From Microlunatus speluncae (GTDB lineage Bacteria; Actinomycetota; Actinomycetes; Propionibacteriales; Propionibacteriaceae), in assembly GCF_009299835.1 (NCBI RefSeq), contig NZ_VKCZ01000008.1:1-64000 (forward strand): a stretch of DNA of 64,000 nucleotides, given 5' to 3'. The notes below the pieces were generated by a model that did not search any database, was not told where the DNA came from, and saw only the letters and a list, made by a program, of their open reading frames with translations. This document shows, piece after piece, positions 1 through 64,000 of the stretch (position 1 is its first letter; every line of letters begins with the position of its first letter). A program made the position numbers and the translations under genes.

Positions 1-113
1 TGATGATCAAGTCCACCCTGTCGCAATGTGGTGATCAACTCGGCCACCGCGACCTCCACACTGCCGAGCGCATGCTCGACCGGTGTCGTGTCGATGGTGG
101 TCCCCGAGTTCAT
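1..113 (-). CDS. DUF222/HNH endonuclease (13E12-type), N-terminal fragment cut by window edge
   Basis: Reading the minus strand from an ATG at 113 gives 37 codons that run off the left edge: MNSGTTIDTTPVEHALGSVE, then a V/A/L-rich helix ending in RQGGLDH. The phrase TPVEHAL followed by an amphipathic helix is typical of the start of actinobacterial DUF222 proteins, which carry a C-terminal HNH nuclease domain and belong to the REP13E12 family of M. tuberculosis. An in-frame stop lies just upstream, so the start is well fixed. The rest of the gene, including the nuclease domain, is outside the window. A second member of the family lies at 31.5-33.0 kb. The assignment rests on a short N-terminus only. 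Confidence 0.55.
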   Translation of the reverse strand, partial: MNSGTTIDTTPVEHALGSVEVAVAELITTLRQGGLDH

Positions 114-126
114 GATCACATCATAT

Positions 127-142
127 TCGAACACACAGACGA
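127..142. promoter_or_regulatory. Possible degenerate LexA/SOS box
   Basis: TCGAAC-ACAC-AGACGA matches one half of the actinobacterial SOS box (TCGAAC-N4-GTTCGA) perfectly and only 3 of 6 bases of the other half. It lies 14 bases upstream of the partial DUF222 gene. REP13E12 genes in mycobacteria are reported to be LexA-controlled, which is why the site is noted; it is weak by itself. Confidence 0.25.
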
Positions 143-446
143 ATACCAGGGAATCCCTTATTTCATAGACATCCGCGGCAGTTGTCCACAGATTCTCGAA
201 CAGGATTCGACCTGTGGACGGCTCGCCGACGAACCCCACCCGCCAGCGTGCCGCTCGGAACGGCAAGCGCCGCGAGCCCGAGCGGGCAAACCCAACGGCA
301 CCAGCGCGACAACCTGGCCCCCTGGCGCCAAGAGAATCCCCAAATCCCACCGCGCCTCGCGAGACTCCCGCGACCATCGGAACTCTCGCGACCCAACAAG
401 GCTCAAGATCAACTGCTCCCCGGACAAGGGCTGACACGATGAAGGA
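143..446. other. Intergenic stretch without a recognisable gene
   Basis: About 300 bases between the DUF222 fragment and the first VOC gene. Open frames on both strands here are arginine/proline-rich and lack a ribosome binding site or family resemblance. I see no repeat, terminator or RNA structure. Confidence 0.5.
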
Positions 447-905
447 ATGACGACCGATTTGGATCCGACGCTGGTGCCGGAACTGCTCGTGCACGACCTG
501 GACCGCAGCCTGGACTTCTGGTGCACGAGCTGCGGCTTCGAGCTCCGCTATGCCCGGCCGGAGGAGCGGTTCGCGTACATCGCCCGCGGCACAGCCCAGC
601 TCATGCTCGAGCAACTCGGCGTGGGCCGAAACTGGATCACCGGGCCGCTCGAGCGGCCGTTGGGCCGCGGGATCAACTTCCAGATCTCGGTGCCCGACGC
701 CGACGGGATCGCCGCCACGCTCCGTTCCGCGGGCACGGAGCTGTTCCTGGAGCCGGAGACGCGTCACTATCGCGTTGCGGGTCGGGACGTCCGGGTTCGA
801 CAGTTCCTGGTGACCGACCCGGACGGATACCTGATCCGGTTTCAGTCCCGACCCTGGAACTCGACCACCAGCTGTGAAAGTCTGCCGGGCACGGACAATG
901 CGTGA
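447..905 (+). CDS. VOC-family protein (glyoxalase/bleomycin-resistance fold)
   Basis: The 152-residue product has the single-module VOC layout: PELLVHDLDRSLDFWC at residues 9-24, then GTAQLMLEQ, and a closing FLVTDPDGYLIRFQSRPW, the usual metal-ligand strand near the C-terminus. It resembles the bleomycin-resistance-protein subgroup, which binds or modifies small molecules in the cytoplasm. The substrate cannot be told. The gene ends 11 bases before the start of the next VOC-containing gene and probably forms a two-gene operon with it. The family is clear; a role in drug resistance would be a guess. Confidence 0.8.
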   Translation: MTTDLDPTLVPELLVHDLDRSLDFWCTSCGFELRYARPEERFAYIARGTAQLMLEQLGVGRNWITGPLERPLGRGINFQISVPDADGIAATLRSAGTELFLEPETRHYRVAGRDVRVRQFLVTDPDGYLIRFQSRPWNSTTSCESLPGTDNA

Positions 906-916
906 GGAGTCGGACG

Positions 917-1594
917 ATGAGCACTGAGACACTCTCCGGACAGCAGGTCGCGGACCTCGGCCTCGACGGCTGGGCGTTCCTGCTGCACTACGGCGTGTAC
1001 GGCCTCCAGACCCGGATCCACACCAAGAGCTTCGCGACTGGGCTCGAGCTGATCGGATCGATCGGCCGAGCAGCCGAGGAACTGGATCGGCCCGCCGATC
1101 TTGATCTTCGCCGGACTCGCGTCGACGTGCGGCTCAACGGCGACGGCGACGGCAGCGGCACCAGCGGCATCACCGAGCTCGATCTGAGCCTGGTCCGCAA
1201 GATCACCCAGCTCGCCGCCGACGCCGGTACGGAGATCGAGTGCGCCAGCATCGCGCAGCTCGAGCTGGGACTGGACACCCCGGATTGGAAAGAGATCGGT
1301 CAGTTCTGGGCCGCGGTGCTGGACAGCGAGGTGGTGGGCGACGGGGACTGGGCCGACGTCGGCGACCGGAGCCAGCTGCTACCCCTGATCTGGTTCCAGC
1401 CCTCCGGCCGCGACGAACCCCGGCAGCGCTGGCATCCCGACCTCTCGATCGATCCGGCCCAGGTGCAACCGCGGATCGATGCCGCCCTCGCCGCCGGCGG
1501 AAAGTTGATCAGCAATAACGCCGACACCGGCTGCACGCTGGCCGATCCGCAGGGCAACAAGGTCTGCCTCAGCACCTGGCGCGGCCGCGCTTGA
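917..1594 (+). CDS. Pterin-4a-carbinolamine dehydratase-like domain fused to a VOC domain
   Basis: The product has about 225 residues. The first ~100 (LSGQQVADLGLDGWAFLLH... then DLDLRRTRVDVRL) resemble the 4a-hydroxytetrahydrobiopterin dehydratase (PCD) fold, including an R-x-R-V-D-V strand where PCD proteins carry a histidine-containing stretch. The rest (residues ~115-225) is a glyoxalase-like domain ending TLADPQGNKVCLSTW. ATG at 917 is preferred because GAGGAG lies 8 bases upstream; a GTG at 902 overlapping the previous stop is possible. Such fusions occur in actinobacteria but have no proven reaction, so a true dehydratase activity is not assured. Confidence 0.65.
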   Translation: MSTETLSGQQVADLGLDGWAFLLHYGVYGLQTRIHTKSFATGLELIGSIGRAAEELDRPADLDLRRTRVDVRLNGDGDGSGTSGITELDLSLVRKITQLAADAGTEIECASIAQLELGLDTPDWKEIGQFWAAVLDSEVVGDGDWADVGDRSQLLPLIWFQPSGRDEPRQRWHPDLSIDPAQVQPRIDAALAAGGKLISNNADTGCTLADPQGNKVCLSTWRGRA

Positions 1595-1616
1595 ACTCTT
1601 CCGAAGATCACCGGAA

Positions 1617-2531
1617 TCAGAGATACGGGACCAGCTCGGTCCAGATCGCGTCCAGGATGTCGGTCGTCGGCTTCTGGTAGTGGGCGGTGACGGTGACACA
1701 CGCCTGCTGCCGCGGGAACATGATGCAGAACTGGCCGTAGAGCCCGTCCATCCGCCAGGCGTCGTCCCGCGCGCAGGGCCAGCAGTGCAGGCCGTACGCC
1801 TGGTTGTCGGGCTCCGGCCGATCGGTCGGAGTCAGCTCCCGATGCATCAGATCCACATAGTCGGCCGGCACCAACTGACGCCCGTCGTAGCGGCCACCGT
1901 GCAGCAGGGTCTGACCGAGCCGCGCGACCTCGTCGGTCCGCAGGATCAGCCCCATCGCCCCGAGCGGGAAGCCGAGCGGGCATCGGAACCACTGCGGATT
2001 CCCGATCCCCAACGGCCGGAACAGCCGTGGCAGCAGGAAATCCCGGAGATCGGAGCCGCTGACGGCTGCCACGATCCGCCCCAGCACATACGAACTCGTG
2101 CCCCGATAGAAGTAGCTCGCGCCGGGCCGGCCGGCCAGCGGCGTGGCCAGGAAGTCCTGCGCGGCATCCCCCGGATGATCAAGGTCCCGATCCGCCCAGC
2201 GGTAGTCGATCCCCGACGCCATCGACAGCAGGTGCCGGATCGTGACCGCCTCGACACCCTCGGCGGCCGTGCCGGCGAACTGCGACAGGTGGGTCAGCAC
2301 CGGGTCGTCGAGATCGAGCAGCCCCTCGTCCCGAGCCAGGCCCACGGCCACCGAGGTGAACGTCTTCGACACCGAATAGACGTCTCGGCGCTCGTCGTGA
2401 TGCCACCGGAACGAGACCGGAGGCTCGCCGTCCCGGGTGATGTGTATGCCCTCCAAGCCGAGCCCCCGCTCGGCCACCGCCTGCCGAAGTCCGAGCAGAC
2501 CGACCTGTATGCCATCGACGGGGATCGCCAT
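1617..2531 (-). CDS. Serine hydrolase, beta-lactamase/class C type
   Basis: A 304-residue protein with the class C beta-lactamase/DD-peptidase fold. The nucleophile motif S-x-x-K appears as SVSK (residues 53-56) after DVY. A Tyr-containing second motif appears in the YRGTSSYVLG region, where the usual Y-S-N is altered, and LLHGGRYDG supplies the H-x-G-like third motif. There is no signal peptide, so it is probably cytoplasmic. Such proteins act as esterases, amidases or peptidases on small substrates; the substrate is unknown. It ends convergently with the fusion gene before it. Confidence 0.8.
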   Translation of the reverse strand: MAIPVDGIQVGLLGLRQAVAERGLGLEGIHITRDGEPPVSFRWHHDERRDVYSVSKTFTSVAVGLARDEGLLDLDDPVLTHLSQFAGTAAEGVEAVTIRHLLSMASGIDYRWADRDLDHPGDAAQDFLATPLAGRPGASYFYRGTSSYVLGRIVAAVSGSDLRDFLLPRLFRPLGIGNPQWFRCPLGFPLGAMGLILRTDEVARLGQTLLHGGRYDGRQLVPADYVDLMHRELTPTDRPEPDNQAYGLHCWPCARDDAWRMDGLYGQFCIMFPRQQACVTVTAHYQKPTTDILDAIWTELVPYL

Positions 2532-2580
2532 GCCGGCAGCCTAGACAGTCATGATCAACAACCACGCCATCGGGGTCGGG

Positions 2581-3657
2581 TCAGCACCGATCGCCGGCCA
2601 GCCGCCCGCTCACCTCGCCCACCTGCCGGAGCCGAGCCCGGGCCGCTCCGCTGTCGATCGCTTCGGCGCAACGGCTGACGGCGCCGGCGAGTTGCTCCGC
2701 CAGCGAGGACGGTTGGGGATCCGCGGCGATCAGAACGGCCGCGGCGTTCAGCAGCACCACGTCGCGAACAGGTCCCCGGTCTCCCGTCAGCAGGGATCGG
2801 GCGATCCTGGCGTTGTGCGCGACTCGTCCTCCCGCAAGGTCGGCCGGCTCGGCCACGGGCAGGCCCAGCTCCCGGGGATCCAGATTCGTCGTGGAGACAC
2901 TCCCCGGCCGCACCACCCAGACGTCGGAGCAGGTCACGGTGGTCAGTTTGTCCAGGCCGTCTCGACCCCGCACCACCAAGCCGGAGCGGCCGAGCTCCGC
3001 AAGGGTCTCGGCGATCACCGGCACCATCCGGGCATCGGCCACGCCGATCACCTGACCGGTCGGCCGCGCCGGATTGATCAGCGGGGCCAGCAGATTGAAG
3101 ACGGTGGGCACTCCGAGATCGCGGCGTGCGTCGACCGCGTGCCGTAGTCCCGGGTTGTAGCGCGGCGCGAACAGGAACACCAGACCGACCTCGGCCGCCA
3201 CCCGAGCGGCGGCACTCGGTGTCAGGTCGAGACCGATGCCAAGAGCCTCCGCCAGGTCCGCCGCACCGGCGGTCCGCGACGACGCCGACCGGCCGCCGTG
3301 CTTGACCACCGTCGCCCCTGCCGCTGCCGCGACGATCGCAGCCATCGTCGAGATGTTCACGGCACCGGTGCCGTCACCGCCCGTGCCGGCGATGTCGACG
3401 GTTGTGCCGGGGATGCTGATCGGGACCGCGGCGGCCAGCAGGGCATCGACGAAGCCGGCGAGCTCGGCCGCGGTCTCGCCCCGGCTGCGCAGCGCGGTGA
3501 CGAAGGCTGCCAGTTGCGCCGTCGTGATCTCACCGCGGACGATCCTCGCCATGGCCCGGCCGGCGGCGGTCCGGGTGAGTTGATCACCGACCATGAGGTG
3601 GTTGAGGACTGTGGGCCAGGTCGGGGCAACCAGGGTTCGGGCAGCGGAGGCGGACAT
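2581..3657 (-). CDS. trpD: Anthranilate phosphoribosyltransferase TrpD
   Basis: The enzyme joins PRPP and anthranilate to give N-(5-phosphoribosyl)anthranilate, the second committed step of tryptophan synthesis. The 358-residue product carries the PRPP-binding GTGGDG loop (91-96), NISTMAA, the KHGGRSASS motif (119-127; most relatives have KHGNRSASS) and the FAPRYNPGLRHAVDARRDLG anthranilate-site region followed by TVFNLLAPLINPA. ATG 3657 has GGAAGG about 7 bases upstream; an upstream in-frame start would add 19 residues and would run through the leader. No other trp gene is nearby. The gene follows trmD after a leader that holds an attenuator-like structure. Confidence 0.93.
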   Translation of the reverse strand: MSASAARTLVAPTWPTVLNHLMVGDQLTRTAAGRAMARIVRGEITTAQLAAFVTALRSRGETAAELAGFVDALLAAAVPISIPGTTVDIAGTGGDGTGAVNISTMAAIVAAAAGATVVKHGGRSASSRTAGAADLAEALGIGLDLTPSAAARVAAEVGLVFLFAPRYNPGLRHAVDARRDLGVPTVFNLLAPLINPARPTGQVIGVADARMVPVIAETLAELGRSGLVVRGRDGLDKLTTVTCSDVWVVRPGSVSTTNLDPRELGLPVAEPADLAGGRVAHNARIARSLLTGDRGPVRDVVLLNAAAVLIAADPQPSSLAEQLAGAVSRCAEAIDSGAARARLRQVGEVSGRLAGDRC

Positions 3658-3712
3658 GGGGATCCCTTCCTGAAGGGCCCGATCGAAGCGTCGTTTTCCG
3701 TTGCCGGACAGC

Positions 3713-3784
3713 AAAACGGCCGCCTCGATCGAGGCGGCCGAATCATGCTCGAAGCAGCGTGCTGGACCGCCTACGTGGCGGGCC
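3713..3784 (-). promoter_or_regulatory. Candidate trp transcription attenuator before trpD
   Basis: On the minus strand four segments can pair in the classical alternative way. Segment 1 is GGCCCGCC (3777-3784), segment 2 is AGGCGGTCC (3764-3772), segment 3 is GGCCGCCT (3732-3739) and segment 4 is its partner at 3717-3726. Segments 1:2 form a protector stem. Segments 2:3 form an 8-bp antiterminator with one bulged base. Segments 3:4 form a perfect 10-bp terminator with GATC loop followed by TTTT (3713-3716). The leader ORF with a Trp codon ends inside segment 2. This is what a tryptophan attenuator should look like; activity is inferred. Confidence 0.7.
3717..3740 (-). terminator. Intrinsic terminator hairpin between trmD and trpD
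   Basis: Perfect inverted repeat CGGCCGCCTC-GATC-GAGGCGGCCG, followed on the minus strand by TTTT. It forms the terminator arm of the attenuator and would also stop read-through from the rimM-trmD unit. Confidence 0.8.
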
Positions 3785-3809
3785 AGCGATCCATTGAACG
3801 CAGCTGCAT
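3771..3809 (-). CDS. trpL: Putative trp leader peptide (MQLRSMDRWPAT)
   Basis: A 12-codon ORF begins 13 bases after the trmD stop and ends with TAG inside the attenuator. It holds a single Trp codon four codons before the stop. A ribosome stalled at that codon would cover segment 1 and free segment 2 to pair with segment 3. The ribosome binding site is weak (GTGGG), and an internal ATG (MDRWPAT) is an alternative start. The peptide is too short to support by coding statistics; the support is its position in the structure. Confidence 0.5.
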   Translation of the reverse strand: MQLRSMDRWPAT

Positions 3810-3821
3810 GCCCACAGCGTA

Positions 3822-4997
3822 TCAGCCGGCGAGCGGCTTCTCCATGATCACGATCGGCACCCCGGGTGCAGCGTCGTCGCGGCTGACCACCCGGAAGCCA
3901 CGGCGGGTGTAGAAGCCGAGGTTACGCTTGCTGCCGGCCCCGGTGATCAATCTGATCAAGGTCCGGGTCGGTGGCGCGGCGGCTTCGATCGCTTCCAGCA
4001 GCCGGCCGCCGATCCCCCGGCCCTGCAGATCGGGCACGACCACCAGCCGACCGACGGTCCAGGCGCCGGCGTCGCCCGCGGAGCCGATCACGGCGCCGAC
4101 CAGCCGACCGTCCAGCCGGGCCACCAGCACCGTGTCCCGCGCCAGTGCGGCCTCGACCACGTCGAGGCCATCGGTCAGCGGCGGGATCTCGAATGACCCG
4201 TTCGCCTGCCCCTCGGCAACGAAGGCGGCCCGCTGCAGGGTGAACACCTCGCCGGCGTCGGCGGCAACGCCGGGCCGGATCTCGAGCTCGTCGGTCCGCT
4301 CCGTGCGCGGGACCAGATCCGGCCGGCGCTGCCGGGTCAGCTCCAGCGCCTGCTGCCGCCGCCAGTCGGCGATCTTGCCGTGGTGACCGGAGAGCAGGAT
4401 CTCCGGGATGTCGAGGTCCCGCCAGTTCGGCGGCTTGGTGTAGACCGGATACTCCAGCAGTTGATCATGATCGGCGGAGTGCGACTCCTCGGCCAGCGAC
4501 TCGGGGTTGCCGATCACCCCGGGCATCAGCCGGGCGACCGCCTCGATGATCACCAGAGCGGCCGCCTCGCCACCGTTCAGCACGTAGTCGCCGATGCTGA
4601 CCTCGTCCACCCGCATCCGCGTCGCCGCGTGCCGGGCGACCCGGGCATCGATGCCCTCATAGCGGCCGCAGGCGAAGATCAACTGCTGTTCGCCGGCCAG
4701 TTCGGCGGCCAGCCGTTGATCGAACAGCCGACCCGCCGGCGACATGATCAACAGCCGCGGATCGGCGCCGGCCGGGGCGAGCTCGTCCAGGGCCTCGCCC
4801 CAGGGATCGGGCCGCATCACCATCCCGGCCCCACCGCCGTACGGCGTGTCGTCGACGGTGCGGTGCCGATCGTGGGTCCAGCCGCGCAGGTCGTGCACCG
4901 CGAGCTCGAGCAGTCCGTTGTCGATCGCCTTGCCGACCAGCGACAACCGCAGCGGCGCCAGATACTCCGGGAAGATCGAAACGACGTCGATTCGCAT
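3822..4997 (-). CDS. trmD: tRNA (guanine37-N1)-methyltransferase TrmD fused to a GNAT acetyltransferase domain
   Basis: Residues 1-~230 are TrmD, the SAM-dependent enzyme that methylates G37 next to the anticodon and prevents +1 frameshifting. Visible motifs are [10 protein letters not shown] (52-61), GRYEGID (111-117), [11 protein letters not shown] (134-144, trefoil-knot SAM site) and [11 protein letters not shown] (204-214). Residues ~239-391 form a GNAT domain with the acetyl-CoA loop [10 protein letters not shown] (325-334) and a C-terminal GFYTRRGF strand. Ordinary TrmD ends near residue 230-250, so this is a genuine two-domain fusion in one frame. The ATG shares one base with the rimM stop. 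The acetylation target is unknown. Confidence 0.9.
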
Positions 4998-5533
4998 CAG
5001 CTGCCGCCGTCGTCGGAGGCCGGTGCCTCGTCCTCCAACAGCCCCGGTACGTCAGCGAGCCGCACCAACCCGGCCTCGAGATCGACCTCGGGCACCAGTT
5101 CCGCCACGAACGGCACCAGCCGGATCGTTCCGTCGGCGTCGATCTCGAGCAGATCCTGACTCGGCAGATGGGCGACCGCCGCGATCCGACCGATCTCGGC
5201 ACCGGCGGCGTCGACCACCCGCAGCCCGATCAACTGCCGGTCGTAGTACTCCTCCGGCTCGTCGGGCCGGGTCGCCGGATCCACCTCGGCGACGAGCCTG
5301 GTCCCGCGCAGGGTCTCGGCGACGGTCCGATCCAGGACCTCGCGGAACCGTACGAGCAACCGGCCGGAATGATCACGGGCGCTCTCGACGGTCAACGACC
5401 GTTCGGAGCCCTCGATGCGGACCTGCGTCCCCGCCGCGAATCGCAGCGCCGGCTCGTCGGTCCGCGGCTCGACAGCGAGCTCGCCGCGCACTCCGTGCGG
5501 CCGGCCGACGATGCCGACCAGAACCTCAATCAC
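4997..5533 (-). CDS. rimM: Ribosome maturation factor RimM
   Basis: RimM binds ribosomal protein S19 and the 30S head during 16S rRNA processing. The 178-residue product begins [23 protein letters not shown], the family signature, and has the central [10 protein letters not shown] and [18 protein letters not shown] strands of the PRC barrel (from about residue 95). Two tandem GTG codons (5536, 5533) are possible starts; the second has better spacing from GAGGG. The start region looks like a diverged fourth copy of the 15-base repeat just upstream. The acidic C-terminal tail ([12 protein letters not shown]) overlaps the trmD start by one base, indicating translational coupling. Confidence 0.92.
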
Positions 5534-5540
5534 CACAGCC

Positions 5541-5585
5541 CTCGATCAGCACAGCCTTGATCAGCACAGCCTTGATCAGCACAGC
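5541..5585 (-). repeat. Three tandem 15-base repeats in the rimM leader
   Basis: CTTGATCAGCACAGC occurs three times head to tail (the first copy has one change), and the rimM start region (5526-5540) looks like a fourth degraded copy. On the minus strand the unit reads GCTGTGCTGATCAAG. A multiple of three keeps frame. Copy number could vary between strains. Confidence 0.85.
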
Positions 5586-5623
5586 GCAGGTCCCTTCGTG
5601 AACGGGGAAAGGAAGAGAAACGT

Positions 5624-5663
5624 GAAGAGCGAAGCAAGGGTGGTCACCCCCGCTTCGCTCTTC
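5624..5663 (-). terminator. Terminator between khpA and rimM
   Basis: Perfect 12-bp inverted repeat GAAGAGCGAAGC / GCTTCGCTCTTC around a 16-base loop that can itself pair. On the minus strand it is followed by a pyrimidine-rich tract with two T triplets. It would limit read-through from rpsP-khpA into rimM-trmD. Confidence 0.7.
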
Positions 5664-5672
5664 CGTACAGTC

Positions 5673-5957
5673 TCAGCGACGACCGCGGCGGCGATCCCCG
5701 GAGCCGGGCCGGCGGTCGTTGCGATCGACATCGACGAAATCGACCCGCACCTGCTCCCCGCGTCCGGCCAGGGCCGTGATCACGGTGCGCAGGGCCGTTG
5801 CGGTCCGCCCCGAGCGACCGATCACCTTGCCGATGTCATCGGGATGGACCCGGACCTCGAGCAACCGGCCCCGCCGCAGATCCTTGTCCCGTACCCGCAC
5901 CTCGTCGGGGACCGTGACGATCCCGCGGACGAGATGCTCCAACGCCTCCGCCAGCAC
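5673..5957 (-). CDS. khpA: KH-domain RNA-binding protein KhpA
   Basis: A small RNA-binding protein of the KhpA/YlqC family that in Gram-positive bacteria pairs with KhpB/Jag and affects cell division and sRNA-like regulation. The 94-residue product has the single KH fold, with the G-x-x-G loop as VIGRSGRTA near residues 45-53, preceded by LLEVRVHPDDIGK. The family is usually about 76-80 residues; here an Arg-rich tail (NDRRPGSGDRRRGRR) extends it. The GTG start lies two bases after the rpsP stop, the standard rpsP-khpA arrangement. Confidence 0.88.
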   Translation of the reverse strand: MLAEALEHLVRGIVTVPDEVRVRDKDLRRGRLLEVRVHPDDIGKVIGRSGRTATALRTVITALAGRGEQVRVDFVDVDRNDRRPGSGDRRRGRR

Positions 5958-5959
5958 GA

Positions 5960-6427
5960 TCAGGCCTGATCGCTCGCCGGTGCGGCGGCCTCATCCGATG
6001 CGACCGGCTCGCTCGACTCGGCCGAATCCTTGCTCGCGGCCTTCTTCGCGGGCTTCTCGGTCGTGATCGCGCGGCTCTTCGGCTCGTCTCCGGCCTCGGC
6101 CAGCGCGGCGTTGAACGCGTCGGTCTTGTTCTTCCGTTCCTTCTGCGGCTCGATGCCCGACGGCGAGGTGTCGCCGCTGAACTTCTGCCAGTCACCGCTG
6201 CGCTTGAGGATCGCGACAACGGCCTCGGTCGGCTGGGCGCCGACGGACAGCCAGTACTGGGCCCGCTCGGAGTCGACCTCGATCAACGACGGGTCGTTCT
6301 TCGGGTGGTACTTGCCGATCTCCTCGATCGCGAGGCCATCCCGGTGGGTCCGTGAATCGGCGACGACGATGCGGTAGTGCGGCGAACGGATCTTGCCGAG
6401 CCGCTTCAGGCGAATCTTGACAGCCAC
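5960..6427 (-). CDS. rpsP: 30S ribosomal protein bS16
   Basis: Structural protein of the small subunit. The product starts [27 protein letters not shown] and continues [37 protein letters not shown], an unmistakable bS16. The GTG start at 6427 has AAGGAG about 10 bases upstream. At 155 residues it is nearly twice the E. coli protein because of a C-terminal extension rich in Lys, Glu and Ala ([16 protein letters not shown]...), a feature common in actinobacteria. It heads the minus-strand unit rpsP-khpA-(terminator)-rimM-trmD-trpD. Confidence 0.96.
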
Positions 6428-6637
6428 GTGTGTGGATACTCCTTGGAACTTGGCGGGCACCGCGCCAACTCGGGTGTGGGCCCTTCTCGGGTGAGGACAC
6501 CGCCGGCGTGGGGTGCTGACGTACGCGGCCTCGGCTGGGTCGCCGCTGCGGGCGCGATGAGAGGGCGCGCCCGAACAGGACCAGCGCATAGTTTGCCAGA
6601 GTCGACCGCGGTACGCGAACCGCCGCCGACCCGCGAC

Positions 6638-6643
6638 TACCCT
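6638..6643 (+). promoter_or_regulatory. -10 box of a leaderless promoter
   Basis: TACCCT lies seven bases before the GTG at 6651 and no ribosome binding site is present, so the YqeY-like gene is probably transcribed as a leaderless mRNA. Confidence 0.5.
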
Positions 6644-6650
6644 CGCTGGC

Positions 6651-7025
6651 GTGACCGACCTTCGAGCCCGGCTGCAGACCGCCCTCCGCGAGGCCCTGAA
6701 GGGCCGCGACCAGGACGCGACGAGAGCGATCCGCTCGGCCCTGTCCGCGATCGCGAACGCCGAGGCCGTCGAAGTCACGACGACCCGGACCGAGGCCCGA
6801 CCGGTGGCAACCGCGGAAACCGTAGCCGGCACCGTGGCCGGCCCGGGCACCGCCGAGGTGGCCCGGAAAGAGCTCACCGGCGACGATCTGGATTCGATCG
6901 TCGCCGGTGAGATCACCGATCGTCGTGCCGCCGCGGAACGCTACCGGGAGTCCGGCCGGGGCGAGCCCGCGGACCTGCTCCGGCAGGAAGCCGACCTGCT
7001 GGAGCGGATCCTCCGCGGCGATTGA
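6651..7025 (+). CDS. GatB/YqeY-domain protein
   Basis: The 124-residue product begins [20 protein letters not shown] and ends with [35 protein letters not shown], the helical YqeY pattern found at the C-terminus of GatB amidotransferase subunits. Free-standing YqeY proteins may help tRNA-dependent amidation, but their function is not settled. The middle (residues 45-70, T/A/V/P-rich) is a low-complexity insert where relatives have a short loop. It is divergent from rpsP and ends four bases before the convergent protease gene. Confidence 0.75.
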
Positions 7026-7029
7026 GCGG

Positions 7030-8232
7030 TCAGCCGGTCACCAGGGTGGCGTCGTTGGCCTCGAGGGCCTCCTCTACCGGCTGGAAGTAGCCGACGTTCG
7101 GCTGGCCGACCTTCTCACCGCAGACCAGAGCGCCGCCCTGGTCGTACAGCATGCCGCCGCTGGTCAGGCCCTGCGCCACCGTGCCGCTCACGTTCGAGCC
7201 GCCGGAGTCGCCCTGCTCGAGGCAGGCCGTGTGCTGGGTCAGACCGGAGACGATGTCGCCGTTGCCGTAGTTGACGGTCTCGTCGTGCGAGGCGATCTCG
7301 CCACAGGTCCAGCTGGTGGTCCGGCCGCTCTTGCAGACCGCGCTGCCGACCGCGCCGAGCCCGGGTCCGGTCAGCTCGACGTACGAACCGTCGTACTTGT
7401 CCACGGCACCCGGCTGGGTCCAGGCCGAAGACACGTCGACCGACGCGTAGTCGTTCTCCGGGAAGCTGAACGCCCGGGTCGCACCGATCACGACACCGTC
7501 CCGGGAGAAGGTCGGCTCATCGGCCGCGCAGTGCCCGGCGGTGAGCATGATCGGATCACCGGAAGACGTCTCGGCGTTGAAGCCGGCCGAGCAGAGATAG
7601 CCGCCGGTCATCTCGACCTGCTGCCCGCCGTACAGATCGGCGGCCGGCTCGACCGTGCCCTCGACCTGCTCGACCTTGACCTCGACGCCGAGATCCTTCG
7701 CCTTGGCCAGGAACGCCTTCGTCGCCTTGTCCTGCGCACCCTCGACGGTCCGGATCAGCAGGCTGTTGGACTTGACGTCGGTGCCCCAGGACTGGGCCTT
7801 GCCGGCGCCCTTCGAGCGGGCGAACTCGTCGAGCTTCGCGCGTTGCTCCGACAGGTCGGCCCGCGAGTGTTTGACGGTACGGGCCTCGGCGCCCGACGCA
7901 CGGACCTGCTCGGCGGACTTCGCGTCGGTCACCGCGACGACCAGCTTGCCGGTCGCCGAATCGATCCAGGAGCCGGCGGACGAATCAGCGCCGAGCTTCG
8001 CCTCGAGGTCGACGGCCAGCCCGGACAGCTTGACCTGGACGGTCAGCAACTGCTCGGCGTCGGCCGGCGACAACCCGAGAGAACGGGCCAGCGCCTCGAT
8101 CTGGGAGCTCGATTGTCGGGATTCCTCGGTCGGTTGCGCCTGGGCTGCCGTGATGGTGCCGATCATCAAGGCGAGGCCGGCAAGCGCCACCAGGATCGGC
8201 TTCAGTGCAGGGGTCGTTCCCCGAACGAACAT
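7030..8232 (-). CDS. Secreted S1-family serine protease (streptogrisin/alpha-lytic type) with prodomain
   Basis: A 400-residue preproprotease. Residues 1-32 form a Sec signal peptide ending AAQA. Residues ~40-200 are an alpha-lytic-protease-type folding prodomain. The mature chymotrypsin-fold domain begins near 205 (QQVEMTGGYLCSAGF). The catalytic triad is visible as H234 (LTAGHC), D261 (NDYASVDV) and S343 (QGDSGGS), with paired cysteines at GYLC/AGHC and CKSGRTTSWTC. GAGAGG precedes the ATG. It acts outside the cell, degrading protein. There is no C-terminal binding domain. Confidence 0.93.
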   Translation of the reverse strand: MFVRGTTPALKPILVALAGLALMIGTITAAQAQPTEESRQSSSQIEALARSLGLSPADAEQLLTVQVKLSGLAVDLEAKLGADSSAGSWIDSATGKLVVAVTDAKSAEQVRASGAEARTVKHSRADLSEQRAKLDEFARSKGAGKAQSWGTDVKSNSLLIRTVEGAQDKATKAFLAKAKDLGVEVKVEQVEGTVEPAADLYGGQQVEMTGGYLCSAGFNAETSSGDPIMLTAGHCAADEPTFSRDGVVIGATRAFSFPENDYASVDVSSAWTQPGAVDKYDGSYVELTGPGLGAVGSAVCKSGRTTSWTCGEIASHDETVNYGNGDIVSGLTQHTACLEQGDSGGSNVSGTVAQGLTSGGMLYDQGGALVCGEKVGQPNVGYFQPVEEALEANDATLVTG

Positions 8233-8406
8233 GACTACCTCTCAGTCGAATTCCCCGATGGACAATGACCCCCGACCTGACCGAGAGCCGGTCTTCCCCT
8301 GAGCAGAATCGCTTTGAGTAAATCGCTGTCGACGCTAACGAGCCCGCTCGCCCGGGTCAAGGGCCCACCCCGGCGGCACCCCTCGATGAAGGTTTCCTTC
8401 GCCGGC

Positions 8407-8437
8407 TTGCAATCCCTGAACCTCTCGTTACTATTCT
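8407..8437 (+). promoter_or_regulatory. Candidate promoter of the RlpA-like gene
   Basis: TTGCAA (8407-8412) and TATTCT (8432-8437) are separated by 19 bases, about 60 bases ahead of the chosen GTG start. This is a fair sigma-70-type match only. Confidence 0.35.
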
Positions 8438-8495
8438 GTTATCCATCGTGGGGTGTCCACCTGGTACGCCCACCCGCAGAACCCGCTGGAGAATC

Positions 8496-9695
8496 GTGCG
8501 CAAAGTAGTTCCTGCCGTAGTCGTTGCCGGCCTGATCGCCGCTGGTGGACTCGGATACGGCGGCTATGCGGCCGCCGCCGATGATGTCAATCTCTCGGTC
8601 GACGGTCAGTCCTCCCGGTTCAGCACCCACGCGGGGACGGTGGCCGACGTGTTGCGGGACAAGGGCATCGCGGTCAACGACCGGGACGACGTCCAGCCGT
8701 CGCTGAGCGCCGAGGTCGCCGGTGACACCACGATCACGGTCAACTTCGCGCGCCAGCTGACGATCACCGTCGACGGCAAGAAGGACGCCTACTGGACCAC
8801 TGCGCGCAGCGTCGAAGAGGCGCTGCAGGAGATGAACATCCCGGCCAACGCGCGCCTGTCGACCTCGCGCAGCGCCACGATCAGCCGGGACGGGATCGCC
8901 ATCAAGGTCGAGACCTCGAAGACGATCACGATCATCGCCGGCGGCAAGACGAAGAAGTTCACGACGACCGCGCGGACCGTTGCGGACACGCTGAAGCAGG
9001 CGAAGGTCGGCTACGACAAGGACGACCAGGTCTCGCCGAAGCCGAGCGCCGCGATCGTCGACAAGGGCAAGATCGTCGTCAAGGCGGTCGACGTCAAGAA
9101 CAAGTCGAAGAAGATCGAGCACGAGTACAAGACGATCGAGCGCAAGACCAAGTCCCTGGAGAAGGGCGAGACCAAGATCGACACCGAGGGCATCACCGGT
9201 GTCACCGAAGAGGTCTGGGAATACACCTACGTCGACGGCAAGCAGACCGGGAAGCGGCTGGTCTCGACCAAGGTGATCAAGAAGAAGCGGGACAAGGTCG
9301 TGCTGGTCGGCACGAAGGAGCCGAAGAACTCCGACGACAACAACGACGACGACTCGAGCGGCGGCGACTCGGGCGACAGCAACGACGACGAGCCGAAGAA
9401 CGACGACGCCTCCGGCCAGTCCGGGTCCTGCAAGGCCTCGTACTACTGGCAGGGCCAGATGACCGCCAACGGCGAGCAGTTCAACACCAACGACTTCACC
9501 GCCGCGCACAAGTCGCTGCCGTTCAACAGCCGGGTCAAGGTGACCAACAAGAACAACGGCAAGAGCACCGTCGTCCGGATCAACGACCGCGGCCCGTACA
9601 TCTCCGGCCGCTGCCTCGACCTGTCCCGCGCCGCCATGGAAGCGATCGGCGGCACCGGCGCCGGAGTCGTCTCGGTCACCTACAAGGTGCTCTGA
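8496..9695 (+). CDS. Cell-wall protein with three DUF348 repeats, a G5 domain and a C-terminal RlpA-like domain
   Basis: A 399-residue exported protein. Residues 1-30 are a signal or anchor sequence. Three DUF348 repeats follow ([14 protein letters not shown]..., [14 protein letters not shown]..., [14 protein letters not shown]...), then a G5 domain (about 205-275) that should bind peptidoglycan or GlcNAc, an Asp/Asn-rich linker, and a double-psi beta-barrel with [26 protein letters not shown] and [22 protein letters not shown], the RlpA signature with its catalytic-type Asp. The order DUF348-G5 is that of RpfB, but the transglycosylase is replaced by an RlpA barrel. GTG 8496 is chosen for GGAGA just upstream. 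No ksgA or ispE follows, unlike rpfB loci. Confidence 0.88.
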
Positions 9696-10107
9696 GCCAG
9701 CTCGCCGGGCCGGCACCGCCCTGGCCGAGGCCGCGCTCGAAAGACGCGGGCTGCGGACCGGGTCACTGGGTCGGTTCTGGACCCGCTTCGAGCGACTGCT
9801 CGCCGAGCAAGGCGCCACAAGGCTGGCCGACCGGATCACCGCCGCAGCTCGAACCACGCCCGGCGCGGTCGGCGCGGGCGACTGGCCCGAGTGGCTCGAG
9901 GGCCGAATCGGGCTGTCCTTGCGGGCCCGCCTGCTGATAGGCGAGTCGATCACCCCGGAGCAGAACCTCCGCGACACCGTCCTCGCCTACTCGGGCCTCT
10001 ATCGCGGCCGATTTCCTCGGGCGATCGAGGCCTGGCTTCGCCCGAGCGACCCGACCGGGCTCGACGATGCCCGGACCCGACTGCGGGACCTGCGAAACGA
10101 GATCTGA
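9696..10107 (+). pseudogene. Start-less coding-like frame, probable gene remnant
   Basis: From the end of the RlpA gene to a TGA at 10107 one plus-strand frame stays open with coding-like composition (ALERRGLRTGSLGRFWTRFE..., DWPEWLEGRIGLSLRARLLI, FPRAIEAWLRPSDPTGLDD). It contains no ATG or GTG; the first usable codon is a TTG at 9919 without a ribosome binding site. The frame also stays open back into the previous gene. It looks like the C-terminal part of a protein that lost its start, or a gene with a non-standard start. I do not recognise the family. Confidence 0.35.
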
Positions 10108-10124
10108 TGAGCCCGGGGATGCGC

Positions 10125-10179
10125 GAGTGGACGCTTTGGCCGCGAGTTTGTGCCTCGAGCGTGGCCAAAGCGTCCACTC
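10125..10179. terminator. Bidirectional hairpin between convergent genes
   Basis: A perfect 17-bp inverted repeat GAGTGGACGCTTTGGCC / GGCCAAAGCGTCCACTC encloses a 21-base loop. It lies between the plus-strand remnant and the minus-strand sORF/permease, whose stop codon falls in the right arm. There is no U-tract, as for other long-stem terminators in this window. Confidence 0.6.
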
Positions 10180-10276
10180 ACCGAGCGAACCGGCGCCAGC
10201 AGTCGCTCTCGAAGCCGCCCGGATGCCGGCGGTAGCGGCCGCCCTCGATCGGGTAGTCGGCCGGCGAGATGATCAA
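10178..10276 (-). CDS. Short ORF coupled to the ABC permease (32 aa, unknown)
   Basis: A TTG codon overlaps the permease stop (TTGA) and opens a 32-codon frame IISPADYPIEGGRYRRHPGG... ending WRRFAR. Nearly every third position is G or C, as in real genes here, and the frame stops at the edge of the hairpin. No family is recognised. It could be a small translationally coupled protein or a remnant of a longer gene. Confidence 0.35.
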   Translation of the reverse strand: MIISPADYPIEGGRYRRHPGGFESDCWRRFAR

Positions 10277-11115
10277 CTGGTGATGTCCTTGCGGCCGAAC
10301 CACCAGAAGGCGAAGCCGATGCCGATGATCGCGTAGCCGAGGGACCACAGGGCGCCGCTGACCATCCGGGAGAAGTCGATCGCCGGTGCCAGGGCCGAGG
10401 CCCAGGCGAAGGCGAAGTGGCCGGGCAGGGCGTCGGCGATCGGGCCCAGGGCCGGGATCTGATCCAGGATCGCGGACAAGATCATCACCAGCACCGCTCC
10501 CCCGACCGCGGCCAAGGGGGCATCGGTGAGCACGCCGAAGGCAAAGGCGAACGCGGCCACGACGGCCAGGCTGAGCAGCAGGTAGCCGACGATGATCGGC
10601 AACCGGAAGGCGAACTCGGTCATCGTCAGTTGATCACCGGTCGGCGCCAGATACGGGTTCCAGCCGTACGCCAGCCCGCCCACCACCAGGGACCAGACCG
10701 GGAGGAAGATCATCGACGCGACGGTGAAGACGGCGGCGACGATCAGCTTGCTGGCCAGCAGCCGGGATCGCGGCACCGGGGCGGCCAGCAGATAGCGCAG
10801 GGTGCCGAAGCTGGCCTCGGCCGGCACCGTGTCGCCGAAGAACAGCGCCACGACGATGATCAACAGGAAGCCGGTTGCGGCGAACAGCGTGAAGACGGTC
10901 AGGTTGGCCGCGCCGTTCTGGGCCAGGTCGACGAAGTTCGGCCCCGATCCCGGCGAGCCACCTCCCAGGGCGAACGCGGCGACCAGCACCAGCGGCAACA
11001 GCGCCAGCACGATGAAGATGCCGATCGTCCGGCGGCGCCGCAACTGGCGCCGCAGCTCGGCCCGGACCGGGAGCGCGGCCAGGGGCTGCTCCGGTGCGGA
11101 TGCGGTCGTGGCCAC
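10273..11115 (-). CDS. ABC-2-type transporter permease
   Basis: A 280-residue integral membrane protein with six predicted helices (about residues 31-50, 72-95, 127-148, 175-200, 205-225, 258-275) after a short Arg-rich cytoplasmic start. The stretch FGTLRYLLAAPVPRSRLLASKLI is typical of ABC-2/NosY-like export permeases. These need a separate ATPase, and none is adjacent. A matching ATPase without a permease lies at the far right edge of the window (63264 onward) on the same strand. The GTG start is six bases after TAGGCT, so the gene is probably leaderless and has its own promoter. The cargo is unknown. Confidence 0.82.
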   Translation of the reverse strand: MATTASAPEQPLAALPVRAELRRQLRRRRTIGIFIVLALLPLVLVAAFALGGGSPGSGPNFVDLAQNGAANLTVFTLFAATGFLLIIVVALFFGDTVPAEASFGTLRYLLAAPVPRSRLLASKLIVAAVFTVASMIFLPVWSLVVGGLAYGWNPYLAPTGDQLTMTEFAFRLPIIVGYLLLSLAVVAAFAFAFGVLTDAPLAAVGGAVLVMILSAILDQIPALGPIADALPGHFAFAWASALAPAIDFSRMVSGALWSLGYAIIGIGFAFWWFGRKDITS

Positions 11116-11198
11116 GGGTCGAGCCTACGCCCGCGTTCTCCGGACAAGCCCGGACCGGCCGTCGTACGATCGGCGCAGCCCAAGCAAAGGAGCCTGCG

Positions 11199-12320
11199 AT
11201 GCCCGACCAGATCCTGCCCGAACCCACCCGCCGAACGGTGCTGAGCGCCGGTCTCGGGGTCGCCGCCGTCGCCGTGGTCGGCGCCGCCGCGACCCCGCTC
11301 GCGGCCCACGCCGCCCCCAGTGACGAGTTCCCCTGGATCATCGACTGCGACACCTGGGGCGCCCGACCGCCGGCCGGCGCACTGCCGCTGAGCGCGATCC
11401 CCACCAACAAGATCATTCTGCATCACATGGCCTTTCCCAACGTCACCGACTATTCGCGGGAACAGGCGATCAAGCTGGCCAAGGACTGCCAGGACCTGCA
11501 CATGGACAACAACGGCTGGAGCGACACCGGGCAGCACTTCACGATCAGCCGCGGCGGGTACGTCCTGGAGGGCCGGCGAGGGAGCTTGGCCCAACTCGAC
11601 ACCGGCGGCAACCAGGTGATCTCGGCCCACTGCCCCGGCGAGAACGGCCGGTCGATCGGGATCGAGCACGAGGGCACGTACGTCAGCGACCTGCCGACCC
11701 AGGACCTGCTCGACTCCTCGGTCCGGCTCTGCGTCGCGATCTGCGAGCAGTACGGCCTGCATGCCTGGGACACCTTCGGGCATTGGGATTTCCGGGCGAC
11801 GCAGTGCCCCGGCATCATGTTCTACGGGCTCTTCCCCGGGCTGCGCCGCAAGATCGCCCGCAAGCTCGGCGAGGCCACGATGGAGCAGGACCGGCGCTGG
11901 CCGGACCTCTGGCGTTTCGTCGGCGGGCCCGGCGTGGCCACGGTGCAGTATCTGCTCAACCACCGCGGCTACCAACTGACCACGGACGGCGTGTTCGGTG
12001 CGCTGACCGTGACCGCGGTGCAGGACTGGCAGTCCCGCAACGGAATCCCGGTCGACGTCGATGCCACCGTGACCCCGCCGACCTGGGAGACGCTGGCCCC
12101 CGAACTGGAGGCCGGGGCGACGGGTCCGGCCGTGTCGGGCGTGCAGTCGATCCTCGCGATCAAGGGGTTCGGCACCACGATCACCGGCAGCTTCGACTCG
12201 ACCACCGCCGGCGCGGTCCGCAAGCTGCAGCGCCTGCACCGGCTGCCGGCCGACGGGGTGATGACGCCGTCCACCTGGTGTGCCCTGGTCGGCGGCAGCG
12301 TCCGGGAGACCTTCCGGTAG
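11199..12320 (+). CDS. Tat-exported N-acetylmuramoyl-L-alanine amidase with two peptidoglycan-binding domains
   Basis: The enzyme cleaves the bond between MurNAc and the stem peptide. The 373-residue product starts with a twin-arginine signal (TRRTVL, RR at 11-12; cleavage near AAHA at 34-38). An Amidase_2/PGRP domain follows (about 45-215) with zinc ligands visible as H75 or H76 (IILHHM), H195 (FGHWDF) and C203 (TQCPG). Two PG_binding_1 repeats (about 235-295 and 305-368) carry the NHRGYQLTTDGVFGALTVTAVQDWQ pattern in pieces. AAAGGAG lies before the ATG and a TACGAT -10 box at 11165-11170. It is divergent from the ABC permease. Confidence 0.9.
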   Translation: MPDQILPEPTRRTVLSAGLGVAAVAVVGAAATPLAAHAAPSDEFPWIIDCDTWGARPPAGALPLSAIPTNKIILHHMAFPNVTDYSREQAIKLAKDCQDLHMDNNGWSDTGQHFTISRGGYVLEGRRGSLAQLDTGGNQVISAHCPGENGRSIGIEHEGTYVSDLPTQDLLDSSVRLCVAICEQYGLHAWDTFGHWDFRATQCPGIMFYGLFPGLRRKIARKLGEATMEQDRRWPDLWRFVGGPGVATVQYLLNHRGYQLTTDGVFGALTVTAVQDWQSRNGIPVDVDATVTPPTWETLAPELEAGATGPAVSGVQSILAIKGFGTTITGSFDSTTAGAVRKLQRLHRLPADGVMTPSTWCALVGGSVRETFR

Positions 12321-12339
12321 CCGGCGGCGCCCGGGCCGG

Positions 12340-13578
12340 TCAGGGCTCGATCAACTGCATCAGGTTGCGCGCGATGTGGAACGGGTCCTTGACCGGCAGC
12401 GCGACCACCTCGTCCAGCGGCCGGCCGGCCCGGTCCCTGATCTGGATCCACTCCTCGCCCTCGTCGCCGCCGGGGAAGATGTCGATCAAGTAGTCCCAGA
12501 TCCGGATCAGCCAGTCCCGGGAGGCGGCGTCGCCGTAGCGCCGGGCGGCGATCATGGTCGTCACCGCGGCCTCCGTGTGCACCCACCAGAGCTTGGTGTC
12601 CCAGGTCCGCAGCAGCCCCTGCTCGTACGAACTCCCGCTGTCGGACCCGCGCGGCCGGACCGGACCGTCGGCATCGGTGTAGTGCAGCAGGCCGCCGAGC
12701 TCCGGGTCCCAGGCCGACGCGCACAGCGCCGGGATCCCGGCCAGCAGCGCGTCGGTGTGCCGATGATCATCGATGAAGTCCATCGCCTCCAGCGCCATCC
12801 AGGTGCCCTCGATGGCATGTCCCGGCACCCGGTGCCGGCCGAGCAGCGACTCCGCGTCGGCGCTCCCGGTGGCGAGCAGTTCGGCGAACGTGCCGTCCGG
12901 CCGCCGGTGCGCCATCATCAACTCCAGCGCTTCGGCCAACCACTCCCGGTACGGGCCGTCGCCGCCGAGCTCACGATCCGCCCGGCCGACTGCCAGCAAC
13001 ACGTTGACCAAGATCATCTTCGGCCCGTACGCGGTGAAGCCGACCGGGATCGGGTACGGCGGCGTCGGGCCGGTCTGGGCCAGGATGTCGGCCCGGGCCC
13101 GGCGCAGCACGATCTCGGCCAGGGTGAGCCAGGACCGGTCCCGGTCGACCCGGGCCAGCTCGGCCAGGCCGAGCACCGCGAAGCAGTCGGCGTAGACGCT
13201 GCGTTCGGGCTGGCCGTCGACCATCGGTGCACCTGTGCGCGTGGTCGCGTACCAGCAGCTGCCGTCCGGTCTGATCACATGATCGGCCAGGAACTGCGCG
13301 CCGCGGCGGGCGAACCGGAGAAGATCATCCGGACTTCCGGCGAGGGTCCCAGCGGCGGCCAGCTCGGCGGCGTGCGCCAACAGCCAGACGAACCGGCCCT
13401 GGGACCAGGTGAACTTGTCGGTGCCGGTCCGGTTCCGGCCCCGGTTGTCGAAGCAGGTGTGGAAGCCGCCGTGGGCCTCGTCGATCCCGTGTTCCAGCCA
13501 GTACGGAAGGATCACCCGCTCCAACTGCTGCCGGGCGGTGGCGCTGATCCCGGCCACCGGGTCGGTCGAGACCGTCAT
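12340..13578 (-). CDS. AGE-family sugar epimerase/isomerase
   Basis: The 412-residue product has the alpha/alpha-barrel of N-acylglucosamine 2-epimerase and related mannose/cellobiose isomerases: LPYWLEHGIDEAHGGFHTCFD near the N-terminus, FTWSQGRFVWLLAHAAEL (about 57-74), SVYADCFAVLGLAEL, GHAIEGTWMALEAMDF and TWDTKLWWVHTEAAV near 320. These keep the conserved Arg, Trp and paired His residues of the active site. It probably interconverts an amino sugar or hexose. It is divergent from, and about 110 bases away from, the NagB operon, so a role in amino-sugar use fits, but the substrate is not proven. Confidence 0.85.
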   Translation of the reverse strand: MTVSTDPVAGISATARQQLERVILPYWLEHGIDEAHGGFHTCFDNRGRNRTGTDKFTWSQGRFVWLLAHAAELAAAGTLAGSPDDLLRFARRGAQFLADHVIRPDGSCWYATTRTGAPMVDGQPERSVYADCFAVLGLAELARVDRDRSWLTLAEIVLRRARADILAQTGPTPPYPIPVGFTAYGPKMILVNVLLAVGRADRELGGDGPYREWLAEALELMMAHRRPDGTFAELLATGSADAESLLGRHRVPGHAIEGTWMALEAMDFIDDHRHTDALLAGIPALCASAWDPELGGLLHYTDADGPVRPRGSDSGSSYEQGLLRTWDTKLWWVHTEAAVTTMIAARRYGDAASRDWLIRIWDYLIDIFPGGDEGEEWIQIRDRAGRPLDEVVALPVKDPFHIARNLMQLIEP

Positions 13579-13614
13579 CCGTCACCCCTCTCGCCCGCAG
13601 GCCGGTCACCGTCG

Positions 13615-13663
13615 TTGACCGGAGAACGAATCACAAGCTACTGTCTCTTGCAACCGATTGCAA
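13615..13663 (+). promoter_or_regulatory. Promoter with LacI-type operator ahead of the NagB operon
   Basis: TTGACC (13615-13620), an 18-base spacer and TACTGT (13639-13644) form a good promoter. The palindrome TTGCAACCGATTGCAA (13648-13663) sits on the expected start of transcription, where a LacI-family repressor would block initiation. The same 16 bases occur at 63218-63233. No lacI gene is in the window. Confidence 0.8.
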
Positions 13664-13686
13664 TCGTCGACAAGGGGAACTCGTCC

Positions 13687-14457
13687 ATGGACCTCGCCGA
13701 TTCTCGTCCGCTCGCCGGAGCCGTGGTGATCGAGCCGACCGAGGACGGTGCGGGCCGGCAGGCCGCGGCGGCCGCGGCCGACCTGATCGTCGCCGCCCAG
13801 CAGCGCCAAGGCTCGGCCCGGGTGATCTTCGCCAGCGCGCCGTCACAGCAGGCGATGCTGGCCCACCTCCGCACCGACGAGCGGATCGACTGGGCCGCGG
13901 TGCGGTCCTTCCACATGGACGACTACCTCGGCCTGGCCCCTGATCACCCGCAGGCCTTCGGCCAGTGGTTGTCGGACCGCCTCCCGGAGGCCGGCCGGGC
14001 GGGGCTGGAGCGGATCGACGCGACGGCCGATCCCGAGGCGGAGGTCGCCCGCTATTCGGCGCTGTTGGCCGCGGCGCCGATCGACGTGACCTGCCTCGGC
14101 ATCGGGGTGAACGGCCACATCGCCTTCAACGAGCCGGGCGACACCGATTTCGAGGACGAGCGGCTGGTCCGCCGGATCCGGCTGGACGACGTGTCCCGCA
14201 AACAACAGGTGGACGACGACCTGTTCGAGACCTTCGACGACGTCCCGGAGTACGCCCTCACCCTGACCGTGCCTGCGCTCACCGGAGCCGCGGCGATGGT
14301 GGCCACGGTGATCGGCCCGCAGAAGGCCGACGCCGTCCGGGCCGCCCTGCAGGGTCCGTTGACCACCGACTGCCCGGCCAGCGTGCTGCGCAACCATCCC
14401 CTGGCCTCGCTCTACCTGGATGCAGGCGCCGCCTCGAAGCTCGGTCAGCCGAGCTGA
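13687..14457 (+). CDS. nagB: Glucosamine-6-phosphate deaminase family protein
   Basis: NagB turns glucosamine-6-phosphate into fructose-6-phosphate and ammonia. The 256-residue product keeps the key elements: FHMDDYLGL (the Asp of E. coli FNMDEY), LGIGVNGHIAFNEPG with the catalytic His loop, and the late TLTVPALTGAAAMVATVIGPQKADAV phosphate-site region. AAGGGG precedes the ATG. It is the first gene of a three-gene operon (deaminase, esterase, SDR) behind the LacI-type operator. Because the next two genes are not nag genes, the physiological substrate may be another amino-sugar phosphate. Confidence 0.82.
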   Translation: MDLADSRPLAGAVVIEPTEDGAGRQAAAAAADLIVAAQQRQGSARVIFASAPSQQAMLAHLRTDERIDWAAVRSFHMDDYLGLAPDHPQAFGQWLSDRLPEAGRAGLERIDATADPEAEVARYSALLAAAPIDVTCLGIGVNGHIAFNEPGDTDFEDERLVRRIRLDDVSRKQQVDDDLFETFDDVPEYALTLTVPALTGAAAMVATVIGPQKADAVRAALQGPLTTDCPASVLRNHPLASLYLDAGAASKLGQPS

Positions 14458-14459
14458 TC

Positions 14460-15509
14460 ATGACCGCCGAGCACCGCTCCCCGTCGCTGCTGCACCGCCG
14501 GCTGGCCGCGGAACTGGAGCCTCGGCTGGCCTTCCCCGGCGGCGAGGTCGCGCCCTGGCAGCAGCGGGCCCGCACCAAGATCACCGAGCTGATCGGGCTG
14601 CGCGAACTCAACCGAGCAGTGCCGGTCCGGACCACACCGGCCGTCCGGTCGCACTGGCGCCGGTCCGATCAGCTCGGCACCATCGAGAAGATCAGCTTCG
14701 AGAGTGAGCCCGGCTCCGACCTGGTCGGCTATCTGTGCCTGCCGGAGCGGGGCGAGCCGCCGTACCCGACGGTGATCTGCCTGCAGGGGCACTCCACCGG
14801 TATGCACCTGTCGATCGGCCGGGACTTCGACGACGAGCGGACGCCGATCCCGGTCGAGGGTGATCGCGATTTCGCACTGGGGGCGCTGCGGCACGGCTTC
14901 GCCGCGCTCTGCATCGAGCAGCGCAGCTTCGGCCTGCGCCGCGAGCTTGATCAACACCACGTCTCGGAGCAGGGTTGTCACGACGCGGCCATGCACGCGT
15001 TGATGCTCGGCCGGACGCTGCTCGGCGAACGGGTCTTCGACGTCGATCGGGGCCTGGACTACCTGGCCACCCGGGACGACATCGACCAGGGCCGGATCGG
15101 CCTGATGGGCAACTCCGGCGGCGGCACCGTGACGGCGTATGCGGCGGCCGTGCTGGACCGGATCTCCTTCGCGATGCCGTCCTGTGCCGTGTGCACGTTC
15201 CGGGATTCGATCATGGCGATCTATCACTGTGCCGACAACTACGTGCCGGGGATCCTGCCCGAGCTGGAGCTGGCCGACGTGATCGGCTGCTTCGCCCCCA
15301 AGCCGATGGTCGTCGTCGCCGGCCGGGACGATCCGATCTTCCCGCTGCCCGGAGTGCGTACCTGCTTCGACGCGATCACCGAGATCTACACCGCCGCCGG
15401 CGCGGCGGACGCCTGCCGGCTGGTGATCGGCGACGGCGGGCACCGCTTCTACGAGGACGCGGGCTGGGCCGCCCTGCTCGACCTGCTCGACGCGACGGCC
15501 GCCCGATGA
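14460..15509 (+). CDS. Alpha/beta hydrolase (acetyl-xylan-esterase/dienelactone-hydrolase-like)
   Basis: The 349-residue product has a core alpha/beta hydrolase: YPTVICLQGHSTGMH (oxyanion region), nucleophile elbow GNSGGG (Ser at about residue 219), Asp in VVVAGRDDPIFPLP and His in IGDGGHRFYED. An N-terminal cap domain of about 80 residues resembles the AXE1/DLH-like esterases that remove acyl groups from sugars. There is no signal peptide. Its ATG follows the nagB stop as TGA-TC-ATG. In this operon it may de-acylate a sugar or amino sugar before the deaminase acts; the substrate is inferred. Confidence 0.75.
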   Translation: MTAEHRSPSLLHRRLAAELEPRLAFPGGEVAPWQQRARTKITELIGLRELNRAVPVRTTPAVRSHWRRSDQLGTIEKISFESEPGSDLVGYLCLPERGEPPYPTVICLQGHSTGMHLSIGRDFDDERTPIPVEGDRDFALGALRHGFAALCIEQRSFGLRRELDQHHVSEQGCHDAAMHALMLGRTLLGERVFDVDRGLDYLATRDDIDQGRIGLMGNSGGGTVTAYAAAVLDRISFAMPSCAVCTFRDSIMAIYHCADNYVPGILPELELADVIGCFAPKPMVVVAGRDDPIFPLPGVRTCFDAITEIYTAAGAADACRLVIGDGGHRFYEDAGWAALLDLLDATAAR

Positions 15510-16276
15510 CCGGCCGGCTGGCCGACCGGAACGCGCTGATCACCGGCGCCTCCCGCGGCATCGGCGCGGCCGTGGCCCGCCGGTTCGCCGCCGAGGGCGC
15601 CCGGGTGATCATCGCGCACCAGCCGACGCCGGAGCGGACCGCCGAGGCCGAGGCGGTGGCGGCCGAGATCCGGGCCGACGGCGGCCGGGCCGAACCGCTG
15701 CCGGCGGACCTGGCCGATCCCGCGGCGATCGCTCGGCTGGTCGAGCGGGCCGCGGCGACCTGGGGCGGGCTGGACATCGTGGTCGCCAATGCGGCGTACG
15801 AGACGCACCGGGCCTGGCTGGAGATCACCGCCGAGGAGTGGGACCTGACTCAGGCGGTCAACGTCCGCGGCACCTTCCTGCTGGCGCGGGAGAGTCATTC
15901 ACACCTGCGCGCCTCCGCGCATCCGTCGTTCATCGCGCTGACCTCGGTGATGGTCGACACCGGCATGGTCGGCGCCTTGCACTACACCACCAGCAAGGCG
16001 GCGATCATCGGCCTGGTTCGCGCTCTGGCCCGCGAGATCGGTCCGGAGGGGATCCGGGTGAACGCGATCATGCCCGGCGCGATCCGGACCGAGAACGAGG
16101 TCGCCCACAACCCTGATCCGGCTGCGGCGGAGCAGCGGATCCTGCCGCTGCAATCCCTGCAGCGCCGCGGTTACGCCGACGACCTCGCCGGCGCCTTCGT
16201 CTTCCTGGCAGGCGACGACAGCGACTTCATCACCGGCCAGATCATCACCGTGGACGGCGGCTGGGTGCTCCGCTGA
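15506..16276 (+). CDS. Short-chain dehydrogenase/reductase
   Basis: The 256-residue classical SDR has the cofactor loop GASRGIG (15-21), the NAA motif (VANAAYE), catalytic Ser in LTSVMVDTG, Y-T-T-S-K (the YxxxK pair), and the C-terminal ITGQIITVDGGW. NAD or NADP preference cannot be read safely. The start overlaps the esterase stop (ATGA). It is probably the oxidoreductase step of the same sugar pathway. Downstream it meets a convergent gene across a hairpin. Confidence 0.88.
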   Translation: MTGRLADRNALITGASRGIGAAVARRFAAEGARVIIAHQPTPERTAEAEAVAAEIRADGGRAEPLPADLADPAAIARLVERAAATWGGLDIVVANAAYETHRAWLEITAEEWDLTQAVNVRGTFLLARESHSHLRASAHPSFIALTSVMVDTGMVGALHYTTSKAAIIGLVRALAREIGPEGIRVNAIMPGAIRTENEVAHNPDPAAAEQRILPLQSLQRRGYADDLAGAFVFLAGDDSDFITGQIITVDGGWVLR

Positions 16277-16286
16277 CCTCCACCCC

Positions 16287-16333
16287 AAACGCGGCAGTTC
16301 CAGCGATCCGCGGCAGTTCCAACTGCCGCGTTT
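16287..16333. terminator. Hairpin between convergent genes
   Basis: AAACGCGGCAGTT (16287-16299) pairs with AACTGCCGCGTTT (16321-16333), and a second copy GCGGCAGTT (16310-16318) can pair with the same right arm in a tighter hairpin. It ends in TTT and lies between two converging genes, so it can serve both. Confidence 0.65.
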
Positions 16334-16336
16334 AGC

Positions 16337-17098
16337 TCAAACTGACGCGTTTGTGGTCAGTTGGCGGTGCCAGGATCGGGCCTGGGCCGGGTCGTCGCTG
16401 GTGGTGCCGTCGATGCCGAGCTCGATCGCCCGCTCCATGTCGGAGAACTCCCGCATCAGCCAGGCCCGCACCTGCAGGCCGGCCGCGTGCAGGTCGTCCA
16501 CGATCTCGCGGGTCAACCCGTCCCAGCCGCAGTGGAAGATGTCCGAGCCGGTCCGAGACAGCAGGTCGGGAATCCCTGCCGGATGCTTCTCCGCGCTCGG
16601 ATAGCCGCTGACGATGATCCCCCGCGGGACCTCCGGCAGCAAGGTCTTCAGGGCTTCGAGCGGAGCAGCCTGGAAGCTGGTGAAGCGGGTCCGGGCGGCG
16701 AACTCGGGCTGCTGCTCGAGTAGTGCGGCCACGCCGTCGACGCAGGCCGGATCCTTGATCTCGACCTGCAGCTGGCTGGTGGTGGCCCGATAGACCTCGT
16801 CCAGCGTCGGCACCGGTGCACCGGATACGAGTGGGACCGCGCGCGCCTCGTCCACGGTGAGCTCCGAGACCGGCGGCAGACCGCGGCCGCGCTCGTCCGC
16901 GGCGACCCGGTCGAAGGTCGCGTCGTGCAGGATGATCAAGGCGCCGTCCTTGGTCTGCCGGACGTCCAGCTCGATCTCGTCGACGCCGACCTCTTCGGCC
17001 AGCGCGAAGGATTCCAGACTGTTCTCCGGCCGATGCGCCATCACGCCACGATGGCCGACGATCGCCAGCGGTCGATGCGGGGACACGGTCCTGATCAA
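16337..17098 (-). CDS. Glycerophosphodiester phosphodiesterase
   Basis: The cytoplasmic GDPD enzyme splits glycerophosphodiesters to glycerol-3-phosphate and an alcohol. The 253-residue product has the HRG motif (VGHRGVMAHRPENSLESF, 15-33), EIELDVRQTKDGALIILHD (E, D and H metal and acid-base residues), and VEIKDP in the middle. The TTG start overlaps the stop of the upstream aminotransferase (TTGA); a GTG five codons in is an alternative. Pairing with an aminotransferase is unusual, so the real substrate may be a less common phosphodiester. Confidence 0.85.
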   Translation of the reverse strand: MIRTVSPHRPLAIVGHRGVMAHRPENSLESFALAEEVGVDEIELDVRQTKDGALIILHDATFDRVAADERGRGLPPVSELTVDEARAVPLVSGAPVPTLDEVYRATTSQLQVEIKDPACVDGVAALLEQQPEFAARTRFTSFQAAPLEALKTLLPEVPRGIIVSGYPSAEKHPAGIPDLLSRTGSDIFHCGWDGLTREIVDDLHAAGLQVRAWLMREFSDMERAIELGIDGTTSDDPAQARSWHRQLTTNASV

Positions 17099-18369
17099 CC
17101 CCGTTCCGCGGCGGTCAGGGCAGCGTCGAGACGCTCCAGCACGGCCGTGAGTTCGGAGTCACCGTGCGCGGCCGAGACATACCAGATGCCCCGCGGCGCG
17201 ACCCAGATTCCATGATCGACGAGTATCGGCACAAGATCAGCGTAACGGTGCAGATCGAGCGCGGTCAGTCCGGCGTAGTCCCGCACAGGCCCGTCGCCGG
17301 CGCCGAACCCGACATGGAACGCCGCCGGCAGGCCCTGCACCCGCAGCGGAAGATCATGATCGGCACCGAGCTTGCGGAGGCCGTCCATCAGCCGGGTGCC
17401 GTGCTCCTCGATCCGCTGGTACGGCGGCTCCTGCCGCAGCACCGTGATCGCCGCGCTCACCGCGGCACAGGCCGGGACCGAGGAGTTGAACGTGCCGGAG
17501 TGGTTGACGTCGGCGGCGAAGCGCGCCATCGGCTCGGCCCGGCCGGCCAGCGCGGCGACCGGCCAGCCGCCGGCCATCGCCTTGCCGTAGACGGCCAGGT
17601 CCGGGGTGACCCCGAACCTTTCGGCCGCACCGCCCAGTGCCAGCCGGAAACCGGTGATCACTTCGTCGAAGATCAACATCGCGCCGTGCTCGGTGCACAG
17701 CTCGCGGACCCGCTGCAGATAGCCGTCCACCGGCAGGATCGCGCCGCTGTTGCACATCATCGGTTCCAGGATCACCGCCGCGACCTCGGCACCGCGCTCG
17801 GCCAGCACGGCGGCCAGTGCCTCGGCGTCGTTGAAGCCGAGGATGATCGAGTCGTCCAATTGATGCGCCGACTGCCCGGCGCTGGCCGGCCCGGTGACCC
17901 CGTCGACCGTCTTGATCAACACGTTGTCCAGCCAGCCGTGGTAGTGCCCCTCGAAGCGGATGATCTTGGTCCGCCCGGTCACCGCCCGCGCCAGCCGCAG
18001 CGCGGCCTGGTCCGCTTCCGTACCGGAGACACAGAACCGGACCCGGTCGGCCCAGCCGATGCTGTCCAGGAAGAGTTCGCCGGCCTCGTTCTCCAGCACG
18101 TGCTGTGATCCGAACACTCCGCCGCGGCGCATCGCCGCGTCCACCGCGGTGATCACGTCGTCGTGCGCGTGGCCGAGGAAGTTCGGCCCCTGGCCGAGCA
18201 GATAGTCCACGTAGTCGTTGCCGTCGGCGTCCCACAACCAGGCACCCTTGCCGCGCTCGAAGAAGACCGAAGGGCCGGTCAGCCGCACGTTCGAGTGCAC
18301 CCCGCCGGGAGTCAGTTCGACGGCCCGAGCCTGCAGGGCCCGGGAGCGGGCGTCGGCCCTGGCGGCCAT
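17095..18369 (-). CDS. Class III aminotransferase (glutamate-1-semialdehyde-aminomutase-like)
   Basis: A 424-residue PLP enzyme. It has VELTPGGVHSNVRLTGPSVFFERGKG at the start, the FCVSGTEADQAALRLAR phosphate-binding loop, FEGHYHGWLD, LIFDEVITGFR (the PLP-ring Asp), and VYGKAMAGGWPVAALAG with the Schiff-base Lys. It is closest in type to GSA aminomutase, but no haem genes are nearby and it is coupled to a GDPD, so it is more likely a catabolic aminotransferase or aminomutase. AGGAGG precedes ATG 18369. A second GSA-type enzyme lies at 47363. Confidence 0.85.
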   Translation of the reverse strand: MAARADARSRALQARAVELTPGGVHSNVRLTGPSVFFERGKGAWLWDADGNDYVDYLLGQGPNFLGHAHDDVITAVDAAMRRGGVFGSQHVLENEAGELFLDSIGWADRVRFCVSGTEADQAALRLARAVTGRTKIIRFEGHYHGWLDNVLIKTVDGVTGPASAGQSAHQLDDSIILGFNDAEALAAVLAERGAEVAAVILEPMMCNSGAILPVDGYLQRVRELCTEHGAMLIFDEVITGFRLALGGAAERFGVTPDLAVYGKAMAGGWPVAALAGRAEPMARFAADVNHSGTFNSSVPACAAVSAAITVLRQEPPYQRIEEHGTRLMDGLRKLGADHDLPLRVQGLPAAFHVGFGAGDGPVRDYAGLTALDLHRYADLVPILVDHGIWVAPRGIWYVSAAHGDSELTAVLERLDAALTAAERG

Positions 18370-18463
18370 CGGCAACCCTCCTTCTCGGAGTATTTCATTG
18401 AGTGGGATCTGTGTTTCTTTCCGTGATGTTAGGCTATCAGCACCCGACGGCAAGGACGGACAC

Positions 18464-19891
18464 GTGGCCCTGCACCGCCCACGGATCGCCGCGATCGGCG
18501 TCTTTCACGAGACCAACACCCGCTCACCGATCCGCACCGATCTGGTCGCCTTCGAGCGGCGTGGCCTGCTGCGCGGCCCGGCCTGGGTGGCGGAGTTCGC
18601 CGGCACCCGGACGGTCGGCAGCGGCTTCCTGGCCGGCGGCGAGAGCGCCGGGCTCGAGATCGTCGGCGTCTTCGGGGCGTACGCGACACCGTCGGGCCTG
18701 ATCACCGAGCACGCGATCGACATGATCATCGCCGGCATCGAGCAGGAGCTTGATCACGCCGGCGCCGTCGACGGCGTGCTGCTGGAGCTGCACGGTGCCC
18801 TGGTCGCCGAGGGGTACGACGACGCCGAGCAGACCATCGTGACCCTGCTCCGGCGGCGGCTCGGCCGGAAGCCGATCATCGCCGTCACCGATCTGCACGC
18901 CAATCTGCGGACGCCGCGACTGCCCGAGCTCGACGCCCTGATCGGTTACCGGACCAATCCCCACGTCGACACCTACGACCGCGGCCGCGACGCCGCGCTG
19001 CTCCTGGGCCGGGTGCTGCGCGAAGGGCTCACCCTGACCCGGGCCCATCGTGGGCTCCCCTGCCGGGCCATCCCCTCCGCGCAGGCCACCGCCGACCCGC
19101 CGCTGCGGTTGATCATGGACCGGGCCCGGGCCGTCGAGGCCGAGTACGGGCTGATCGACGTCACGGTGCACGCCGGCTACGCCTACGCCGACGTACCCCA
19201 CCTCGGGCTCGGCTTCTCCGCCACGGCCGAGACCCGGCGAGCCCAGCTGGCCCACGCGGCGGTGACCGAACTGGCCGACTACGCCGCCCCGCTGATCGCC
19301 GACTTCGACCGGACCCTGCCGACCCCGGAGCAGGCGTTCCGGGACGCGCTCGCCGCCCCTGGCCTGACCGTGATCACCGACACCGGCGACAACATCAACG
19401 GCGGCTCGCCCGGCGACGGCACCTGGCTGCTCCGGCTGGCTCTCGACGCGGACCGTCGATCCGGGCCCGCGGTGCCGATCATCGGCACCCTCTGGGATCC
19501 CGCCGCGGCCGCGGCGGCACACGCGGCCGGAGTCGGGGCGATGATCGCGCTGGCCCTCGGCGGCCGGGCCGGCCCCGGCTCCGGGACTCCCGTCCGGGCC
19601 ACGGCCCGAGTGAAGTCGATCACCGACGGCACCTTCGTCAACACCGGCCCGATGGCCACCGGGGCCCGGGTCAGCATGGGCGACGCCGCGGTGATCACGA
19701 TCGGCGCCGTCGACCTGGTGCTGCAGTCCACCCCGATCCAGCCCAACGACCCCGAGCTCTTCCGATCCCTGGGCCTGGACCCGAGCACGTACCGGATCGC
19801 CCTGCTCAAGGGAGCCGCCGCCGTCCGAGCCGGCTGGACCCCCTTGACCGACCACTTCATCGACGCCGCCACCCCCGGCCCCACCGCCTGA
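18464..19891 (+). CDS. M81 metallopeptidase (microcystinase C/MlrC family)
   Basis: A 475-residue MlrC-like hydrolase. The family signature is at the start (RIAAIGVFHETNTRSP; His-Glu as probable zinc ligands), followed by GVLLELHGALVAEGYDDAE, VTDLHANLRTP and GYRTNPHVDTYDRGRDAA. The C-terminal MlrC domain has DTGDNINGGSPGDGTWLL. The name comes from linear microcystin hydrolysis, but most members are catabolic amidohydrolases of unknown substrate and often sit beside transporters. GTG 18464 is chosen because AAGGA lies 7 bases upstream; a TAGGCT -10 box is at 18430-18435. It is divergent from the aminotransferase. Confidence 0.85.
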   Translation: MALHRPRIAAIGVFHETNTRSPIRTDLVAFERRGLLRGPAWVAEFAGTRTVGSGFLAGGESAGLEIVGVFGAYATPSGLITEHAIDMIIAGIEQELDHAGAVDGVLLELHGALVAEGYDDAEQTIVTLLRRRLGRKPIIAVTDLHANLRTPRLPELDALIGYRTNPHVDTYDRGRDAALLLGRVLREGLTLTRAHRGLPCRAIPSAQATADPPLRLIMDRARAVEAEYGLIDVTVHAGYAYADVPHLGLGFSATAETRRAQLAHAAVTELADYAAPLIADFDRTLPTPEQAFRDALAAPGLTVITDTGDNINGGSPGDGTWLLRLALDADRRSGPAVPIIGTLWDPAAAAAAHAAGVGAMIALALGGRAGPGSGTPVRATARVKSITDGTFVNTGPMATGARVSMGDAAVITIGAVDLVLQSTPIQPNDPELFRSLGLDPSTYRIALLKGAAAVRAGWTPLTDHFIDAATPGPTA

Positions 19892-19892
19892 T

Positions 19893-19956
19893 CAACCCCG
19901 ACTTGTCAGACTCTCACCACGCTATGACGTGGTGAGAGTCTGACAAGTCGGGGTTG
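19893..19956 (+). terminator. Long perfect-stem terminator (CGACTTGTCAGA family)
   Basis: A 29-bp perfect inverted repeat (arms 19893-19921 and 19928-19956) with a CTATGA loop begins two bases after the M81 stop codon and is followed by TTTC. The arms contain CGACTTGTCAGA / TCTGACAAGTCGG, shared with hairpins at 29217 and 59061. Confidence 0.8.
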
Positions 19957-20040
19957 TTTCGTGGTACCGTCATGCATGAAAATGCGAGGGTGCATGTACA
20001 CGCATCTGGCTGTGATTGCACGAGCGGAGGTTGGGCACGG

Positions 20041-21288
20041 GTGACGGAGCTGGTGCGGGCGATCTACGAGATCGAGACGGCGCTGCCGCTGGAGCAGGTC
20101 GCCGACGTGATGGCCGGCGAACAGTCCAGCGGCACCTTCGTCGCGGTCGCCCGGGAGACCGCCGAGCTGAAGCGGCGGCACCGGGCGGTCGTCGCCTCGG
20201 TCGAGGAGCTGCCGCCGAGCGGCCGGCCGCCGCTGCCCGGTGCCGCCGGTGACTGGAGTCGCGCGCGCCGGGCCCGGGTGGCGATCGACTTCCCGCTGCA
20301 CAACTTCGGGCCGTCGCTGCCCAATCTGCTGGCGGCGGTGGCCGGCAACCTGTTCGAGCTGCGCGAGGTGGGCGCGTTGCGGTTGCAGGATCTCGAGTTG
20401 CCGTACGCCTTCGCCGACGCCTATCCCGGCCCGGCCTTCGGGGTCGACGGCACCCGCAAACTGCTCGACCGGCCGGACGGGCCGATGATCGGGACCATCG
20501 TCAAGCCCAGCGTCGGGCTGCCGGCCGAACAGCTCGCCGCGCTGGTCACCGAGCTGGCCGACTCCGGGATCGACTTCATCAAGGACGACGAGCTGCAGGG
20601 CAATCCGCCGCACCTGCCACTGGCCGAACGGGTCCGCGTGGTCACCGAGGCGCTGCAGCGGTCGGCCGACCGAACCGGCCGGCTGCCGCTGTACGCGTTC
20701 AACATCACCGACGACATCTCCCGGCTGGCCGCCAACCATGATCTGGTGCGCGATGCCGGCGGCCGGTGTGTGATGGTGTGCGTGACCACGATCGGGCTGT
20801 CCGGGCTGCACTATCTGCGCGAGCACAGCGAGCTGCCGATCCACGGCCACCGGGCCATGTTCGGCGCGCTCTCCCGATCACCGCAGCTCGGCCTCGACTT
20901 CGTCGCGTTCCAGAAGCTGGCCCGGCTTGCCGGCGCCGATCACCTGCACACCAACGGGATCTCGAACAAGTTCTACGAGTCCGATGATCAGGTGCTGGCC
21001 TCGATCGCCGCGGTCCGCGCGCCGCTGTTCGGCGGCTATCAAACGCTGCCGGTCCTCTCCTCCGGCCAGTCGCCCGGCCTGGCACCAGCCACGTACGGCC
21101 TGGTCGGCACGGCCGACGTGCTGGTGCTCGCCGGTGGCGGCATCCACGGTCATCCGACCGGCCCGGCCGCCGGTGTCCGGGCGATGCGGTCGGCCTGGGA
21201 TGCGGCGCTGGCCGGCGAGGAACTTGATCAACGAGCACGCACCGACCCCGACCTGGCCGTCGCACTGGAAACGTTCGGACGACGCTGA
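20041..21288 (+). CDS. RuBisCO-like protein (form IV), possibly acting on an apionate-derived phosphate
   Basis: A 415-residue RuBisCO-large-chain homologue. The carbamylated-lysine metal motif is intact as GIDFIKDDE (K181, D183, E184). GTIVKPSVGL keeps one active-site Lys (K155) but has Ser where RuBisCO has K177. HGHRAM (268-273) and the loop-6-like GISNKF (K310) are present. The missing lysine argues against carboxylation of RuBP. The very next gene is a DUF1537 kinase; this pairing is known from D-apiose/apionate pathways, where OiaK phosphorylates 3-oxo-isoapionate and the RLP OiaX (or OiaT) cleaves the product. That assignment is inference. GTG 20041 has GGAGG 11 bases upstream. Confidence 0.82.
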   Translation: MTELVRAIYEIETALPLEQVADVMAGEQSSGTFVAVARETAELKRRHRAVVASVEELPPSGRPPLPGAAGDWSRARRARVAIDFPLHNFGPSLPNLLAAVAGNLFELREVGALRLQDLELPYAFADAYPGPAFGVDGTRKLLDRPDGPMIGTIVKPSVGLPAEQLAALVTELADSGIDFIKDDELQGNPPHLPLAERVRVVTEALQRSADRTGRLPLYAFNITDDISRLAANHDLVRDAGGRCVMVCVTTIGLSGLHYLREHSELPIHGHRAMFGALSRSPQLGLDFVAFQKLARLAGADHLHTNGISNKFYESDDQVLASIAAVRAPLFGGYQTLPVLSSGQSPGLAPATYGLVGTADVLVLAGGGIHGHPTGPAAGVRAMRSAWDAALAGEELDQRARTDPDLAVALETFGRR

Positions 21289-22538
21289 TGCCGCTGGTCG
21301 GGTTCTACGGCGACGACTTCACCGGCTCGGTCGACGCGCTGCTCCAGTTCCGCCGGGCTGGGCTGGACGGGGTGCTGCTGACCTGCCCCGATGACGTCGC
21401 CGCCGGATCCGATCACGAGGTCGTCGGCCTTGCCGGAGTCTCCCGCTCGTTGCCGTCGGACGACCTGGCGGCCGAGGTGACGCCGGCACTGACCCGGCTC
21501 CGGGCCCTGGCGCCGAGAGTCGTGCAATACAAGGCCTGCTCGACCGTCGACTCATCGCCCGAGGTGGGCAGCCTGGGCCGGGTGCTCGAGCTCGCCCGGC
21601 AGCTGTTCCCGCCGTTGCCGGTGCCGATGATCTTCGCCCAGCCGGACTTCGGCCGCTACACCGTCTTCGGCCAGCATTTCGCCACCGACGGCGACCGGAC
21701 CTATCGGCTGGACCGTCATCCCACCATGGCGAAACACCCGGTGACGCCGATCACCGAGGCCGACCTGGCCCGGCTGATCCGCCGGCAGACCTGGCTCCCG
21801 GTCGACAGCCTTTCCTGGACCGACTACCCGGACCCGGACCGGCGGGCGGCCATGATCAACTCCGGTGATCATGCCGCGGTGGTCTGCGACGCGTTCCTCG
21901 ACGAACACCTCGAACTGGTGGCCCGGACCGCGCTGGACGAGCCGACCCGGCCGCGGTTCATGATCGGCTCGGGCGGTCTGAGCCTCGGCCTGGGTCGGGC
22001 CCTTCGCCCGAGCACGTCCCGGTCGGGAGCCGCGGCCGCGCTGCCGACCAGTGCCGAGCCGGCGACCGGCCGGACGGTGGCGATCAGCGGCAGCTACTCC
22101 GACCGGACCCGGGAGCAGATCGCGGCCGCGGTCCGGGCCGGCTGGCAGGAACTCGACCTGTTCGAGTCCGGCGTGGCCGAGCGGGCCGCCACGCAGCACC
22201 GCGCCGGGACCGCGGTGATCGTCCACTCCCTGTCCCGGGAGCTCCCCGCGGAGCGCAACGGCGAGATCGCCGAGCGGCTGGCCGAGGTCGCCGACGCCTG
22301 TGTCGCGGCGGTGCCGCAGACCCGGTTGATCAGTTGCGGCGGCGACACCTCCGGCAGCGTGCTGCGGCGGGCCGGCGTCCGGGAGTTGACCATCGAGGCC
22401 CAACCGTGGGGCAACGTCGTGCTCTGCCGGGCCGGGCTGGCCGACGGGCGATCGTACGAGCTGATCCTCAAGGGTGGCCAGATGGGCCACGCCGCGCTGT
22501 TCGAGGACGTACGGCTCGGGCGCGCCCGATCGTCATGA
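21288..22538 (+). CDS. DUF1537 four-carbon acid sugar kinase family protein (OiaK-like?)
   Basis: A 416-residue ATP-dependent sugar-acid kinase. The N-terminal domain begins VGFYGDDFTGSVDALLQF, the DDxTG substrate signature, and has QPDFGRYTVFGQHFA. The C-terminal nucleotide domain has VAISGSYSDRTREQI and SCGGDTSGSVLRRAGV, ending ELILKGGQMGH. Known members (OtnK, DtnK, LtnK, OiaK) phosphorylate tetronates or 3-oxo-isoapionate. The start shares one base with the RLP stop (TGATG), so the two are co-translated, which favours the OiaK/RLP pathway. The substrate is not proven from sequence. Confidence 0.85.
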   Translation: MPLVGFYGDDFTGSVDALLQFRRAGLDGVLLTCPDDVAAGSDHEVVGLAGVSRSLPSDDLAAEVTPALTRLRALAPRVVQYKACSTVDSSPEVGSLGRVLELARQLFPPLPVPMIFAQPDFGRYTVFGQHFATDGDRTYRLDRHPTMAKHPVTPITEADLARLIRRQTWLPVDSLSWTDYPDPDRRAAMINSGDHAAVVCDAFLDEHLELVARTALDEPTRPRFMIGSGGLSLGLGRALRPSTSRSGAAAALPTSAEPATGRTVAISGSYSDRTREQIAAAVRAGWQELDLFESGVAERAATQHRAGTAVIVHSLSRELPAERNGEIAERLAEVADACVAAVPQTRLISCGGDTSGSVLRRAGVRELTIEAQPWGNVVLCRAGLADGRSYELILKGGQMGHAALFEDVRLGRARSS

Positions 22539-22581
22539 TCATCCAGCACACCATGATCACCAAGACCCGGAAGGGGCACCG

Positions 22582-24570
22582 ATGCTGACCGACACCAGCG
22601 CCAGCCGCCATGCACTGATGACGTCCCTGCCGGCCGACTCGTGCACGGTCGGCGGCGAATCCCCGCTGGCGCTGCTGCGCGAGCGAGCCGTCCGGATCAC
22701 CATCCCGTCGATGGGCACGATCATGTTCGACTCGGGGGCGTCGCAGGCGTACCAGAACTTCCTGATCGCCGCCGGCACGGTCGAGGGCACCCGGCAGGGC
22801 CCGTCGTTCCTGGACGGCGACTTCTACAAGTGGTTGGAGGCCGCGACCACGATCCTGGCCGAGACCGGTGATCCGCAGCTCAAGGAGTGGCTCGAGCTCG
22901 GCGCCGAGGCGATCGCGGCGGCCCAGCAGCCGGACGGGTATGTGCACACGAAGACCACGGCGGCCCAGCGGCTCGACGACAGCGTCCGGCCGCTGGCCGA
23001 GACGACGAACTTCGAGACCTACAACCTCGGCCACCTGATCACCTTCGGCTGCGTGCACCACCGGGTGACCGGCTCGGACAGCTATCTGCGGCTGGCGATC
23101 AAGGCCGCCGGCTATCTGCAGCGAACCTGCGCCCAGGATCCGGGGGCGATCGCCCGCTGCAACACCTGCCCGTCGCACTACATGGCGGTGGTCGAGCTGT
23201 ACCGGACCACCGGTGATGATCAGTATCTGGCGCTGGCCGAGCGACTGTTGGAACTGCACGGCGGCAAGGGATCGGCGGGCGGCGACGACAACCAGGACGT
23301 GCTGCCGGTACGCCAGCAGCGCAAGGCCGTCGGCCACGCCGTGCGGGCCAACTATCTCTACGCCGGGATGGCGGATGTGGCGCTGGAGACCGGCGACCCG
23401 GAGTTGATCACCGCGCTGCGCAGCATCTGGGACGACCTGGTCTCGACCAAGCTCTATCTCACCGGCGGCTGCGGCGCACTCTACGACGGTGCCTCGCCGG
23501 ACGCCGGCCAGGACTACGGCATGATCACCAAGACCCACCAGGCCTACGGCCGGCCGTACCAACTGCCACAGACGACGTCCTACAACGAGTCCTGCGCCGC
23601 CCTCGGCTACCTGATGCTGGCCTGGCGGCTGTTGCTGCTGACCGGCGAGGGCAGGTTCGCCGACGAGATCGAACGCGTCCTCTACAACGCACTGCCGGGC
23701 ATGATCGGCGTCGACGGCAAGCGCTACTTCTACACCAACCCGGTGCGACAGGTCCGTGATCTTCCCTACGTGCTGCGGCGGGCCGGTGACCCGGCCGACA
23801 CCGTGGTGCCGCCGTCGGACCGGCGGGAGCGGCAGGAATACATGGATCACTGCTTCTGCTGCCCGCCGAACATCGCCCGGGTGATCGCCGAGCTGCCCTA
23901 CTACGCCTATTCCCAAGCGGAGCAAGAGCTCTGGGTGCACCAGTATCTGTCCGGCCGGGCCGACACCACCCTGGCCGGCGTGCCGATCACCGTCGAGCAG
24001 CAGACCGACTACCCGGCCGCCGGCATCGTCATGATCACCGTGACGGCCGAGCGTCCCGTGTCCGGGACGATCCGGCTGCGGATCCCCGGCTGGGCTCCCG
24101 GCACCGTCGTCGAGGTGGACGGCACCATGATCGACACCGGCGACCACGGCTACGCGGTGATCGACCGGGTTTGGGAGTCGGCGACGATCACGGTCCGGAT
24201 CCCGGTCGTGCCGCGGCTGATCACCGCCCACCACTTCCTGGAGGAGGCCACCGGGCAGGTCGCGGTGGTCCGCGGCCCGGTGGTCTACTGCCTGGAGAGT
24301 GCCGAGTTGCCGGCCGGCGTGGGGATCGAATCCGTGTTGATCCCTCGTACCGTCAGCTGGGCCGAGGAGCCGGGCACCGGGATCTTCGCCGGGCACGTGC
24401 TGCTGGCCGCGAAGGTGCTGCGGCGACCCGACCAGGTGCCGCCCGGCGAGCTCTATCGCGAGCTCGACCCGGCCGACCCGACTCCGCTGCCGATCCGGCT
24501 GGTGCCGTACGGGCTGTGGGGCAACCGCGGACCGGGCGAGATGTCGGTCTGGAATTCTCTGTCCTGGTAG
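22582..24570 (+). CDS. GH127-type glycoside hydrolase (DUF1680)
   Basis: The 662-residue product fits beta-L-arabinofuranosidase-type GH127: an alpha/alpha barrel with HLITFGCVHHRVTG and LTGGCGALYDGASPD, then TTSYNESCAA (E336, C338) and DHCFCCPPN (C426-C427). These Glu/Cys residues match the zinc-bound Glu-Cys-Cys-Cys site in which one Cys is the nucleophile. There is no signal peptide, so it acts on imported oligosaccharides. GAAGGGG precedes ATG 22582. Relatives remove L-arabinofuranose or rare branched sugars of pectin. With the RLP and kinase upstream, a plant cell-wall branched sugar is a reasonable guess. Confidence 0.88.
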   Translation: MLTDTSASRHALMTSLPADSCTVGGESPLALLRERAVRITIPSMGTIMFDSGASQAYQNFLIAAGTVEGTRQGPSFLDGDFYKWLEAATTILAETGDPQLKEWLELGAEAIAAAQQPDGYVHTKTTAAQRLDDSVRPLAETTNFETYNLGHLITFGCVHHRVTGSDSYLRLAIKAAGYLQRTCAQDPGAIARCNTCPSHYMAVVELYRTTGDDQYLALAERLLELHGGKGSAGGDDNQDVLPVRQQRKAVGHAVRANYLYAGMADVALETGDPELITALRSIWDDLVSTKLYLTGGCGALYDGASPDAGQDYGMITKTHQAYGRPYQLPQTTSYNESCAALGYLMLAWRLLLLTGEGRFADEIERVLYNALPGMIGVDGKRYFYTNPVRQVRDLPYVLRRAGDPADTVVPPSDRRERQEYMDHCFCCPPNIARVIAELPYYAYSQAEQELWVHQYLSGRADTTLAGVPITVEQQTDYPAAGIVMITVTAERPVSGTIRLRIPGWAPGTVVEVDGTMIDTGDHGYAVIDRVWESATITVRIPVVPRLITAHHFLEEATGQVAVVRGPVVYCLESAELPAGVGIESVLIPRTVSWAEEPGTGIFAGHVLLAAKVLRRPDQVPPGELYRELDPADPTPLPIRLVPYGLWGNRGPGEMSVWNSLSW

Positions 24571-24599
24571 CCGTTTCGATCCGACGGGAGAAGTTGATC

Positions 24600-25283
24600 A
24601 TGACGCGAGTCGCGTTCATCCACACCGGGGCGGTGGTGATCCCCACCTTCGCCGAGCTGGCGAACAACCACCTGCCCGGGGTCGAGGTGCAGCACCTGCT
24701 GGACGACAAGATCGTCGCCGACCTGGGCCTCGGCGCCGAGTCGAGCCGGATCGCCGACCGACTGGCGGCGCTGGGCCGGGCGGCGGCCGCGGCCGGCTCA
24801 TCGGCGGTGATCTTCTCCTGCTCCTCCATCTCCGGCTACGCCGAGGAGCTGGAGCGGCAGCTCGGCCTGCCGGTGCTGCGGATCGACGAGGCGATGGCCG
24901 ACCGCGCGGTCGGCGCCGGTGCCCGGATCGCAGTGATCGCCACCCTGCCGACCACCGTACGACCGACGGCGGCGCTGCTCCGGGAGCGGGCGGAGCGGGC
25001 TGGCCGGACCGTCGAGCTGACCGAGCTGGTGGTCGACGGCGCCTTTGCGGCGGTCAGTTCCGGCGACCGGACGACGCACGACCGGCTGGTCGGGGCGGCG
25101 ATCACCGCGGCGGCCGAGAGCCACGACGTGATCGTGCTGGCACAGGCCTCGATGGCCGGTGCGGCCGGCGCCGTGTCGGTCGGTGTCGAGGTGCTGACCA
25201 GCCCCGAGTTGGGGATGCGCCGAGCCGCCGAAGTGTTGGGCCTGGCCGGGGCGCCGATGATCGGCGGGGAAGCGCCGTCATGA
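24600..25283 (+). CDS. Aspartate/glutamate-racemase superfamily protein
   Basis: A 227-residue protein with two pseudo-symmetric halves. The two active-site cysteine positions of the superfamily can be sought at FSCSSISGYAEELE (Cys about residue 78) and in the second half around VIVLAQASMAGAAGA, where the second Cys is replaced by Ala. Loss of one Cys suggests a lyase, isomerase or decarboxylase role, as in maleate isomerase or hydantoin racemase relatives, not a two-base racemase. GGGAGAAG precedes the ATG. It follows the GH127 gene in the same operon. Confidence 0.65.
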   Translation: MTRVAFIHTGAVVIPTFAELANNHLPGVEVQHLLDDKIVADLGLGAESSRIADRLAALGRAAAAAGSSAVIFSCSSISGYAEELERQLGLPVLRIDEAMADRAVGAGARIAVIATLPTTVRPTAALLRERAERAGRTVELTELVVDGAFAAVSSGDRTTHDRLVGAAITAAAESHDVIVLAQASMAGAAGAVSVGVEVLTSPELGMRRAAEVLGLAGAPMIGGEAPS

Positions 25284-25311
25284 TCAGCCGGCCGGGACCG
25301 TGGTGCGCTGT

Positions 25312-25317
25312 TACCGT
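25312..25317 (+). promoter_or_regulatory. -10 box ahead of the SorC-type regulator
   Basis: TACCGT ends six bases before an in-frame ATG at 25324, so a leaderless transcript starting there is possible; the better ribosome binding site (AAGGA) favours ATG 25357. Confidence 0.35.
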
Positions 25318-25356
25318 ACCGGCATGCCCGGGAAATCAGCTGCCGAAGGACCCGCG

Positions 25357-26346
25357 ATGAGTCCCACGACGGTGACCGCCCCGCCGGTCTCGGTCGGCCG
25401 GCTCTCGCTGGTGGTGAAGACGGCGCGGATGTATCACGAGGAGGGCTTGCTCCAGCCGGAGATCGCCGAACGGCTCAACATGACCCAGTCCCGGGTGTCC
25501 CGGATGCTCAAGGAGGCGGCGCGGCTGGGCATCGTCCGGACCGTCGTCGCCACCCCGCCGGGCCTGTATCCCGAGCTGGAGCAGGGCGTGCGGACCGCCT
25601 TCGACCTACGCGACGTCGTCGTCACCGAGGCCGCCTCGGACAGCGAGGCCGGCGTGCTGTCGTCGATCGGTTCGGCCGCCGCAAGCTATCTCGAGGGCAC
25701 CCTGCGCAGCGGCGAACGGATCGGTGTGACGTCGCGGTCGGCGTCGCTGTTCGCGATGGTGGACGCGCTCGGCCCGGTGACCACCGGTGGCGCCGAGGTG
25801 GTGGTGCAGACCCTCGGCGCGGTCGGCAACCCGGCGATGCAGGTGCGCGCCACCCGGCTGACCGACCGGCTGTCCCAGTTGACCGGCGGCGAACCGATCT
25901 ATCTGCCGGCGCCCGGTGTGGTGACCAGCAAGGCCGTCCGGGACGGGCTGCTGCTCGACCCCTACATCGCCGAGGCCGTCGCCGCCTGGCGTGGGCTGAC
26001 CCTGGCTCTGGTCGGCATCGGCTCAGCCAAGCCGTCACCGTTGCGCGCCTCGTGGGGCACCGCGCTGCCGCAACGTGATCTTGATCGGCTGATCAAGCTC
26101 GGCGCGGTCGGCGACGTCTGCCTCAACTTCTTCGACGCCGCCGGTGACCTGGTCGACGCCCGGCTCAGCGATCGGGTGCTCGGCATCGGCCCGGACGACC
26201 TGCTCGCCGTGCCCCGCCGGCTGGGCGTCGCCGGCGGCCCCGGCAAGGTGGACGCGATCCGCGCCGCCGCCACGGGTGGTTGGATCAACGTCCTGATCAC
26301 CGACCACTTCACCGCCCGCCGGCTGGTCGAAGGCGCAGGGCACTAA
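25357..26346 (+). CDS. SorC/DeoR-type sugar-binding transcriptional regulator
   Basis: A 329-residue regulator. The N-terminal helix-turn-helix is ARMYHEEGLLQPEIAERLNM-TQSRVSRMLKEA (about residues 25-56). The rest is a SorC sugar-phosphate-binding domain with GVTSRSASLFAMVDAL, the VGIGS loop, and the GDVCLNFFDAAG and GGPGKVDAIRAA ligand motifs. Such proteins sense phosphorylated sugars and control the operon next to them, here the RLP-kinase-GH127-racemase genes. The start at 25357 is chosen for AAGGA six bases upstream. It converges with a GH20-like gene and overlaps it by four bases. Confidence 0.88.
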   Translation: MSPTTVTAPPVSVGRLSLVVKTARMYHEEGLLQPEIAERLNMTQSRVSRMLKEAARLGIVRTVVATPPGLYPELEQGVRTAFDLRDVVVTEAASDSEAGVLSSIGSAAASYLEGTLRSGERIGVTSRSASLFAMVDALGPVTTGGAEVVVQTLGAVGNPAMQVRATRLTDRLSQLTGGEPIYLPAPGVVTSKAVRDGLLLDPYIAEAVAAWRGLTLALVGIGSAKPSPLRASWGTALPQRDLDRLIKLGAVGDVCLNFFDAAGDLVDARLSDRVLGIGPDDLLAVPRRLGVAGGPGKVDAIRAAATGGWINVLITDHFTARRLVEGAGH

Positions 26347-27284
26347 GACGTCGCCTTGATCGCCTTCGCGGCGTCGTCGATCGCTTCGAGATGATGATCA
26401 CGGTTCACCGCGATCGTCGCCTTCCATGGAGTCTGCAGGAAGCCCAACAGGCGTGCGGGATCCAGCCGCTCGGTGCAGAAGTCGACGGTCCGGCTGAAAT
26501 TGTCACCGACGTTCCAGTTGCTGCCGGTCGGGATCTGGTCGTAGCCATGATCATCGAGGTCCAGGTAGGTCAGGTGGTGCTCGCCGTGGCCCAGCTCCCG
26601 CGGCCGGCCGGACTCGTCGGCCGTGAACCCCGGTTGGTAGTACCAGTTGCTCTGCAGCAGCCGCTGCGGCATCTTCTCGTAGTAGCTGTCCGGGTGCCGC
26701 CAGGCATGATCGGACCAGATCCACGGCCGGGCGCCGGTCCGGTCGACCGCGTCGGCGAACAGCTGCAGGTCCCGCCACCAGAGGTCGTGCTGCCGCATCA
26801 CCGCATACTCCATGTTGGCCTGGTAGCTCGCGGCCTCCTCGTCCATCCCGATGTGGAAGAGCCGGGGGCCGTCGAACAGCCGGGCCGTTTCGTCGATCAG
26901 GTCGGTGCAGACCTCGTAATAGATCTTGGTCGACACCATCCGCGAGTATTCGCCGAGCCAGGCGTCGTGACAGGCGCTGAAGTTGAGCTTGGGGATCGGC
27001 TCCAGGCCGAGTGCGCGCAGCCGGGCGAGCTCCTCGCCGAGCCGGTCGAGACTCCATGCCCCGTTCACCGCGATCTCCGGATGGGACTCGAACCGGACTC
27101 CATCGCCGAGGTCGATCACGATCATGGTGAAGCCGACGTCCGCCATCCGCTGGGTCAGCTCGGCCCAGAGGTCGTCGTCGCACCGCAGGTCGGGCGAGTA
27201 CGAGATCGGAGACTCCCCCGGCGTGTCCAGCCACATGTTGTAGCTGAGGTGCAACAAGTTGGCCCAGATCAACGGTTCGGCCAT
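26343..27284 (-). CDS. GH20-like family protein (single TIM-barrel, unknown substrate)
   Basis: The 313-residue protein contains LFHIGMDEE (about residues 160-168), which matches the H-x-G-x-D-E catalytic motif of GH20 beta-N-acetylhexosaminidases, and barrel strands such as FTMIVIDLGDGVRFESH, LEPIPKLNFSACHD and RPWIWSDHAW. It lacks the N-terminal domain of ordinary GH20 enzymes and has no signal peptide. AAGGAG lies 9 bases before the ATG. A substrate-assisted hexosaminidase-like activity is plausible but not certain. Its promoter region is shared with the AKR gene and its IclR-type operator. Confidence 0.6.
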   Translation of the reverse strand: MAEPLIWANLLHLSYNMWLDTPGESPISYSPDLRCDDDLWAELTQRMADVGFTMIVIDLGDGVRFESHPEIAVNGAWSLDRLGEELARLRALGLEPIPKLNFSACHDAWLGEYSRMVSTKIYYEVCTDLIDETARLFDGPRLFHIGMDEEAASYQANMEYAVMRQHDLWWRDLQLFADAVDRTGARPWIWSDHAWRHPDSYYEKMPQRLLQSNWYYQPGFTADESGRPRELGHGEHHLTYLDLDDHGYDQIPTGSNWNVGDNFSRTVDFCTERLDPARLLGFLQTPWKATIAVNRDHHLEAIDDAAKAIKATS

Positions 27285-27381
27285 CACGGGACTCCTTCGC
27301 CCAGAGCGAGCGGTCGTTTCAGTGAACGCAACTACCGTATCAATCAGCAAAGCCTGGTGGCCAGACCGGGCCCGGCACTGA

Positions 27382-27410
27382 TTGACATGGAATGACGCTC
27401 CACTTAGCGT
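27382..27410 (+). promoter_or_regulatory. Promoter with IclR-type operator between -35 and -10
   Basis: TTGACA (27382-27387), 17 bases, TAGCGT (27405-27410). The spacer holds TGGAATGACGCTCCA (27388-27402), matching the IclR-type palindrome TGGAA-N5-TTCCA at 13 to 14 of 15 positions by symmetry. ATG 27418 starts seven bases after the -10 box, so the mRNA is leaderless. The position is that of a repressor site. Confidence 0.75.
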
Positions 27411-27417
27411 CCGACGA

Positions 27418-28410
27418 ATGTCGTCGGAACGGTTGATCATCGGCGCCGCCCAACTGGGTCAGCCGTACGGCCGCGGTGCCCGACGGCCACCGGAGCCGGA
27501 CGAGGTCGGCCGCTGGCTGGCGGCCGCCGCGACCGCGGACGTGGCCGGGATCGACACGGCGCGGGCCTACGGCGACAGCGAGGCGATGATCGGTGCCGCT
27601 CGGGCGGGTGCGGAGTCAGGGCCGGCCGCAGCGACGGGTGAGCGCCCGACCGAGGCGGCGGGGCCGGTGCCGATCGTGACCAAGATCAGGCCGCTGACCG
27701 AGTTCGATGCCGGGGCCGCACCGCAGGAGGTCGAGCGCGCCGTGCGGGCGAGCCTCTTGGCCTCACTGACCGCGCTGCGCACCGCCACGATCGACACCCT
27801 GTTGCTGCATCGAGCGGGCGATCTTCGGGCCGGGTCGGGCCGGCCGATCACCGTCCTCGATGATCTTCGGCGGGACGGGCTGATCGGTCGCTGGGGTGTC
27901 TCGCTCGGTTCGCCGGCCGAGCTGATCGACGCGCTCGACGTGCCCGGGCTCGGTTACGTCCAACTCCCGTACAACCTGCTGGATCGTCGTTGGTGCGCCC
28001 CGGAGGTCGAGGCGGCGCTGGCAGCGCGGCCGGAGGTCATGGTCGCGGCGAGATCGGCGTACCTGCAGGGAATCCTGGTCGATCCACTGGCTCGGCACTG
28101 GCCCGGCCCGCGTCCCGCCGATGCCGCCGAGCTCGCGGAACGGCTGTCCGGGCTGGGCCGGGAGTTGGGTCGGCAGAGCCTCCGTGATCTCGCCCTCGGC
28201 TATGTCCTTGGCCAGGCCTGGGTGGATGCGGTGGTGGTCGGCGCCCGGTCGGCCGAGCAGATCGCGGACGCGGCCCGGCTGGTCGGAAATCCGCCGCTGA
28301 CCGCGACCGAGATCGCGCGCGCCCGGGCCGAGCTCCCGGCCGGACCACTCGATCTGGTCGACCCGGCCCGGTGGCCGCCGGCCCCGGACCGTCCCTTCGA
28401 GAAAGGATGA
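27418..28410 (+). CDS. Aldo/keto reductase family protein
   Basis: The 330-residue barrel begins LIIGAAQLGQPYGRG and has the AKR catalytic set in modified form: IDTARAYGDSEAMIG (Asp and Tyr), IVTKIRP (Lys) and DTLLLHRAGD (His). RWGVSLGSP and VVVGARSAEQI form the cofactor end. The sequence resembles the L-fucose-dehydrogenase/galactose-dehydrogenase-like branch of AKRs. A low-complexity insert lies at residues ~62-85. It is the first gene of a two-gene operon with an SDR and is leaderless. Substrate unknown; a sugar or aldehyde is likely. Confidence 0.82.
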   Translation: MSSERLIIGAAQLGQPYGRGARRPPEPDEVGRWLAAAATADVAGIDTARAYGDSEAMIGAARAGAESGPAAATGERPTEAAGPVPIVTKIRPLTEFDAGAAPQEVERAVRASLLASLTALRTATIDTLLLHRAGDLRAGSGRPITVLDDLRRDGLIGRWGVSLGSPAELIDALDVPGLGYVQLPYNLLDRRWCAPEVEAALAARPEVMVAARSAYLQGILVDPLARHWPGPRPADAAELAERLSGLGRELGRQSLRDLALGYVLGQAWVDAVVVGARSAEQIADAARLVGNPPLTATEIARARAELPAGPLDLVDPARWPPAPDRPFEKG

Positions 28411-28412
28411 TC

Positions 28413-29210
28413 ATGACCGATCGGTACCCGCGATTCGATCTGTCCGGACAGGTCGCCTGGGTGATCGGCGGCGCCGGACTGCTCGGCAGCGAGGTGTCAC
28501 TCGCGCTGGCCGAGCACGGTGCCCGGGTGATCGTCGCCGACTTCGCCGCGGACCGGGCCGGGGCATTGGCGAAGGACCTGACCGGCCGGGGCCTGGCCGC
28601 CGAGGGGCTCGCGCTCGACATCGGCGACCCGGCCGCGGTCGACGCCCAGGCGAAGTTGATCAAGGACCGTCATAATCGACTCGATATCGTGGTCAACCTC
28701 GCGGCGTTCCACAGCGGCAAGGGCTACGACGAGATCGGTGCCGAGGATCTCGAGGCCGGCTTCCGGGTCAGCCTGACCGGATCGCTGGCGGTCAGCCGGG
28801 CCGCCGCCCGGGTAATGACGGAGCGCGGCGAGGGTGGCCGGATCATCCTGTTCGGGTCCATGTACGGCGTGGTCAGCCCCGATCCGTCGAACTATCCGGA
28901 CGAACTGCCGATCAATCCGGTCGACTACGGCATGGCCAAGGCCGGCATCGGCCAGCTGGTCCGGTTCCAGGCGGCGCGGTTCGGGCCGCAGGGCATCACG
29001 GTCAACGCGATCGTGCCCGGCCCGTTTCCGAATCCGGCCGGGCAGGGCGCGCAATCCGAGTTCGTCGTGCGGCTGAGTCGCCGCACGATGCTCGGTCGGG
29101 TCGGCCGCGCCCCCGAGATCGCCGGTGCCGTCGTCTACCTCGCCTCCCCTTCCGCCAGCTTCGTCACCGGCACCCAACTCGTCGTCGACGGCGGCTGGAC
29201 CGCCTGGTAA
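28413..29210 (+). CDS. Short-chain dehydrogenase/reductase
   Basis: A 265-residue SDR with the cofactor loop as GGAGLLG (19-25) where classical SDRs have TGxxxGxG, VVNLAAF in place of NNAG, Ser in LFGSMYGVV, Y-G-M-A-K as the YxxxK pair, and the C-terminal VTGTQLVVDGGW. The PSNYPDELPINPVDYG insert before the catalytic Tyr is characteristic of a sugar-nucleotide/gluconate-type subgroup. The start follows the AKR stop as TGA-TC-ATG with AAAGG as ribosome binding site, so the two are co-expressed. Confidence 0.87.
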   Translation: MTDRYPRFDLSGQVAWVIGGAGLLGSEVSLALAEHGARVIVADFAADRAGALAKDLTGRGLAAEGLALDIGDPAAVDAQAKLIKDRHNRLDIVVNLAAFHSGKGYDEIGAEDLEAGFRVSLTGSLAVSRAAARVMTERGEGGRIILFGSMYGVVSPDPSNYPDELPINPVDYGMAKAGIGQLVRFQAARFGPQGITVNAIVPGPFPNPAGQGAQSEFVVRLSRRTMLGRVGRAPEIAGAVVYLASPSASFVTGTQLVVDGGWTAW

Positions 29211-29216
29211 CCACCC

Positions 29217-29266
29217 GACTTGTCAGAACTGAGTTGTGCCATAGCACAACTCAGTTCTGACAAGTC
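29217..29266 (+). terminator. Long perfect-stem terminator (CGACTTGTCAGA family)
   Basis: A perfect 23-bp inverted repeat (29217-29239 and 29244-29266, loop CATA) starts seven bases after the SDR stop. Its arms include GACTTGTCAGAACTGAGT, also present in the 59061 element. Confidence 0.8.
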
Positions 29267-29273
29267 AGCGAGA

Positions 29274-30509
29274 ATGGCGGTTATGGGTGGTGGCGGCGGC
29301 ATCGGGGTGCGGTTTGCGGTCATCGGGGCCGGGATTCTCGGGGCGGCGGTGGCGCGGGAAATCCTGTCGCGGGATCCGGCGGCGCGGGTCACGGTGATCG
29401 AGAAGGAGTCGGGGCCGGCGTTGCATCAGACCGGTCGCAACAGTGGCGTCGTCCATGCCGGCCTCTACTACCCGCCGGGGTCGGCGAAGGCGCGGCTGGT
29501 CCGCTCCGGGATCGAGCAGCTGCGAAGCTTCTGCGCCGACCGCGGGCTGCCGTACCAGGAGTGCGGCAAGGTGCTGGTCGCCCTGACCGAGCAAGATCGC
29601 GAACGGATGACTGCCATCCTCGACCGGGCCCGGGCCAATGGCGTGCCCGGCGTGCGGCTGGTCGACGCCGACGGGCTGCGCGAGATCGAACCGCACACGG
29701 CCGGGATCGCCGCACTGCATTCGCCGACGACCGCGATCACCGACTACGGCGCGATCACCCGGGCGTTCCTGGACGACGTCGTCGCAGCCAGCGGTGAGCT
29801 CCGCACCGGGCTGGCCGTCACCGGCTTCGCCGAGTCCGGCACCGAGGTCCGACTGTCCTGCTCCGGCGCGGACGGCACCGAGGAGCTCGGCGGCTTCGAC
29901 CGGGTGATCAGCTGCGCCGGGCTGCAGGCGGACCGGCTGGCGCGGCTCGCCGGTGACGACGAGTTCCCGGTGATCGTCCCGTTCCGCGGCGAGTTCGCCG
30001 TGCTCCGCGAAGACCGGGCCAAACTGGTCAACGGGCTGATCTATCCCGTGCCCGACCCGCGCTATCCCTTCCTCGGCGTGCATCTGACCCGCCGGGTGGA
30101 CGGCCAGGTCCTGGTCGGCCCGAACGCCGTGCTCGCCCTCGCCCGCGAAGGGTATCGCCGCCGCGACATCGCCGGTGATCAACTTCTCGCGCTGTTGCGC
30201 TGGCGAGGATTCCGCCGCTTCGCCCGGAAGAACCTGAGGACCGGGATCCGCGAGATGGCCGGCTCGACCAGCCGAGCCCTGTTCGCCCGCGCCGCCCGCC
30301 GCTACCTGCCCGACCTGCGGACCAGTGATCTCCAGCCGGCCCCGCCCGGCATCCGCGCCCAGGCCATGGACGCCGACGGCACCCTGGTCGACGACTTCCG
30401 GATCAGCCGCCGCGGCCGGGTCGTCAGCGTCCGCAACGCCCCCTCCCCCGCCGCCACTGCCAGCCTCGCGATCGCCCGCGAGATCGTCGCCTCCGCCCTC
30501 CGGGACTGA
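29274..30509 (+). CDS. lhgO: L-2-hydroxyglutarate oxidase (LhgO-like FAD enzyme)
   Basis: A 411-residue FAD-dependent oxidoreductase. The dinucleotide site is FAVIGAGILGAAVAREIL (GxGxxG near the start), followed by HQTGRNSGVVHAGLYYPPGSAKARLVRSG, the hallmark of the LhgO/L2HGDH family, and later PVPDPRYPFLGVHLTRRVDG with the C-terminal GIRAQAMDADGTLVDDF. The enzyme oxidises L-2-hydroxyglutarate to 2-oxoglutarate at the membrane side of the respiratory chain. The start may be ATG 29274, ATG 29283 or a GTG further in; none has a clear ribosome binding site. A family terminator separates it from the SDR. Confidence 0.88.
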   Translation: MAVMGGGGGIGVRFAVIGAGILGAAVAREILSRDPAARVTVIEKESGPALHQTGRNSGVVHAGLYYPPGSAKARLVRSGIEQLRSFCADRGLPYQECGKVLVALTEQDRERMTAILDRARANGVPGVRLVDADGLREIEPHTAGIAALHSPTTAITDYGAITRAFLDDVVAASGELRTGLAVTGFAESGTEVRLSCSGADGTEELGGFDRVISCAGLQADRLARLAGDDEFPVIVPFRGEFAVLREDRAKLVNGLIYPVPDPRYPFLGVHLTRRVDGQVLVGPNAVLALAREGYRRRDIAGDQLLALLRWRGFRRFARKNLRTGIREMAGSTSRALFARAARRYLPDLRTSDLQPAPPGIRAQAMDADGTLVDDFRISRRGRVVSVRNAPSPAATASLAIAREIVASALRD

Positions 30510-30512
30510 GCC

Positions 30513-31187
30513 TCACGGCTTGCCCTCGATCAGTGCCGGCAGCTCGCTCGTCTGGGCGATGAATTGCTTCAGTTCCGGGGACAGCTGGCCGGCGACGTAA
30601 ACAATCCGGCGCCGCTGACTTTCAGGTGCTCGGTCGAAGAGTGATTCGTGGTGAGCGGCCCGGTTACGCAGTTCGCGGAGATCGGCCATCGCGGCGTTGA
30701 TGCTCGCGCGATCGGCTCCTGGTTGATAGACCCGGTGCAGCACAGGAACCCAGAGCGTCTTCTCGTGCAGATCGTCGGTGAGATAGCTCCAGAATCCGAA
30801 CATCAGTTCAGCGATGGTCTTTCCTCGCGGTGCGCCGCTGCTCAGGCCGGATCTCTCGCGGGCTTCCTTGATGCGGAGTCGGGGAGTCCAGTTCTTGTCT
30901 CGCTTACGTCCGTTCTCCCGGACAACGTGTGGCTTGAAGATCAACTCCGCGCCGTCTTCAGTAAGCCAGTCCCGCCCCGCCAGGTCAGGATGAATCCGCA
31001 ACGCCCGGTCGTACGCGTTGCGCAACCCCACTTCCAGATGTGCCAGGTCATGGAAGAACGCCGCAGCGAGTCGGACGTTCCAGTCGTAGAGCGCAACGGC
31101 ACGCTCCTCATCTCCACCAGCGGCGCGCAGATACTTGCTGAACCTTCCACTCGACAACCACTGGTCGATCCAGGACGAGGTCGTCAT
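30513..31187 (-). CDS. abiF: AbiF/Abi_2-family HEPN RNase-like protein
   Basis: The 224-residue protein matches the Abi_2 (AbiD/AbiF) family: short N-terminal WIDQWLSSGRFSKYL, YDWNVRLAAAFFHDLAHLEVGLRNAYD (about 34-60), a central WLTEDGAELIF...RGKTIAELMFGFWSYL, and the HEPN motif R-x4-H as RNRAAHHE (R174, H179). HEPN proteins of this type are RNases; AbiF causes abortive infection and has been proposed as the ancestor of Cas13. ATG 31187 sits four bases after GAGGA. A folded leader RNA precedes it. Codon use is less GC-biased than in neighbours, which suggests transfer. Known for the family: phage defence or toxin-antitoxin. Inferred: the same here. Confidence 0.82.
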   Translation of the reverse strand: MTTSSWIDQWLSSGRFSKYLRAAGGDEERAVALYDWNVRLAAAFFHDLAHLEVGLRNAYDRALRIHPDLAGRDWLTEDGAELIFKPHVVRENGRKRDKNWTPRLRIKEARERSGLSSGAPRGKTIAELMFGFWSYLTDDLHEKTLWVPVLHRVYQPGADRASINAAMADLRELRNRAAHHESLFDRAPESQRRRIVYVAGQLSPELKQFIAQTSELPALIEGKP

Positions 31188-31189
31188 CT

Positions 31190-31310
31190 CATCCTCGGCG
31201 TTGTAGAATCCGGTTAGTACGAGAGTTCCGTGCGACCGCTGCGCTGCATGTTTCCGGAGCCGAGGATTTTGGGAGACCCCGGTATTCAGCATCGCTGACC
31301 CGGGGTCTTT
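31190..31310 (-). ncRNA. Candidate abiF-type structured RNA upstream of the HEPN gene
   Basis: On the minus strand a composite hairpin comes first: outer stem AGACCCCGG / CCGGGGTCT (31300-31308 with 31274-31282) enclosing TCAGC-GAT-GCTGA. Two nested stems follow: CCTCGG (31260-31265) with CCGAGG (31193-31198), and TCCGG (31254-31258) with CCGGA (31209-31213). The CCGAGG strand is part of the ribosome binding site region of the Abi gene, so folding would hide it. Position and layout match what is described for abiF-associated RNAs (possible RNA antitoxin). An in-frame ATG at 31313 would translate through this region, but the pairing argues for RNA. Confidence 0.6.
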
Positions 31311-31521
31311 CATTTCTGCTGACCCAGCCCGAGCCGCCGCTCGATGCAGCCCGTGCGTTCCCGAATTTTCTCATGATCACAATTCCATCAGAACCGACCG
31401 ACACTCGAAGCTGGCCAGGCCCAGGAGGCGAACCCCGTCAGGTCTCTCTGACGATCACGAGGTTCGGGTGGTCACGCGAAGCCGACCGATCCGCACCGGC
31501 GGAGCGGGATCGATCGAGCCC

Positions 31522-31544
31522 TACCGTCGACGGGCTCAAGGAAC
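31522..31544. repeat. Diverged copy of the palindromic repeat at the 3' end of the DUF222 gene
   Basis: CCGTCGACGGGCTCAAGG plus flanks resembles the repeat core CCTTCGACAGGCTCAGG. On the minus strand it supplies the last codons (LVP) and the TGA of the DUF222 gene at 31536. Confidence 0.55.
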
Positions 31545-33048
31545 GAGGATCTTCGCCTGGATCGGGGTGGCAAGGGTCCAGAGGGCATGGGCGAAGGGGC
31601 CGTGGCCGAGATCGTGGGTGCCGGTGTGGTTGGTCAGATACAGCTCACCGTAAGGATCGCGGTAGATCATTGTGCCGGGTTCGGGCGAGCGTCGTTGCCA
31701 CCCGCCATGGGTCACGGCGCGGTGCTCGGTGCGGGCGTTCGGGGTGAGCCGGTCGATCCGGGTCTGGCCCGGCGGCCCGGCCCGTTGGCGACCGACGTAG
31801 GGCAGCACATGATCAAGATCCAAGGCGTTGGTCGCGGTCGACCACGGGAAGGTGCTCGCCGGATGGCGTAGCCGGACCTGGCGTTTGTGCCGGTCGGGAA
31901 TCTCATAGGCGTCGACCGGCGGCGGCGGATCGTTCAGGTCGATCACCGGTCGGACCTTCACGCGGTGGTGACCGAGCCACTGCTTGACCACACCCATCGC
32001 GGTCGGCCCGATGCCCGGCACCCGGCAGATCCCGCGGCCCTCGTCCAACGATTCGGCCGAGATGTGCACCACCATCGTGGTGCTGGGCATCAGGAGTTCC
32101 GGATCCAGCCCTGCAACGAGGCGGTCGACGGCAGCCCTGAAGACGGCAAGATCGAAGTCAGGCACGACCGGCCGGTCACGTAAAGCGGGGTGAACCTCGG
32201 ACTCCTCGATCGGCTCCTCCGGCTCGCCGTCGATCGGTTGCACGGCCAATGCAAGTTCATGATCGAACAACTCCGGCTGGCGGTGCTTGGCCATGATCTT
32301 GGTGGCTTGGAGCTCGTTGCCGAGCATCGCGAACGCCGTGGCGCGCCGTTGATCAGCCGTGCCGCTCCCGCCGGGCAGGCAGTCGGCGAGATCCTGGATC
32401 CGGCCGTACAAACGGATGGCGTCGGCCGGTTCGAGCCGGCCGTAGATCCCGCGGAGCCCATCGTCGTCGGGCTGGGTCAACCAGGCCCCGAGCCGGCTCC
32501 GGCGATCCTTGGCGTGCTGCTCGATCCGGTCGGCGTCGATGGTGATGATCGCGGCCTCGACCCGGTCCCGCAGCTTCGGCCACGGCACCACCCCGGCGAA
32601 ACCGGGCGACCTGCTCGTCGACCCAACGGGCTTGATCGAAGGTCAGGTCGTGGGTGAGTTGAGCGATCTGGCAGCCCTGCCAGCCGATCGCCTCACAGCG
32701 CATGAGTTTGCCCCACAGCAAGGGATGACGGTGGCGCAGATCAAGAGCCTGCCCGAGATACTGGCGGGCAGCGGTGTGGCCCTTCTGCGTTGCCGCTCCG
32801 TATGCCACCACCGACAGATCGTTGATCTCCGGCGTCCCCTCGCCGCCAGGCCGGGTCCCACGCGGCCCACCATCCACCAGAAGTTGATCGGGATGGATCG
32901 CCTCGGCCGGGTTGGCATCGGCCCAGGCGACAGCGATCACCAGCTGTTCGTTCTCGATCGCGATCCGGCGGCGCTGGACCCCGCGCGCGGCATCAAGGAT
33001 GCCGGCCGGTCCAAGGCCGTCCGCTCGCGAATCCAATGAATCGAACAT
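31536..33048 (-). pseudogene. DUF222/HNH endonuclease gene with a single-base frameshift
   Basis: The N-terminal frame (MFDSLDSRADGLGPAG... FDQARWVDEQVARF, from ATG 33048) and the C-terminal frame (VVPWPKLRDRVEAAI... to the HNH part LDLDHVLPYVG... NARTEHRAVTHGGW) belong to one DUF222 protein but are in different frames. The join is at the A triplet 32599-32601 (TTT on the sense strand); removing one base restores ARFAGVVPWPKL, a normal family sequence. About 500 residues would result. Either the gene is broken, or there is a sequencing error or +1 slippage. The HNH motif itself (DLDH, HGGW) looks intact. Confidence 0.8.
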
Positions 33049-33056
33049 ACAAGCGA
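33041..33056. promoter_or_regulatory. Possible degenerate LexA/SOS box over the DUF222 start codon
   Basis: TCGAAC-ATAC-AAGCGA has one perfect half of TCGAAC-N4-GTTCGA and half of the other. It overlaps the ATG of the DUF222 gene. It shares TCGAACAYACA with the site at 127-142 before the other DUF222 gene. Confidence 0.3.
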
Positions 33057-33105
33057 TTCTAGAACATCCCACTGACAATCGGTCGTCCTATCGCAGGACA
33101 TCGGC

Positions 33106-33154
33106 AACGGCTCCGGATGCTTGGTGGTGACCCTTGCATCCGGACGCAACCGTT
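33106..33154 (-). terminator. Terminator overlapping the phosphotransferase stop codon
   Basis: AACGG-C-TCCGGATGC (33106-33120) pairs with GCATCCGGA (33136-33144) and CCGTT (33150-33154), giving a 14-bp interrupted stem. It lies at the 3' end of the minus-strand phosphotransferase gene. Confidence 0.55.
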
Positions 33155-34094
33155 ACCGGACTGACTCTCCGGTCAGCGCATCCAGGCGGTCGAGGGCCAC
33201 GGTGAGCAGTCGGGTGGTCTCGCGCTCGTGGTTCGCGTAGGGCGCAGGCCAGGCCAAGGCCCGGGCGTAGGCGCGCGCTTCGTGAACGCTCTTCACCGGG
33301 GCTACGATATTGGCCCGGCTGATCAGGGGGCCAACGTCTCCCCATGAGCTCAGACCGGTCGTGTACGCGTCGGTGATCTCGTCCCAGTACGGCTCGGCAG
33401 CCTGCAACAATCGGCTCAGTGACAGCAGGGGACAGCCGAGCCGGGCCTCCTCCCAGTCAAGAATCACGACCGGCCCCTGGTCGGGAATGATCGCGTTCGC
33501 CTCGTTCAGGTCGCAGTGATCGATCGATACCGGCACGGCGGACGCCAGCTGTTCGGCGTAGTCGTGCAGCCGGGCCGCGGCGGCGGACAGGCGTCCGAGC
33601 AAGGACGGGTCCTGGTCGCCCATGCTCAGGACATCGTCGACCAGGTCGTCGATCAGATCCGGCAGTTGGTAGCTGGGCAGGCACGGCGCCGGGCGTTCGG
33701 CCGCGGCGATTTGGATCGCAGCGATCGTCCGGGCCACTTCGACCCGGCTGTGGACGCCACGTGTTTCCGCCGTTGGGCCCTCGATCAGTCCGAAGGCCGT
33801 GCGTTGCCAGCCCGGACCGTCCTCGGTGGCGAGCATTGGCGCGATTGCGTGTGGCGCCACGTCCTGCACGAACCGGTGCACGGCCGGCCCGCTCGGATAC
33901 AGGGCCGGCTGGGCGTGCTTGCCCACGATCGGGACGCCGTCGGCCAGAAAGGTTCCGGTCGCGCCCCAGCGCTTCACTCGCAGTGGTGTCACCTGCGGCG
34001 CGATGCGTGGATGTCCGGGCAGCACAGTGGACAGCCACGCGCGCATCTCCTCACGCGGAACCATGTCCTCGGGCCAGCTGAGTTCTTCGGTCAC
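33153..34094 (-). CDS. Aminoglycoside-phosphotransferase-family kinase
   Basis: The 313-residue product has the APH/choline-kinase fold. The catalytic loop is SIDHCDLNEANAII (H-x-D-x4-N pattern) and the metal motif is VVILDWEEARLGCP, where kinases have D-W/D-x. The N-lobe is short and ends GLIEGPTAETRGVHS. It may phosphorylate a small metabolite or antibiotic; nothing identifies the substrate. GTG 34094 has GGGAG about five bases upstream; a TTG at 34130 overlaps the stop of the small ORF before it. Codon use is less biased than in the flanking catabolic genes. Confidence 0.75.
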   Translation of the reverse strand: MTEELSWPEDMVPREEMRAWLSTVLPGHPRIAPQVTPLRVKRWGATGTFLADGVPIVGKHAQPALYPSGPAVHRFVQDVAPHAIAPMLATEDGPGWQRTAFGLIEGPTAETRGVHSRVEVARTIAAIQIAAAERPAPCLPSYQLPDLIDDLVDDVLSMGDQDPSLLGRLSAAAARLHDYAEQLASAVPVSIDHCDLNEANAIIPDQGPVVILDWEEARLGCPLLSLSRLLQAAEPYWDEITDAYTTGLSSWGDVGPLISRANIVAPVKSVHEARAYARALAWPAPYANHERETTRLLTVALDRLDALTGESVR

Positions 34095-34126
34095 GGGGTG
34101 CTCCCAAGTCAGGGGCGCCCCGGCGG

Positions 34127-34285
34127 TCAATGTGGCCGGTGTGGGGCGCGGTCTGTCGCGATGGTTTCCATCGGCACCGCACCTCCTCCTGCCGGCTCGT
34201 AGTAACTCGGACAGCAGTCACAGTACTGGACGTATCGACGATCTTTGGCTGGTCGGACAACGATCTGGCGCCCGACCAAGATCAT
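34127..34285 (-). CDS. Small Cys-containing ORF upstream of the phosphotransferase (unknown)
   Basis: A 52-codon frame from ATG 34285 reads MILVGRQIVVRPAKDRRYVQ, then YCDCCPSYYEPAGGG and a short tail. Three cysteines in C-D-C-C plus two tyrosines are unusual for chance sequence. The stop overlaps a possible TTG start of the kinase, so coupling is possible. No family is recognised; it could be a small metal-binding partner or spurious. Confidence 0.35.
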   Translation of the reverse strand: MILVGRQIVVRPAKDRRYVQYCDCCPSYYEPAGGGAVPMETIATDRAPHRPH

Positions 34286-34349
34286 CCCGCCTCGGCCAGA
34301 GCCCATCGCCTGTCTCACGACGAGCGGACACAGCTACCGAGACAGCCGC

Positions 34350-34778
34350 TCAGTCGGTCCCCTCATAGCGACCGTCGGCCCACCCGTAACGAGGGGGAAT
34401 CCACACCGCTTCCCACAGGTGGCCGTCCGGGTCGGCGAAGTAGCCCGAGTAGCCGCCCCAGGACAGAGTTACGGGATCGCGGACGATCCGGGCACCCGCG
34501 CGGCGGGCGAGGTCCATCACCTCGTCGACCTCCGCGCGGGAGGAGACGGCGTGGCCGAGGGTGATCGATGGTGCGCCGCCAACGGGTTCCCCCGTGTCGG
34601 TGGCCATGAAGTCGAAGGTCCAGACGACCAGCCGCGCACCGTCCTCGAGGTCGAAGAACGCGATGCCGTTCGCGGAGTCGTCCTCGCCCAGCGGAAACCC
34701 GAGGCCGTCGCGGTAGAACTCCACGGACCGGGCCAGGTCGGCGACGCCGATGCTGATGATGCTCACACGTGGTCGCAC
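34350..34778 (-). CDS. VOC-family protein (glyoxalase-like)
   Basis: The 142-residue VOC protein has VSIISIGVADLARSVEFYRDGLGFPLG, FFDLEDGARLVVW, and ends WGGYSGYFADPDGHLWEAVWIPPR, the usual double beta-alpha-beta-beta-beta halves. The ITLGHAVSS stretch may hold a metal-binding His. GTG 34778 is chosen for AGGGAG five bases upstream. The substrate is unknown. Apart from a short distance to the divergent GNAT gene, the context gives no clue. Confidence 0.8.
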   Translation of the reverse strand: MRPRVSIISIGVADLARSVEFYRDGLGFPLGEDDSANGIAFFDLEDGARLVVWTFDFMATDTGEPVGGAPSITLGHAVSSRAEVDEVMDLARRAGARIVRDPVTLSWGGYSGYFADPDGHLWEAVWIPPRYGWADGRYEGTD

Positions 34779-34865
34779 TGCAACTCCCTGGGCCGGGTCG
34801 AGAAATTGCTGATCATGGTAGGCGCCCCGGAAACTCCAGCGCGGTTCCGCACGGTCGATGGCAGC

Positions 34866-35360
34866 ATGGCGTCCGTGGCGACGATGACGATGCGGGCGGC
34901 CCGCCCGGACGAGGCCGGGTTGCTGGGCGAGATCGCAATCCGGGGCAAGGCGCACTGGGGCTATGACCAGGAGTTCCTGGACGCCTGTCGGGAGGAGCTG
35001 ACGTTCACGCCGGAGGGGGTGGCCGCGCGTCGGATCGTCGTGGCCGAGTCGGCGGGACAGGTGCTGGGATTCTACAGCCTGGACGGCGAAGCACCGGCGG
35101 GCGAGCTGGGCAATCTGTGGGTGGTGCCGGAATCGATCGGCACCGGGCTCGGCCGGATGATCTTCGAGTCGGCGATGGGTACGGCGCGCGAGCTCGGCTT
35201 CATCACCATCAAGATCGAGGCCGAGCCGCGGGCCGAGGGCTTCTATCTGGCGATGGGTGCCGTCCGGATCGGCGAGGTCCCGTCCGGCTCCATCCGCGGC
35301 CGGGTGTTGCCCCTGCTGAGGTACGACCTGAACGATCGGAGCCGGCCGGCGAAGGCGTGA
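34866..35360 (+). CDS. GNAT-family N-acetyltransferase
   Basis: The product (about 164 residues) contains MTMRAARPDEAGLLGEIAIRGKAHWGYDQEFLDACREE, then VAESAGQVLGFYSLDGEAPAGELGNLWVVPESIGTGLGRMIFESAM (acetyl-CoA loop in the form S-I-G-T-G-L-G) and FYLAMGAVRIGEVPSGSI. The typical GNAT fold is complete from TMRAA. Several in-frame ATGs (34815, 34866, 34884, 34890) are possible and none has a clear ribosome binding site. Its TGA is fused back-to-back with the stop of the convergent D-aminoacylase (TGATCA, 35358-35363). Confidence 0.8.
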   Translation: MASVATMTMRAARPDEAGLLGEIAIRGKAHWGYDQEFLDACREELTFTPEGVAARRIVVAESAGQVLGFYSLDGEAPAGELGNLWVVPESIGTGLGRMIFESAMGTARELGFITIKIEAEPRAEGFYLAMGAVRIGEVPSGSIRGRVLPLLRYDLNDRSRPAKA

Positions 35361-37001
35361 TCAGTGGTTCGCTGCGGCTTGCCCTTCGACGGGCTCAGGG
35401 AACGACCTCCCAGCGCCACTGATCCGGTCGTGATCGACCCGTACTGAACCCCCGGCGCCGACCGCCTCCACGACCCCGTGCAGCGCTACCTGCCGGCCGC
35501 CGACGAAGACGCGGTCGATCCCCTCCGGGGCGGCCCACGGATCGAGGTACGTCGAGCGCTCGGTGATCGTTTCCGGATCGAAGACCACCACGTCGGCGCG
35601 CAGGCCGGGGGCCAACTGACCGCGGTCGCGGAGACCGGCCCGGGCCGCCGGCGCCGAGGTGCAGCGGCGCACGGCCTCCTCCAGCGTGAGCACCGGATCC
35701 TCGCGGACGTAGCGCTGGAACAGCCCCGGATAGGCACCGAAGTAGCGCGGATGCGGCAGCCCACGGTCCCGGCGATCGGGGTCGACCGCGAGACCGTCCG
35801 AGCCGATCATGGTCCGCGGATGGCGTAACACCTCACGAAGATCAGCTTCGGACCGGCCGAAGGCGATGATCGCCGGATCGACCGTGCCCAGCAGCTCCAC
35901 GGCCGCCTCGGCCGGCGATCGACCGCTCGCGGCACCGACCTCGGCGACGGTGCGGCCGTCCAGTTCCGGTCGCCCGGGCACCCGGCCGAGCACGATCTCG
36001 TCCCAACCGACGGCCGGATCGATCATGGCCTCGATGATCTTGGTCCGCCCGGCCGGATCCGCGATCCGGGCGCGCAGGCCGTCCTGGCCACCATCCATCG
36101 CCCAGCGCGGGGCGAGCTGGGACAGGTTGGTGCTGCCGGCCAGATACGGGTAGCAGTCCGCGGCGACGTCGACGCCGGTCTCGGCGGCGGCGTCGATCGC
36201 GGCCAGCGCCCGGCCGACCGAGCCCCAGTTTCGCCGCCCGGTGGTGGTCAGGTGAGAGATCTGCAGCCGGCACCCCGACCGCTCGGCGACCGCCAGCGCC
36301 TCCGCCACGGCCGCGTCCAGCTCACCGGCGTAGTCGCGCAGGTGGATGGCGAGCAGGGCGTCGTTGCGGGCGACCACGCCGGCCAGGGCGGCCAGCTCGT
36401 CGAGTCCGCCGTACGCACTCGGCGGATACATCAACCCGAGCGACAGGCCGACCGCGCCCTCGTCCAGGGCGGTCTGCAACATCGCGCACATCTGCTCCAG
36501 CTCGTCCGGCCGCGGCGCCCGCTGGGCCAGCCCGATCACCGACGCCCGGATGGCCAGATGCCCGGCCAGCAAGGCGATCCCGAGGTTCGGCCGGGCGTGG
36601 TCGACGCGATCCAGATACTCCGCCACGCCACTCCAGGCCCAGCCGACCTCGGCCACCTCGACGATGCTGAGCAGGCCGCGCACGCCGGTCACGGCTTCCG
36701 GGGCCACCGGCGCGACCGCCAGACCGCAGTTGCCCGCGATCTCGGTGGTCACGCCCTGCCTGATCTTGCTGGTGCCTGCCGGATGATCAAGCACCGAGAG
36801 ATCGGAGTGCCCGTGCAGGTCGACGAAGCCCGGCGCGATCACCCGTCCTTCGACGTCGATCCTGTCCTCCGCCGGCACACCGGAAAGATCACCGATCGCG
36901 GCGATCCGGCCGGCCCGCCAGCCGAGGTCGGCCCGGTGACCGGCCGCGCCGGTGCCGTCGATGATCACGCCGCCGGTGAGGACGACGTCGAGCGGCGTCA
37001 C
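35361..37001 (-). CDS. N-acyl-D-amino-acid deacylase family amidohydrolase
   Basis: The 546-residue metal-dependent amidohydrolase has DVVLTGGVIIDGTGAAG at the start, VIAPGFVDLHGHSD (HxH ligands), TTEIAGNCGLAVAP (the Cys ligand of D-aminoacylases), AIHLRDYA, LQISHLTTTG, and GSDGLAVDP with HPRYFGAYP near the end. These are the D-aminoacylase landmarks. It would release a D-amino acid or amino acid-like group from an N-acyl compound in the cytoplasm. The start overlaps the FAH gene stop (GTGA). The last residues (SFPEPVEGQAAANH) are encoded by a copy of the palindromic repeat. It is the last gene of the long IclR-linked operon. Confidence 0.87.
   Translation of the reverse strand: MTPLDVVLTGGVIIDGTGAAGHRADLGWRAGRIAAIGDLSGVPAEDRIDVEGRVIAPGFVDLHGHSDLSVLDHPAGTSKIRQGVTTEIAGNCGLAVAPVAPEAVTGVRGLLSIVEVAEVGWAWSGVAEYLDRVDHARPNLGIALLAGHLAIRASVIGLAQRAPRPDELEQMCAMLQTALDEGAVGLSLGLMYPPSAYGGLDELAALAGVVARNDALLAIHLRDYAGELDAAVAEALAVAERSGCRLQISHLTTTGRRNWGSVGRALAAIDAAAETGVDVAADCYPYLAGSTNLSQLAPRWAMDGGQDGLRARIADPAGRTKIIEAMIDPAVGWDEIVLGRVPGRPELDGRTVAEVGAASGRSPAEAAVELLGTVDPAIIAFGRSEADLREVLRHPRTMIGSDGLAVDPDRRDRGLPHPRYFGAYPGLFQRYVREDPVLTLEEAVRRCTSAPAARAGLRDRGQLAPGLRADVVVFDPETITERSTYLDPWAAPEGIDRVFVGGRQVALHGVVEAVGAGGSVRVDHDRISGAGRSFPEPVEGQAAANH
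35382..35404. repeat. Palindromic repeat copy forming the end of the D-aminoacylase gene
   Basis: CCCTTCGACGGGCTCAGGG plus AACG. On the minus strand it encodes FPEPVEG near the C-terminus of the amidohydrolase. Confidence 0.8.
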
Positions 37002-37867
37002 GCGGACTGGACCGGCGTCCGCTGCTCGCCGAGGTTGCCGACCCGGGCCGTCATCACCTCGCCCGGCTTGAGGTAGACGCCGATCGCCGCCCCGGTGCCG
37101 TCCGGCGTTCCGGTCTCGATCACGTCGCCCGGCTCCAGCGTCATCACCGACGACGCGAACGCGATCAGCTCGGCCACGCCGAAGATCATGTCCTTGGTCG
37201 AGCCCTGCTGCCGGACCACCCCGTCGACCTCGAGCACCAGCTCCAGGTCCTGCGGGTCGGGCACCTCGTCGGCCGTGACCAGGTAGGGCCCGAGCGGCGC
37301 GAAGCCGTCCGGCCATTTCCCCAACAGCCAGTCGAAGAAGGGATGGACGTGCTCGGAGTCGCGCTCGAAGCCGGCGTCGATCGACCGGGCCGACACGTCG
37401 TTGGCCGTGACATACCCGGCGACCACGTCGAGCGCCTGCTCCACCGGCACGTCACGGCAGCGCTGCCCGATCACCACGGCCAGCTCCACCTCCCAATCGT
37501 TCTGGGACGAGATCGTCGGCAGCCTGATCGGATCGTACGGCCCGGTGATCGACGTCGACGGTTTCAGGAACAGCCGCGGCGTCGCCGCCGCTGGGTTCAT
37601 CGGGGTGCCACCGCCCTCGCGAATGTGATCCGCGTAGTTGGCCGCCACCGCGAGCAGTTTCGGCGGCCGCAGCAGCGGCGAGATCAGCATGATCTCGTCG
37701 GCCGATCGCTCGGCGCCGGAGCGCTGTCCGGCTGCGGCGAGGCCCTCGCCCTCCAGCACGCCGAGCAGATCGCCGGGGCCGAGTTCGATCACCCCGGAAG
37801 CAAGATCAGCTCCGGCCAGGCGGCCGTGATACACCGCGCCGTCTCGTTGATAGCTGACGAAACGCAT
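36998..37867 (-). CDS. Fumarylacetoacetate-hydrolase-family protein
   Basis: The 289-residue protein has a short N-terminal domain (MRFVSYQRDGAVYHGRLAG) and a FAH domain with LLAVAANYADHIREGG, DWEVELAVVIG (E-x-E metal ligands), GYVTANDVSAR (Asp ligand) and GDVIETGTPDGTGAA. Relatives cleave C-C bonds of 2,4-dioxo acids, such as diketo-deoxy-fuconate, or hydrate or decarboxylate aromatic-pathway intermediates. In an operon with Gfo/Idh dehydrogenases and amidohydrolases, a sugar-acid diketo hydrolase is a reasonable guess. AAGGAGG precedes the ATG. Confidence 0.85.
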   Translation of the reverse strand: MRFVSYQRDGAVYHGRLAGADLASGVIELGPGDLLGVLEGEGLAAAGQRSGAERSADEIMLISPLLRPPKLLAVAANYADHIREGGGTPMNPAAATPRLFLKPSTSITGPYDPIRLPTISSQNDWEVELAVVIGQRCRDVPVEQALDVVAGYVTANDVSARSIDAGFERDSEHVHPFFDWLLGKWPDGFAPLGPYLVTADEVPDPQDLELVLEVDGVVRQQGSTKDMIFGVAELIAFASSVMTLEPGDVIETGTPDGTGAAIGVYLKPGEVMTARVGNLGEQRTPVQSA

Positions 37868-37903
37868 GGGTCAGGATCCTCCTTGTTGAGTACGAAAGCC
37901 GTT

Positions 37904-37967
37904 CGTTCCCTGAGCTTGTCGAAGGGCGGGCTCGAACTGGCTTGCCCTTCGACAGGCTCAGGGAGCG
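37904..37967. repeat. Two inverted copies of the palindromic repeat
   Basis: CGTTCCCTGAGCTTGTCGAA (from 37904) and its inverse CCCTTCGACAGGCTCAGGG (from 37945) face each other across 18 bases and can fold into one long hairpin. The right copy contributes the stop codon of the gene at 37958; the left copy lies before the FAH gene. Confidence 0.8.
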
Positions 37968-38773
37968 TTGGTCGAGTCGGCGAGCACGATGACGGAGCTT
38001 TCGGAGATCGACCGGCGGACCGCGGCCAGCACCCGGACGATCGCCCGGGCATCGTCCAGCGACGGCAGCCGCGCCGGACGTCCGGCCGCCGCGGCTCCGA
38101 CCTGGTCCAGCAGCCCGTCCAGCGCCTCCGGGCCGTAGCGACGGCTCTCGACCCCGCCGTTGATCAACACCGCGGGCCGGCCGAGATCGGCCAGCAGGAC
38201 GCCCTCGTTGCCCAGCACCCGGATCCGGTCGTCGGGCGAGCCGACGGCCGGCCCGTCGATCAGGCCGACCGTGATCGACGCACCGATCTCATGATCGAAG
38301 ATCAGCGTCGCGGTGACCGCTCCGGCCTTCGCGTCGAGCGGGGCCGAGGTCCGGGCGGCGACGGACCGCACCTCGAGACCGAGGATGGTCCGGACCGCAT
38401 CGACGCTCTCGGCCAGCAGATCCTGCAGGCTCGGCTGATCGGCATCGGTGCCGCGGACGACCAGCTCGGATTGGACCGCCCAAGGCAGACCGAGATCACC
38501 ACCGACCACGGAGCCCGCGAGCCGTTGTGCCCCGGGCTGGAAGCGGCGGGTCAGGGCCGGGATGATCACTCGTCCCGCGGCCCGATCGGCGAGTTTGCCG
38601 AGATCGTCCTCGGTCCACGAGGCGATCCGGCCGATCAGCACCACCGGCGCCTCGATGTCGTCGGCCTCCGGGACCAGCTCGAAGCGATCGGCCAGCGCGC
38701 GATCAAGCTCGGCCGGCAGCGCCCCGGCGGTCGCGATCCGCGGGCCGACGGCCGGTGTGTTCGGTCCGGTCAT
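37958..38773 (-). CDS. Gfo/Idh/MocA-related protein lacking the usual cofactor motif
   Basis: The 271-residue product resembles the C-terminal half of Gfo/Idh/MocA dehydrogenases (DAVRTILGLEVRSVAAR..., ATLIFDHEIGASITVGLIDG, IRVLGNEGVLLADL, RYGPEALDGLLDQVG), but its N-terminal part shows no GxGxxG loop. It overlaps the intact Gfo/Idh gene before it by one codon (ATGA-type junction). It may be a catalytically dead partner subunit or an eroded paralogue. The frame is intact and codon use is normal, which favours a functional protein. The stop codon lies in the palindromic repeat. Confidence 0.6.
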   Translation of the reverse strand: MTGPNTPAVGPRIATAGALPAELDRALADRFELVPEADDIEAPVVLIGRIASWTEDDLGKLADRAAGRVIIPALTRRFQPGAQRLAGSVVGGDLGLPWAVQSELVVRGTDADQPSLQDLLAESVDAVRTILGLEVRSVAARTSAPLDAKAGAVTATLIFDHEIGASITVGLIDGPAVGSPDDRIRVLGNEGVLLADLGRPAVLINGGVESRRYGPEALDGLLDQVGAAAAGRPARLPSLDDARAIVRVLAAVRRSISESSVIVLADSTNAP

Positions 38774-39783
38774 CGGGCCACCTCCCCGGTCAGCGTGATC
38801 ATGGTGCCGTCGGCCAGTGATCGTTCCGCCGCGTCGCCGAGCACGACCGCGGCCAGGCCGGTCCGACCGGTCACCGCCTCCCCGTCGCCGGCGGAGCCAC
38901 GGACAGTGGCCAGCCAGCTCCGGGCCTGGGCCAGGAACGGGCTCGGCCCGCCGGCCAGCGATTTGGTGCCGTCGTGGCCCCAGAGCAGGGTTCCCTCGTT
39001 GTCCCACGGCAATCGGAGCGTGCCCTCGTCGCCCTGCACGAACACCTCCCGATAGCCGATGCCGCGCGGCTGGTTGGCCCGGCTCATCTCGCACACCGCC
39101 GACGCACCGGACGCGTAGCCGACCGTGATCATCAGATAGTCGTGCACCTCGAGATCGGCTGCGGCCCGCTTGCGTCCGTACGCATGCACGTGGGTCGGGG
39201 TGTCGCCCAGCCACCAGGTGACCAGGTCGAGCAGATGGACCCCGTTGTGCAGGGCATGGCCACCGGACCGCTGACGGTCGATCTGCCAGTTGCGCCAGTC
39301 GCCCCAGATCCAGCCGCCCAACAAGGTGATCCGGGCCTGCAGCGGCCGGCCCACGGCACCATCGGTGATCGCCTGCCGGACCGCTCGCGCGTACGGTGCG
39401 TAGCGGTGCGTGTGCGCCGCCGACAGGACCAGACCGCGATCTTCGAACAGGGTCACCAGCTCGGCGGCCGCGCTCGGAGTGATCGCCAGCGGCTTTTCGA
39501 TCAAGGCGTGCACCCCGGCCTCGGCCAAGGCCCGGCCGATCGCCGGATGGGTGTGGTTCGGTGTGCAGACGATCGCCGCGTCGGCCGACCATTCGGTGAT
39601 CGCCGCCGCCAGATCGACACTCCACGGAACGCCGCCGGCGGCCCGCGCGGCCGCCGCCGCCCGGCCGGGGTCAAGATCAACGATGCCGGCCACCTCGGCG
39701 TCCGGCAGCTGGTGCAGGGCGTTCAGGTGCTCGCCGGCGATGAAGCCCGAGCCGATCACGATCACCCGCGTCGGAGCCGTCAT
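38770..39783 (-). CDS. Gfo/Idh/MocA-family oxidoreductase
   Basis: The 337-residue NAD(P)-dependent dehydrogenase has VIVIGSGFIAGEHLNALHQL (cofactor loop), AIVCTPNHTHPAIGRALAEAGVHALIEKPLAIT with the EKP lysine, and GGHALHNGVHLLDLVTWWLGD supplying the D-x3-H type active-site residues. It likely oxidises a sugar, inositol or sugar-acid hydroxyl. ATG 39783 follows the upstream stop as TGA-TC-ATG; ATG 39789 is an alternative. It lies in the middle of the long minus-strand operon. Confidence 0.87.
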   Translation of the reverse strand: MTAPTRVIVIGSGFIAGEHLNALHQLPDAEVAGIVDLDPGRAAAAARAAGGVPWSVDLAAAITEWSADAAIVCTPNHTHPAIGRALAEAGVHALIEKPLAITPSAAAELVTLFEDRGLVLSAAHTHRYAPYARAVRQAITDGAVGRPLQARITLLGGWIWGDWRNWQIDRQRSGGHALHNGVHLLDLVTWWLGDTPTHVHAYGRKRAAADLEVHDYLMITVGYASGASAVCEMSRANQPRGIGYREVFVQGDEGTLRLPWDNEGTLLWGHDGTKSLAGGPSPFLAQARSWLATVRGSAGDGEAVTGRTGLAAVVLGDAAERSLADGTMITLTGEVAR

Positions 39784-39785
39784 GA

Positions 39786-40619
39786 TCATGCCACCCCCAG
39801 TGCCGGCCGCGGATCGCCGTCGAGGATCCACTCCAGCGTCTCGCTCTTGATCTCCGGCATGCCCTGGATCCGCATCGCCGCCATGTCCCGCAGTCCGGCG
39901 ACGGCGTCGGCCGGCGTCCACAGCGCGTAGTCGGAGCCGAACAGCAGCTTGTCCACCACGCTCCACTCCTGGGCCCGGGCCAGCGCCAGATAGCCGTCCA
40001 TCGGCCGGTGCCAGCTGGCCGAGACGTCGGTGAAGACGTTGCGGTTCTTCCGGCAGACCACCATCGTCTCCCGCTGCCAGGGATGACCCATGTGGGCGAT
40101 GATCTGCTTCAGGTTCGGGTGCCGGCGGGCGACCTCGTCGACCACCAGCGGCTGGCTGATGTCGAGCCGTCCCTCCGGGCTGGGCGTGGCGCCCATGTGC
40201 CAGAGGATGATCAACCCGGCCTCGTCGGCTGCGGCGTAGATCGGGTCGTACTGCTCGTCGGTCGGATCGAAGTGGGCCAGCACCGGGTAGAGCTTGATCC
40301 CGCGCAGGCCGCGGGCGACGCCGTCCTTCAGTTGATCAAGGACGTCGTCGTCGCACAGGTCCAACGCCATGAAGCCGAGGGTCGGCGTCTCGGTGTTGGC
40401 GCAGAACCATTCGACGTATTCGTTGGGAGTGTCCACCCCCGCCCGGGTGGCGCGCAGGCCGAAGGTGAACGCCAGTTCGACGCCCGCCTCCTTCATCGCC
40501 TGATCGAACTCGGCCGGCGTCTTCTCCACGTAGTCGTGGCCGTAGACCGGCTTCCAGTTGGTCTCCCACTCGGGACCCCAGTGCTCGCTGAGGTGGCAGT
40601 GGGTGTGAACGTCGATCAT
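39786..40619 (-). CDS. Amidohydrolase-family (TIM-barrel, ACMSD-like) hydrolase or decarboxylase
   Basis: The 277-residue protein starts MIDVHTHCHLSEHW (HxH metal ligands) and continues GIKLYPVLAHFDPTD, IILWHMGATPSPEGRLD (His), IIAHMGHPWQRET (His) and LLFGSDYALWTP (Asp). This is the amidohydrolase_2 pattern seen in 2-pyrone-4,6-dicarboxylate lactonases, ACMSD-type decarboxylases and sugar lactonases. A lactonase step after the Gfo/Idh dehydrogenase would fit sugar-acid catabolism. AGGAAG precedes the ATG. It follows the iclR gene by 29 bases. Confidence 0.82.
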   Translation of the reverse strand: MIDVHTHCHLSEHWGPEWETNWKPVYGHDYVEKTPAEFDQAMKEAGVELAFTFGLRATRAGVDTPNEYVEWFCANTETPTLGFMALDLCDDDVLDQLKDGVARGLRGIKLYPVLAHFDPTDEQYDPIYAAADEAGLIILWHMGATPSPEGRLDISQPLVVDEVARRHPNLKQIIAHMGHPWQRETMVVCRKNRNVFTDVSASWHRPMDGYLALARAQEWSVVDKLLFGSDYALWTPADAVAGLRDMAAMRIQGMPEIKSETLEWILDGDPRPALGVA

Positions 40620-40648
40620 CGCTTCCTGTCGGATTGGAGGGTGTGCGA

Positions 40649-41518
40649 TTACACCCGCAGTTGCGCGGTCAGATTGCTGATCGCGACGACGAAATCCTGA
40701 TCTTGCTGCAGCGACTCGGCCAGCCGGCCGAGCTCCGCCGCGTACTCCTTCTGCCGGGTCGGCCCGAACTCGGCCGCCGGCCCGGACAGGCTGACCGCGG
40801 CCAGCATCTGGCCGTCGATCTCGATCCCGACGGCGATGCAGCGCAGGCCGGTGCTGCGCTCGTTGTCGTCGATCGCGTAGCCGCGGGTCCGGACCTTCTT
40901 CAACTCTCGCAGCAATTCCGGCAGCTCGGTGATCGTCGACGGAGTGAAGCCCTCCCACGGCCCGTCGGACAACCGGGCGGTCACGGCCTCGTCGTCCAGG
41001 CCGGCCAGCAGCACCTTGCCCAGCCCGGTGCAGTAAAGATGATCACGCGAGCCGGGCGCGGCGTTGAACCGCAGCGGCCGGTCCGGCTGCTCGACGCACA
41101 GGTGCAGCACCTGATCACCGTCGAGCACGCCGAGGTTGCAGGTGTGCCCGGTCTCGGTCGCGGCCTGGGCCAGGTAGTGCCCGGTCACGTCGGCGATGTC
41201 CAGCGACGCCCGGTACGCGGACGCGAGGTGCTGCACCTTGTGCCCGAGCCGGAACGACGGCTGCTCGTCCACCCGGACCAGGTATTCCAGCTCGACCAGC
41301 ACCGACAACAGCCGCACCAGAGTGCTCTTCGGCAGCTTCGTGGTGGCGTTGAAATCGCTCAGCGTCAACGGCCGATCCGATTCCGCCAGTTGCTCCATCA
41401 GGCCGAGGCCACGGGCCAGCGCGTTGGCGTGGTAGTTGGCCGAGGCGGGCCGGGTCTCGGCAAGCGCCCGCGGCTTGCTCGATGAGGCGGCCTGCTTGCT
41501 CGATGAGACACGTGCCAC
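40649..41518 (-). CDS. IclR-family transcriptional regulator
   Basis: The 289-residue regulator has a winged helix at residues ~33-90 (ALARGLGLMEQLAESDRPLTLSDF, LPKSTLVRLLSVLVELEYLVR) and a C-terminal IclR effector domain with HLYCTGLGKVLLAGL, VRTRGYAIDDNERSTGLRCIAVGI and a final AAVSLSGPAAEFG. A basic, Ser-rich N-terminal tail precedes the DNA-binding domain. It sits between the transporter and enzyme genes of the operon whose promoter carries an IclR-type palindrome at 47183, so it is probably autoregulated. Three further sites in the window suggest a local regulon. Confidence 0.92.
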   Translation of the reverse strand: MARVSSSKQAASSSKPRALAETRPASANYHANALARGLGLMEQLAESDRPLTLSDFNATTKLPKSTLVRLLSVLVELEYLVRVDEQPSFRLGHKVQHLASAYRASLDIADVTGHYLAQAATETGHTCNLGVLDGDQVLHLCVEQPDRPLRFNAAPGSRDHLYCTGLGKVLLAGLDDEAVTARLSDGPWEGFTPSTITELPELLRELKKVRTRGYAIDDNERSTGLRCIAVGIEIDGQMLAAVSLSGPAAEFGPTRQKEYAAELGRLAESLQQDQDFVVAISNLTAQLRV

Positions 41519-41521
41519 AGC

Positions 41522-42556
41522 TCAGCGCTCCTGATGATCGGAAACGGCGGTTGTTCGAATGGTAGTGCCGACGGCCGGGTCGACGTTCTCCGGGAAATGA
41601 CAGGCGGACAGGTGTTGGTCGCCGGTCAGCTCGGCCAGCGGCGGCGGCGTGGTCGCACAGACGTCCTGCGCCTTCCAGCACCGGGTCCGGAACCGGCACC
41701 CGCTCGGCGGATTGCTGACGCTCGGCACGTCGCCGGTCAGCGTGATCCGGTCCCGTTCGTCCCGCCGCTCCGGGTCCGGGATCGGCACCGCCGACAGCAA
41801 AGCCTTCGTGTACGGGTGCCGCGGCCGGTGGTAGATCTGTTCCCGGCTGCCCTGCTCGACGATCATGCCGAGATACATCACGGCGATCTGATCGGAGAGG
41901 TGCCGGACCACCGACAGGTTGTGCGAGATGAACACGTACGCCAGCCCGAGCCGCTGCTGCAGATCCTGCAACTGATTGACCACCTGGGCCTGGACGGACA
42001 CGTCGAGCGCGCTCACCGGCTCGTCCAAGATCAACACCTTGGGCTCCAGGGCCAGGGCCCGGGCCAGTCCGATCCGCTGCCGCTGACCGCCGGAGAACTC
42101 GTGTGGGTAGCGATAGGCGTGCTCCGGCCGCAGCCCGACCAATTCCAGCAGTTCGTTCACGCGGCCCCGGCCGTTCGGCCGGTAGAGGCCCTGCACCCGC
42201 AGCGGCTCGGCGATGATCTCGGCCACGGTGAGCCGCGGCGACAGCGACGAGAACGGGTCCTGGAACATGATCTGGATGTCCCGGCGGCGGGCGCGCAGCC
42301 GGGCCGGCGGCAGCCCGGTCAGCTCGTCCGACTCCAGCCAGACCCGGCCCGCGGTCGGATCGATCAACCGGGCCAGCAGCCGGCCGGTGGTGGACTTGCC
42401 GCAACCGGACTCGCCGACCAGGCTCAGCGTCTTGCCGGCCGCGACGCCGAAGTCGAGACCGTCGACGGCCCGGACCCAGCCGACCTGGCGGCGCAGCACG
42501 CCCTTGCGGATCGGGAAATGCTTGACCAGGCCCTCGACGCGCAGGATGTCACTCAT
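41522..42556 (-). CDS. Dipeptide/oligopeptide ABC transporter ATPase (DppF/OppF type)
   Basis: The 344-residue ATPase has Walker [10 protein letters not shown], signature SGGQRQR, Walker [13 protein letters not shown] and the H-loop ISHN, followed by the extra C-terminal OppF region ([12 protein letters not shown] and a Cys-rich [15 protein letters not shown]). The start overlaps the upstream ATPase stop (ATGA). Together with the second ATPase, two permeases and the lipoprotein it forms a complete Dpp/Opp-type importer. The presence of two D-aminoacylases in the area hints at D-amino acid conjugates as cargo; this is inference. Confidence 0.93.
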
Positions 42557-43611
42557 CGGTGGACCTCCGCGGCAGGGATCGGCTCGTCGGGTTCCTGAGC
42601 CTCGACGACGGTCCGGACGAACACCTGCTCCGGCGTCCGTCCGATCAATTCCTCGGTCCGGAAACACGCCGCCAGGTGCCCGCCGCCGACCTCGGTCAGC
42701 GCCGGATCCTCAGTCCGACAGCGATCGATCGCCATCGGGCAGCGGGGATGGAACGGGCACGCGCTGATCCGCTGGCTGACGTCGGGCGGGCTGCCCGGGA
42801 TCGGATGCAGCCGGTCAAGATCGGAATCGAGCGTCGGCAGGCTGGCCAGCAAACCCATCGTGTACGGGTGCCGTGGCTGGGCGAACAGGTCCCGGACACC
42901 GGCGGTCTCGACGATCCGCCCCGCGTACATGACGATCACCCGGTCGGCCAGTTCGGCGACCACGCCGAGGTCGTGGGTGATCAGGATGGCCGCAGCCCCG
43001 GTCTCCCGCTGGGCCTTGCGCAGCTGATCCAGCACCTGGGCCTGGATGGTCACGTCCAACGCCGTGGTCGGCTCGTCGGCGATGATCAGGTCGGGGTCGT
43101 TGGCGATCGCCATGGCGATCATGGCCCGCTGCCGCATGCCGCCGGAGAACTCGTGCGGATACTGCCGCAGCCGCTGCTCCGGGTTGGCCACGCCGACAGA
43201 CGTCAGCAGGCCCAGGCAGCGCTCGATCGCCGTGGTCCTGGCGATCTTCGGCTCATGCAGTTTGATCGCCTCGATCAGCTGGGCGCCGATCGTCATCACC
43301 GGGTTCAGCGCGGTCATCGGATCCTGGAAGATCATCCCGATCCGGCCGCCGCGGACCGCCTGCATCCGTTGTTCGGAAGCCTTGGTCAGCTCCTCGCCGT
43401 CCAGCGCGATCGAGCCGGTGACGTGGCTGCGCCGATCCAGCAGACCGAGCACCGACAAGGCGGTGACGCTTTTGCCGGAGCCGGACTCACCGACGATGGC
43501 CAGCATCTCGCCGGCCCGGACCTGGAACGACACGCCGGCGACCGCGTACACGGTGCCGTCCTCCGTGCGGAACTCGACGGCCAGGTCGTTGATCTCGAGT
43601 AGCTCGGCCAA
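42553..43611 (-). CDS. Dipeptide/oligopeptide ABC transporter ATPase (DppD/OppD type)
   Basis: The 352-residue ATPase has Walker [10 protein letters not shown], signature SGGMRQR, Walker [13 protein letters not shown] and H-loop THDLG, then [12 protein letters not shown] and a Cys-containing [14 protein letters not shown] (the iron-sulfur-like DppD C-terminal cysteines). The TTG start at 43611 lies one base beyond the permease stop; a downstream start is possible. It pairs with the following DppF-type subunit. Confidence 0.92.
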
Positions 43612-43612
43612 T

Positions 43613-44521
43613 TCAGCTGCCCTGCTTCGGATCGAGAGCGTCGCGCAGTCCATCGCCGATGAAGTTGACGCCGAGCACGGTGATCGCCACCGCCAGCCCG
43701 GGCGGCAGCCAGAGCCACGGCTGGTTGCGGATCACGGTCAGCGACTGGGCCTCGTTCAGCATGTTGCCCCAGCTCGCGGTCGGCGGCTGGATGCCCAGGC
43801 CGAGGAAGGACAGGGTCGCCTCCAGCCCGATCGAGCCGGCCACCGACAGGGTCCCGGCGACCACCACCGGCGGCAGCACCGCCGGCAGGATGTGCCGAAC
43901 GATCACCCACCACGGGTGGGCCCCGGTGGCCCGGGAGGCCAGAATGTATTCGTTCTCCCGGATCGACAGCGCGCTGCCGCGCACCAGCCGGCCACAGATC
44001 GGCCACTGGAACACGCCGATCGCGATGATCATCGTCGGCACACTCGGGCCGAGGATGCCGGCCAGCACGATCATCACCACCAGCGACGGGAAGGACAGGA
44101 AGATGTCGGCCAGTCGCATGATCAGCCCGTCGACCCAGCCGCCGAGCATGCCGGCCAGGCTGCCGAGGACGATGCCGAGCAGCACGGCCAGGGCCGCGGA
44201 GGCGATGCCGACGCCGAGCGACACCCGGCCGGCGTGCAACAGCCGGGCGAACACGTCTCGGCCGGTGCCATCGGTGCCGAGCCAGTGCTCGGCGGACGGC
44301 TTCGACCGGATAGCGGAGAGATCGGTCGCGTTCGGTGGGAACTGCGCGATCAGATCGGCTCCGACCACGGCCAGCACGATGATCGCGAGCACGACCAGGC
44401 TGACCACGGCGGCCCGGTGCTTGAGGAAGCGACGCAGGGCCATCTTGCCCGGCGACCGGTGGCCGCCCCGGGTCGGGGCCGCGGCCGTCGCGCGTTCGGT
44501 TGCGAGCGGGGTAACCGTCAT
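43613..44521 (-). CDS. Dpp/Opp-type ABC transporter permease (DppC-like)
   Basis: The 302-residue inner-membrane subunit starts with about 35 cytoplasmic residues and has the OppC_N helix (HRAAVVSLVVLAIIVLAVVG), then HWLGTDGTGRDVFARLLHAGRVSLGVG, the OppC signature, and the EAA loop ILASRATGAHPWWVIVRHILP. Helices at about 100-125, 138-158, 210-230 and 268-288. The ATG overlaps the stop of the DppB-like gene (ATGA). Confidence 0.93.
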   Translation of the reverse strand: MTVTPLATERATAAAPTRGGHRSPGKMALRRFLKHRAAVVSLVVLAIIVLAVVGADLIAQFPPNATDLSAIRSKPSAEHWLGTDGTGRDVFARLLHAGRVSLGVGIASAALAVLLGIVLGSLAGMLGGWVDGLIMRLADIFLSFPSLVVMIVLAGILGPSVPTMIIAIGVFQWPICGRLVRGSALSIRENEYILASRATGAHPWWVIVRHILPAVLPPVVVAGTLSVAGSIGLEATLSFLGLGIQPPTASWGNMLNEAQSLTVIRNQPWLWLPPGLAVAITVLGVNFIGDGLRDALDPKQGS

Positions 44522-45474
44522 TGCAGCCTCACCCTCGGATCGACGACCGTGTAGAGGACGTCGGCGAGCAGGTTGGAGATCAACACCATCACCGCGCCGA
44601 CCAGCGCGAACCCGATGATCACCGAGTAGTCGTTCTGCTGCACCGCGGTGACCGCCAGCCGGCCCATGCCGGGCCAGGCGAAGATCTGCTCGATCACCAC
44701 GGCGCCGGCGACCAGATGCGACAGGTCGGAGGCGAGGATGGTGATCACCGGGATCAGCGAGTTGCGCAGCCCGTGGATCACCGCCCTGCGCGGCGAGGCC
44801 CCCTTGGCCCGCGCCGTCCGGACGTAGTCCGCGTCCAGCTCGGACAGCAGGCTGGACCGGACGTAGCGCATCAGCCGGCCCGAGTTGCCGATGCCGAGGA
44901 TCAACGCCGGCAGCACCAGGTGGCGCAGGGTGTTGATCAAGGACGGATCGGTCGGGTCGGTGATCCCGGACGACGGCAGGATCGGGAACTGCAGCGTGAA
45001 GACGAAGATCGCGACCAGGGCGATGAAGAAGACCGGGAAGGCCACCACCCCGAGGCTGAAGAACGTCGCGATGTAGTCGGTGATCGTGTTGCGCCGGACG
45101 GCCGCGATGATGCCGAGCGGGAACGCGATCAGGATGGAGCAGACCAGCCCGACCCCCATCAGCTCGATGGTCGGGCCGAGCCGCTCGGCCAGCAACTCGG
45201 TCACCGGCCGGCCGTTGACCATCGAGTAGCCGAGGTCGCCGGTGAGGGCGTTCCCGGCCCAGTTCAGGTACTGCACCACGATCGGCTGGTCCAGGCCGAG
45301 CTCGGCCCGGCGGGCCGCGATGTAGTCCGCCGAGCCGGAGTTGAGCAGCTCGGGTGGGATCATCATCGCGATCGGGTCGCCCGGCGTAGCCCGGGTCAAC
45401 GCGAAGATCGCGATGGTGATCACCCAGAACACCCCGATGTTGATCAGCAGGCGTCGGATCAGGTACGCGCCCAC
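44518..45474 (-). CDS. Dpp/Opp-type ABC transporter permease (DppB-like)
   Basis: The 318-residue subunit begins AYLIRRLLINIGVFWVITIAIFALTRATPGDP, the OppB start, continues with LGLDQPIVVQYLNWAGNALTGDLGYS, and has the EAA loop DYVRTARAKGASPRRAVIHGLRN. It spans the membrane six times. The GTG start has GGGAG five bases upstream. It follows the lipoprotein gene by 40 bases. Confidence 0.94.
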   Translation of the reverse strand: MGAYLIRRLLINIGVFWVITIAIFALTRATPGDPIAMMIPPELLNSGSADYIAARRAELGLDQPIVVQYLNWAGNALTGDLGYSMVNGRPVTELLAERLGPTIELMGVGLVCSILIAFPLGIIAAVRRNTITDYIATFFSLGVVAFPVFFIALVAIFVFTLQFPILPSSGITDPTDPSLINTLRHLVLPALILGIGNSGRLMRYVRSSLLSELDADYVRTARAKGASPRRAVIHGLRNSLIPVITILASDLSHLVAGAVVIEQIFAWPGMGRLAVTAVQQNDYSVIIGFALVGAVMVLISNLLADVLYTVVDPRVRLQ

Positions 45475-45514
45475 ACAACTCCCATCACCGTGATCGGTCC
45501 GTCCATCAGCGAGC

Positions 45515-47140
45515 TCAGCTCCCGGTCACCGACCAGCTGGCGGGATCCCAGAAGTTGACCTCCTGCGAGCCCGGAGCCTGGAAGCCCTGCAGCCGGTTGT
45601 TCACCGCCCACAGACCCATCGGGCTGTAGAGCCAGAACAGGTCGGCCTTCTCGTTGGAGATCTTCGCCGCCTGCGCGTACAGCTCGTCCCGCTTGGTCTC
45701 GTCGACGGTGCCGTTGGCCTCCTTCATGATCTTGTCCAGCTCCGGATCACAGAAGTAGTTGATGTTGCCGCCGTTGGGGTAGTGCTTGTCGCAGGCGGTG
45801 ATCACCGAGACGTTGTCGGAGCTGATCGCGTAGTTGCCGCCGCCGTAGAGGACCATGTCGAAGTCCTTGTCGCCATAGATCTTGGCGATCTCGGACGGCT
45901 GCACCTGACGCAGCTTGACGTTGACCCCGACCTCCTTGAGCTGGCTCTGCACGATGGTCGCGCTGGAGTCGCGGTCACGCTGACCCGGCACCCACATCAG
46001 GTCGATCTCCTGACCGGGATCCCAGCCGGCATCGGCCAGCAGCTGCTTGGCCTTGGCCGGGTCGTAGGCGTAGTCGTTGAGGTCCTTCGGCGCCCGCGGC
46101 GTGTAGAAGTCGGAGTTCTGCACGACCGCCTTGCCGAGCAGCACCTTGTCGACCAGCTCGGACCGGTTCACCGCGTACAGGAAGGCCTGCCGGACCCGCT
46201 CGTCCTTGAAGTAGTCCCGGGACTGGTTGATCCCGAGCCGGACGAAGCCGGCGCCCAGCTTCTCCTGGACCTTCACCTGGTCGAAGCCCTGGATGGTCTC
46301 CAGGTCCAGCGGCGACACGGTCGCGACGTCGAGCTCGCCGTTGCCCAGCGCGGCCGTGGCCACGTCGGAGGTCATCGGCTTGAGGTAGACCTCGGCCAGC
46401 TTCGGCTTCGGCGTCGCGTTCTCGTTGGCCACCACGTGGACGTACTGGCTGGTCTTGTACTCGACGAACTTGAACGGTCCGCTGGTCACCTCGGGCTTGC
46501 GGAAGTACTCGTTGTCGTACAGCTCGCCGATCGGGATGTCGCCCAGCACATGATCAGGAAGGATCAGGATCGGACCGATCTGGGCCAGCAGACCGAAGTT
46601 CGGGATGGTCGTCTTGACCACCACGGTCTGCGGGTCGGGCGCGGTGATGCCGGACACCGTCTCGGCCTTGCCGTCGGTGACCTCCTTCGCCCCGACGACG
46701 CTGCTGAACAGGCTGGCCGAGGCGCTCTTGGCCTTCGGGTTCGCCACCGCGTTGTAGGTGAACAGCACGTCGGCCGAGGTGAGCGGGGTGCCGTCGTTCC
46801 ATTTCAAGTCGGGCTTCAGCTTGAACGTGAAGGTCTTGGCGTCCGGGCTGATGTCGTAGGAGTCGGCCAGGATCGGCTGCAGCTCGAAGTTCGGATCCGC
46901 GCCGAGCAGGCTCTGGAAGATCAGCGAGTTGACCTGGCCGTCCGGACCGCTGGCCGGGGCCAGGGGGCCGAAGACGCCGGCCGGCTCCTGATACAGGTAG
47001 ATGTTGACCGTTCCCCCGCCGGACTGGGTGCTTCCGGTGCCGGGAGCGCCGGGAGTCTCCGTCGCGGGCCCCGTGCACCCGGTGATGGCCAGGACGAGGG
47101 CGATTCCGAGCCCCAGTCCGAACCTGGTGAGTCTGTTCAT
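45515..47140 (-). CDS. Family-5 extracellular solute-binding lipoprotein
   Basis: A 541-residue SBP_bac_5 protein. The signal peptide ends in lipobox LAITGC (acylated C22) and is followed by a Gly/Thr-rich linker. The mature part has GPDGQVNSLIFQSLLGAD, FTFKLKPDLKWNDGTPLTSADVLFTYN and VRQAFLYAVNRSELVDKVLLGKA, all hallmarks of DppA/OppA-type binding proteins. It delivers peptides or other small solutes to the following permeases. GAGG precedes the ATG, and an IclR-type operator overlaps its -10 box. Confidence 0.93.
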   Translation of the reverse strand: MNRLTRFGLGLGIALVLAITGCTGPATETPGAPGTGSTQSGGGTVNIYLYQEPAGVFGPLAPASGPDGQVNSLIFQSLLGADPNFELQPILADSYDISPDAKTFTFKLKPDLKWNDGTPLTSADVLFTYNAVANPKAKSASASLFSSVVGAKEVTDGKAETVSGITAPDPQTVVVKTTIPNFGLLAQIGPILILPDHVLGDIPIGELYDNEYFRKPEVTSGPFKFVEYKTSQYVHVVANENATPKPKLAEVYLKPMTSDVATAALGNGELDVATVSPLDLETIQGFDQVKVQEKLGAGFVRLGINQSRDYFKDERVRQAFLYAVNRSELVDKVLLGKAVVQNSDFYTPRAPKDLNDYAYDPAKAKQLLADAGWDPGQEIDLMWVPGQRDRDSSATIVQSQLKEVGVNVKLRQVQPSEIAKIYGDKDFDMVLYGGGNYAISSDNVSVITACDKHYPNGGNINYFCDPELDKIMKEANGTVDETKRDELYAQAAKISNEKADLFWLYSPMGLWAVNNRLQGFQAPGSQEVNFWDPASWSVTGS

Positions 47141-47182
47141 GAACTACCTCACTTCAGCGAGATCCGGTCCCCCCGGACATCA

Positions 47183-47215
47183 TGGAAATTTATTCCACGT
47201 ACACGACGTGGTCAA
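47183..47215 (-). promoter_or_regulatory. Promoter of the long minus-strand operon with IclR-type operator over the -10
   Basis: On the minus strand TTGACC (47210-47215), 17 bases, TAAATT (47187-47192). The palindrome TGGAAATTTATTCCA (47183-47197) covers the -10 box and fits the E. coli IclR consensus TGGAAATNATTTCCA at 13 of 15 positions. A bound regulator would block RNA polymerase. Confidence 0.8.
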
Positions 47216-47288
47216 GCGTTCGTCCCTCTGCCGGAGTTCGATTGAGCCTCGGAGATGGCTCAGCTATAGTCCCAGAAGCAGCAAGGTA

Positions 47289-47303
47289 TGGAACACTATT
47301 CCA
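47289..47303. promoter_or_regulatory. Second IclR-type operator in the divergent region
   Basis: TGGAACACTATTCCA has perfect half-sites (TGGAA / TTCCA) with five bases between. It lies 60 bases before the aminotransferase start and 92 bases from the first site, so it may serve that gene or assist looping. Confidence 0.7.
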
Positions 47304-47362
47304 CGTAACGCCTCTGTATCGGCGTAAACGACACAGCGTATCGGCGAAGGTGAGGACACTCG

Positions 47363-48670
<1,308 letters not shown>

Positions 48671-49900
48671 TCAGCTGCGCATCAGCTTGCCGGGGACACT
48701 GGAGAACTCCTCCATCCCCGGGCGGAACGGGTACCGGTTCTTGATCTCGTCGGTCAGTCGGACGCCGAGCCCGGGCTGATCGGGTCGGCCCACCCGGCCG
48801 TCGGCGAAGCTCAGCGAGTCGCCCCAGAGCTCGCGGTGCAACGGGCCGGCCGCCGGCGGCAGCTCGACGATCACCGTGTTCGGCGACGCGAACGCGGCGT
48901 GCAGATTCTGCATCACCGCGACCCCGGCTCCCCAGGCGTGGGGAGCGACCGAGCGGCCGGCGAGCTGTTGCTGCCGGCTGACCCGGACGAAGTCGATCGG
49001 GCCGAGCCAGGCCGCGTCCGGCTGGGCGACCGCGAACGCCTCCCGTTCCAGGAACGGCAGGAACTCGGCGAACGTGGACAGCTGCTCACCGCCGGCGACC
49101 GGCACCGCCGACCGGCGCCCGAGCTCCGCGTACCCGGTGAGATCGTGGTACGCCAGCGGTTCCTCGAAGAAGACGAGCCGGTACGGCGCCACGGCGTCGA
49201 GCACGGTGATCGCGGTCTCCGCGTCCCACCGGGTCGGCCCCTCCCGGTGGCCCATGTGGCCGTCGAGCAGGATCCCGACCTCGGGCCCGACCTGATCCCG
49301 CAACAGCGCGACCTTCGCCGCCTCCAGTTCGGCCGGCGAGGCCGTGGCCACCTCCTCCCGGGTGTCGGAATCCAGGTAACCGGAGGCGATCTTGAACGCG
49401 CTGAATCCCAACCCGAGATAGAAATCGACCTTCTCCAGCAGCCGATCGGTCGGCCAGGGCGACGGCCCGCCGGTGGCGTAGGCGGGGAGCCGGTCCGGCG
49501 CGTCCTGGTCGGAGCCGAGCAGCCGGTGCACGGGCAGGTCGAGCAGCTTGCCCTTGAGGTCGAGCAGCGCCGCCTCGATCCCGGAGATCACCGCGGCACC
49601 GAGCCCGGTGCGGGCCCAGTACTGGCAGCAGGTGCGGATCCGGTTGGTCAGCCGCTCGACGTCGAGGGTGTCCCCCTCGAACGATCCGGCGTTGATCAGG
49701 ATCGGCCGGACGTAGTCGACGATCAGCGGCACGCTCTCCGGGAAGAAGTAGCCGGCGTAGGTCTCCCCCACTCCGACCACCCCGCTGTCCGTCACGATCT
49801 CGATCAGGGCGACGCTGCGCCACTGCTTGAACACGCTCAGCCAGGGATCGTCTGTGCACGGGCCGGTCAACAGGACCGACCGCACCTCGGTGATCATCAT
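48671..49900 (-). CDS. Mandelate racemase/muconate lactonizing enzyme (enolase superfamily)
   Basis: A 409-residue enolase-superfamily protein. The lid domain has VGVGETYAGYFFPESV. The barrel carries FSAFKIASGYL (Lys base), ILLDGHMGH (Asp), LVFFEEPLAYHD (Glu), VAGGEQLSTFAEF (Glu) and SVAPHAWGAGVAVMQ (His acid-base). Lys and His on opposite faces suggest an acid-sugar dehydratase or racemase. Substrate unknown; with the aminotransferase and deacetylase nearby an amino-sugar acid is possible. The last codons converge with the aminotransferase stop. Confidence 0.88.
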   Translation of the reverse strand: MMITEVRSVLLTGPCTDDPWLSVFKQWRSVALIEIVTDSGVVGVGETYAGYFFPESVPLIVDYVRPILINAGSFEGDTLDVERLTNRIRTCCQYWARTGLGAAVISGIEAALLDLKGKLLDLPVHRLLGSDQDAPDRLPAYATGGPSPWPTDRLLEKVDFYLGLGFSAFKIASGYLDSDTREEVATASPAELEAAKVALLRDQVGPEVGILLDGHMGHREGPTRWDAETAITVLDAVAPYRLVFFEEPLAYHDLTGYAELGRRSAVPVAGGEQLSTFAEFLPFLEREAFAVAQPDAAWLGPIDFVRVSRQQQLAGRSVAPHAWGAGVAVMQNLHAAFASPNTVIVELPPAAGPLHRELWGDSLSFADGRVGRPDQPGLGVRLTDEIKNRYPFRPGMEEFSSVPGKLMRS

Positions 49901-49924
49901 TCCCCCATGATCTCAGTTCGACGC

Positions 49925-49953
49925 TTGACATGGAACAGCGTTCTGCGTTGAAT
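49925..49953 (+). promoter_or_regulatory. Promoter with IclR-type operator between -35 and -10
   Basis: TTGACA (49925-49930), 17 bases, TTGAAT (49948-49953). The spacer starts with TGGAACAGCGTTCTG (49931-49945): one perfect IclR half-site and one with two changes. The layout TTGACA-TGGAA is identical to the 27382 promoter. Confidence 0.7.
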
Positions 49954-50014
49954 GCTGGCGGCGCGAGTTGCCTCCGGCGCCTCCCGACTTTGCCGGCCCG
50001 AAAGGCCAATGACC

Positions 50015-50860
50015 ATGAAGCTGATGACGATCTACGCCCACCCCGCGGACACGATCACCAACTGTGGCGGCACCCTGGCCCGGCACGCCGAGGCGGGCGA
50101 CGAGACCGTCGCCGTGATCCTCACCCACGGTGGCCGGATCCACCCCAACAAGTACGCCGAGGAGTGGCGCAAGGACGATCCCGACGCCGCCATCGTCGAC
50201 GCCGATGTCGAGGCGATCATCGCCAACAAGAAGGGCGAGCTGGAGCGGGCGGCCGACATCGTCGGGATCAGCCGGATCCACACCCTCGATCACGACGACG
50301 CGATGAGCACGGTGCGCGAGGACGTGGTGGACCAGACCGCCGAGCTGATCGCGCAGGAGGGTCCGGACGTGATCATCTGCGACTACCCGCTGAACGCCGC
50401 GTACACCACCAACACCCACACCGCGGCGACCATGACGGCCCTGGCGGCGATCGGCCGGGCGGCCACCTTCCTGAAGAACCTGGACGGCTCGGCCGAGGTC
50501 AACGTCCGCCAGGTGTTCTTCACCTCCTACCCGACGTTCGCCGCCGACGCGCTCAGCGTGAACGGGGTCCGGAACGATCTCTACGTCGACATCACCCCGG
50601 TGGTCGGGAAGAAGATCGCCGCGATGGACTGCTTCGGCTCCCAGGGCTACGACGGGCTGTTCGCCCGCAAGCTGATCGAGTCCAACAACGGCGAGCACGG
50701 CCGGGTCGCCGGCGTGAACTTCGCCGAGGCCTACGTGCGCCACTTCAACGAGACGCACCCCCTGCTGCCGGTCACCGACGCCGCCCTCGCGGCCGATCCG
50801 TTGACCCGCCACGTGACGTACTCCGAGATCGACCTCCGCGCCAGCTACCCGACCCGGTAG
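50015..50860 (+). CDS. PIG-L family deacetylase
   Basis: The 281-residue zinc deacetylase of the LmbE/MshB type removes N-acetyl groups from amino sugars or related compounds. The N-terminal motif is LMTIYAHPADTITNCGGTLARH, where most relatives have HPDD; here the first Asp is Ala and the second (metal ligand) Asp is kept. The distal part has ICDYPLNAAYTTNTHTAAT with the third His ligand, and the closing YVDITPVVGKKIAAMDCFGSQ is typical. ATG 50015 has AAAGG nine bases upstream; ATG 50009 is also possible. It heads a four-gene operon under an IclR-type promoter. Confidence 0.85.
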   Translation: MKLMTIYAHPADTITNCGGTLARHAEAGDETVAVILTHGGRIHPNKYAEEWRKDDPDAAIVDADVEAIIANKKGELERAADIVGISRIHTLDHDDAMSTVREDVVDQTAELIAQEGPDVIICDYPLNAAYTTNTHTAATMTALAAIGRAATFLKNLDGSAEVNVRQVFFTSYPTFAADALSVNGVRNDLYVDITPVVGKKIAAMDCFGSQGYDGLFARKLIESNNGEHGRVAGVNFAEAYVRHFNETHPLLPVTDAALAADPLTRHVTYSEIDLRASYPTR

Positions 50861-50868
50861 TCTGCGTT

Positions 50869-50887
50869 CTACTGTGTGAGGCAGTAG
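50869..50887. promoter_or_regulatory. Small inverted repeat before the ceramidase-like gene
   Basis: CTACTG-TGTGAGG-CAGTAG lies 29 bases before ATG 50916. Downstream TTCTGCTGAATG echoes TTCTGCGTTGAATG at the 49925 promoter. It could be an internal promoter or operator; support is weak. Confidence 0.3.
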
Positions 50888-50915
50888 TTCTGCTGAATGA
50901 GCCGAGGTTTTGGGG

Positions 50916-52283
50916 ATGGTCGCTCACGTGATGATGGTCGGCGCCAGCCTGGCCGACCTCACTCCCCCGCTCGGCACCGAACTGGCCGGGCTGTTCGACG
51001 ACCGGATCTCCACCGACGTGGAGAGCCCGCTGCTGGCGACCGCCTTCGCATTCGACTCCGAGGGCCGGGCCGTGCTGCTGATCGTCTGTGACCTGATCTA
51101 TCTCCCGGCCGACCTGGTCGACCGGGCGAAGACGATCATCACCGAGCGGGTCGGGGTGCCGGCCGACCGGGTGGTGATCTCCTGCACGCACACCCACACC
51201 GGACCGGCCACCATCGCGACCCGGGTCGGCGCGAAGGTCGACAGCCGTTACCTGGAAGGTCTTCCGGTCCGGATCGCCGAAGCCGCGGTGCTCGCCTGGG
51301 CCCGGCGGCGGCCGGCGACGATCGCGGTCGGCACGGCCACGGTCGACGGCATCTGCTTCAACCGGCGCTATTTCACCGACGATGACTTCGTGATCACCCA
51401 CTGGGGCAACCGGCCCGGCGAGCCGCGGCCGGCCGGGCCGACCGATCCGACGGTGACCGCGATCCTGGCCGAGGATCTCGACGGCCGCCCGTTCGCGCTG
51501 TGGGCCAACCTGTCGCTGCACTACGTCGGAATCGACGACGAGACCATGATCAGCTCCGACTACTACGGGCGGTTCGCCGCGGCGGTCCGGGCCCAGCTCG
51601 GTGATCAGGTGGTCGCCGCCCTGAGCAACGGCGCCTCCGGCGACATCAACAACGCCGATCCGCGGCGCCGGGTCACGCTGACCGGGACCCGGCGGTCGAC
51701 CCTGGTGGCCCGGGCCGTCGCCGCGGCCGCGGTCGCCGCGACCGCGATGGCCGAGCGCCGCCGCGAGATCGTCGTCGACGCCCGCAGCCTGCCGTACCGG
51801 GCCGATCGCTATCCGGTCACCGCCGCCGATCTTGAACTGGCGGCGAAGATCATCGGGGCCGAGGCCCTTCGACAGGCTCAGGGAACAGACCAAGCCTTGC
51901 CGGCAGCCTGGTTCAGCTATGCCCGCGGCAACCCGGTGCCCGAGCCGCTCGGTCGGCGGTTCGCCCACAACCTGGCCGAGCTGGCCGAGCTCCCCGAAAC
52001 GCGCCCGACCACGATCGGCCTGATCACCCTCGGTGAGCTCGGCCTGGTGGCACTGCCGGGCGAGGTCTTCGTCGAGCACGGCCTGCGGCTGAAGGAGCAC
52101 TCGCCGCACCGGTTGACGGCGATCATCGGACTGGCCAATGATCATCTGGGCTACCTGCCCACCCGGCGGGCGTACGAGCTCGGCGGCTACGAGACCTGGC
52201 GCAGCCCGACCTCGTGGACCCGGCCGGGCACCGGCGAGGAGCTGGTCGAGACCGTCCTGGAGGCTTGGAAGGAGCATCGATGA
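50916..52283 (+). CDS. Neutral/alkaline ceramidase-like protein carrying an in-frame repeat
   Basis: The 455-residue product matches the neutral-ceramidase N-terminal-domain family that acts as hydrolases on diverse substrates in bacteria: VGASLADLTPPLGTELAG, VISCTHTHTGPATIATR (zinc-type HTHT), WANLSLHYVG, SNGASGDINNADPRR (nucleophile Ser region) and LVALPGEVFVEHGLRLKE. There is no signal peptide. Residues near 316-324 (ALRQAQGTDQ) are encoded by a copy of the palindromic repeat and form an insertion in a variable loop. ATG 50916 has GAGG eight bases upstream. It overlaps the next gene (ATGA). Confidence 0.8.
   Translation: MVAHVMMVGASLADLTPPLGTELAGLFDDRISTDVESPLLATAFAFDSEGRAVLLIVCDLIYLPADLVDRAKTIITERVGVPADRVVISCTHTHTGPATIATRVGAKVDSRYLEGLPVRIAEAAVLAWARRRPATIAVGTATVDGICFNRRYFTDDDFVITHWGNRPGEPRPAGPTDPTVTAILAEDLDGRPFALWANLSLHYVGIDDETMISSDYYGRFAAAVRAQLGDQVVAALSNGASGDINNADPRRRVTLTGTRRSTLVARAVAAAAVAATAMAERRREIVVDARSLPYRADRYPVTAADLELAAKIIGAEALRQAQGTDQALPAAWFSYARGNPVPEPLGRRFAHNLAELAELPETRPTTIGLITLGELGLVALPGEVFVEHGLRLKEHSPHRLTAIIGLANDHLGYLPTRRAYELGGYETWRSPTSWTRPGTGEELVETVLEAWKEHR
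51865..51886. repeat. Palindromic repeat inserted in frame within the ceramidase-like gene
   Basis: CCCTTCGACAGGCTCAGGG plus AAC. The copy length is compatible with the frame and adds ALRQAQG to the protein without breaking it. Confidence 0.8.
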
Positions 52284-52906
52284 CCGATCGCTGGCACGAT
52301 CGTTTCGCCTCCTGCGGCACCGGGGTGGTGATCGAGCCGGACGTGCAGATCGAGCATCCGGAGCTGTTCCACGTCGGTGACCGGGTCCGGCTCGGTCGCG
52401 GGTTCTACAGCCAGGGCGCGACCCGGGTGACGATCGGACCGGACAGCGCGTTCTATCCGCACTGCTTCCTGCAGGGCAGCGGCCGGCTGGAGCTCGCCGC
52501 CGAGGTCGACTTCTATCCCGGCAGCTATCTGTCGGTCGGCGGCGAGCACGGCGTGATCAGCGTCGGCCGGAAGAGCCACTTCGCCGCCGGGGGTGCGATC
52601 TACGGCGGCGGCGGGGTCAGTCTCGGTACCTACTGCAACATCGCCGCGCACGTGGTGATCACCTCGGTCCAGCACGATCCTCGGCGTCATGATCAACCGA
52701 TGGCGTTGGCCCCGTCCACCGCCGCGCCGGTCACCATCGCCGACGACGTCTGGCTCGGCGCCAACGCCACCGTGGTCCAGGGCGTCACCATCGCCGAGGG
52801 CTGCATTCTCGGTGCCAACGGCGTGCTGACTCGCGACACCGAACCGTTCGGCATCTACGCCGGGGTGCCGGCCCGGCGGATCTCCGACCGCCGCCCCGCC
52901 TCCTGA
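52280..52906 (+). CDS. Left-handed beta-helix acyltransferase (hexapeptide family)
   Basis: The 208-residue protein consists of hexapeptide turns ([LIV]-G-x4): VVIEPDVQIEHPELFHVGDRVRLGRG, VTIGPDSAFYPHCFLQG, GVISVGRKSHFAAGGAIYGGGGVSLG, and the closing VTIADDVWLGANATVVQGVTIAEGCILGANGVLTRD followed by GIYAGVPARRI, the signature of maltose/galactoside O-acetyltransferase-like enzymes. It transfers acyl groups, usually from acetyl-CoA, to sugars. GGAAGGAG precedes the ATG. Its partner genes (deacetylase, D-aminoacylase) handle N-acyl groups, so it may work in the reverse direction or on a product. Confidence 0.85.
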   Translation: MTDRWHDRFASCGTGVVIEPDVQIEHPELFHVGDRVRLGRGFYSQGATRVTIGPDSAFYPHCFLQGSGRLELAAEVDFYPGSYLSVGGEHGVISVGRKSHFAAGGAIYGGGGVSLGTYCNIAAHVVITSVQHDPRRHDQPMALAPSTAAPVTIADDVWLGANATVVQGVTIAEGCILGANGVLTRDTEPFGIYAGVPARRISDRRPAS

Positions 52907-52908
52907 TC

Positions 52909-54483
52909 ATGACCGAGCTCCTGATCACCGGCGGCAGCCTGCTCGACGGCACCGACGGGCCCGCCCGGACCGCGGAACTGTTGATCAAGGACGATCGGAT
53001 CGCGGCGGTGCTGCCCGCCGGCACCGAGGTCGCCGGCGCCGAACGGCTGGAGGCCCGCGGGCAGATCGTCGCCCCGGGATTCATCGATGTGCACACCCAT
53101 TCCGACGTCAGTGTGCTGCTGGACGGGCGCGCGGAGAGCAAGCTCCACCAGGGCGTGACGACCGAGGTGATCGGCAACTGCGGATTCTCCCCGTATCCAT
53201 TAACGGCCGCGCACCGGCGGGATCAGCTGGATCTGCTGGCCGGGATCGGTGACGATCCGATCGAGGCCGACTGGACCGACCTGGACGGCTACGCCGCCGT
53301 CTTCGCCGAACGGGGAGTGGCGATCAACGTCGCGCCGCTGGTCGGCCACGGCCAGTTGCGGATCGCCGCGGCCGGGCTGGCGCCGGAACTCGACGCCGAT
53401 CAGTTGCGCACCGGGCAGCGGCTGCTGGCCGAGCTGCTCGACCAGGGCGCGTTCGGGATGTCGACCGGCCTGACCTATCTGCCGTCCCGATTCGCCGGCA
53501 CCGCCGAGCTGGTCGGGCTGTGCCGCATCCTGCGCCGGTCGGACGCGCTCTACGCGACCCATGCCCGGGACGAGGGGCCGGAGTCGATCGAGGAGGCGGC
53601 CGCGCTCGGGGCGACGACCGGTGTCCGGGTGCAGTACTCGCACCTGGCGATCAACCATCCCGACCACTGGGGCGAGGCGGCCGACCTGGTCGCCCGGTTC
53701 GACCGGCACCGGGCCGCGGGCGTCGACCTGGCCTACGACGTCTATCCCTACGACGCCTCGGCCTCGGCGCTGACCCAGTACCTGCCGGCGTGGGTGCAGG
53801 CCGGCGGCATCGCCGCGATGACCTCGCGGCTGGCCGAGCCGGCCACTCGACGCCGCGCGGCCGACGAGCTGGCCCGCGGCTGGGGCCGGGGCGTGCCGTG
53901 GCTCTGGGACCGGGTGATCCTGTCCCGGACCGACGGGCTGGTCGGTGCCCGGGAGGGCCTGACGGTGGCGGAGGCGGCGGCCGAGCTGAACGTCGCGGAG
54001 CCGGAGCTGGTGCTGGAGCTGTGCCGGGCGGGCGGCAACCGGGTCCAGGTGGTGCTGCGCTACCGGACCGAGCAGGACATGCGGACCTTCCTCCGACAGC
54101 CGTACGCCCTGATCGGCTCGGACGGATCGGCGCTGCCGTACCGGATCGACCGCCAGCCGCACCCGCGGGCCTACGGCGCCCACGCCCGGGTGCTCGGCCG
54201 GTACGTCCGCGACCTCGGCGACCTGTCCCTCGGCGCGGCGATCCACCGGCTGACCGGCGCCGCCGCCGACCGGATCGGGATCACCGACCGGGGCCGGCTG
54301 AGACCCGGGCTGGCCGCGGACGTCGTGATCTTCGATCCGGCCACGGTGGCCGACCGGGCCACGTTCCTGGAGCCGGCCCAGCCGCCGGTCGGCATCCGGC
54401 AGGTCCTGGTCAACGGCGCACCCGTGATCCGGGACGGCCGCCAGACACCGGCTCGGCCCGGTCGGGTGTTGCGTCGTGGGTGA
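52909..54483 (+). CDS. N-acyl-D-amino-acid deacylase family amidohydrolase (second copy)
   Basis: The 524-residue D-aminoacylase-like enzyme has LLITGGSLLDGTDGPA, IVAPGFIDVHTHSDVSVLL (HxH), TTEVIGNCGFSPYPL (Cys ligand), YATHARDEGPESIEEA, VQYSHLAINHPDHWG and LIGSDGSALPY with HPRAYGAHARVLGRYVRDL. It is a paralogue of the gene at 35361-37001, with the same order of motifs. It starts as TGA-TC-ATG after the acyltransferase. Two such enzymes on opposite sides of one transporter suggest related but different N-acyl substrates. Confidence 0.87.
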   Translation: MTELLITGGSLLDGTDGPARTAELLIKDDRIAAVLPAGTEVAGAERLEARGQIVAPGFIDVHTHSDVSVLLDGRAESKLHQGVTTEVIGNCGFSPYPLTAAHRRDQLDLLAGIGDDPIEADWTDLDGYAAVFAERGVAINVAPLVGHGQLRIAAAGLAPELDADQLRTGQRLLAELLDQGAFGMSTGLTYLPSRFAGTAELVGLCRILRRSDALYATHARDEGPESIEEAAALGATTGVRVQYSHLAINHPDHWGEAADLVARFDRHRAAGVDLAYDVYPYDASASALTQYLPAWVQAGGIAAMTSRLAEPATRRRAADELARGWGRGVPWLWDRVILSRTDGLVGAREGLTVAEAAAELNVAEPELVLELCRAGGNRVQVVLRYRTEQDMRTFLRQPYALIGSDGSALPYRIDRQPHPRAYGAHARVLGRYVRDLGDLSLGAAIHRLTGAAADRIGITDRGRLRPGLAADVVIFDPATVADRATFLEPAQPPVGIRQVLVNGAPVIRDGRQTPARPGRVLRRG

Positions 54484-54486
54484 GGG

Positions 54487-54753
54487 TCAGCCGGCGAGCG
54501 GATGCGCGGTCCGCCACGCGTCCGGGATCACTCGGTATTCCCGTTGTCGAAGCTCGCGGATGATCCGCTGCTCGGCACGCGCGAGCTCGATCAGTGTGCC
54601 GTTCACGGGTTGTCGGTCCGCCTCGTCCCGGTCACGGCAGAACGTCGCCGTACGCCGGATCGTATCTTCGGTGTCCGCGAGCCGCATGATCAACTCGCGC
54701 ACGGACAGTCGTCCCAGTTCGTCGTCCATAACCACCTCGAACAGTCGTGTCAC
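54487..54753 (-). CDS. Small hypothetical protein
   Basis: An 88-residue, mostly helical, charged protein from a GTG start: ELGRLSVRELIMRLADTEDTIRR, a central RDRDEADRQPVNGT and LIELARAEQRIIRELRQREY with a coiled-coil feel. It converges with the D-aminoacylase three bases away. No family is recognised. Codon use is acceptable but not strongly biased, so it may be real or a chance frame. Confidence 0.45.
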   Translation of the reverse strand: MTRLFEVVMDDELGRLSVRELIMRLADTEDTIRRTATFCRDRDEADRQPVNGTLIELARAEQRIIRELRQREYRVIPDAWRTAHPLAG

Positions 54754-54914
54754 ACCCGCACAGGGTCCCTCCCCTGCTGCCTGAGGTCGTTCCTGATTCT
54801 TGATGTCGCCTCGACCCGTGTCAACCGTTCAGGTGAACCAGATCACACACCGAAACACCGAGTTTCCGGGCTTGCGCCCCGTCGATCACGCCAGAACCAA
54901 TTAATCGTGCGCCC

Positions 54915-54944
54915 TTGACAAATTGCCGGAAGCCTTGCGACTCT
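54915..54944 (+). promoter_or_regulatory. Candidate promoter of the sugar-binding lipoprotein gene
   Basis: TTGACA (54915-54920), 18 bases, GACTCT (54939-54944), then ATG at 54952 with no ribosome binding site; a leaderless transcript is likely. The -35 is perfect and the -10 poor, as in regulated promoters. Confidence 0.45.
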
Positions 54945-54951
54945 CTGCTGC

Positions 54952-56580
54952 ATGGCGAAGATCGATTCCCGACCGTTGACCCGGCGGACACTGATCGGGG
55001 CCGGCGCGGCACTCGGGCTGGCCGGGGTCGTGACCGGATGCTCCAACGGCGGCCGCGGCGGATCCTCCGGCGCCAACGACGCCGCCTCGAAGGCGAAGGT
55101 CCGGCCGGCCTACCTGCGGTACGAGGGGGTCGAGCCCGATCTGCCGGGCCACGAGTTCGGCATCCCCGACGCCTACCTCCGCTACCCGGCCGACCCGGTG
55201 CGGGTGATCACCGATCCGCCCGGCGACGGGAAGCCGATCGAGGTGCTGACGAGCACCAACACCCCGATCCCGCCCAAGCTCAGCCAGAACGAGTTCTGGC
55301 AGCGGTTCAACGAGCGGGTCGGCTCGCCGGTGCAGATCAATCTCACGCCGTCGGTCGACTACGGCCAGAAGTTCGCCACCGCCGTGGCCGGCGACACCCT
55401 GGGCGACATCTTCATGATCGGCGCCATCCCGCAGAAACCGCAGCTGCTGGCGGCCAAGGCCGTCGACCTGACCCCGCACCTGTCCGGCGACAAGATCAAG
55501 AAGTATCCGTTCCTGGCCAACCTGCCCGACACCAGTTGGAACGCGGCGATCTTCGACGGCAAGATCTACGGCGTCCCGATCCCGCGCGGAGCGATCAGCA
55601 CCGAGGTCCTGTACGCCCGCAAGGACGTCTTCGAGTCCCAGGGGCTGCCACTGGAGGTGACGAGCGCCGAGGAGTTCGTCCAGCTCTGCCGGCAGCTCAC
55701 CGACGCCCGGCGGAACCGGTTCGCGCTGGCCGACCTGCCGACCCAGTTCGTCCGCAACATGTTCGCCATCCCCAACGCCTGGAGCGAGGCCGACGGCCGG
55801 CTGGTCAGCAGCCTGGAGGATCCGGCGCAGCAGGACGCCCTCGCCCTGCTGCAGCAACTCTGGAAGTCCGGCTTCGTTCACCCCGACGCTTTCACCGGGC
55901 AGAACCATGATCGAAAGACCCGGTTCGGCAACGGCACCGGCCCGTTGGTCCCGGGCACCTTCAGCGGCTGGCCGACCTATCTGCAGACGATGGCGCCGGG
56001 AGGAGAGATCGCGATCATCGGTCCGCCCGCGCACGACGGGTCCGGCGTCGGCCACACCTGGCTCGGCGCTCCGACGATCTCGGTCACCGCCATCAGCAAG
56101 GCGGCCGAGGGCCGGGTCGAGACGATGCTGGCGTACCTGAACTATCTGGCCGCCCCGTTCGGGACGAGCGAATACCTGTTCCGCAAGTACGGCACCGAGG
56201 GTGTCGATCATGACTTGGTCGACGGGAACCCGGTGCTGACGCAGCTGGGGTTCGCCGAGACTCAGCTGGGCCTGGCGTATCAGGCCGACGGACCGTGGGC
56301 GATCTTCCTGCCCGAACGGACCGGAAGCAGCCAGGCCTGCTTCGACGCGATGAAGGAGATCTGCCCCGACGCGCTGGCCAATCCGGTCGACGGCCTCTAC
56401 TCCGAGACCAACATCCGCAAGGGCGGCCAGCTCAACCGCGACATCGACAGTCTGACCAGCGACATCATCCAGGGCCGCAAACCGGTGTCGGCCTGGACGC
56501 AGGGAGTCGCGAAGTGGAAGAGCGCCGGCGGCGACAAGATCGCCGACGAGCTGTACGCCGCCTACTCGGCCGCCCGCTGA
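54952..56580 (+). CDS. Family-1 extracellular sugar-binding lipoprotein (LipO/YtcQ type)
   Basis: The 542-residue binding protein has a twin-arginine lipoprotein signal (LTRRTLIGAGAALGLAGVVTGC; RR 11-12, acylated C30), then PIEVLTSTNTPIPPKLSQNEFWQRFNERVG and DYGQKFATAVAGDTLGDIFMIG, the family-1 SBP core, and a C-terminal lobe ending WKSAGGDKIADELYAAYSAAR. The length of over 500 residues and the partner permeases at 61-63 kb (LplB/LplC type) place it with LipO-type carriers of uronide or pectin oligosaccharides. It is not next to the permeases but is in the same locus. Confidence 0.88.
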   Translation: MAKIDSRPLTRRTLIGAGAALGLAGVVTGCSNGGRGGSSGANDAASKAKVRPAYLRYEGVEPDLPGHEFGIPDAYLRYPADPVRVITDPPGDGKPIEVLTSTNTPIPPKLSQNEFWQRFNERVGSPVQINLTPSVDYGQKFATAVAGDTLGDIFMIGAIPQKPQLLAAKAVDLTPHLSGDKIKKYPFLANLPDTSWNAAIFDGKIYGVPIPRGAISTEVLYARKDVFESQGLPLEVTSAEEFVQLCRQLTDARRNRFALADLPTQFVRNMFAIPNAWSEADGRLVSSLEDPAQQDALALLQQLWKSGFVHPDAFTGQNHDRKTRFGNGTGPLVPGTFSGWPTYLQTMAPGGEIAIIGPPAHDGSGVGHTWLGAPTISVTAISKAAEGRVETMLAYLNYLAAPFGTSEYLFRKYGTEGVDHDLVDGNPVLTQLGFAETQLGLAYQADGPWAIFLPERTGSSQACFDAMKEICPDALANPVDGLYSETNIRKGGQLNRDIDSLTSDIIQGRKPVSAWTQGVAKWKSAGGDKIADELYAAYSAAR

Positions 56581-56609
56581 CCGCTCGGACCGAAGGGAGT
56601 CGCCGTCCT

Positions 56610-57905
56610 GTGAGCCGGCCGAACATCATCTACCTCCACACCCACGACACCGGGCGCCACATCGAGCCCTACGGGGCGCCGATCCGCACCCCGCGGCTGC
56701 AGCAGTTCGCCGAAGAGTCGGTGGTGTTCCGCAACGCCCACTCGGTCGCGCCGACCTGCTCCCCGAGCCGGGCCGGGTTGCTGACCGGGCAGTGGGCCCA
56801 CACCGCCGGCATGCTCGGCCTGGCCCACCGCGGCCACCGGCTGAGGGACTACGGCCGGCATCTGGTCCACACCCTGCACCGGCACGGCTACACCTCGGCG
56901 CTGGCCGGGGTCCAGCACGAAGCGACCGGTGCCGACGCGGCGACGAAGATCATCGGCTATCACGAGCGGTTGCCGGTTGATCAAGCTCTGGCGCCGGCCC
57001 GCCGCGACGCGGCCGTGAACTATCTGCGACGCGATCACGACCGGCCGTTCTTCCTCTCGATCGGCCTGCAGGAGACCCACACGATGCCGTCCACCGGGTG
57101 GCTCTTCGGTCATCCCGGCACCGACGACCGGTGGAACGCGCCGGCTCCGACGATGCCGGACACGATGATCACCCGGCGGGACATGGCGTCGTTCCAGGCG
57201 GCCGCGCTGCAGGTCGACCAGACCCTTGGCGCGGTCCTGGACACGCTGCAGGAGCAGGGTCTGGCGGAGAACACGATCGTCCTGGTGACCACCGATCACG
57301 GCCTGGCGATGCCCGGGATGAAGTGCACGCTCGGCGCCGCCGGCACCGGGGTGATGATGATGCTGCGTGGCCCCGGTCTGCCGGCCGGACTCGCCGTCGA
57401 CTCCCTGGTCAGCCAGGTCGATGTGTTCCCCACCCTGTGTGCGCTGCTCGACCTCGAATCACCGTCGTGGCTCCAGGGTCGGTCCCTGCTGCCGGCGCTC
57501 GCCGGCCGGCCGGTCCGGGACGAGACGTTCGCCGAGATCACGTACCACGTCGCCTATCAGCCGCAGCGTGCCATCCGCACCGACCGGTGGCTCTACGTCC
57601 GGTCGTTCGACGACTGGGACCGGCCCCGGCTGCCCAATGTGGACGCGTCACCGAGCAAGAAGCTGTGGATCGACGCGGGCTGGGCGGAGCAGCAGACCCC
57701 GACGGTACGGCTGCACGACCTCACCCTCGATCCGCACGAACTGCGCAATCTGGCCGACTGTCCGACCGCGGCGGCGACCCGAGCCGACCTGGATCGACGG
57801 CTCGAGAGTTGGATGACCGAAACCGACGATCCGCTGCTGCGCGGCCCGGTCCCGCCGCCCGCCGGGTTTCCTCCCGAACCGCCCGGTGCCCGGTCGCTAC
57901 GCTGA
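56610..57905 (+). CDS. Type I sulfatase
   Basis: The 431-residue alkaline-phosphatase-fold sulfatase has RPNIIYLHTHDTGRHIEPYG at the start, the modification motif C-S-P-S-R (C50-R54) in APTCSPSRAGLLTG, from which formylglycine is made, and VTTDHGLAMPGMKCTLGAAG for the distal metal Asp-His pair. The first metal motif is HTHDTG where relatives have DD. There is no signal peptide, so it desulfates an imported sugar. GAAGGGAG precedes GTG 56610. It lies between the sugar-binding protein and a ROK regulator. Confidence 0.9.
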   Translation: MSRPNIIYLHTHDTGRHIEPYGAPIRTPRLQQFAEESVVFRNAHSVAPTCSPSRAGLLTGQWAHTAGMLGLAHRGHRLRDYGRHLVHTLHRHGYTSALAGVQHEATGADAATKIIGYHERLPVDQALAPARRDAAVNYLRRDHDRPFFLSIGLQETHTMPSTGWLFGHPGTDDRWNAPAPTMPDTMITRRDMASFQAAALQVDQTLGAVLDTLQEQGLAENTIVLVTTDHGLAMPGMKCTLGAAGTGVMMMLRGPGLPAGLAVDSLVSQVDVFPTLCALLDLESPSWLQGRSLLPALAGRPVRDETFAEITYHVAYQPQRAIRTDRWLYVRSFDDWDRPRLPNVDASPSKKLWIDAGWAEQQTPTVRLHDLTLDPHELRNLADCPTAAATRADLDRRLESWMTETDDPLLRGPVPPPAGFPPEPPGARSLR

Positions 57906-57909
57906 GCCG

Positions 57910-59088
57910 GTGGCCTCCCGCACTGACCTCATGGTGCGCCAGCGCAACGCGACCGCCTCGGCGATCATGCGGACCCTCGTCCGGGAGGGACCGATCGGGC
58001 GCAAGGAGCTCGCCGCGGCGACCGGGGTCAGCTTCACCACGATCACCAAGACCGTGGCGGAGTTGATCGAGCTCGGCGCGCTGACGGAAGCGGCGCCGGC
58101 GGCCCCACGCGGGGCCGGCCGACCGGCCGTGCCGCTCGACCTGCCGGGCCGGCAGCGGCTCGTGGTCGGCGCCCACCTGCACCCGGGGAGCACCACCTGC
58201 GGCGCCTTCACGCTGCGCGGCGAACGGGTGGCTTGGCGAGCGGCACCCGCCCACGGCCGGACCCAGCGGGAACGGATCGAGGAGGCGGCCCAGCTGGTCG
58301 ACGAGGTGGTGACCGAGGCGGGGGTCGAGGCCGTCCTGGGCATCGGGATGGTGACCCCCTGGGCCGAGGTGCACCACGGCGCACCGCCGCCGCTGCTGTC
58401 CGACGTCGATCACGACGAGCTCCGCGCCGGGCTGCGGCGACGACTCCCGCACCCGGTGCGGCTCGAGCCCAACGTCCGCGCGATGGCGGTCGAGCACTAC
58501 TGGTGGAACGACGGCGGCGACGACGTCCTGACCGTGCTCGTCGGGCGATCCGTCCGGGTGGCGCAGATGCGCGGCGGCGAACTGGTCTGGGACGGCCCGG
58601 GGGCGGGCGGGCTCGTCTCCCACCTCGTCGTCCCCGGCTCCGGCTTCGGCTGCGAATGTGGCCAGGTCGGCTGTGTCAAGGCGACCTGCACCGACGACGC
58701 GCTGGTCCGGCGGGCCGTAGCGGGCGGGCTACTACCGCCGGGCTCGGCACAGCACGACCTGTATCCCCGCACCGACCCGGAGCCGCTGCGTCAACTGCGC
58801 CGCGACCGGGCCGAGGAGCTGGGTCGGGTGATCCCGCTGATCATGAGTCTGGTCGCCCCGGCCCAGACCGTCGTGCGGGGCCGATTGGGCACCCCGGAGG
58901 AGATCTCGGCCTGCATCGACGCGATCCGCCACCGCTACCGCGCCCTGGTCGGACGCGACCCCGACGTCAAGTACTACGACGGCGGCCGCCCCGACCTCTG
59001 GGCCCGCGGCTCCGCCGCCCTCGCCCTCGACCGCTACCTCGCCTCGCCCCTCGAACACGAAACCTCCCGACTTGTCAGAACTGAGTAG
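57910..59088 (+). CDS. ROK-family transcriptional regulator (NagC/Mlc/XylR type)
   Basis: The 392-residue ROK repressor has a winged helix at residues ~11-62 (ATASAIMRTLVREGPIGRKELAAATGVSFTTITKTVAELIELGAL) and the ROK sugar-kinase-like domain with LGIGMVTPWAEVHHG and the zinc site GCECGQVGCVKATC (C248, C250, C255, C260). The gene is leaderless: TACGCT (57898-57903) lies six bases before GTG 57910, inside the sulfatase end. It probably senses the sugar released in this locus. Its last residues (RLVRTE) and stop are formed by the arm of a terminator hairpin. Confidence 0.88.
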   Translation: MASRTDLMVRQRNATASAIMRTLVREGPIGRKELAAATGVSFTTITKTVAELIELGALTEAAPAAPRGAGRPAVPLDLPGRQRLVVGAHLHPGSTTCGAFTLRGERVAWRAAPAHGRTQRERIEEAAQLVDEVVTEAGVEAVLGIGMVTPWAEVHHGAPPPLLSDVDHDELRAGLRRRLPHPVRLEPNVRAMAVEHYWWNDGGDDVLTVLVGRSVRVAQMRGGELVWDGPGAGGLVSHLVVPGSGFGCECGQVGCVKATCTDDALVRRAVAGGLLPPGSAQHDLYPRTDPEPLRQLRRDRAEELGRVIPLIMSLVAPAQTVVRGRLGTPEEISACIDAIRHRYRALVGRDPDVKYYDGGRPDLWARGSAALALDRYLASPLEHETSRLVRTE

Positions 59089-59129
59089 CCCTATGGCACA
59101 ACTCAGTTCTGACAACTCGGCGGGAGGTT
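59061..59129 (+). terminator. Long-stem terminator (CGACTTGTCAGA family), overlapping the ROK stop
   Basis: An outer stem AACCTCCCG / CGGGAGGTT (59061-59069, 59121-59129) and an inner stem TTGTCAGAACTGAGT / ACTCAGTTCTGACAA (59072-59086, 59101-59115) form one hairpin. The TAG stop of the ROK gene lies in the left arm. The inner arms match the 29217 element. Confidence 0.8.
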
Positions 59130-59140
59130 GTGGATAACCC

Positions 59141-59989
59141 TCAGAGGGCGGCGGCGATGGCGCTGAGCAGGTTGACCGGGCTGGTCAGCCGGTCGACGTC
59201 GATCGCCTGGCCGGTCTCCCAGACGTTGACGAACTTGGCCAGCAGCGGGGCGTTGTAGTCGCCGCCGAGGGTCAGTTCCTTGGCCTCGATGCCGCCGGTG
59301 CCGACCAGGTACGCGTGGAACGGGACCCGGAAGCCGTCGCCGGGGACGACGAAGACGAACTCGACCTCGACGTCGCCGATCAGGGTGCGGGCGGTCGTGG
59401 TGTCGCCGCGGCGGACGACGTCGACCTGCTGGTCCTCGGCGATCACCGGGTTGCCGAGGATTTCCAGCGCGGCCTCGACGTGGTGGATGCCGTAGAAGAA
59501 GAGCCCGGAGTATTCGCTGTCCGGGTCGGCGGGGCCGGCGACGGTCAGCCGACGCAGCTCCCTCAGGCTCTCCCGGGCCGCCGCGAACTCGGCGATCTCC
59601 GGCACGAAACGCAGCGCCGAGGAGGAGTCGAGCGGGGTGCTGCTCGCCTGGGCCGCGGCGATGACCGCCTGGGCGTCGGCCGGCGTGGTGGCGAACGGCT
59701 TGTCCATCAGGACCGGCAGACCGGCCTTGAGCAGCGGCTCGGCCTGCTCGCGGTGCCGGGCGCCGTCCCGGGTGCAGATCACCGCGGCGTCGACCAGGCC
59801 GATCAGGTCCTCCGGTGTCTCCACGATCGTACTGATGTCGCCGGCCTCGGCGAGCGTCTTGTTCCGCTCCGATTCGCCGCCGACGAGGGCGGTGGCCCGG
59901 TAGCCGGGGTGACGCTCCTCCTTGTTCAGCAGCCGGATGAAGTGGTCGGTGTGCGAGTTCTCGGTCCCGATGAAGCCGATGCGTTTCAC
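59141..59989 (-). CDS. Gfo/Idh/MocA-family oxidoreductase (atypical, N-terminal GTENSH)
   Basis: The 282-residue protein starts VKRIGFIGTENSHTDHFIRLLNKEE, a cofactor loop in which the usual GxGxxG is replaced by GTENSH, a known Gfo/Idh subgroup. AAVICTRDGARHREQAEPLLKAGLPVLMDKPFATT supplies the [DE]KP lysine, and SGLFFYGIHHVEAALEIL the active-site His pair. It is shorter than most relatives (about 330-380). GTG 59989 has AGGAC upstream. It is the last gene of the minus-strand sugar permease operon. Confidence 0.82.
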   Translation of the reverse strand: MKRIGFIGTENSHTDHFIRLLNKEERHPGYRATALVGGESERNKTLAEAGDISTIVETPEDLIGLVDAAVICTRDGARHREQAEPLLKAGLPVLMDKPFATTPADAQAVIAAAQASSTPLDSSSALRFVPEIAEFAAARESLRELRRLTVAGPADPDSEYSGLFFYGIHHVEAALEILGNPVIAEDQQVDVVRRGDTTTARTLIGDVEVEFVFVVPGDGFRVPFHAYLVGTGGIEAKELTLGGDYNAPLLAKFVNVWETGQAIDVDRLTSPVNLLSAIAAAL

Positions 59990-60030
59990 GCGAACTGGTC
60001 CTATCGATGAGTCGTGGGTTGGGTACGAAA

Positions 60031-61071
60031 TCAGAGGAAGCCGGTCTGGTTGCGGGCCTCGGTGATGATGCTGATCTGGCGGCGGACGCTGGCCGGGGTG
60101 ACGAACAGATCGGCGCCCTCGCGCAGCGTGGCGTAGATCGTCCGGTAGTAGTTCTGGGTCCGCTCCGCCGGCGGCTCGATCGGCAGCGTCTCCTCGGACC
60201 ACTCGATGGTCTCGGACCGCCCGTAGGCCCGGCCCACGGCCGCGTCCGGGCTGGCCTCGAGGTCGGGCAGCGCGGCCGGATCGAACCAACGGACCTTGAG
60301 CTCGCTCATCGAGCCGACGATGCCGCCGGCCGTGCCGGCGATGAACCAGTGGTCCTGCGGGAAAGCGACCGCGGCGCTGGACTCGACCTCGACCAGCGGA
60401 CCCTTCTCGGGCTTCAAGATCAGCTTGACGTGATCTTCGGCGTCGCCGGCGGAGACGGTCCGGCGCAGATCGGCGAACACCGAGACCGGGCTGTCCCCGA
60501 CCAGCAGCAGCAGTTGATCAAGGAAGTGGGACACCGTGTTGGGCAGCTCGCCACCGCCGTGCGAGCGCAGCGTCTGCCAGTCGGCCCGTCGGGCGAACCG
60601 GTGGATGGCGCGGCGAACCAGCACCACCTCGCCGATCCGGCCGGAGTCGATGATCTCCCTGATCTTCAGGAACGACGGCTCGAACCGGTTGTTCTGGAAG
60701 CAGGTGACGATCTTGCCCGCCGCGTCGGCCACGGCGGTCAGCTGATCGACCTCCTCGACCGACTGGGCCAGCGGCTTCTCCACGATCACGTGTTTGCCGG
60801 CCTGCAGCGCCGCCACCCCGAGCGGGACGTGGGTGAACGACGGCGTCGCGACCACCACCAGCTCGACCTGGTCGTCGGCGATCAACTGCTCCGGCTCGGA
60901 GTAGGTGGTGGCACCGAAGTCCTTCGCCGCCTCCTGCTGCCGCTCGGCCAGCGGATCGGCGACCGCGACCACCCGGAACTGATCACCCAGCGCCCGCAGG
61001 CCGGCGGCATGGATGTTCCAGCCGCTGCGTCCGAGCCCGATGATGCCGACTCTCACCTGATCCGATGACAA
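60031..61071 (-). CDS. Gfo/Idh/MocA-family oxidoreductase
   Basis: The 346-residue dehydrogenase has VRVGIIGLGRSGWNIHAAGLRAL (GxGxxG), VVVATPSFTHVPLGVAALQAGKHVIVEKPLAQS (EKP lysine) and GGGELPNTVSHFLDQLLLLVGD (D/H active-site part). It likely oxidises a sugar or inositol hydroxyl with NAD(P). The TTG start has GGGGAGA eight bases upstream; a GTG five codons later is possible. It follows the permease genes in one operon. Confidence 0.88.
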   Translation of the reverse strand: MSSDQVRVGIIGLGRSGWNIHAAGLRALGDQFRVVAVADPLAERQQEAAKDFGATTYSEPEQLIADDQVELVVVATPSFTHVPLGVAALQAGKHVIVEKPLAQSVEEVDQLTAVADAAGKIVTCFQNNRFEPSFLKIREIIDSGRIGEVVLVRRAIHRFARRADWQTLRSHGGGELPNTVSHFLDQLLLLVGDSPVSVFADLRRTVSAGDAEDHVKLILKPEKGPLVEVESSAAVAFPQDHWFIAGTAGGIVGSMSELKVRWFDPAALPDLEASPDAAVGRAYGRSETIEWSEETLPIEPPAERTQNYYRTIYATLREGADLFVTPASVRRQISIITEARNQTGFL

Positions 61072-61123
61072 GGAAATCTCCCCTTAGGTTTGGTTCGCTC
61101 CAGTTGGTCCCGGTGCGGTGCGA

Positions 61124-62077
61124 TCAGCCCTTGACCGCGCCGATGATCACGCCCTTGGCGAAGTGCTTCTGCAGGAACGGGTAGACCATGCAGATCGGCA
61201 CCAGGCTGACCACCAGGATGGCCATCTGCAACGACTGCTGCGGCGGGATGTAGTCGCCGGGCAGGTCGACGCCGATCGAGGAGTTGTCCACCACGTAGGT
61301 CCGCAGCACCAGCTGCAGCGGCCACTTCTCGGTCGAGTTGATGTACAACACCGCGTTGAAGAACGCGTTCCAGTACGAGACCGCGTTGAACAGCGCGATC
61401 ACCGCCAGCGCCGCCTTGGACAGCGGCACCATGATCGTGGTCAGGATCCGGAACTCCCCCGCACCGTCGATCCGGGCCGCCTCGATGATCTCTTTCGGGA
61501 CTTCCAGGAAGAACCCGCGCATCAAGATCACCTGGAACCCTGACACCATCGTCGGCAGGATCAGCGACCAGTACGAGTCGATCAGGCCGAGCTGCTTGAC
61601 CAACAGGTAGTTCGGGATCATGCCGGCGGAGAACAGCATGGTGAACAGCACCATCAGCAGGATCGGCCGATGGGCGAAGGTGCCGGGCCGGGACAGCGCG
61701 TACGCCAGCATGGTCACCACGGTGACCGACAGCGCCGAGCCGACCAGGGTGATCAGGATCGAGACGATCGTGGCCCGGGTGACCACGCCACCGCGGAAGA
61801 TCGCCTCGTAGGCGGCCAGCGTCGGCTTCTCCGGGAACAGCACGTAGCCGCCGGCCGCGTTGATCTGCGACTGATCGGCCAGGCTGGTCGAGATCACCGC
61901 GACGAACGGCATGATCACCAGCAGCGAGGCGATCAGCAGCACGATCCCCTTGAGGATCCGGATCGGGATGCTCGGCGGGTTCGCGCCGTTGATCGCGCGC
62001 AGTCGCGCGCTCTGACTCATCCCCGGGATGGTGACCGGCTTGCGCTTCTTGCGGGGCGGCGAAGTCATTGTGCTCAT
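61124..62077 (-). CDS. Carbohydrate ABC transporter permease (LplC/YtcP type)
   Basis: The 317-residue CUT1-type inner-membrane subunit has six helices, PFVAVISTSLADQSQINAAGGYVLFPEKPT after the first helix, and the EAA loop VPKEIIEAARIDGAGEFRILTTIMVPLSKAALA. It ends with FLQKHFAKGVIIGAVKG, the family closure. No ATPase is in the operon, as usual for CUT1 systems served by a shared MsiK-type ATPase. The ATG follows the LplB-type gene by five bases. Confidence 0.92.
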   Translation of the reverse strand: MSTMTSPPRKKRKPVTIPGMSQSARLRAINGANPPSIPIRILKGIVLLIASLLVIMPFVAVISTSLADQSQINAAGGYVLFPEKPTLAAYEAIFRGGVVTRATIVSILITLVGSALSVTVVTMLAYALSRPGTFAHRPILLMVLFTMLFSAGMIPNYLLVKQLGLIDSYWSLILPTMVSGFQVILMRGFFLEVPKEIIEAARIDGAGEFRILTTIMVPLSKAALAVIALFNAVSYWNAFFNAVLYINSTEKWPLQLVLRTYVVDNSSIGVDLPGDYIPPQQSLQMAILVVSLVPICMVYPFLQKHFAKGVIIGAVKG

Positions 62078-62082
62078 CGTGA

Positions 62083-63102
62083 TCAGTCCTTCGTCGAGTA
62101 GACGCCGCGTTCACCGAAGATGTGGGCCACCTTGTTGGCGCCGAGCACGAGCGCGGTGCCGATCAGGCCCTTGACCAGTCCCACGGCCGCTGAGGCACCC
62201 CAGTTGCCGCCGACGATGCCGCGGTTGTAGACGTAGGTGTCCAGCACCTCCGACGCCTCGAGCCCGACCGGGCCCTGCTGCAGGAAGATCTGCTCGAAGC
62301 CGACGGTCAGCGCGTCACCGAGCCGCAGGATCAGCAGCAGGATGATCACGCCGCGGATCGCCGGCAGGGTCACGTGCCACAGCTGGCGCAGCCGACCGCC
62401 ACCGTCCACCGCGACCGCCTCGTACAGATCGAGGTCGACCCGGGAGATCGCGGCCAGGAAGATGATCGTGCCCCAGCCCGCGTCCTTCCAGATGATCTGG
62501 GACGTGATCAACGGGATGAACAGCGACGGTTCGCCGATGATGTTCATGGTGAGGAAGTCGTTCTGCCGGGCCCAGGTGTTGTAGAGGCCCGCATTGCCCA
62601 GCATGTGCTGGAAGATCGCGACCACGATCACCCAGGACATGAAGTGCGGCAGGTACAAGATCGACTGCACGACCCGCTTGATCTTCTCGCCCAGCAGCGA
62701 GTTCAGCAGCAGCGCCAGGGCGATCGGCACCGGGAAGACGAACACGATCTGCACCAGCGAGATGATCAACGTGTTCTTCAACGCGTTGAGGAAGTAGGGA
62801 TCACCGTTGAAGATGATCTCGAAGTTCTCCAGCCCCACCCACGGCGCTTCCCAGATCCCCAGATACGGCTGGTAGTCCTTGAAGGCGATCACGTTGCCGA
62901 GCAGCGGGACGTAGTGGAACACCAGCACCAGCAGGACGCCCGGTAGGGCCAGCAGCAGCAGCGGCTTGTCCCGCCAGAACCGCCCGAAGGCCGACAGCTT
63001 GCGATCCCCCGGCACCCTCGGTGACCCGCCGGCGCGAAGCTCGTCGTTCGTCGGCTCGACGTCCCCGGCGCCGATCGCGGTGTCGGTTCTCTGCGAACTC
63101 AT
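62083..63102 (-). CDS. Carbohydrate ABC transporter permease (LplB type)
   Basis: The 339-residue subunit has an N-terminal cytoplasmic tail, LLLLALPGVLLVLVFHYVPLLGNVIAFKDYQPYLGIWEAPWVGLENF (the LplB start), and the EAA loop YEAVAVDGGGRLRQLWHVTLPAIRGVII. GGGAGGTGG precedes the ATG. It opens the operon permease-permease-Gfo/Idh-Gfo/Idh. A LacI-type operator lies about 115 bases upstream. Likely partner of the binding protein at 54952. Confidence 0.92.
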   Translation of the reverse strand: MSSQRTDTAIGAGDVEPTNDELRAGGSPRVPGDRKLSAFGRFWRDKPLLLLALPGVLLVLVFHYVPLLGNVIAFKDYQPYLGIWEAPWVGLENFEIIFNGDPYFLNALKNTLIISLVQIVFVFPVPIALALLLNSLLGEKIKRVVQSILYLPHFMSWVIVVAIFQHMLGNAGLYNTWARQNDFLTMNIIGEPSLFIPLITSQIIWKDAGWGTIIFLAAISRVDLDLYEAVAVDGGGRLRQLWHVTLPAIRGVIILLLILRLGDALTVGFEQIFLQQGPVGLEASEVLDTYVYNRGIVGGNWGASAAVGLVKGLIGTALVLGANKVAHIFGERGVYSTKD

Positions 63103-63163
63103 GCCACCTCCCTCTTCCCTGAGCGACTTCCCCCGGTCGAGAACCGAAATGTCAACACAGCGA

Positions 63164-63178
63164 TTTCACTGAATGAAA
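63164..63178. promoter_or_regulatory. Second palindrome in the permease promoter region
   Basis: TTTCACTGAATGAAA has perfect five-base half-sites. On the minus strand TTGACA follows nearby (63150-63155). A similar partial motif, TTTCATTGAGTGGGA, is at 18388-18402. It may be an operator for another regulator. Confidence 0.35.
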
Positions 63179-63217
63179 CCGCCTCACGGTGCCTCGGCAA
63201 GCCTTTCCCGCACGCTA

Positions 63218-63233
63218 TTGCAACCGATTGCAA
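63218..63233. promoter_or_regulatory. LacI-type operator before the sugar permease operon
   Basis: TTGCAACCGATTGCAA, identical to 13648-13663 and extended here to the longer inverted repeat GCTATTGCAA / TTGCAAATAGC. It lies upstream of the permease genes and 30 bases after the ABC ATPase stop. Confidence 0.8.
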
Positions 63234-63263
63234 ATAGCAAGGGTGACCGGCGTAAATGATCTG

Positions 63264-64000
63264 TTACGGGGTGGTGCCGCTGGGCTCCTTGCCCTCGATC
63301 AGGTCCATGAACACGTCTTCCAGCCGACCGCCATGACGTTCGGTGAGCTCCGCCACCGGACCGGTCGTCAGCACCCGGCCCTGATGCATCATCACGACGT
63401 GGCTGCAGGTCAGCTCGACCTCGGCCAGCAGGTGGCTGGACAACAGGACCGTGCGACCCGATGCCGCGTACTCGGCGAGGACCGCCCGCATCGCCCTGAT
63501 CTGTGGCGGATCGAGCCCGTTGACCGGTTCGTCCAAGATCAGCAACTGCGGCAGGCCGAGCATGGCCTGGGCGATGCCGAGCCGCTGCCGCATCCCCTGG
63601 CTGTAGCCACCCACCCTGCGCTTGACCGCCGACCCGAGATCGGCGATCCGCAGCGCCTCGTCGAGGTACGCCTCCTCGATCGGTCGCCCGGTCGCGGCCC
63701 AGTGCGCGCGGAGGTTGTCGAGGCCGGACAGGTGCGGCAGGAAGCCCGGTCCCTCGACCAGCGCGCCGACCGATCGCAGCACCGGAGCCCCCGGCCGGAC
63801 CGGCCGGCCGAGCACGTACGCGGTGCCGGAGTCGGGCCGGATCAGCCCCATCATCATCCGGATCGTCGTCGTCTTGCCCGCGCCGTTGGGCCCGAGCAGC
63901 CCGACCACCTGGCCCGGCTCGGCCCGGAACGAGACCTGGTTGACGGCGCGGACCCGGGCGGCGCCGAAGCGGTCCCGGTAGCTCTTGGTCAGGCCGTCCA
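63264..64000 (-). CDS. ABC-2-type transporter ATPase, 5' end beyond the window
   Basis: The visible 245 residues read GLTKSYRDRFGAARVRAVNQ, then VGLLGPNGAGKTTTIRMMMGLI (Walker A), the signature YSQGMRQRLGIAQAML, Walker B LLILDEPVNGLDPPQIRAM and the H-loop LSSHLLAEVE, ending LEDVFMDLIEG. This is a DrrA/CcmA-like ATPase for an ABC-2 exporter. The frame stays open to the right edge, so the start is outside. No permease follows it; the only ABC-2 permease of the window is 52 kb away at 10273 on the same strand. Confidence 0.9.
   Translation of the reverse strand, partial: DGLTKSYRDRFGAARVRAVNQVSFRAEPGQVVGLLGPNGAGKTTTIRMMMGLIRPDSGTAYVLGRPVRPGAPVLRSVGALVEGPGFLPHLSGLDNLRAHWAATGRPIEEAYLDEALRIADLGSAVKRRVGGYSQGMRQRLGIAQAMLGLPQLLILDEPVNGLDPPQIRAMRAVLAEYAASGRTVLLSSHLLAEVELTCSHVVMMHQGRVLTTGPVAELTERHGGRLEDVFMDLIEGKEPSGTTP

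What the first reader, a model, noticed from the sequence alone, without database searches (positions are those of the whole stretch)
30513..31310. AbiF-type HEPN protein with a folded leader RNA: candidate RNA-controlled defence or toxin-antitoxin unit
Seen: an Abi_2-family protein with an intact R-x4-H HEPN motif (R174/H179), preceded by a composite hairpin (AGACCCCGG/CCGGGGTCT around TCAGC/GCTGA) and two nested stems, one of which (CCTCGG/CCGAGG) covers the ribosome binding site region. Known: HEPN domains in this family are RNases, abiF genes are associated with conserved upstream RNA structures, and AbiF has been proposed as the ancestor of Cas13. Inferred: the RNA represses or neutralises the toxin in cis, in trans, or both. 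The unit sits in a patch of weaker codon bias together with a broken DUF222/HNH gene and a kinase.
Basis: partly seen in the sequence, partly recalled or inferred. Interest (0 to 1): 0.85.

Follow-up and report, generated by a model that had tools for sequence, protein, structure and literature searches.

The report
RNase toxin with divergent RNA partner
Beside a gene for a predicted RNA-cutting toxin sits a small folded RNA with its own switch, read in the opposite direction; similar pairs recur in many unrelated bacteria, which suggests that the RNA keeps the toxin quiet until it is needed, for example during virus attack.

Summary
The protein (window 30513-31187, minus) is an AbiF-fold HEPN protein with intact RN-x3-H; its nearest named family is PADLOC PD-T4-5. 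The RNA is best read not as the gene's 5' leader but as a separate small RNA on the PLUS strand, divergent from the gene: -35/-10 at 31181-31209, predicted start ~31216, core hairpin 31225-31260, terminator hairpin 31274-31308. Of 30 dereplicated relatives, 28 have a -10 (TANNNT) on that strand at matching spacing, 1 for the sense-leader reading. RNA-first searches land beside the same gene family (16 of 21 strong hits). Base pairs covary (12 of 15 pairs; 0 of 500 shuffles as high). In four relatives the RNA lies upstream-sense or downstream, each with its own -10, which argues for a trans-acting partner. Best mechanism: an RNA antitoxin that binds and blocks the HEPN RNase (type III-like), freed on phage or stress. 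Known relative: AbiF with RF03085 RNA, sense in phage phiC2; Rfam finds nothing here. Transcription, neutralisation, toxicity and defence are inferred. Whether the unheld main AbiF paper covers this branch could not be checked.

The parts
30513..31187 (-). HEPN RNase-like protein of the Abi_2 / PD-T4-5 kind (predicted toxin), 224 aa, R174-N175-x3-H179
   Evidence: Pfam Abi_2 E 2.9e-5; PADLOC PD-T4-5 E 1.3e-9; R174, N175, H179, E52, R56, N57 invariant in 49 of 49; AlphaFold2 model pLDDT 93.3 matches PbAbiF 8vz6_A, Z 12.1, rmsd 3.1, 201 residues
31192..31196 (-). likely ribosome binding site of the HEPN gene (GAGGA)
   Evidence: read directly; not tested
31181..31186 (+). -35 hexamer TCGTCA of the RNA gene (overlaps the HEPN start codon)
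   Evidence: the only promoter-like site in 30900-31700, TCGTCA-17-TAGAAT, 9 of 12, expected 0.1
31204..31209 (+). -10 hexamer TAGAAT of the RNA gene
   Evidence: T, A and T of TANNNT are invariant columns in 9 of 9 aligned sequences, the window included
31216..31318 (+). predicted small RNA, about 100 nt, divergent from the HEPN gene (start inferred from the -10, end from the terminator)
   Evidence: both ends are predictions
31225..31260 (+). core hairpin: outer stem 31225-31230/31255-31260, GAC/GUU 31234-31236/31250-31252, loop C-G-C against U, inner UG/CA
   Evidence: model R2, not trained on the window, hits 31221-31273 plus strand, 23.0 bits, E 9.4e-5; R1 gives 15.2 bits, E 0.08. In 8 aligned relatives the GAC/GUU and UG/CA pairs are kept (4-5 of 5), the outer stem fully in 1 and 3-4 of 6 in 7 as aligned
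   Evidence: 9-pair outer stem kept in 9 of 9 rows, with changes on both sides at 31275/31307, 31276/31306, 31278/31304 and 31279/31303; my terminator score is reached on the plus strand only, but the standard scan lists no terminator-like site here

Best explanation
A two-part toxin-antitoxin-like unit. The minus-strand gene makes an AbiF-fold HEPN RNase (toxin, inferred from family). A separate ~100-nt RNA is read in the opposite direction from its own sigma70-type promoter and ended by its own intrinsic terminator. Its core hairpin (outer stem, a 3-pair stem, a C-N-C loop facing one nucleotide that is mostly U, an inner UG..CA stem) is the conserved ligand: it is proposed to bind the HEPN protein and block the active site in trans, as AbiFr/RCd22 do for AbiF. 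The RNA gene has the recognisable promoter and the HEPN gene has no enriched one, so RNA is expected in excess in growing cells. When phage or stress stops or outruns RNA supply, the RNase is freed and arrests the cell. Shown by comparison: the gene, the RNA gene with its strand signals, its conserved structure, its tie to this protein family. Inferred: transcription, binding, neutralisation, toxicity, defence.
For: Strand: TANNNT on the strand opposite the gene, starting 9-24 nt before the stem, in 28 of 30 dereplicated loci; 0 of 30 in a control stretch, 1 of 30 for a sense leader, 8 of 30 if the same stretch is read on the gene's strand. Terminator score higher on that strand in 56 of 69 loci; 57 against 18 over the threshold of 12, 64 against 53 over 8. 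Set not used to form the idea (prophage and viral loci): better promoter on that strand in 14 of 16, better terminator in 14 of 16. Plasmid and phage records: better promoter on that strand in 10 of 12. G-U outnumbers A-C 44 to 11 in the pairs as read on that strand. Structure: 97.0% of cells paired, 12 of 15 pairs with changes on both sides, covariation 0.326 against 0.161, 0 of 500 shuffles; slid versions at most 48%; both C of the C-N-C loop kept in 62 of 62 rows with letters. Association: RNA-first scan of 296 genomes, 16 of 21 hits of 37 bits or more lie beside this protein family, all 16 on the opposite strand. Trans action: same RNA with its own TANNNT upstream-sense (L047, L135) and downstream (L073, L068), none on the other strand at that place. 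RNA form follows the protein tree: 6 changes against about 13.6 shuffled, 0 of 500 as low (form assigned by me by eye). Fold: PbAbiF bound to ncRNA is the top structural match. AbiF-RCd22 biochemistry: PMC12373285 (abstract, sections 6, 7, 11, first part of 13).
Against: No transcript or binding data. The RNA gives no Rfam hit. The window's own signals are middling: promoter 9 of 12, no terminator in the standard scan, R1 only E 0.08, and whole-genome scans of the window's genome did not report the window RNA (R1 at E 1; R2 at E 1e-5). Rows of A6 are related, so the shuffle control overstates significance; 3 of its 65 rows are misfits that were kept. Two of 12 plasmid/phage loci (L125, L128) score better for a promoter on the gene's strand. 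Orphan RNAs exist (L083, L111, L114, L134, L093). R2 gave no hit at E 2 in 27 of 45 sources searched as the difficult remainder; RNAs of several of these (L038, L040, L128 and others) were judged by eye. Sense TANNNT occurs between hairpin and gene in 10 of 29 (no background computed for that stretch). The window lies in no clear defence island.
Confidence: 0.72

Rival explanations
1. Sense leader: the hairpins are part of the HEPN mRNA and act by attenuation or by hiding the ribosome site, as the first reader proposed and as RCd22 partly does by early termination.
For: The hairpin lies just upstream of the gene; RCd22 is co-transcribed with abiF in C. difficile (PMC12373285 section 7).
Against: Sense -10 at the matching place in 1 of 30; U-tract and G-U bias on the other strand; the ribosome-site stem is not conserved; downstream placements.
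Confidence: 0.05
2. [quoted passage not shown]
For: If HEPN transcription starts upstream of the RNA gene, the two RNAs would be fully complementary.
Against: Stem pairs are kept by covariation across distant relatives, which antisense pairing does not need; RNA on the gene's strand or downstream in L047, L135, L073, L068 cannot be antisense to the leader; the predicted RNA does not cover the ribosome site or start codon.
Confidence: 0.1
3. RNA-guided effector: the RNA is a guide, as speculated for Cas13 ancestors.
For: AbiF is the proposed ancestor of Cas13 (PMC12165695, PMC12737573, passages seen).
Against: The one-hairpin RNAs are almost wholly paired, about 57 nt as predicted, with only a ~4-nt 5' end and a U-rich tail; no variable spacer-like stretch was seen in the aligned rows.
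Confidence: 0.04
4. The RNA is an independent terminator or sRNA that sits beside the gene by chance.
For: Terminators right after tRNA genes score up to 39 bits with model R1 (L118).
Against: 16 of 21 strong RNA-first hits lie beside the same uncommon gene; the C-N-C loop and the U-A pair that opens the inner stem, not needed for termination, are kept in 62 of 62 rows with letters; RNA form follows the protein tree.
Confidence: 0.03

Closest known systems
AbiF with abiF RNA (RF03085; AbiFr of PbAbiF, PDB 8vz6; RCd22 of C. difficile)
   Same: AbiF fold over nearly the full length (Z 12.1); HEPN RN-x3-H; a small structured RNA with internal-loop hairpins beside the gene; one or two cores.
   Different: Rfam RF03085 does not match. 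Topology differs: C-N-C on the 5' side against one nucleotide on the 3' side, where the abiF model has one A on the 5' side and CAAAUC on the 3' side. The RNA is divergent with its own promoter and terminator signals, whereas in phage phiC2 both RF03085 copies are sense (one locus). phiC2 AbiF matches PADLOC AbiD and not PD-T4-5 at E 0.01.
PD-T4-5 (E. coli plasmid-borne abortive infection gene, distant relative of AbiF/D)
   Same: The PADLOC PD-T4-5 model matches 49 of 49 members aligned and the window protein at E 1.3e-9.
   Different: The passages read in PMC9519451 name only a gene; here an RNA gene goes with it. The original PD-T4-5 locus itself was not examined.
Type III toxin-antitoxin systems (ToxIN kind, recalled)
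   Same: Proposed RNA antitoxin bound directly by an RNase toxin.
   Different: No repeat array before a co-directional toxin; RNA and toxin divergent in most loci.
Cas13 / Cas13an
   Same: Related HEPN fold by the literature; EsCas13d 9eca appears as a weak row, Z 4.9.
   Different: One HEPN motif, 224 aa, no guide-like segment seen in the RNA.

Membership tests
HEPN superfamily, Abi_2/AbiF/AbiD group | R-polar-x3-H motif | tested here: met
   R174, N175, H179 invariant in 49 of 49
HEPN superfamily, Abi_2/AbiF/AbiD group | Pfam Abi_2 gathering score | tested here: inconclusive
   24.9 bits against 25.6 for the window protein; 42 of 49 members match at E 0.01 or better
HEPN superfamily, Abi_2/AbiF/AbiD group | AbiF fold | tested here: met
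   8vz6_A top match, Foldseek prob 1.00 (E 0.043), Z 12.1, 201 of 224 aligned, next row 6.1
PD-T4-5 (PADLOC) | match to the PADLOC protein model | tested here: met
   E 1.3e-9; 49 of 49 members
PD-T4-5 (PADLOC) | abortive-infection defence against phage | not testable with these tools
   needs a phage challenge
Rfam abiF RNA RF03085 | match to the covariance model | tested here: not met
   no hit in the window at gathering or in 30900-31560 at E 10; none in 13 relatives at E 10; positive control phiC2 gives 37.6 bits
Rfam abiF RNA RF03085 | sense orientation upstream of the gene, as in C. difficile phage phiC2 | tested here: not met
   opposite strand in 62 of 67 listed hits (L081 corrected); window RNA plus strand, gene minus
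Type III toxin-antitoxin | antitoxin RNA binds and inhibits the toxin protein | not testable with these tools
   inferred from AbiF-RCd22 and PbAbiF-AbiFr
Type I toxin-antitoxin | antitoxin RNA antisense to the toxin mRNA | tested here: inconclusive
   RNA upstream-sense in L047 and L135 and downstream in L073 and L068 speaks against antisense action there; not excluded in the window
CRISPR-Cas13 | two HEPN domains and a guide RNA | tested here: not met
   one HEPN motif in 224 aa; no guide-like segment in the RNA; a CRISPR array was not searched for

The most novel reading that the evidence does not exclude
A widespread, unlisted RNA antitoxin class for the PD-T4-5 branch in which one hairpin is both the antitoxin and its own intrinsic terminator. 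Because the antitoxin's 3' end is made by termination, any phage factor that changes termination or takes over the polymerase would directly spoil or starve the antitoxin, so the unit would act as a built-in sensor of phage transcription takeover. In the window's clade the two jobs are split between a core hairpin and a separate terminator.
Probability: 0.12. Interest if true: 0.88.

Novelty: new variant of a known kind. Interest (0 to 1): 0.63.

Why it matters
Relatives of this gene are annotated mostly as lone 'Abi family protein' or hypothetical genes and are common on plasmids (330 records by the window protein; 860 by a Vibrio relative) and in actinomycetes. If the divergent RNA is the antitoxin, a large group of supposed single-gene defence genes is really two-component, earlier cloning or deletion experiments may have kept or lost the partner unknowingly, and comparison with the sense-oriented AbiF RNAs gives a handle on how an RNA-inhibited HEPN toxin could become an RNA-guided one (the Cas13 question). 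The core loop, strand and promoter predictions are exact enough for direct tests.

Tried and rejected
Sense-leader model: disfavoured. Rfam identity: none. Sequence search of solved structures with the single protein: only csx15 at E 0.51; with the profile, 8vz6 at E 0.017 among DARPin rows that I take as spurious. MAFFT alignment A1 mixed long-loop and short-loop RNAs and was not used for the models; A3 was shifted by one column in part. Model R1 picks up terminators after tRNA genes as false positives: L094, L095, L096 and one of the two L118 hits follow a tRNA directly; the second L118 hit has the same sequence without a tRNA found before it. A stem finder in script often chose wrong helices outside the one-hairpin group and was not used for counts. 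A search for the C. difficile AbiF protein in viral contigs returned 25 loci, 24 of them 99-100% identical and one 89%, so they do not widen the sense-orientation control, which rests on phiC2 alone. Paper searches aimed at this arrangement: searches found 0 papers; one search found 1, the HEPN review PMC3710099 (passages seen); some searches gave, of relevance, the AbiF papers cited here. The main AbiF paper (Zilberzwige-Tal et al.) is known to me only as cited and by recall; PMC12804078 says it came with models named AbiF5_iter3.CM and diverse_rna_xinsi.CM (passages), which may already cover some of these RNAs.

Rows dropped before counts: one search used 69 of 77 upstream regions after dereplication; one search used the hairpins caught by one pattern (42 of the 69, L006 removed by hand as its hit was not the core), dereplicated to 30, of which L047 (RNA on the gene's strand) and L062 lack the -10; one search used 29 loci named by hand from those; one search used 67 hits that I listed by hand, leaving out second tandem copies, orphans, wrong-strand echoes, most hits under 20 bits and a few others such as L051 and L053 (both on the opposite strand); one search used 16 after dereplicating 31 of 36 loci (4 with late-starting matches and 1 with a short upstream left out). 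Among the 16 adjacent RNA-first hits, L086 is the locus already known as L066, the gene in L113 is split over two frames and that in L092 is cut by the contig end (E 6e-5).

Full report
What was checked. The ORF at 30513-31187 (minus) encodes 224 aa. It matches Pfam Abi_2 at E 2.9e-5, just under the cut-off, PADLOC PD-T4-5 at 1.3e-9 and AbiD at 2.7e-4. In an alignment of 49 relatives, R174, N175 and H179 never vary, nor do E52, R56 and N57. All 49 match the PD-T4-5 model, whereas the C. difficile phage AbiF matches only AbiD. The AlphaFold2 model (pLDDT 93.3) has PbAbiF bound to its ncRNA (8vz6) as top match: Foldseek probability 1.00 with E 0.043 and no match at E 0.001, and Z 12.1 over 201 residues with the next entry at 6.1.

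Where the RNA is and which way it runs. Upstream regions of relatives show a -10 and a U-rich tail on the strand opposite to the gene. In 30 dereplicated one-hairpin loci, 28 have TANNNT starting 9-24 nt before the stem on that strand, with 0 in a control stretch, 1 for the sense reading, and 8 if the same stretch is read on the gene's strand. Terminator-like scores are higher on that strand in 56 of 69 loci and lower in 13. A set not used to form the idea, 16 dereplicated prophage and viral loci, gives 14 of 16 for the promoter and 14 of 16 for the terminator (Wilcoxon p 0.004 and 0.0002). Of 12 plasmid and phage records, 10 have the better promoter on that strand; L125 and L128 do not. In the pair table read on this strand there are 44 G-U and 11 A-C cells; on the other strand the ratio would be reversed. 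In the window itself the only promoter-like site in 30900-31700 is on the plus strand at 31181-31209; the same scan lists no terminator-like site there, although the hairpin is followed by TTCATTTCTG and reaches my looser terminator score on the plus strand only.

Structure. The one-hairpin RNA is a stem of about 7 pairs, a 3-pair stem (GAC/GUC, GAU/AUC, GGC/GUC and others), a C-N-C loop facing a single nucleotide (U in 40, C in 18, A in 4 of 62 rows), and an inner stem opening with U-A. On 65 matches, 97.0% of cells pair, 12 of 15 pairs show changes on both sides and the covariation score is 0.326 against 0.161 in shuffles. Related rows inflate this, and three misfit rows were kept; the slid versions, which keep relatedness, fall to 48% or less. 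In the window clade the core hairpin and the terminator are two separate hairpins: across the window and 8 relatives the terminator's outer stem is kept in all rows with compensatory changes, the 3-pair and inner stems of the core are kept (4-5 of 5 pairs), and the core's outer stem is complete in the window and one relative and 3-4 of 6 pairs in the other seven as aligned. In the other actinobacterial groups the core hairpin is itself the terminator. On the protein tree this difference, which I assigned by eye, needs 6 changes against about 13.6 for shuffled labels, and the seven-member clade of the window is uniform (support 96/90). Model R2, which was not trained on the window, finds the window RNA with 23.0 bits, E 9.4e-5; R1 gives it E 0.08, and the whole-genome scans of the window's genome did not report it.

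Link to the gene. Scanning 296 genomes with model R1 gave 21 hits of 37 bits or more; 16 lie beside a member of the protein family, each on the opposite strand. Of the five others, two in L118 are look-alike terminators, one of them directly after a tRNA gene, and L083, L111 and L114 are orphan RNAs with no family member in the 3-4 kb fetched. A second scan with R2 gave five hits of 39 bits or more: two divergent, one upstream on the gene's strand (L135) and two orphans, L134 and L093. In 67 listed hits, 62 are upstream and opposite, 2 upstream and same strand (L047, L135), 2 downstream and same strand (L068 and L073, the latter a paralogue in the window's own genome), and 1 is at a contig edge (L081 corrected). 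In L047, L135, L073 and L068 a TANNNT stands 9-14 nt before the stem on the new strand, and none at that place on the other strand. From the protein side, R1 found the RNA at E 0.001 in 39 of 73 sources (for L068 the match was its separate terminator), and of the 45 sources searched afterwards with R2, 27 gave nothing at E 2, so the model does not yet cover all RNAs of the family. A partner that keeps its structure and promoter-like site while changing place and strand is best explained as acting in trans.

How it probably works. AbiF from C. difficile is toxic and is neutralised by RCd22 in cis and in trans through direct binding (PMC12373285: abstract and sections 6, 7, 11 and the first part of 13 read). 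PbAbiF is a dimer with two RNAs, and nucleotides in a bulge of AbiFr inhibit its RNase (PMC12737573, passages). By fold and by the presence of a cognate structured RNA, the same logic is proposed here: RNA from its own promoter, HEPN gene without an enriched promoter (sense TANNNT upstream of the hairpin in 4 of 29 against a shuffled background of 21% per window; 10 of 29 between hairpin and gene, background not computed), release of the RNase when RNA supply fails. PD-T4-5 gives abortive-infection-type defence in E. coli (PMC9519451, passages), which makes phage defence the likeliest use. Binding, toxicity and defence are inferred for this locus.

What is new and what is not. RNA-controlled AbiF is known. 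Not found in Rfam or in the papers searched: the divergent RNA gene, its different core, and its link to the PD-T4-5 branch in Actinomycetota, with the same strand signals in proteobacterial, cyanobacterial and other relatives. I could not read the main AbiF paper or its models, so the class is given as a new variant of a known kind.

Context. Of 245 genomes of the order, 37 carry a relative of the protein, the window's own included, and the ten same-genus genomes listed carry none, which suggests horizontal gain. The assembly is given as 97% complete with 7.8% contamination, so the host assignment of this contig carries some doubt. Neighbours are metabolic: an L-2-hydroxyglutarate oxidase on one side, a weak DUF222 ORF and an APH-type kinase on the other.

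Noticed in passing
L073 2389-3135 (window's own genome, contig C1): A second HEPN gene of the same kind has the same RNA core downstream of its stop codon, on its own strand, with a -10 (TAGACT) and U-rich tail.
   Followed up: yes
L085, L116, L117 (genome G352): A 2.2-Mb genome has six RNA matches: tandem core pairs at two places, one single copy, and one of the two-hairpin kind (L117), beside four HEPN genes.
   Followed up: partly
L083, L111, L114, L134, L093: Orphan copies of the RNA with no family member found nearby; L093 lies beside an ORF that looks like a transposase to me (not searched). Possible anti-addiction leftovers.
   Followed up: partly
L133 1501-1555 and 2307-2361: One HEPN gene flanked by two copies of the RNA, one on each side, both opposite to the gene.
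   Followed up: partly
L013, L017, L024: HEPN copies whose match lacks the N-terminus (L013, L017) or the C-terminal part (L024) also gave no RNA hit, as expected if toxin and antitoxin decay together.
   Followed up: no
L094, L095, L096, L118, L137: Intrinsic terminators right after tRNA genes resemble the outer stem of the RNA and score up to 39 bits; any survey must filter them.
   Followed up: yes
G000 assembly: The host assembly (6.8 Mb) is larger than the ten same-genus genomes listed (4.1-5.7 Mb) and has 7.8% estimated contamination; some contigs may be foreign.
   Followed up: no
window 31536-33078 (-): The DUF222/HNH-like region matches Pfam only weakly (DUF222 E 0.0069); whether it is broken was not settled.
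   Followed up: partly
L120, L123 (E. coli and E. fergusonii plasmids): Enterobacterial plasmid 'Abi family' genes have a TTGAC-type promoter and a terminator-like hairpin on the opposite strand; their RNA core looks different from the actinobacterial one and no model hit was found.
   Followed up: partly
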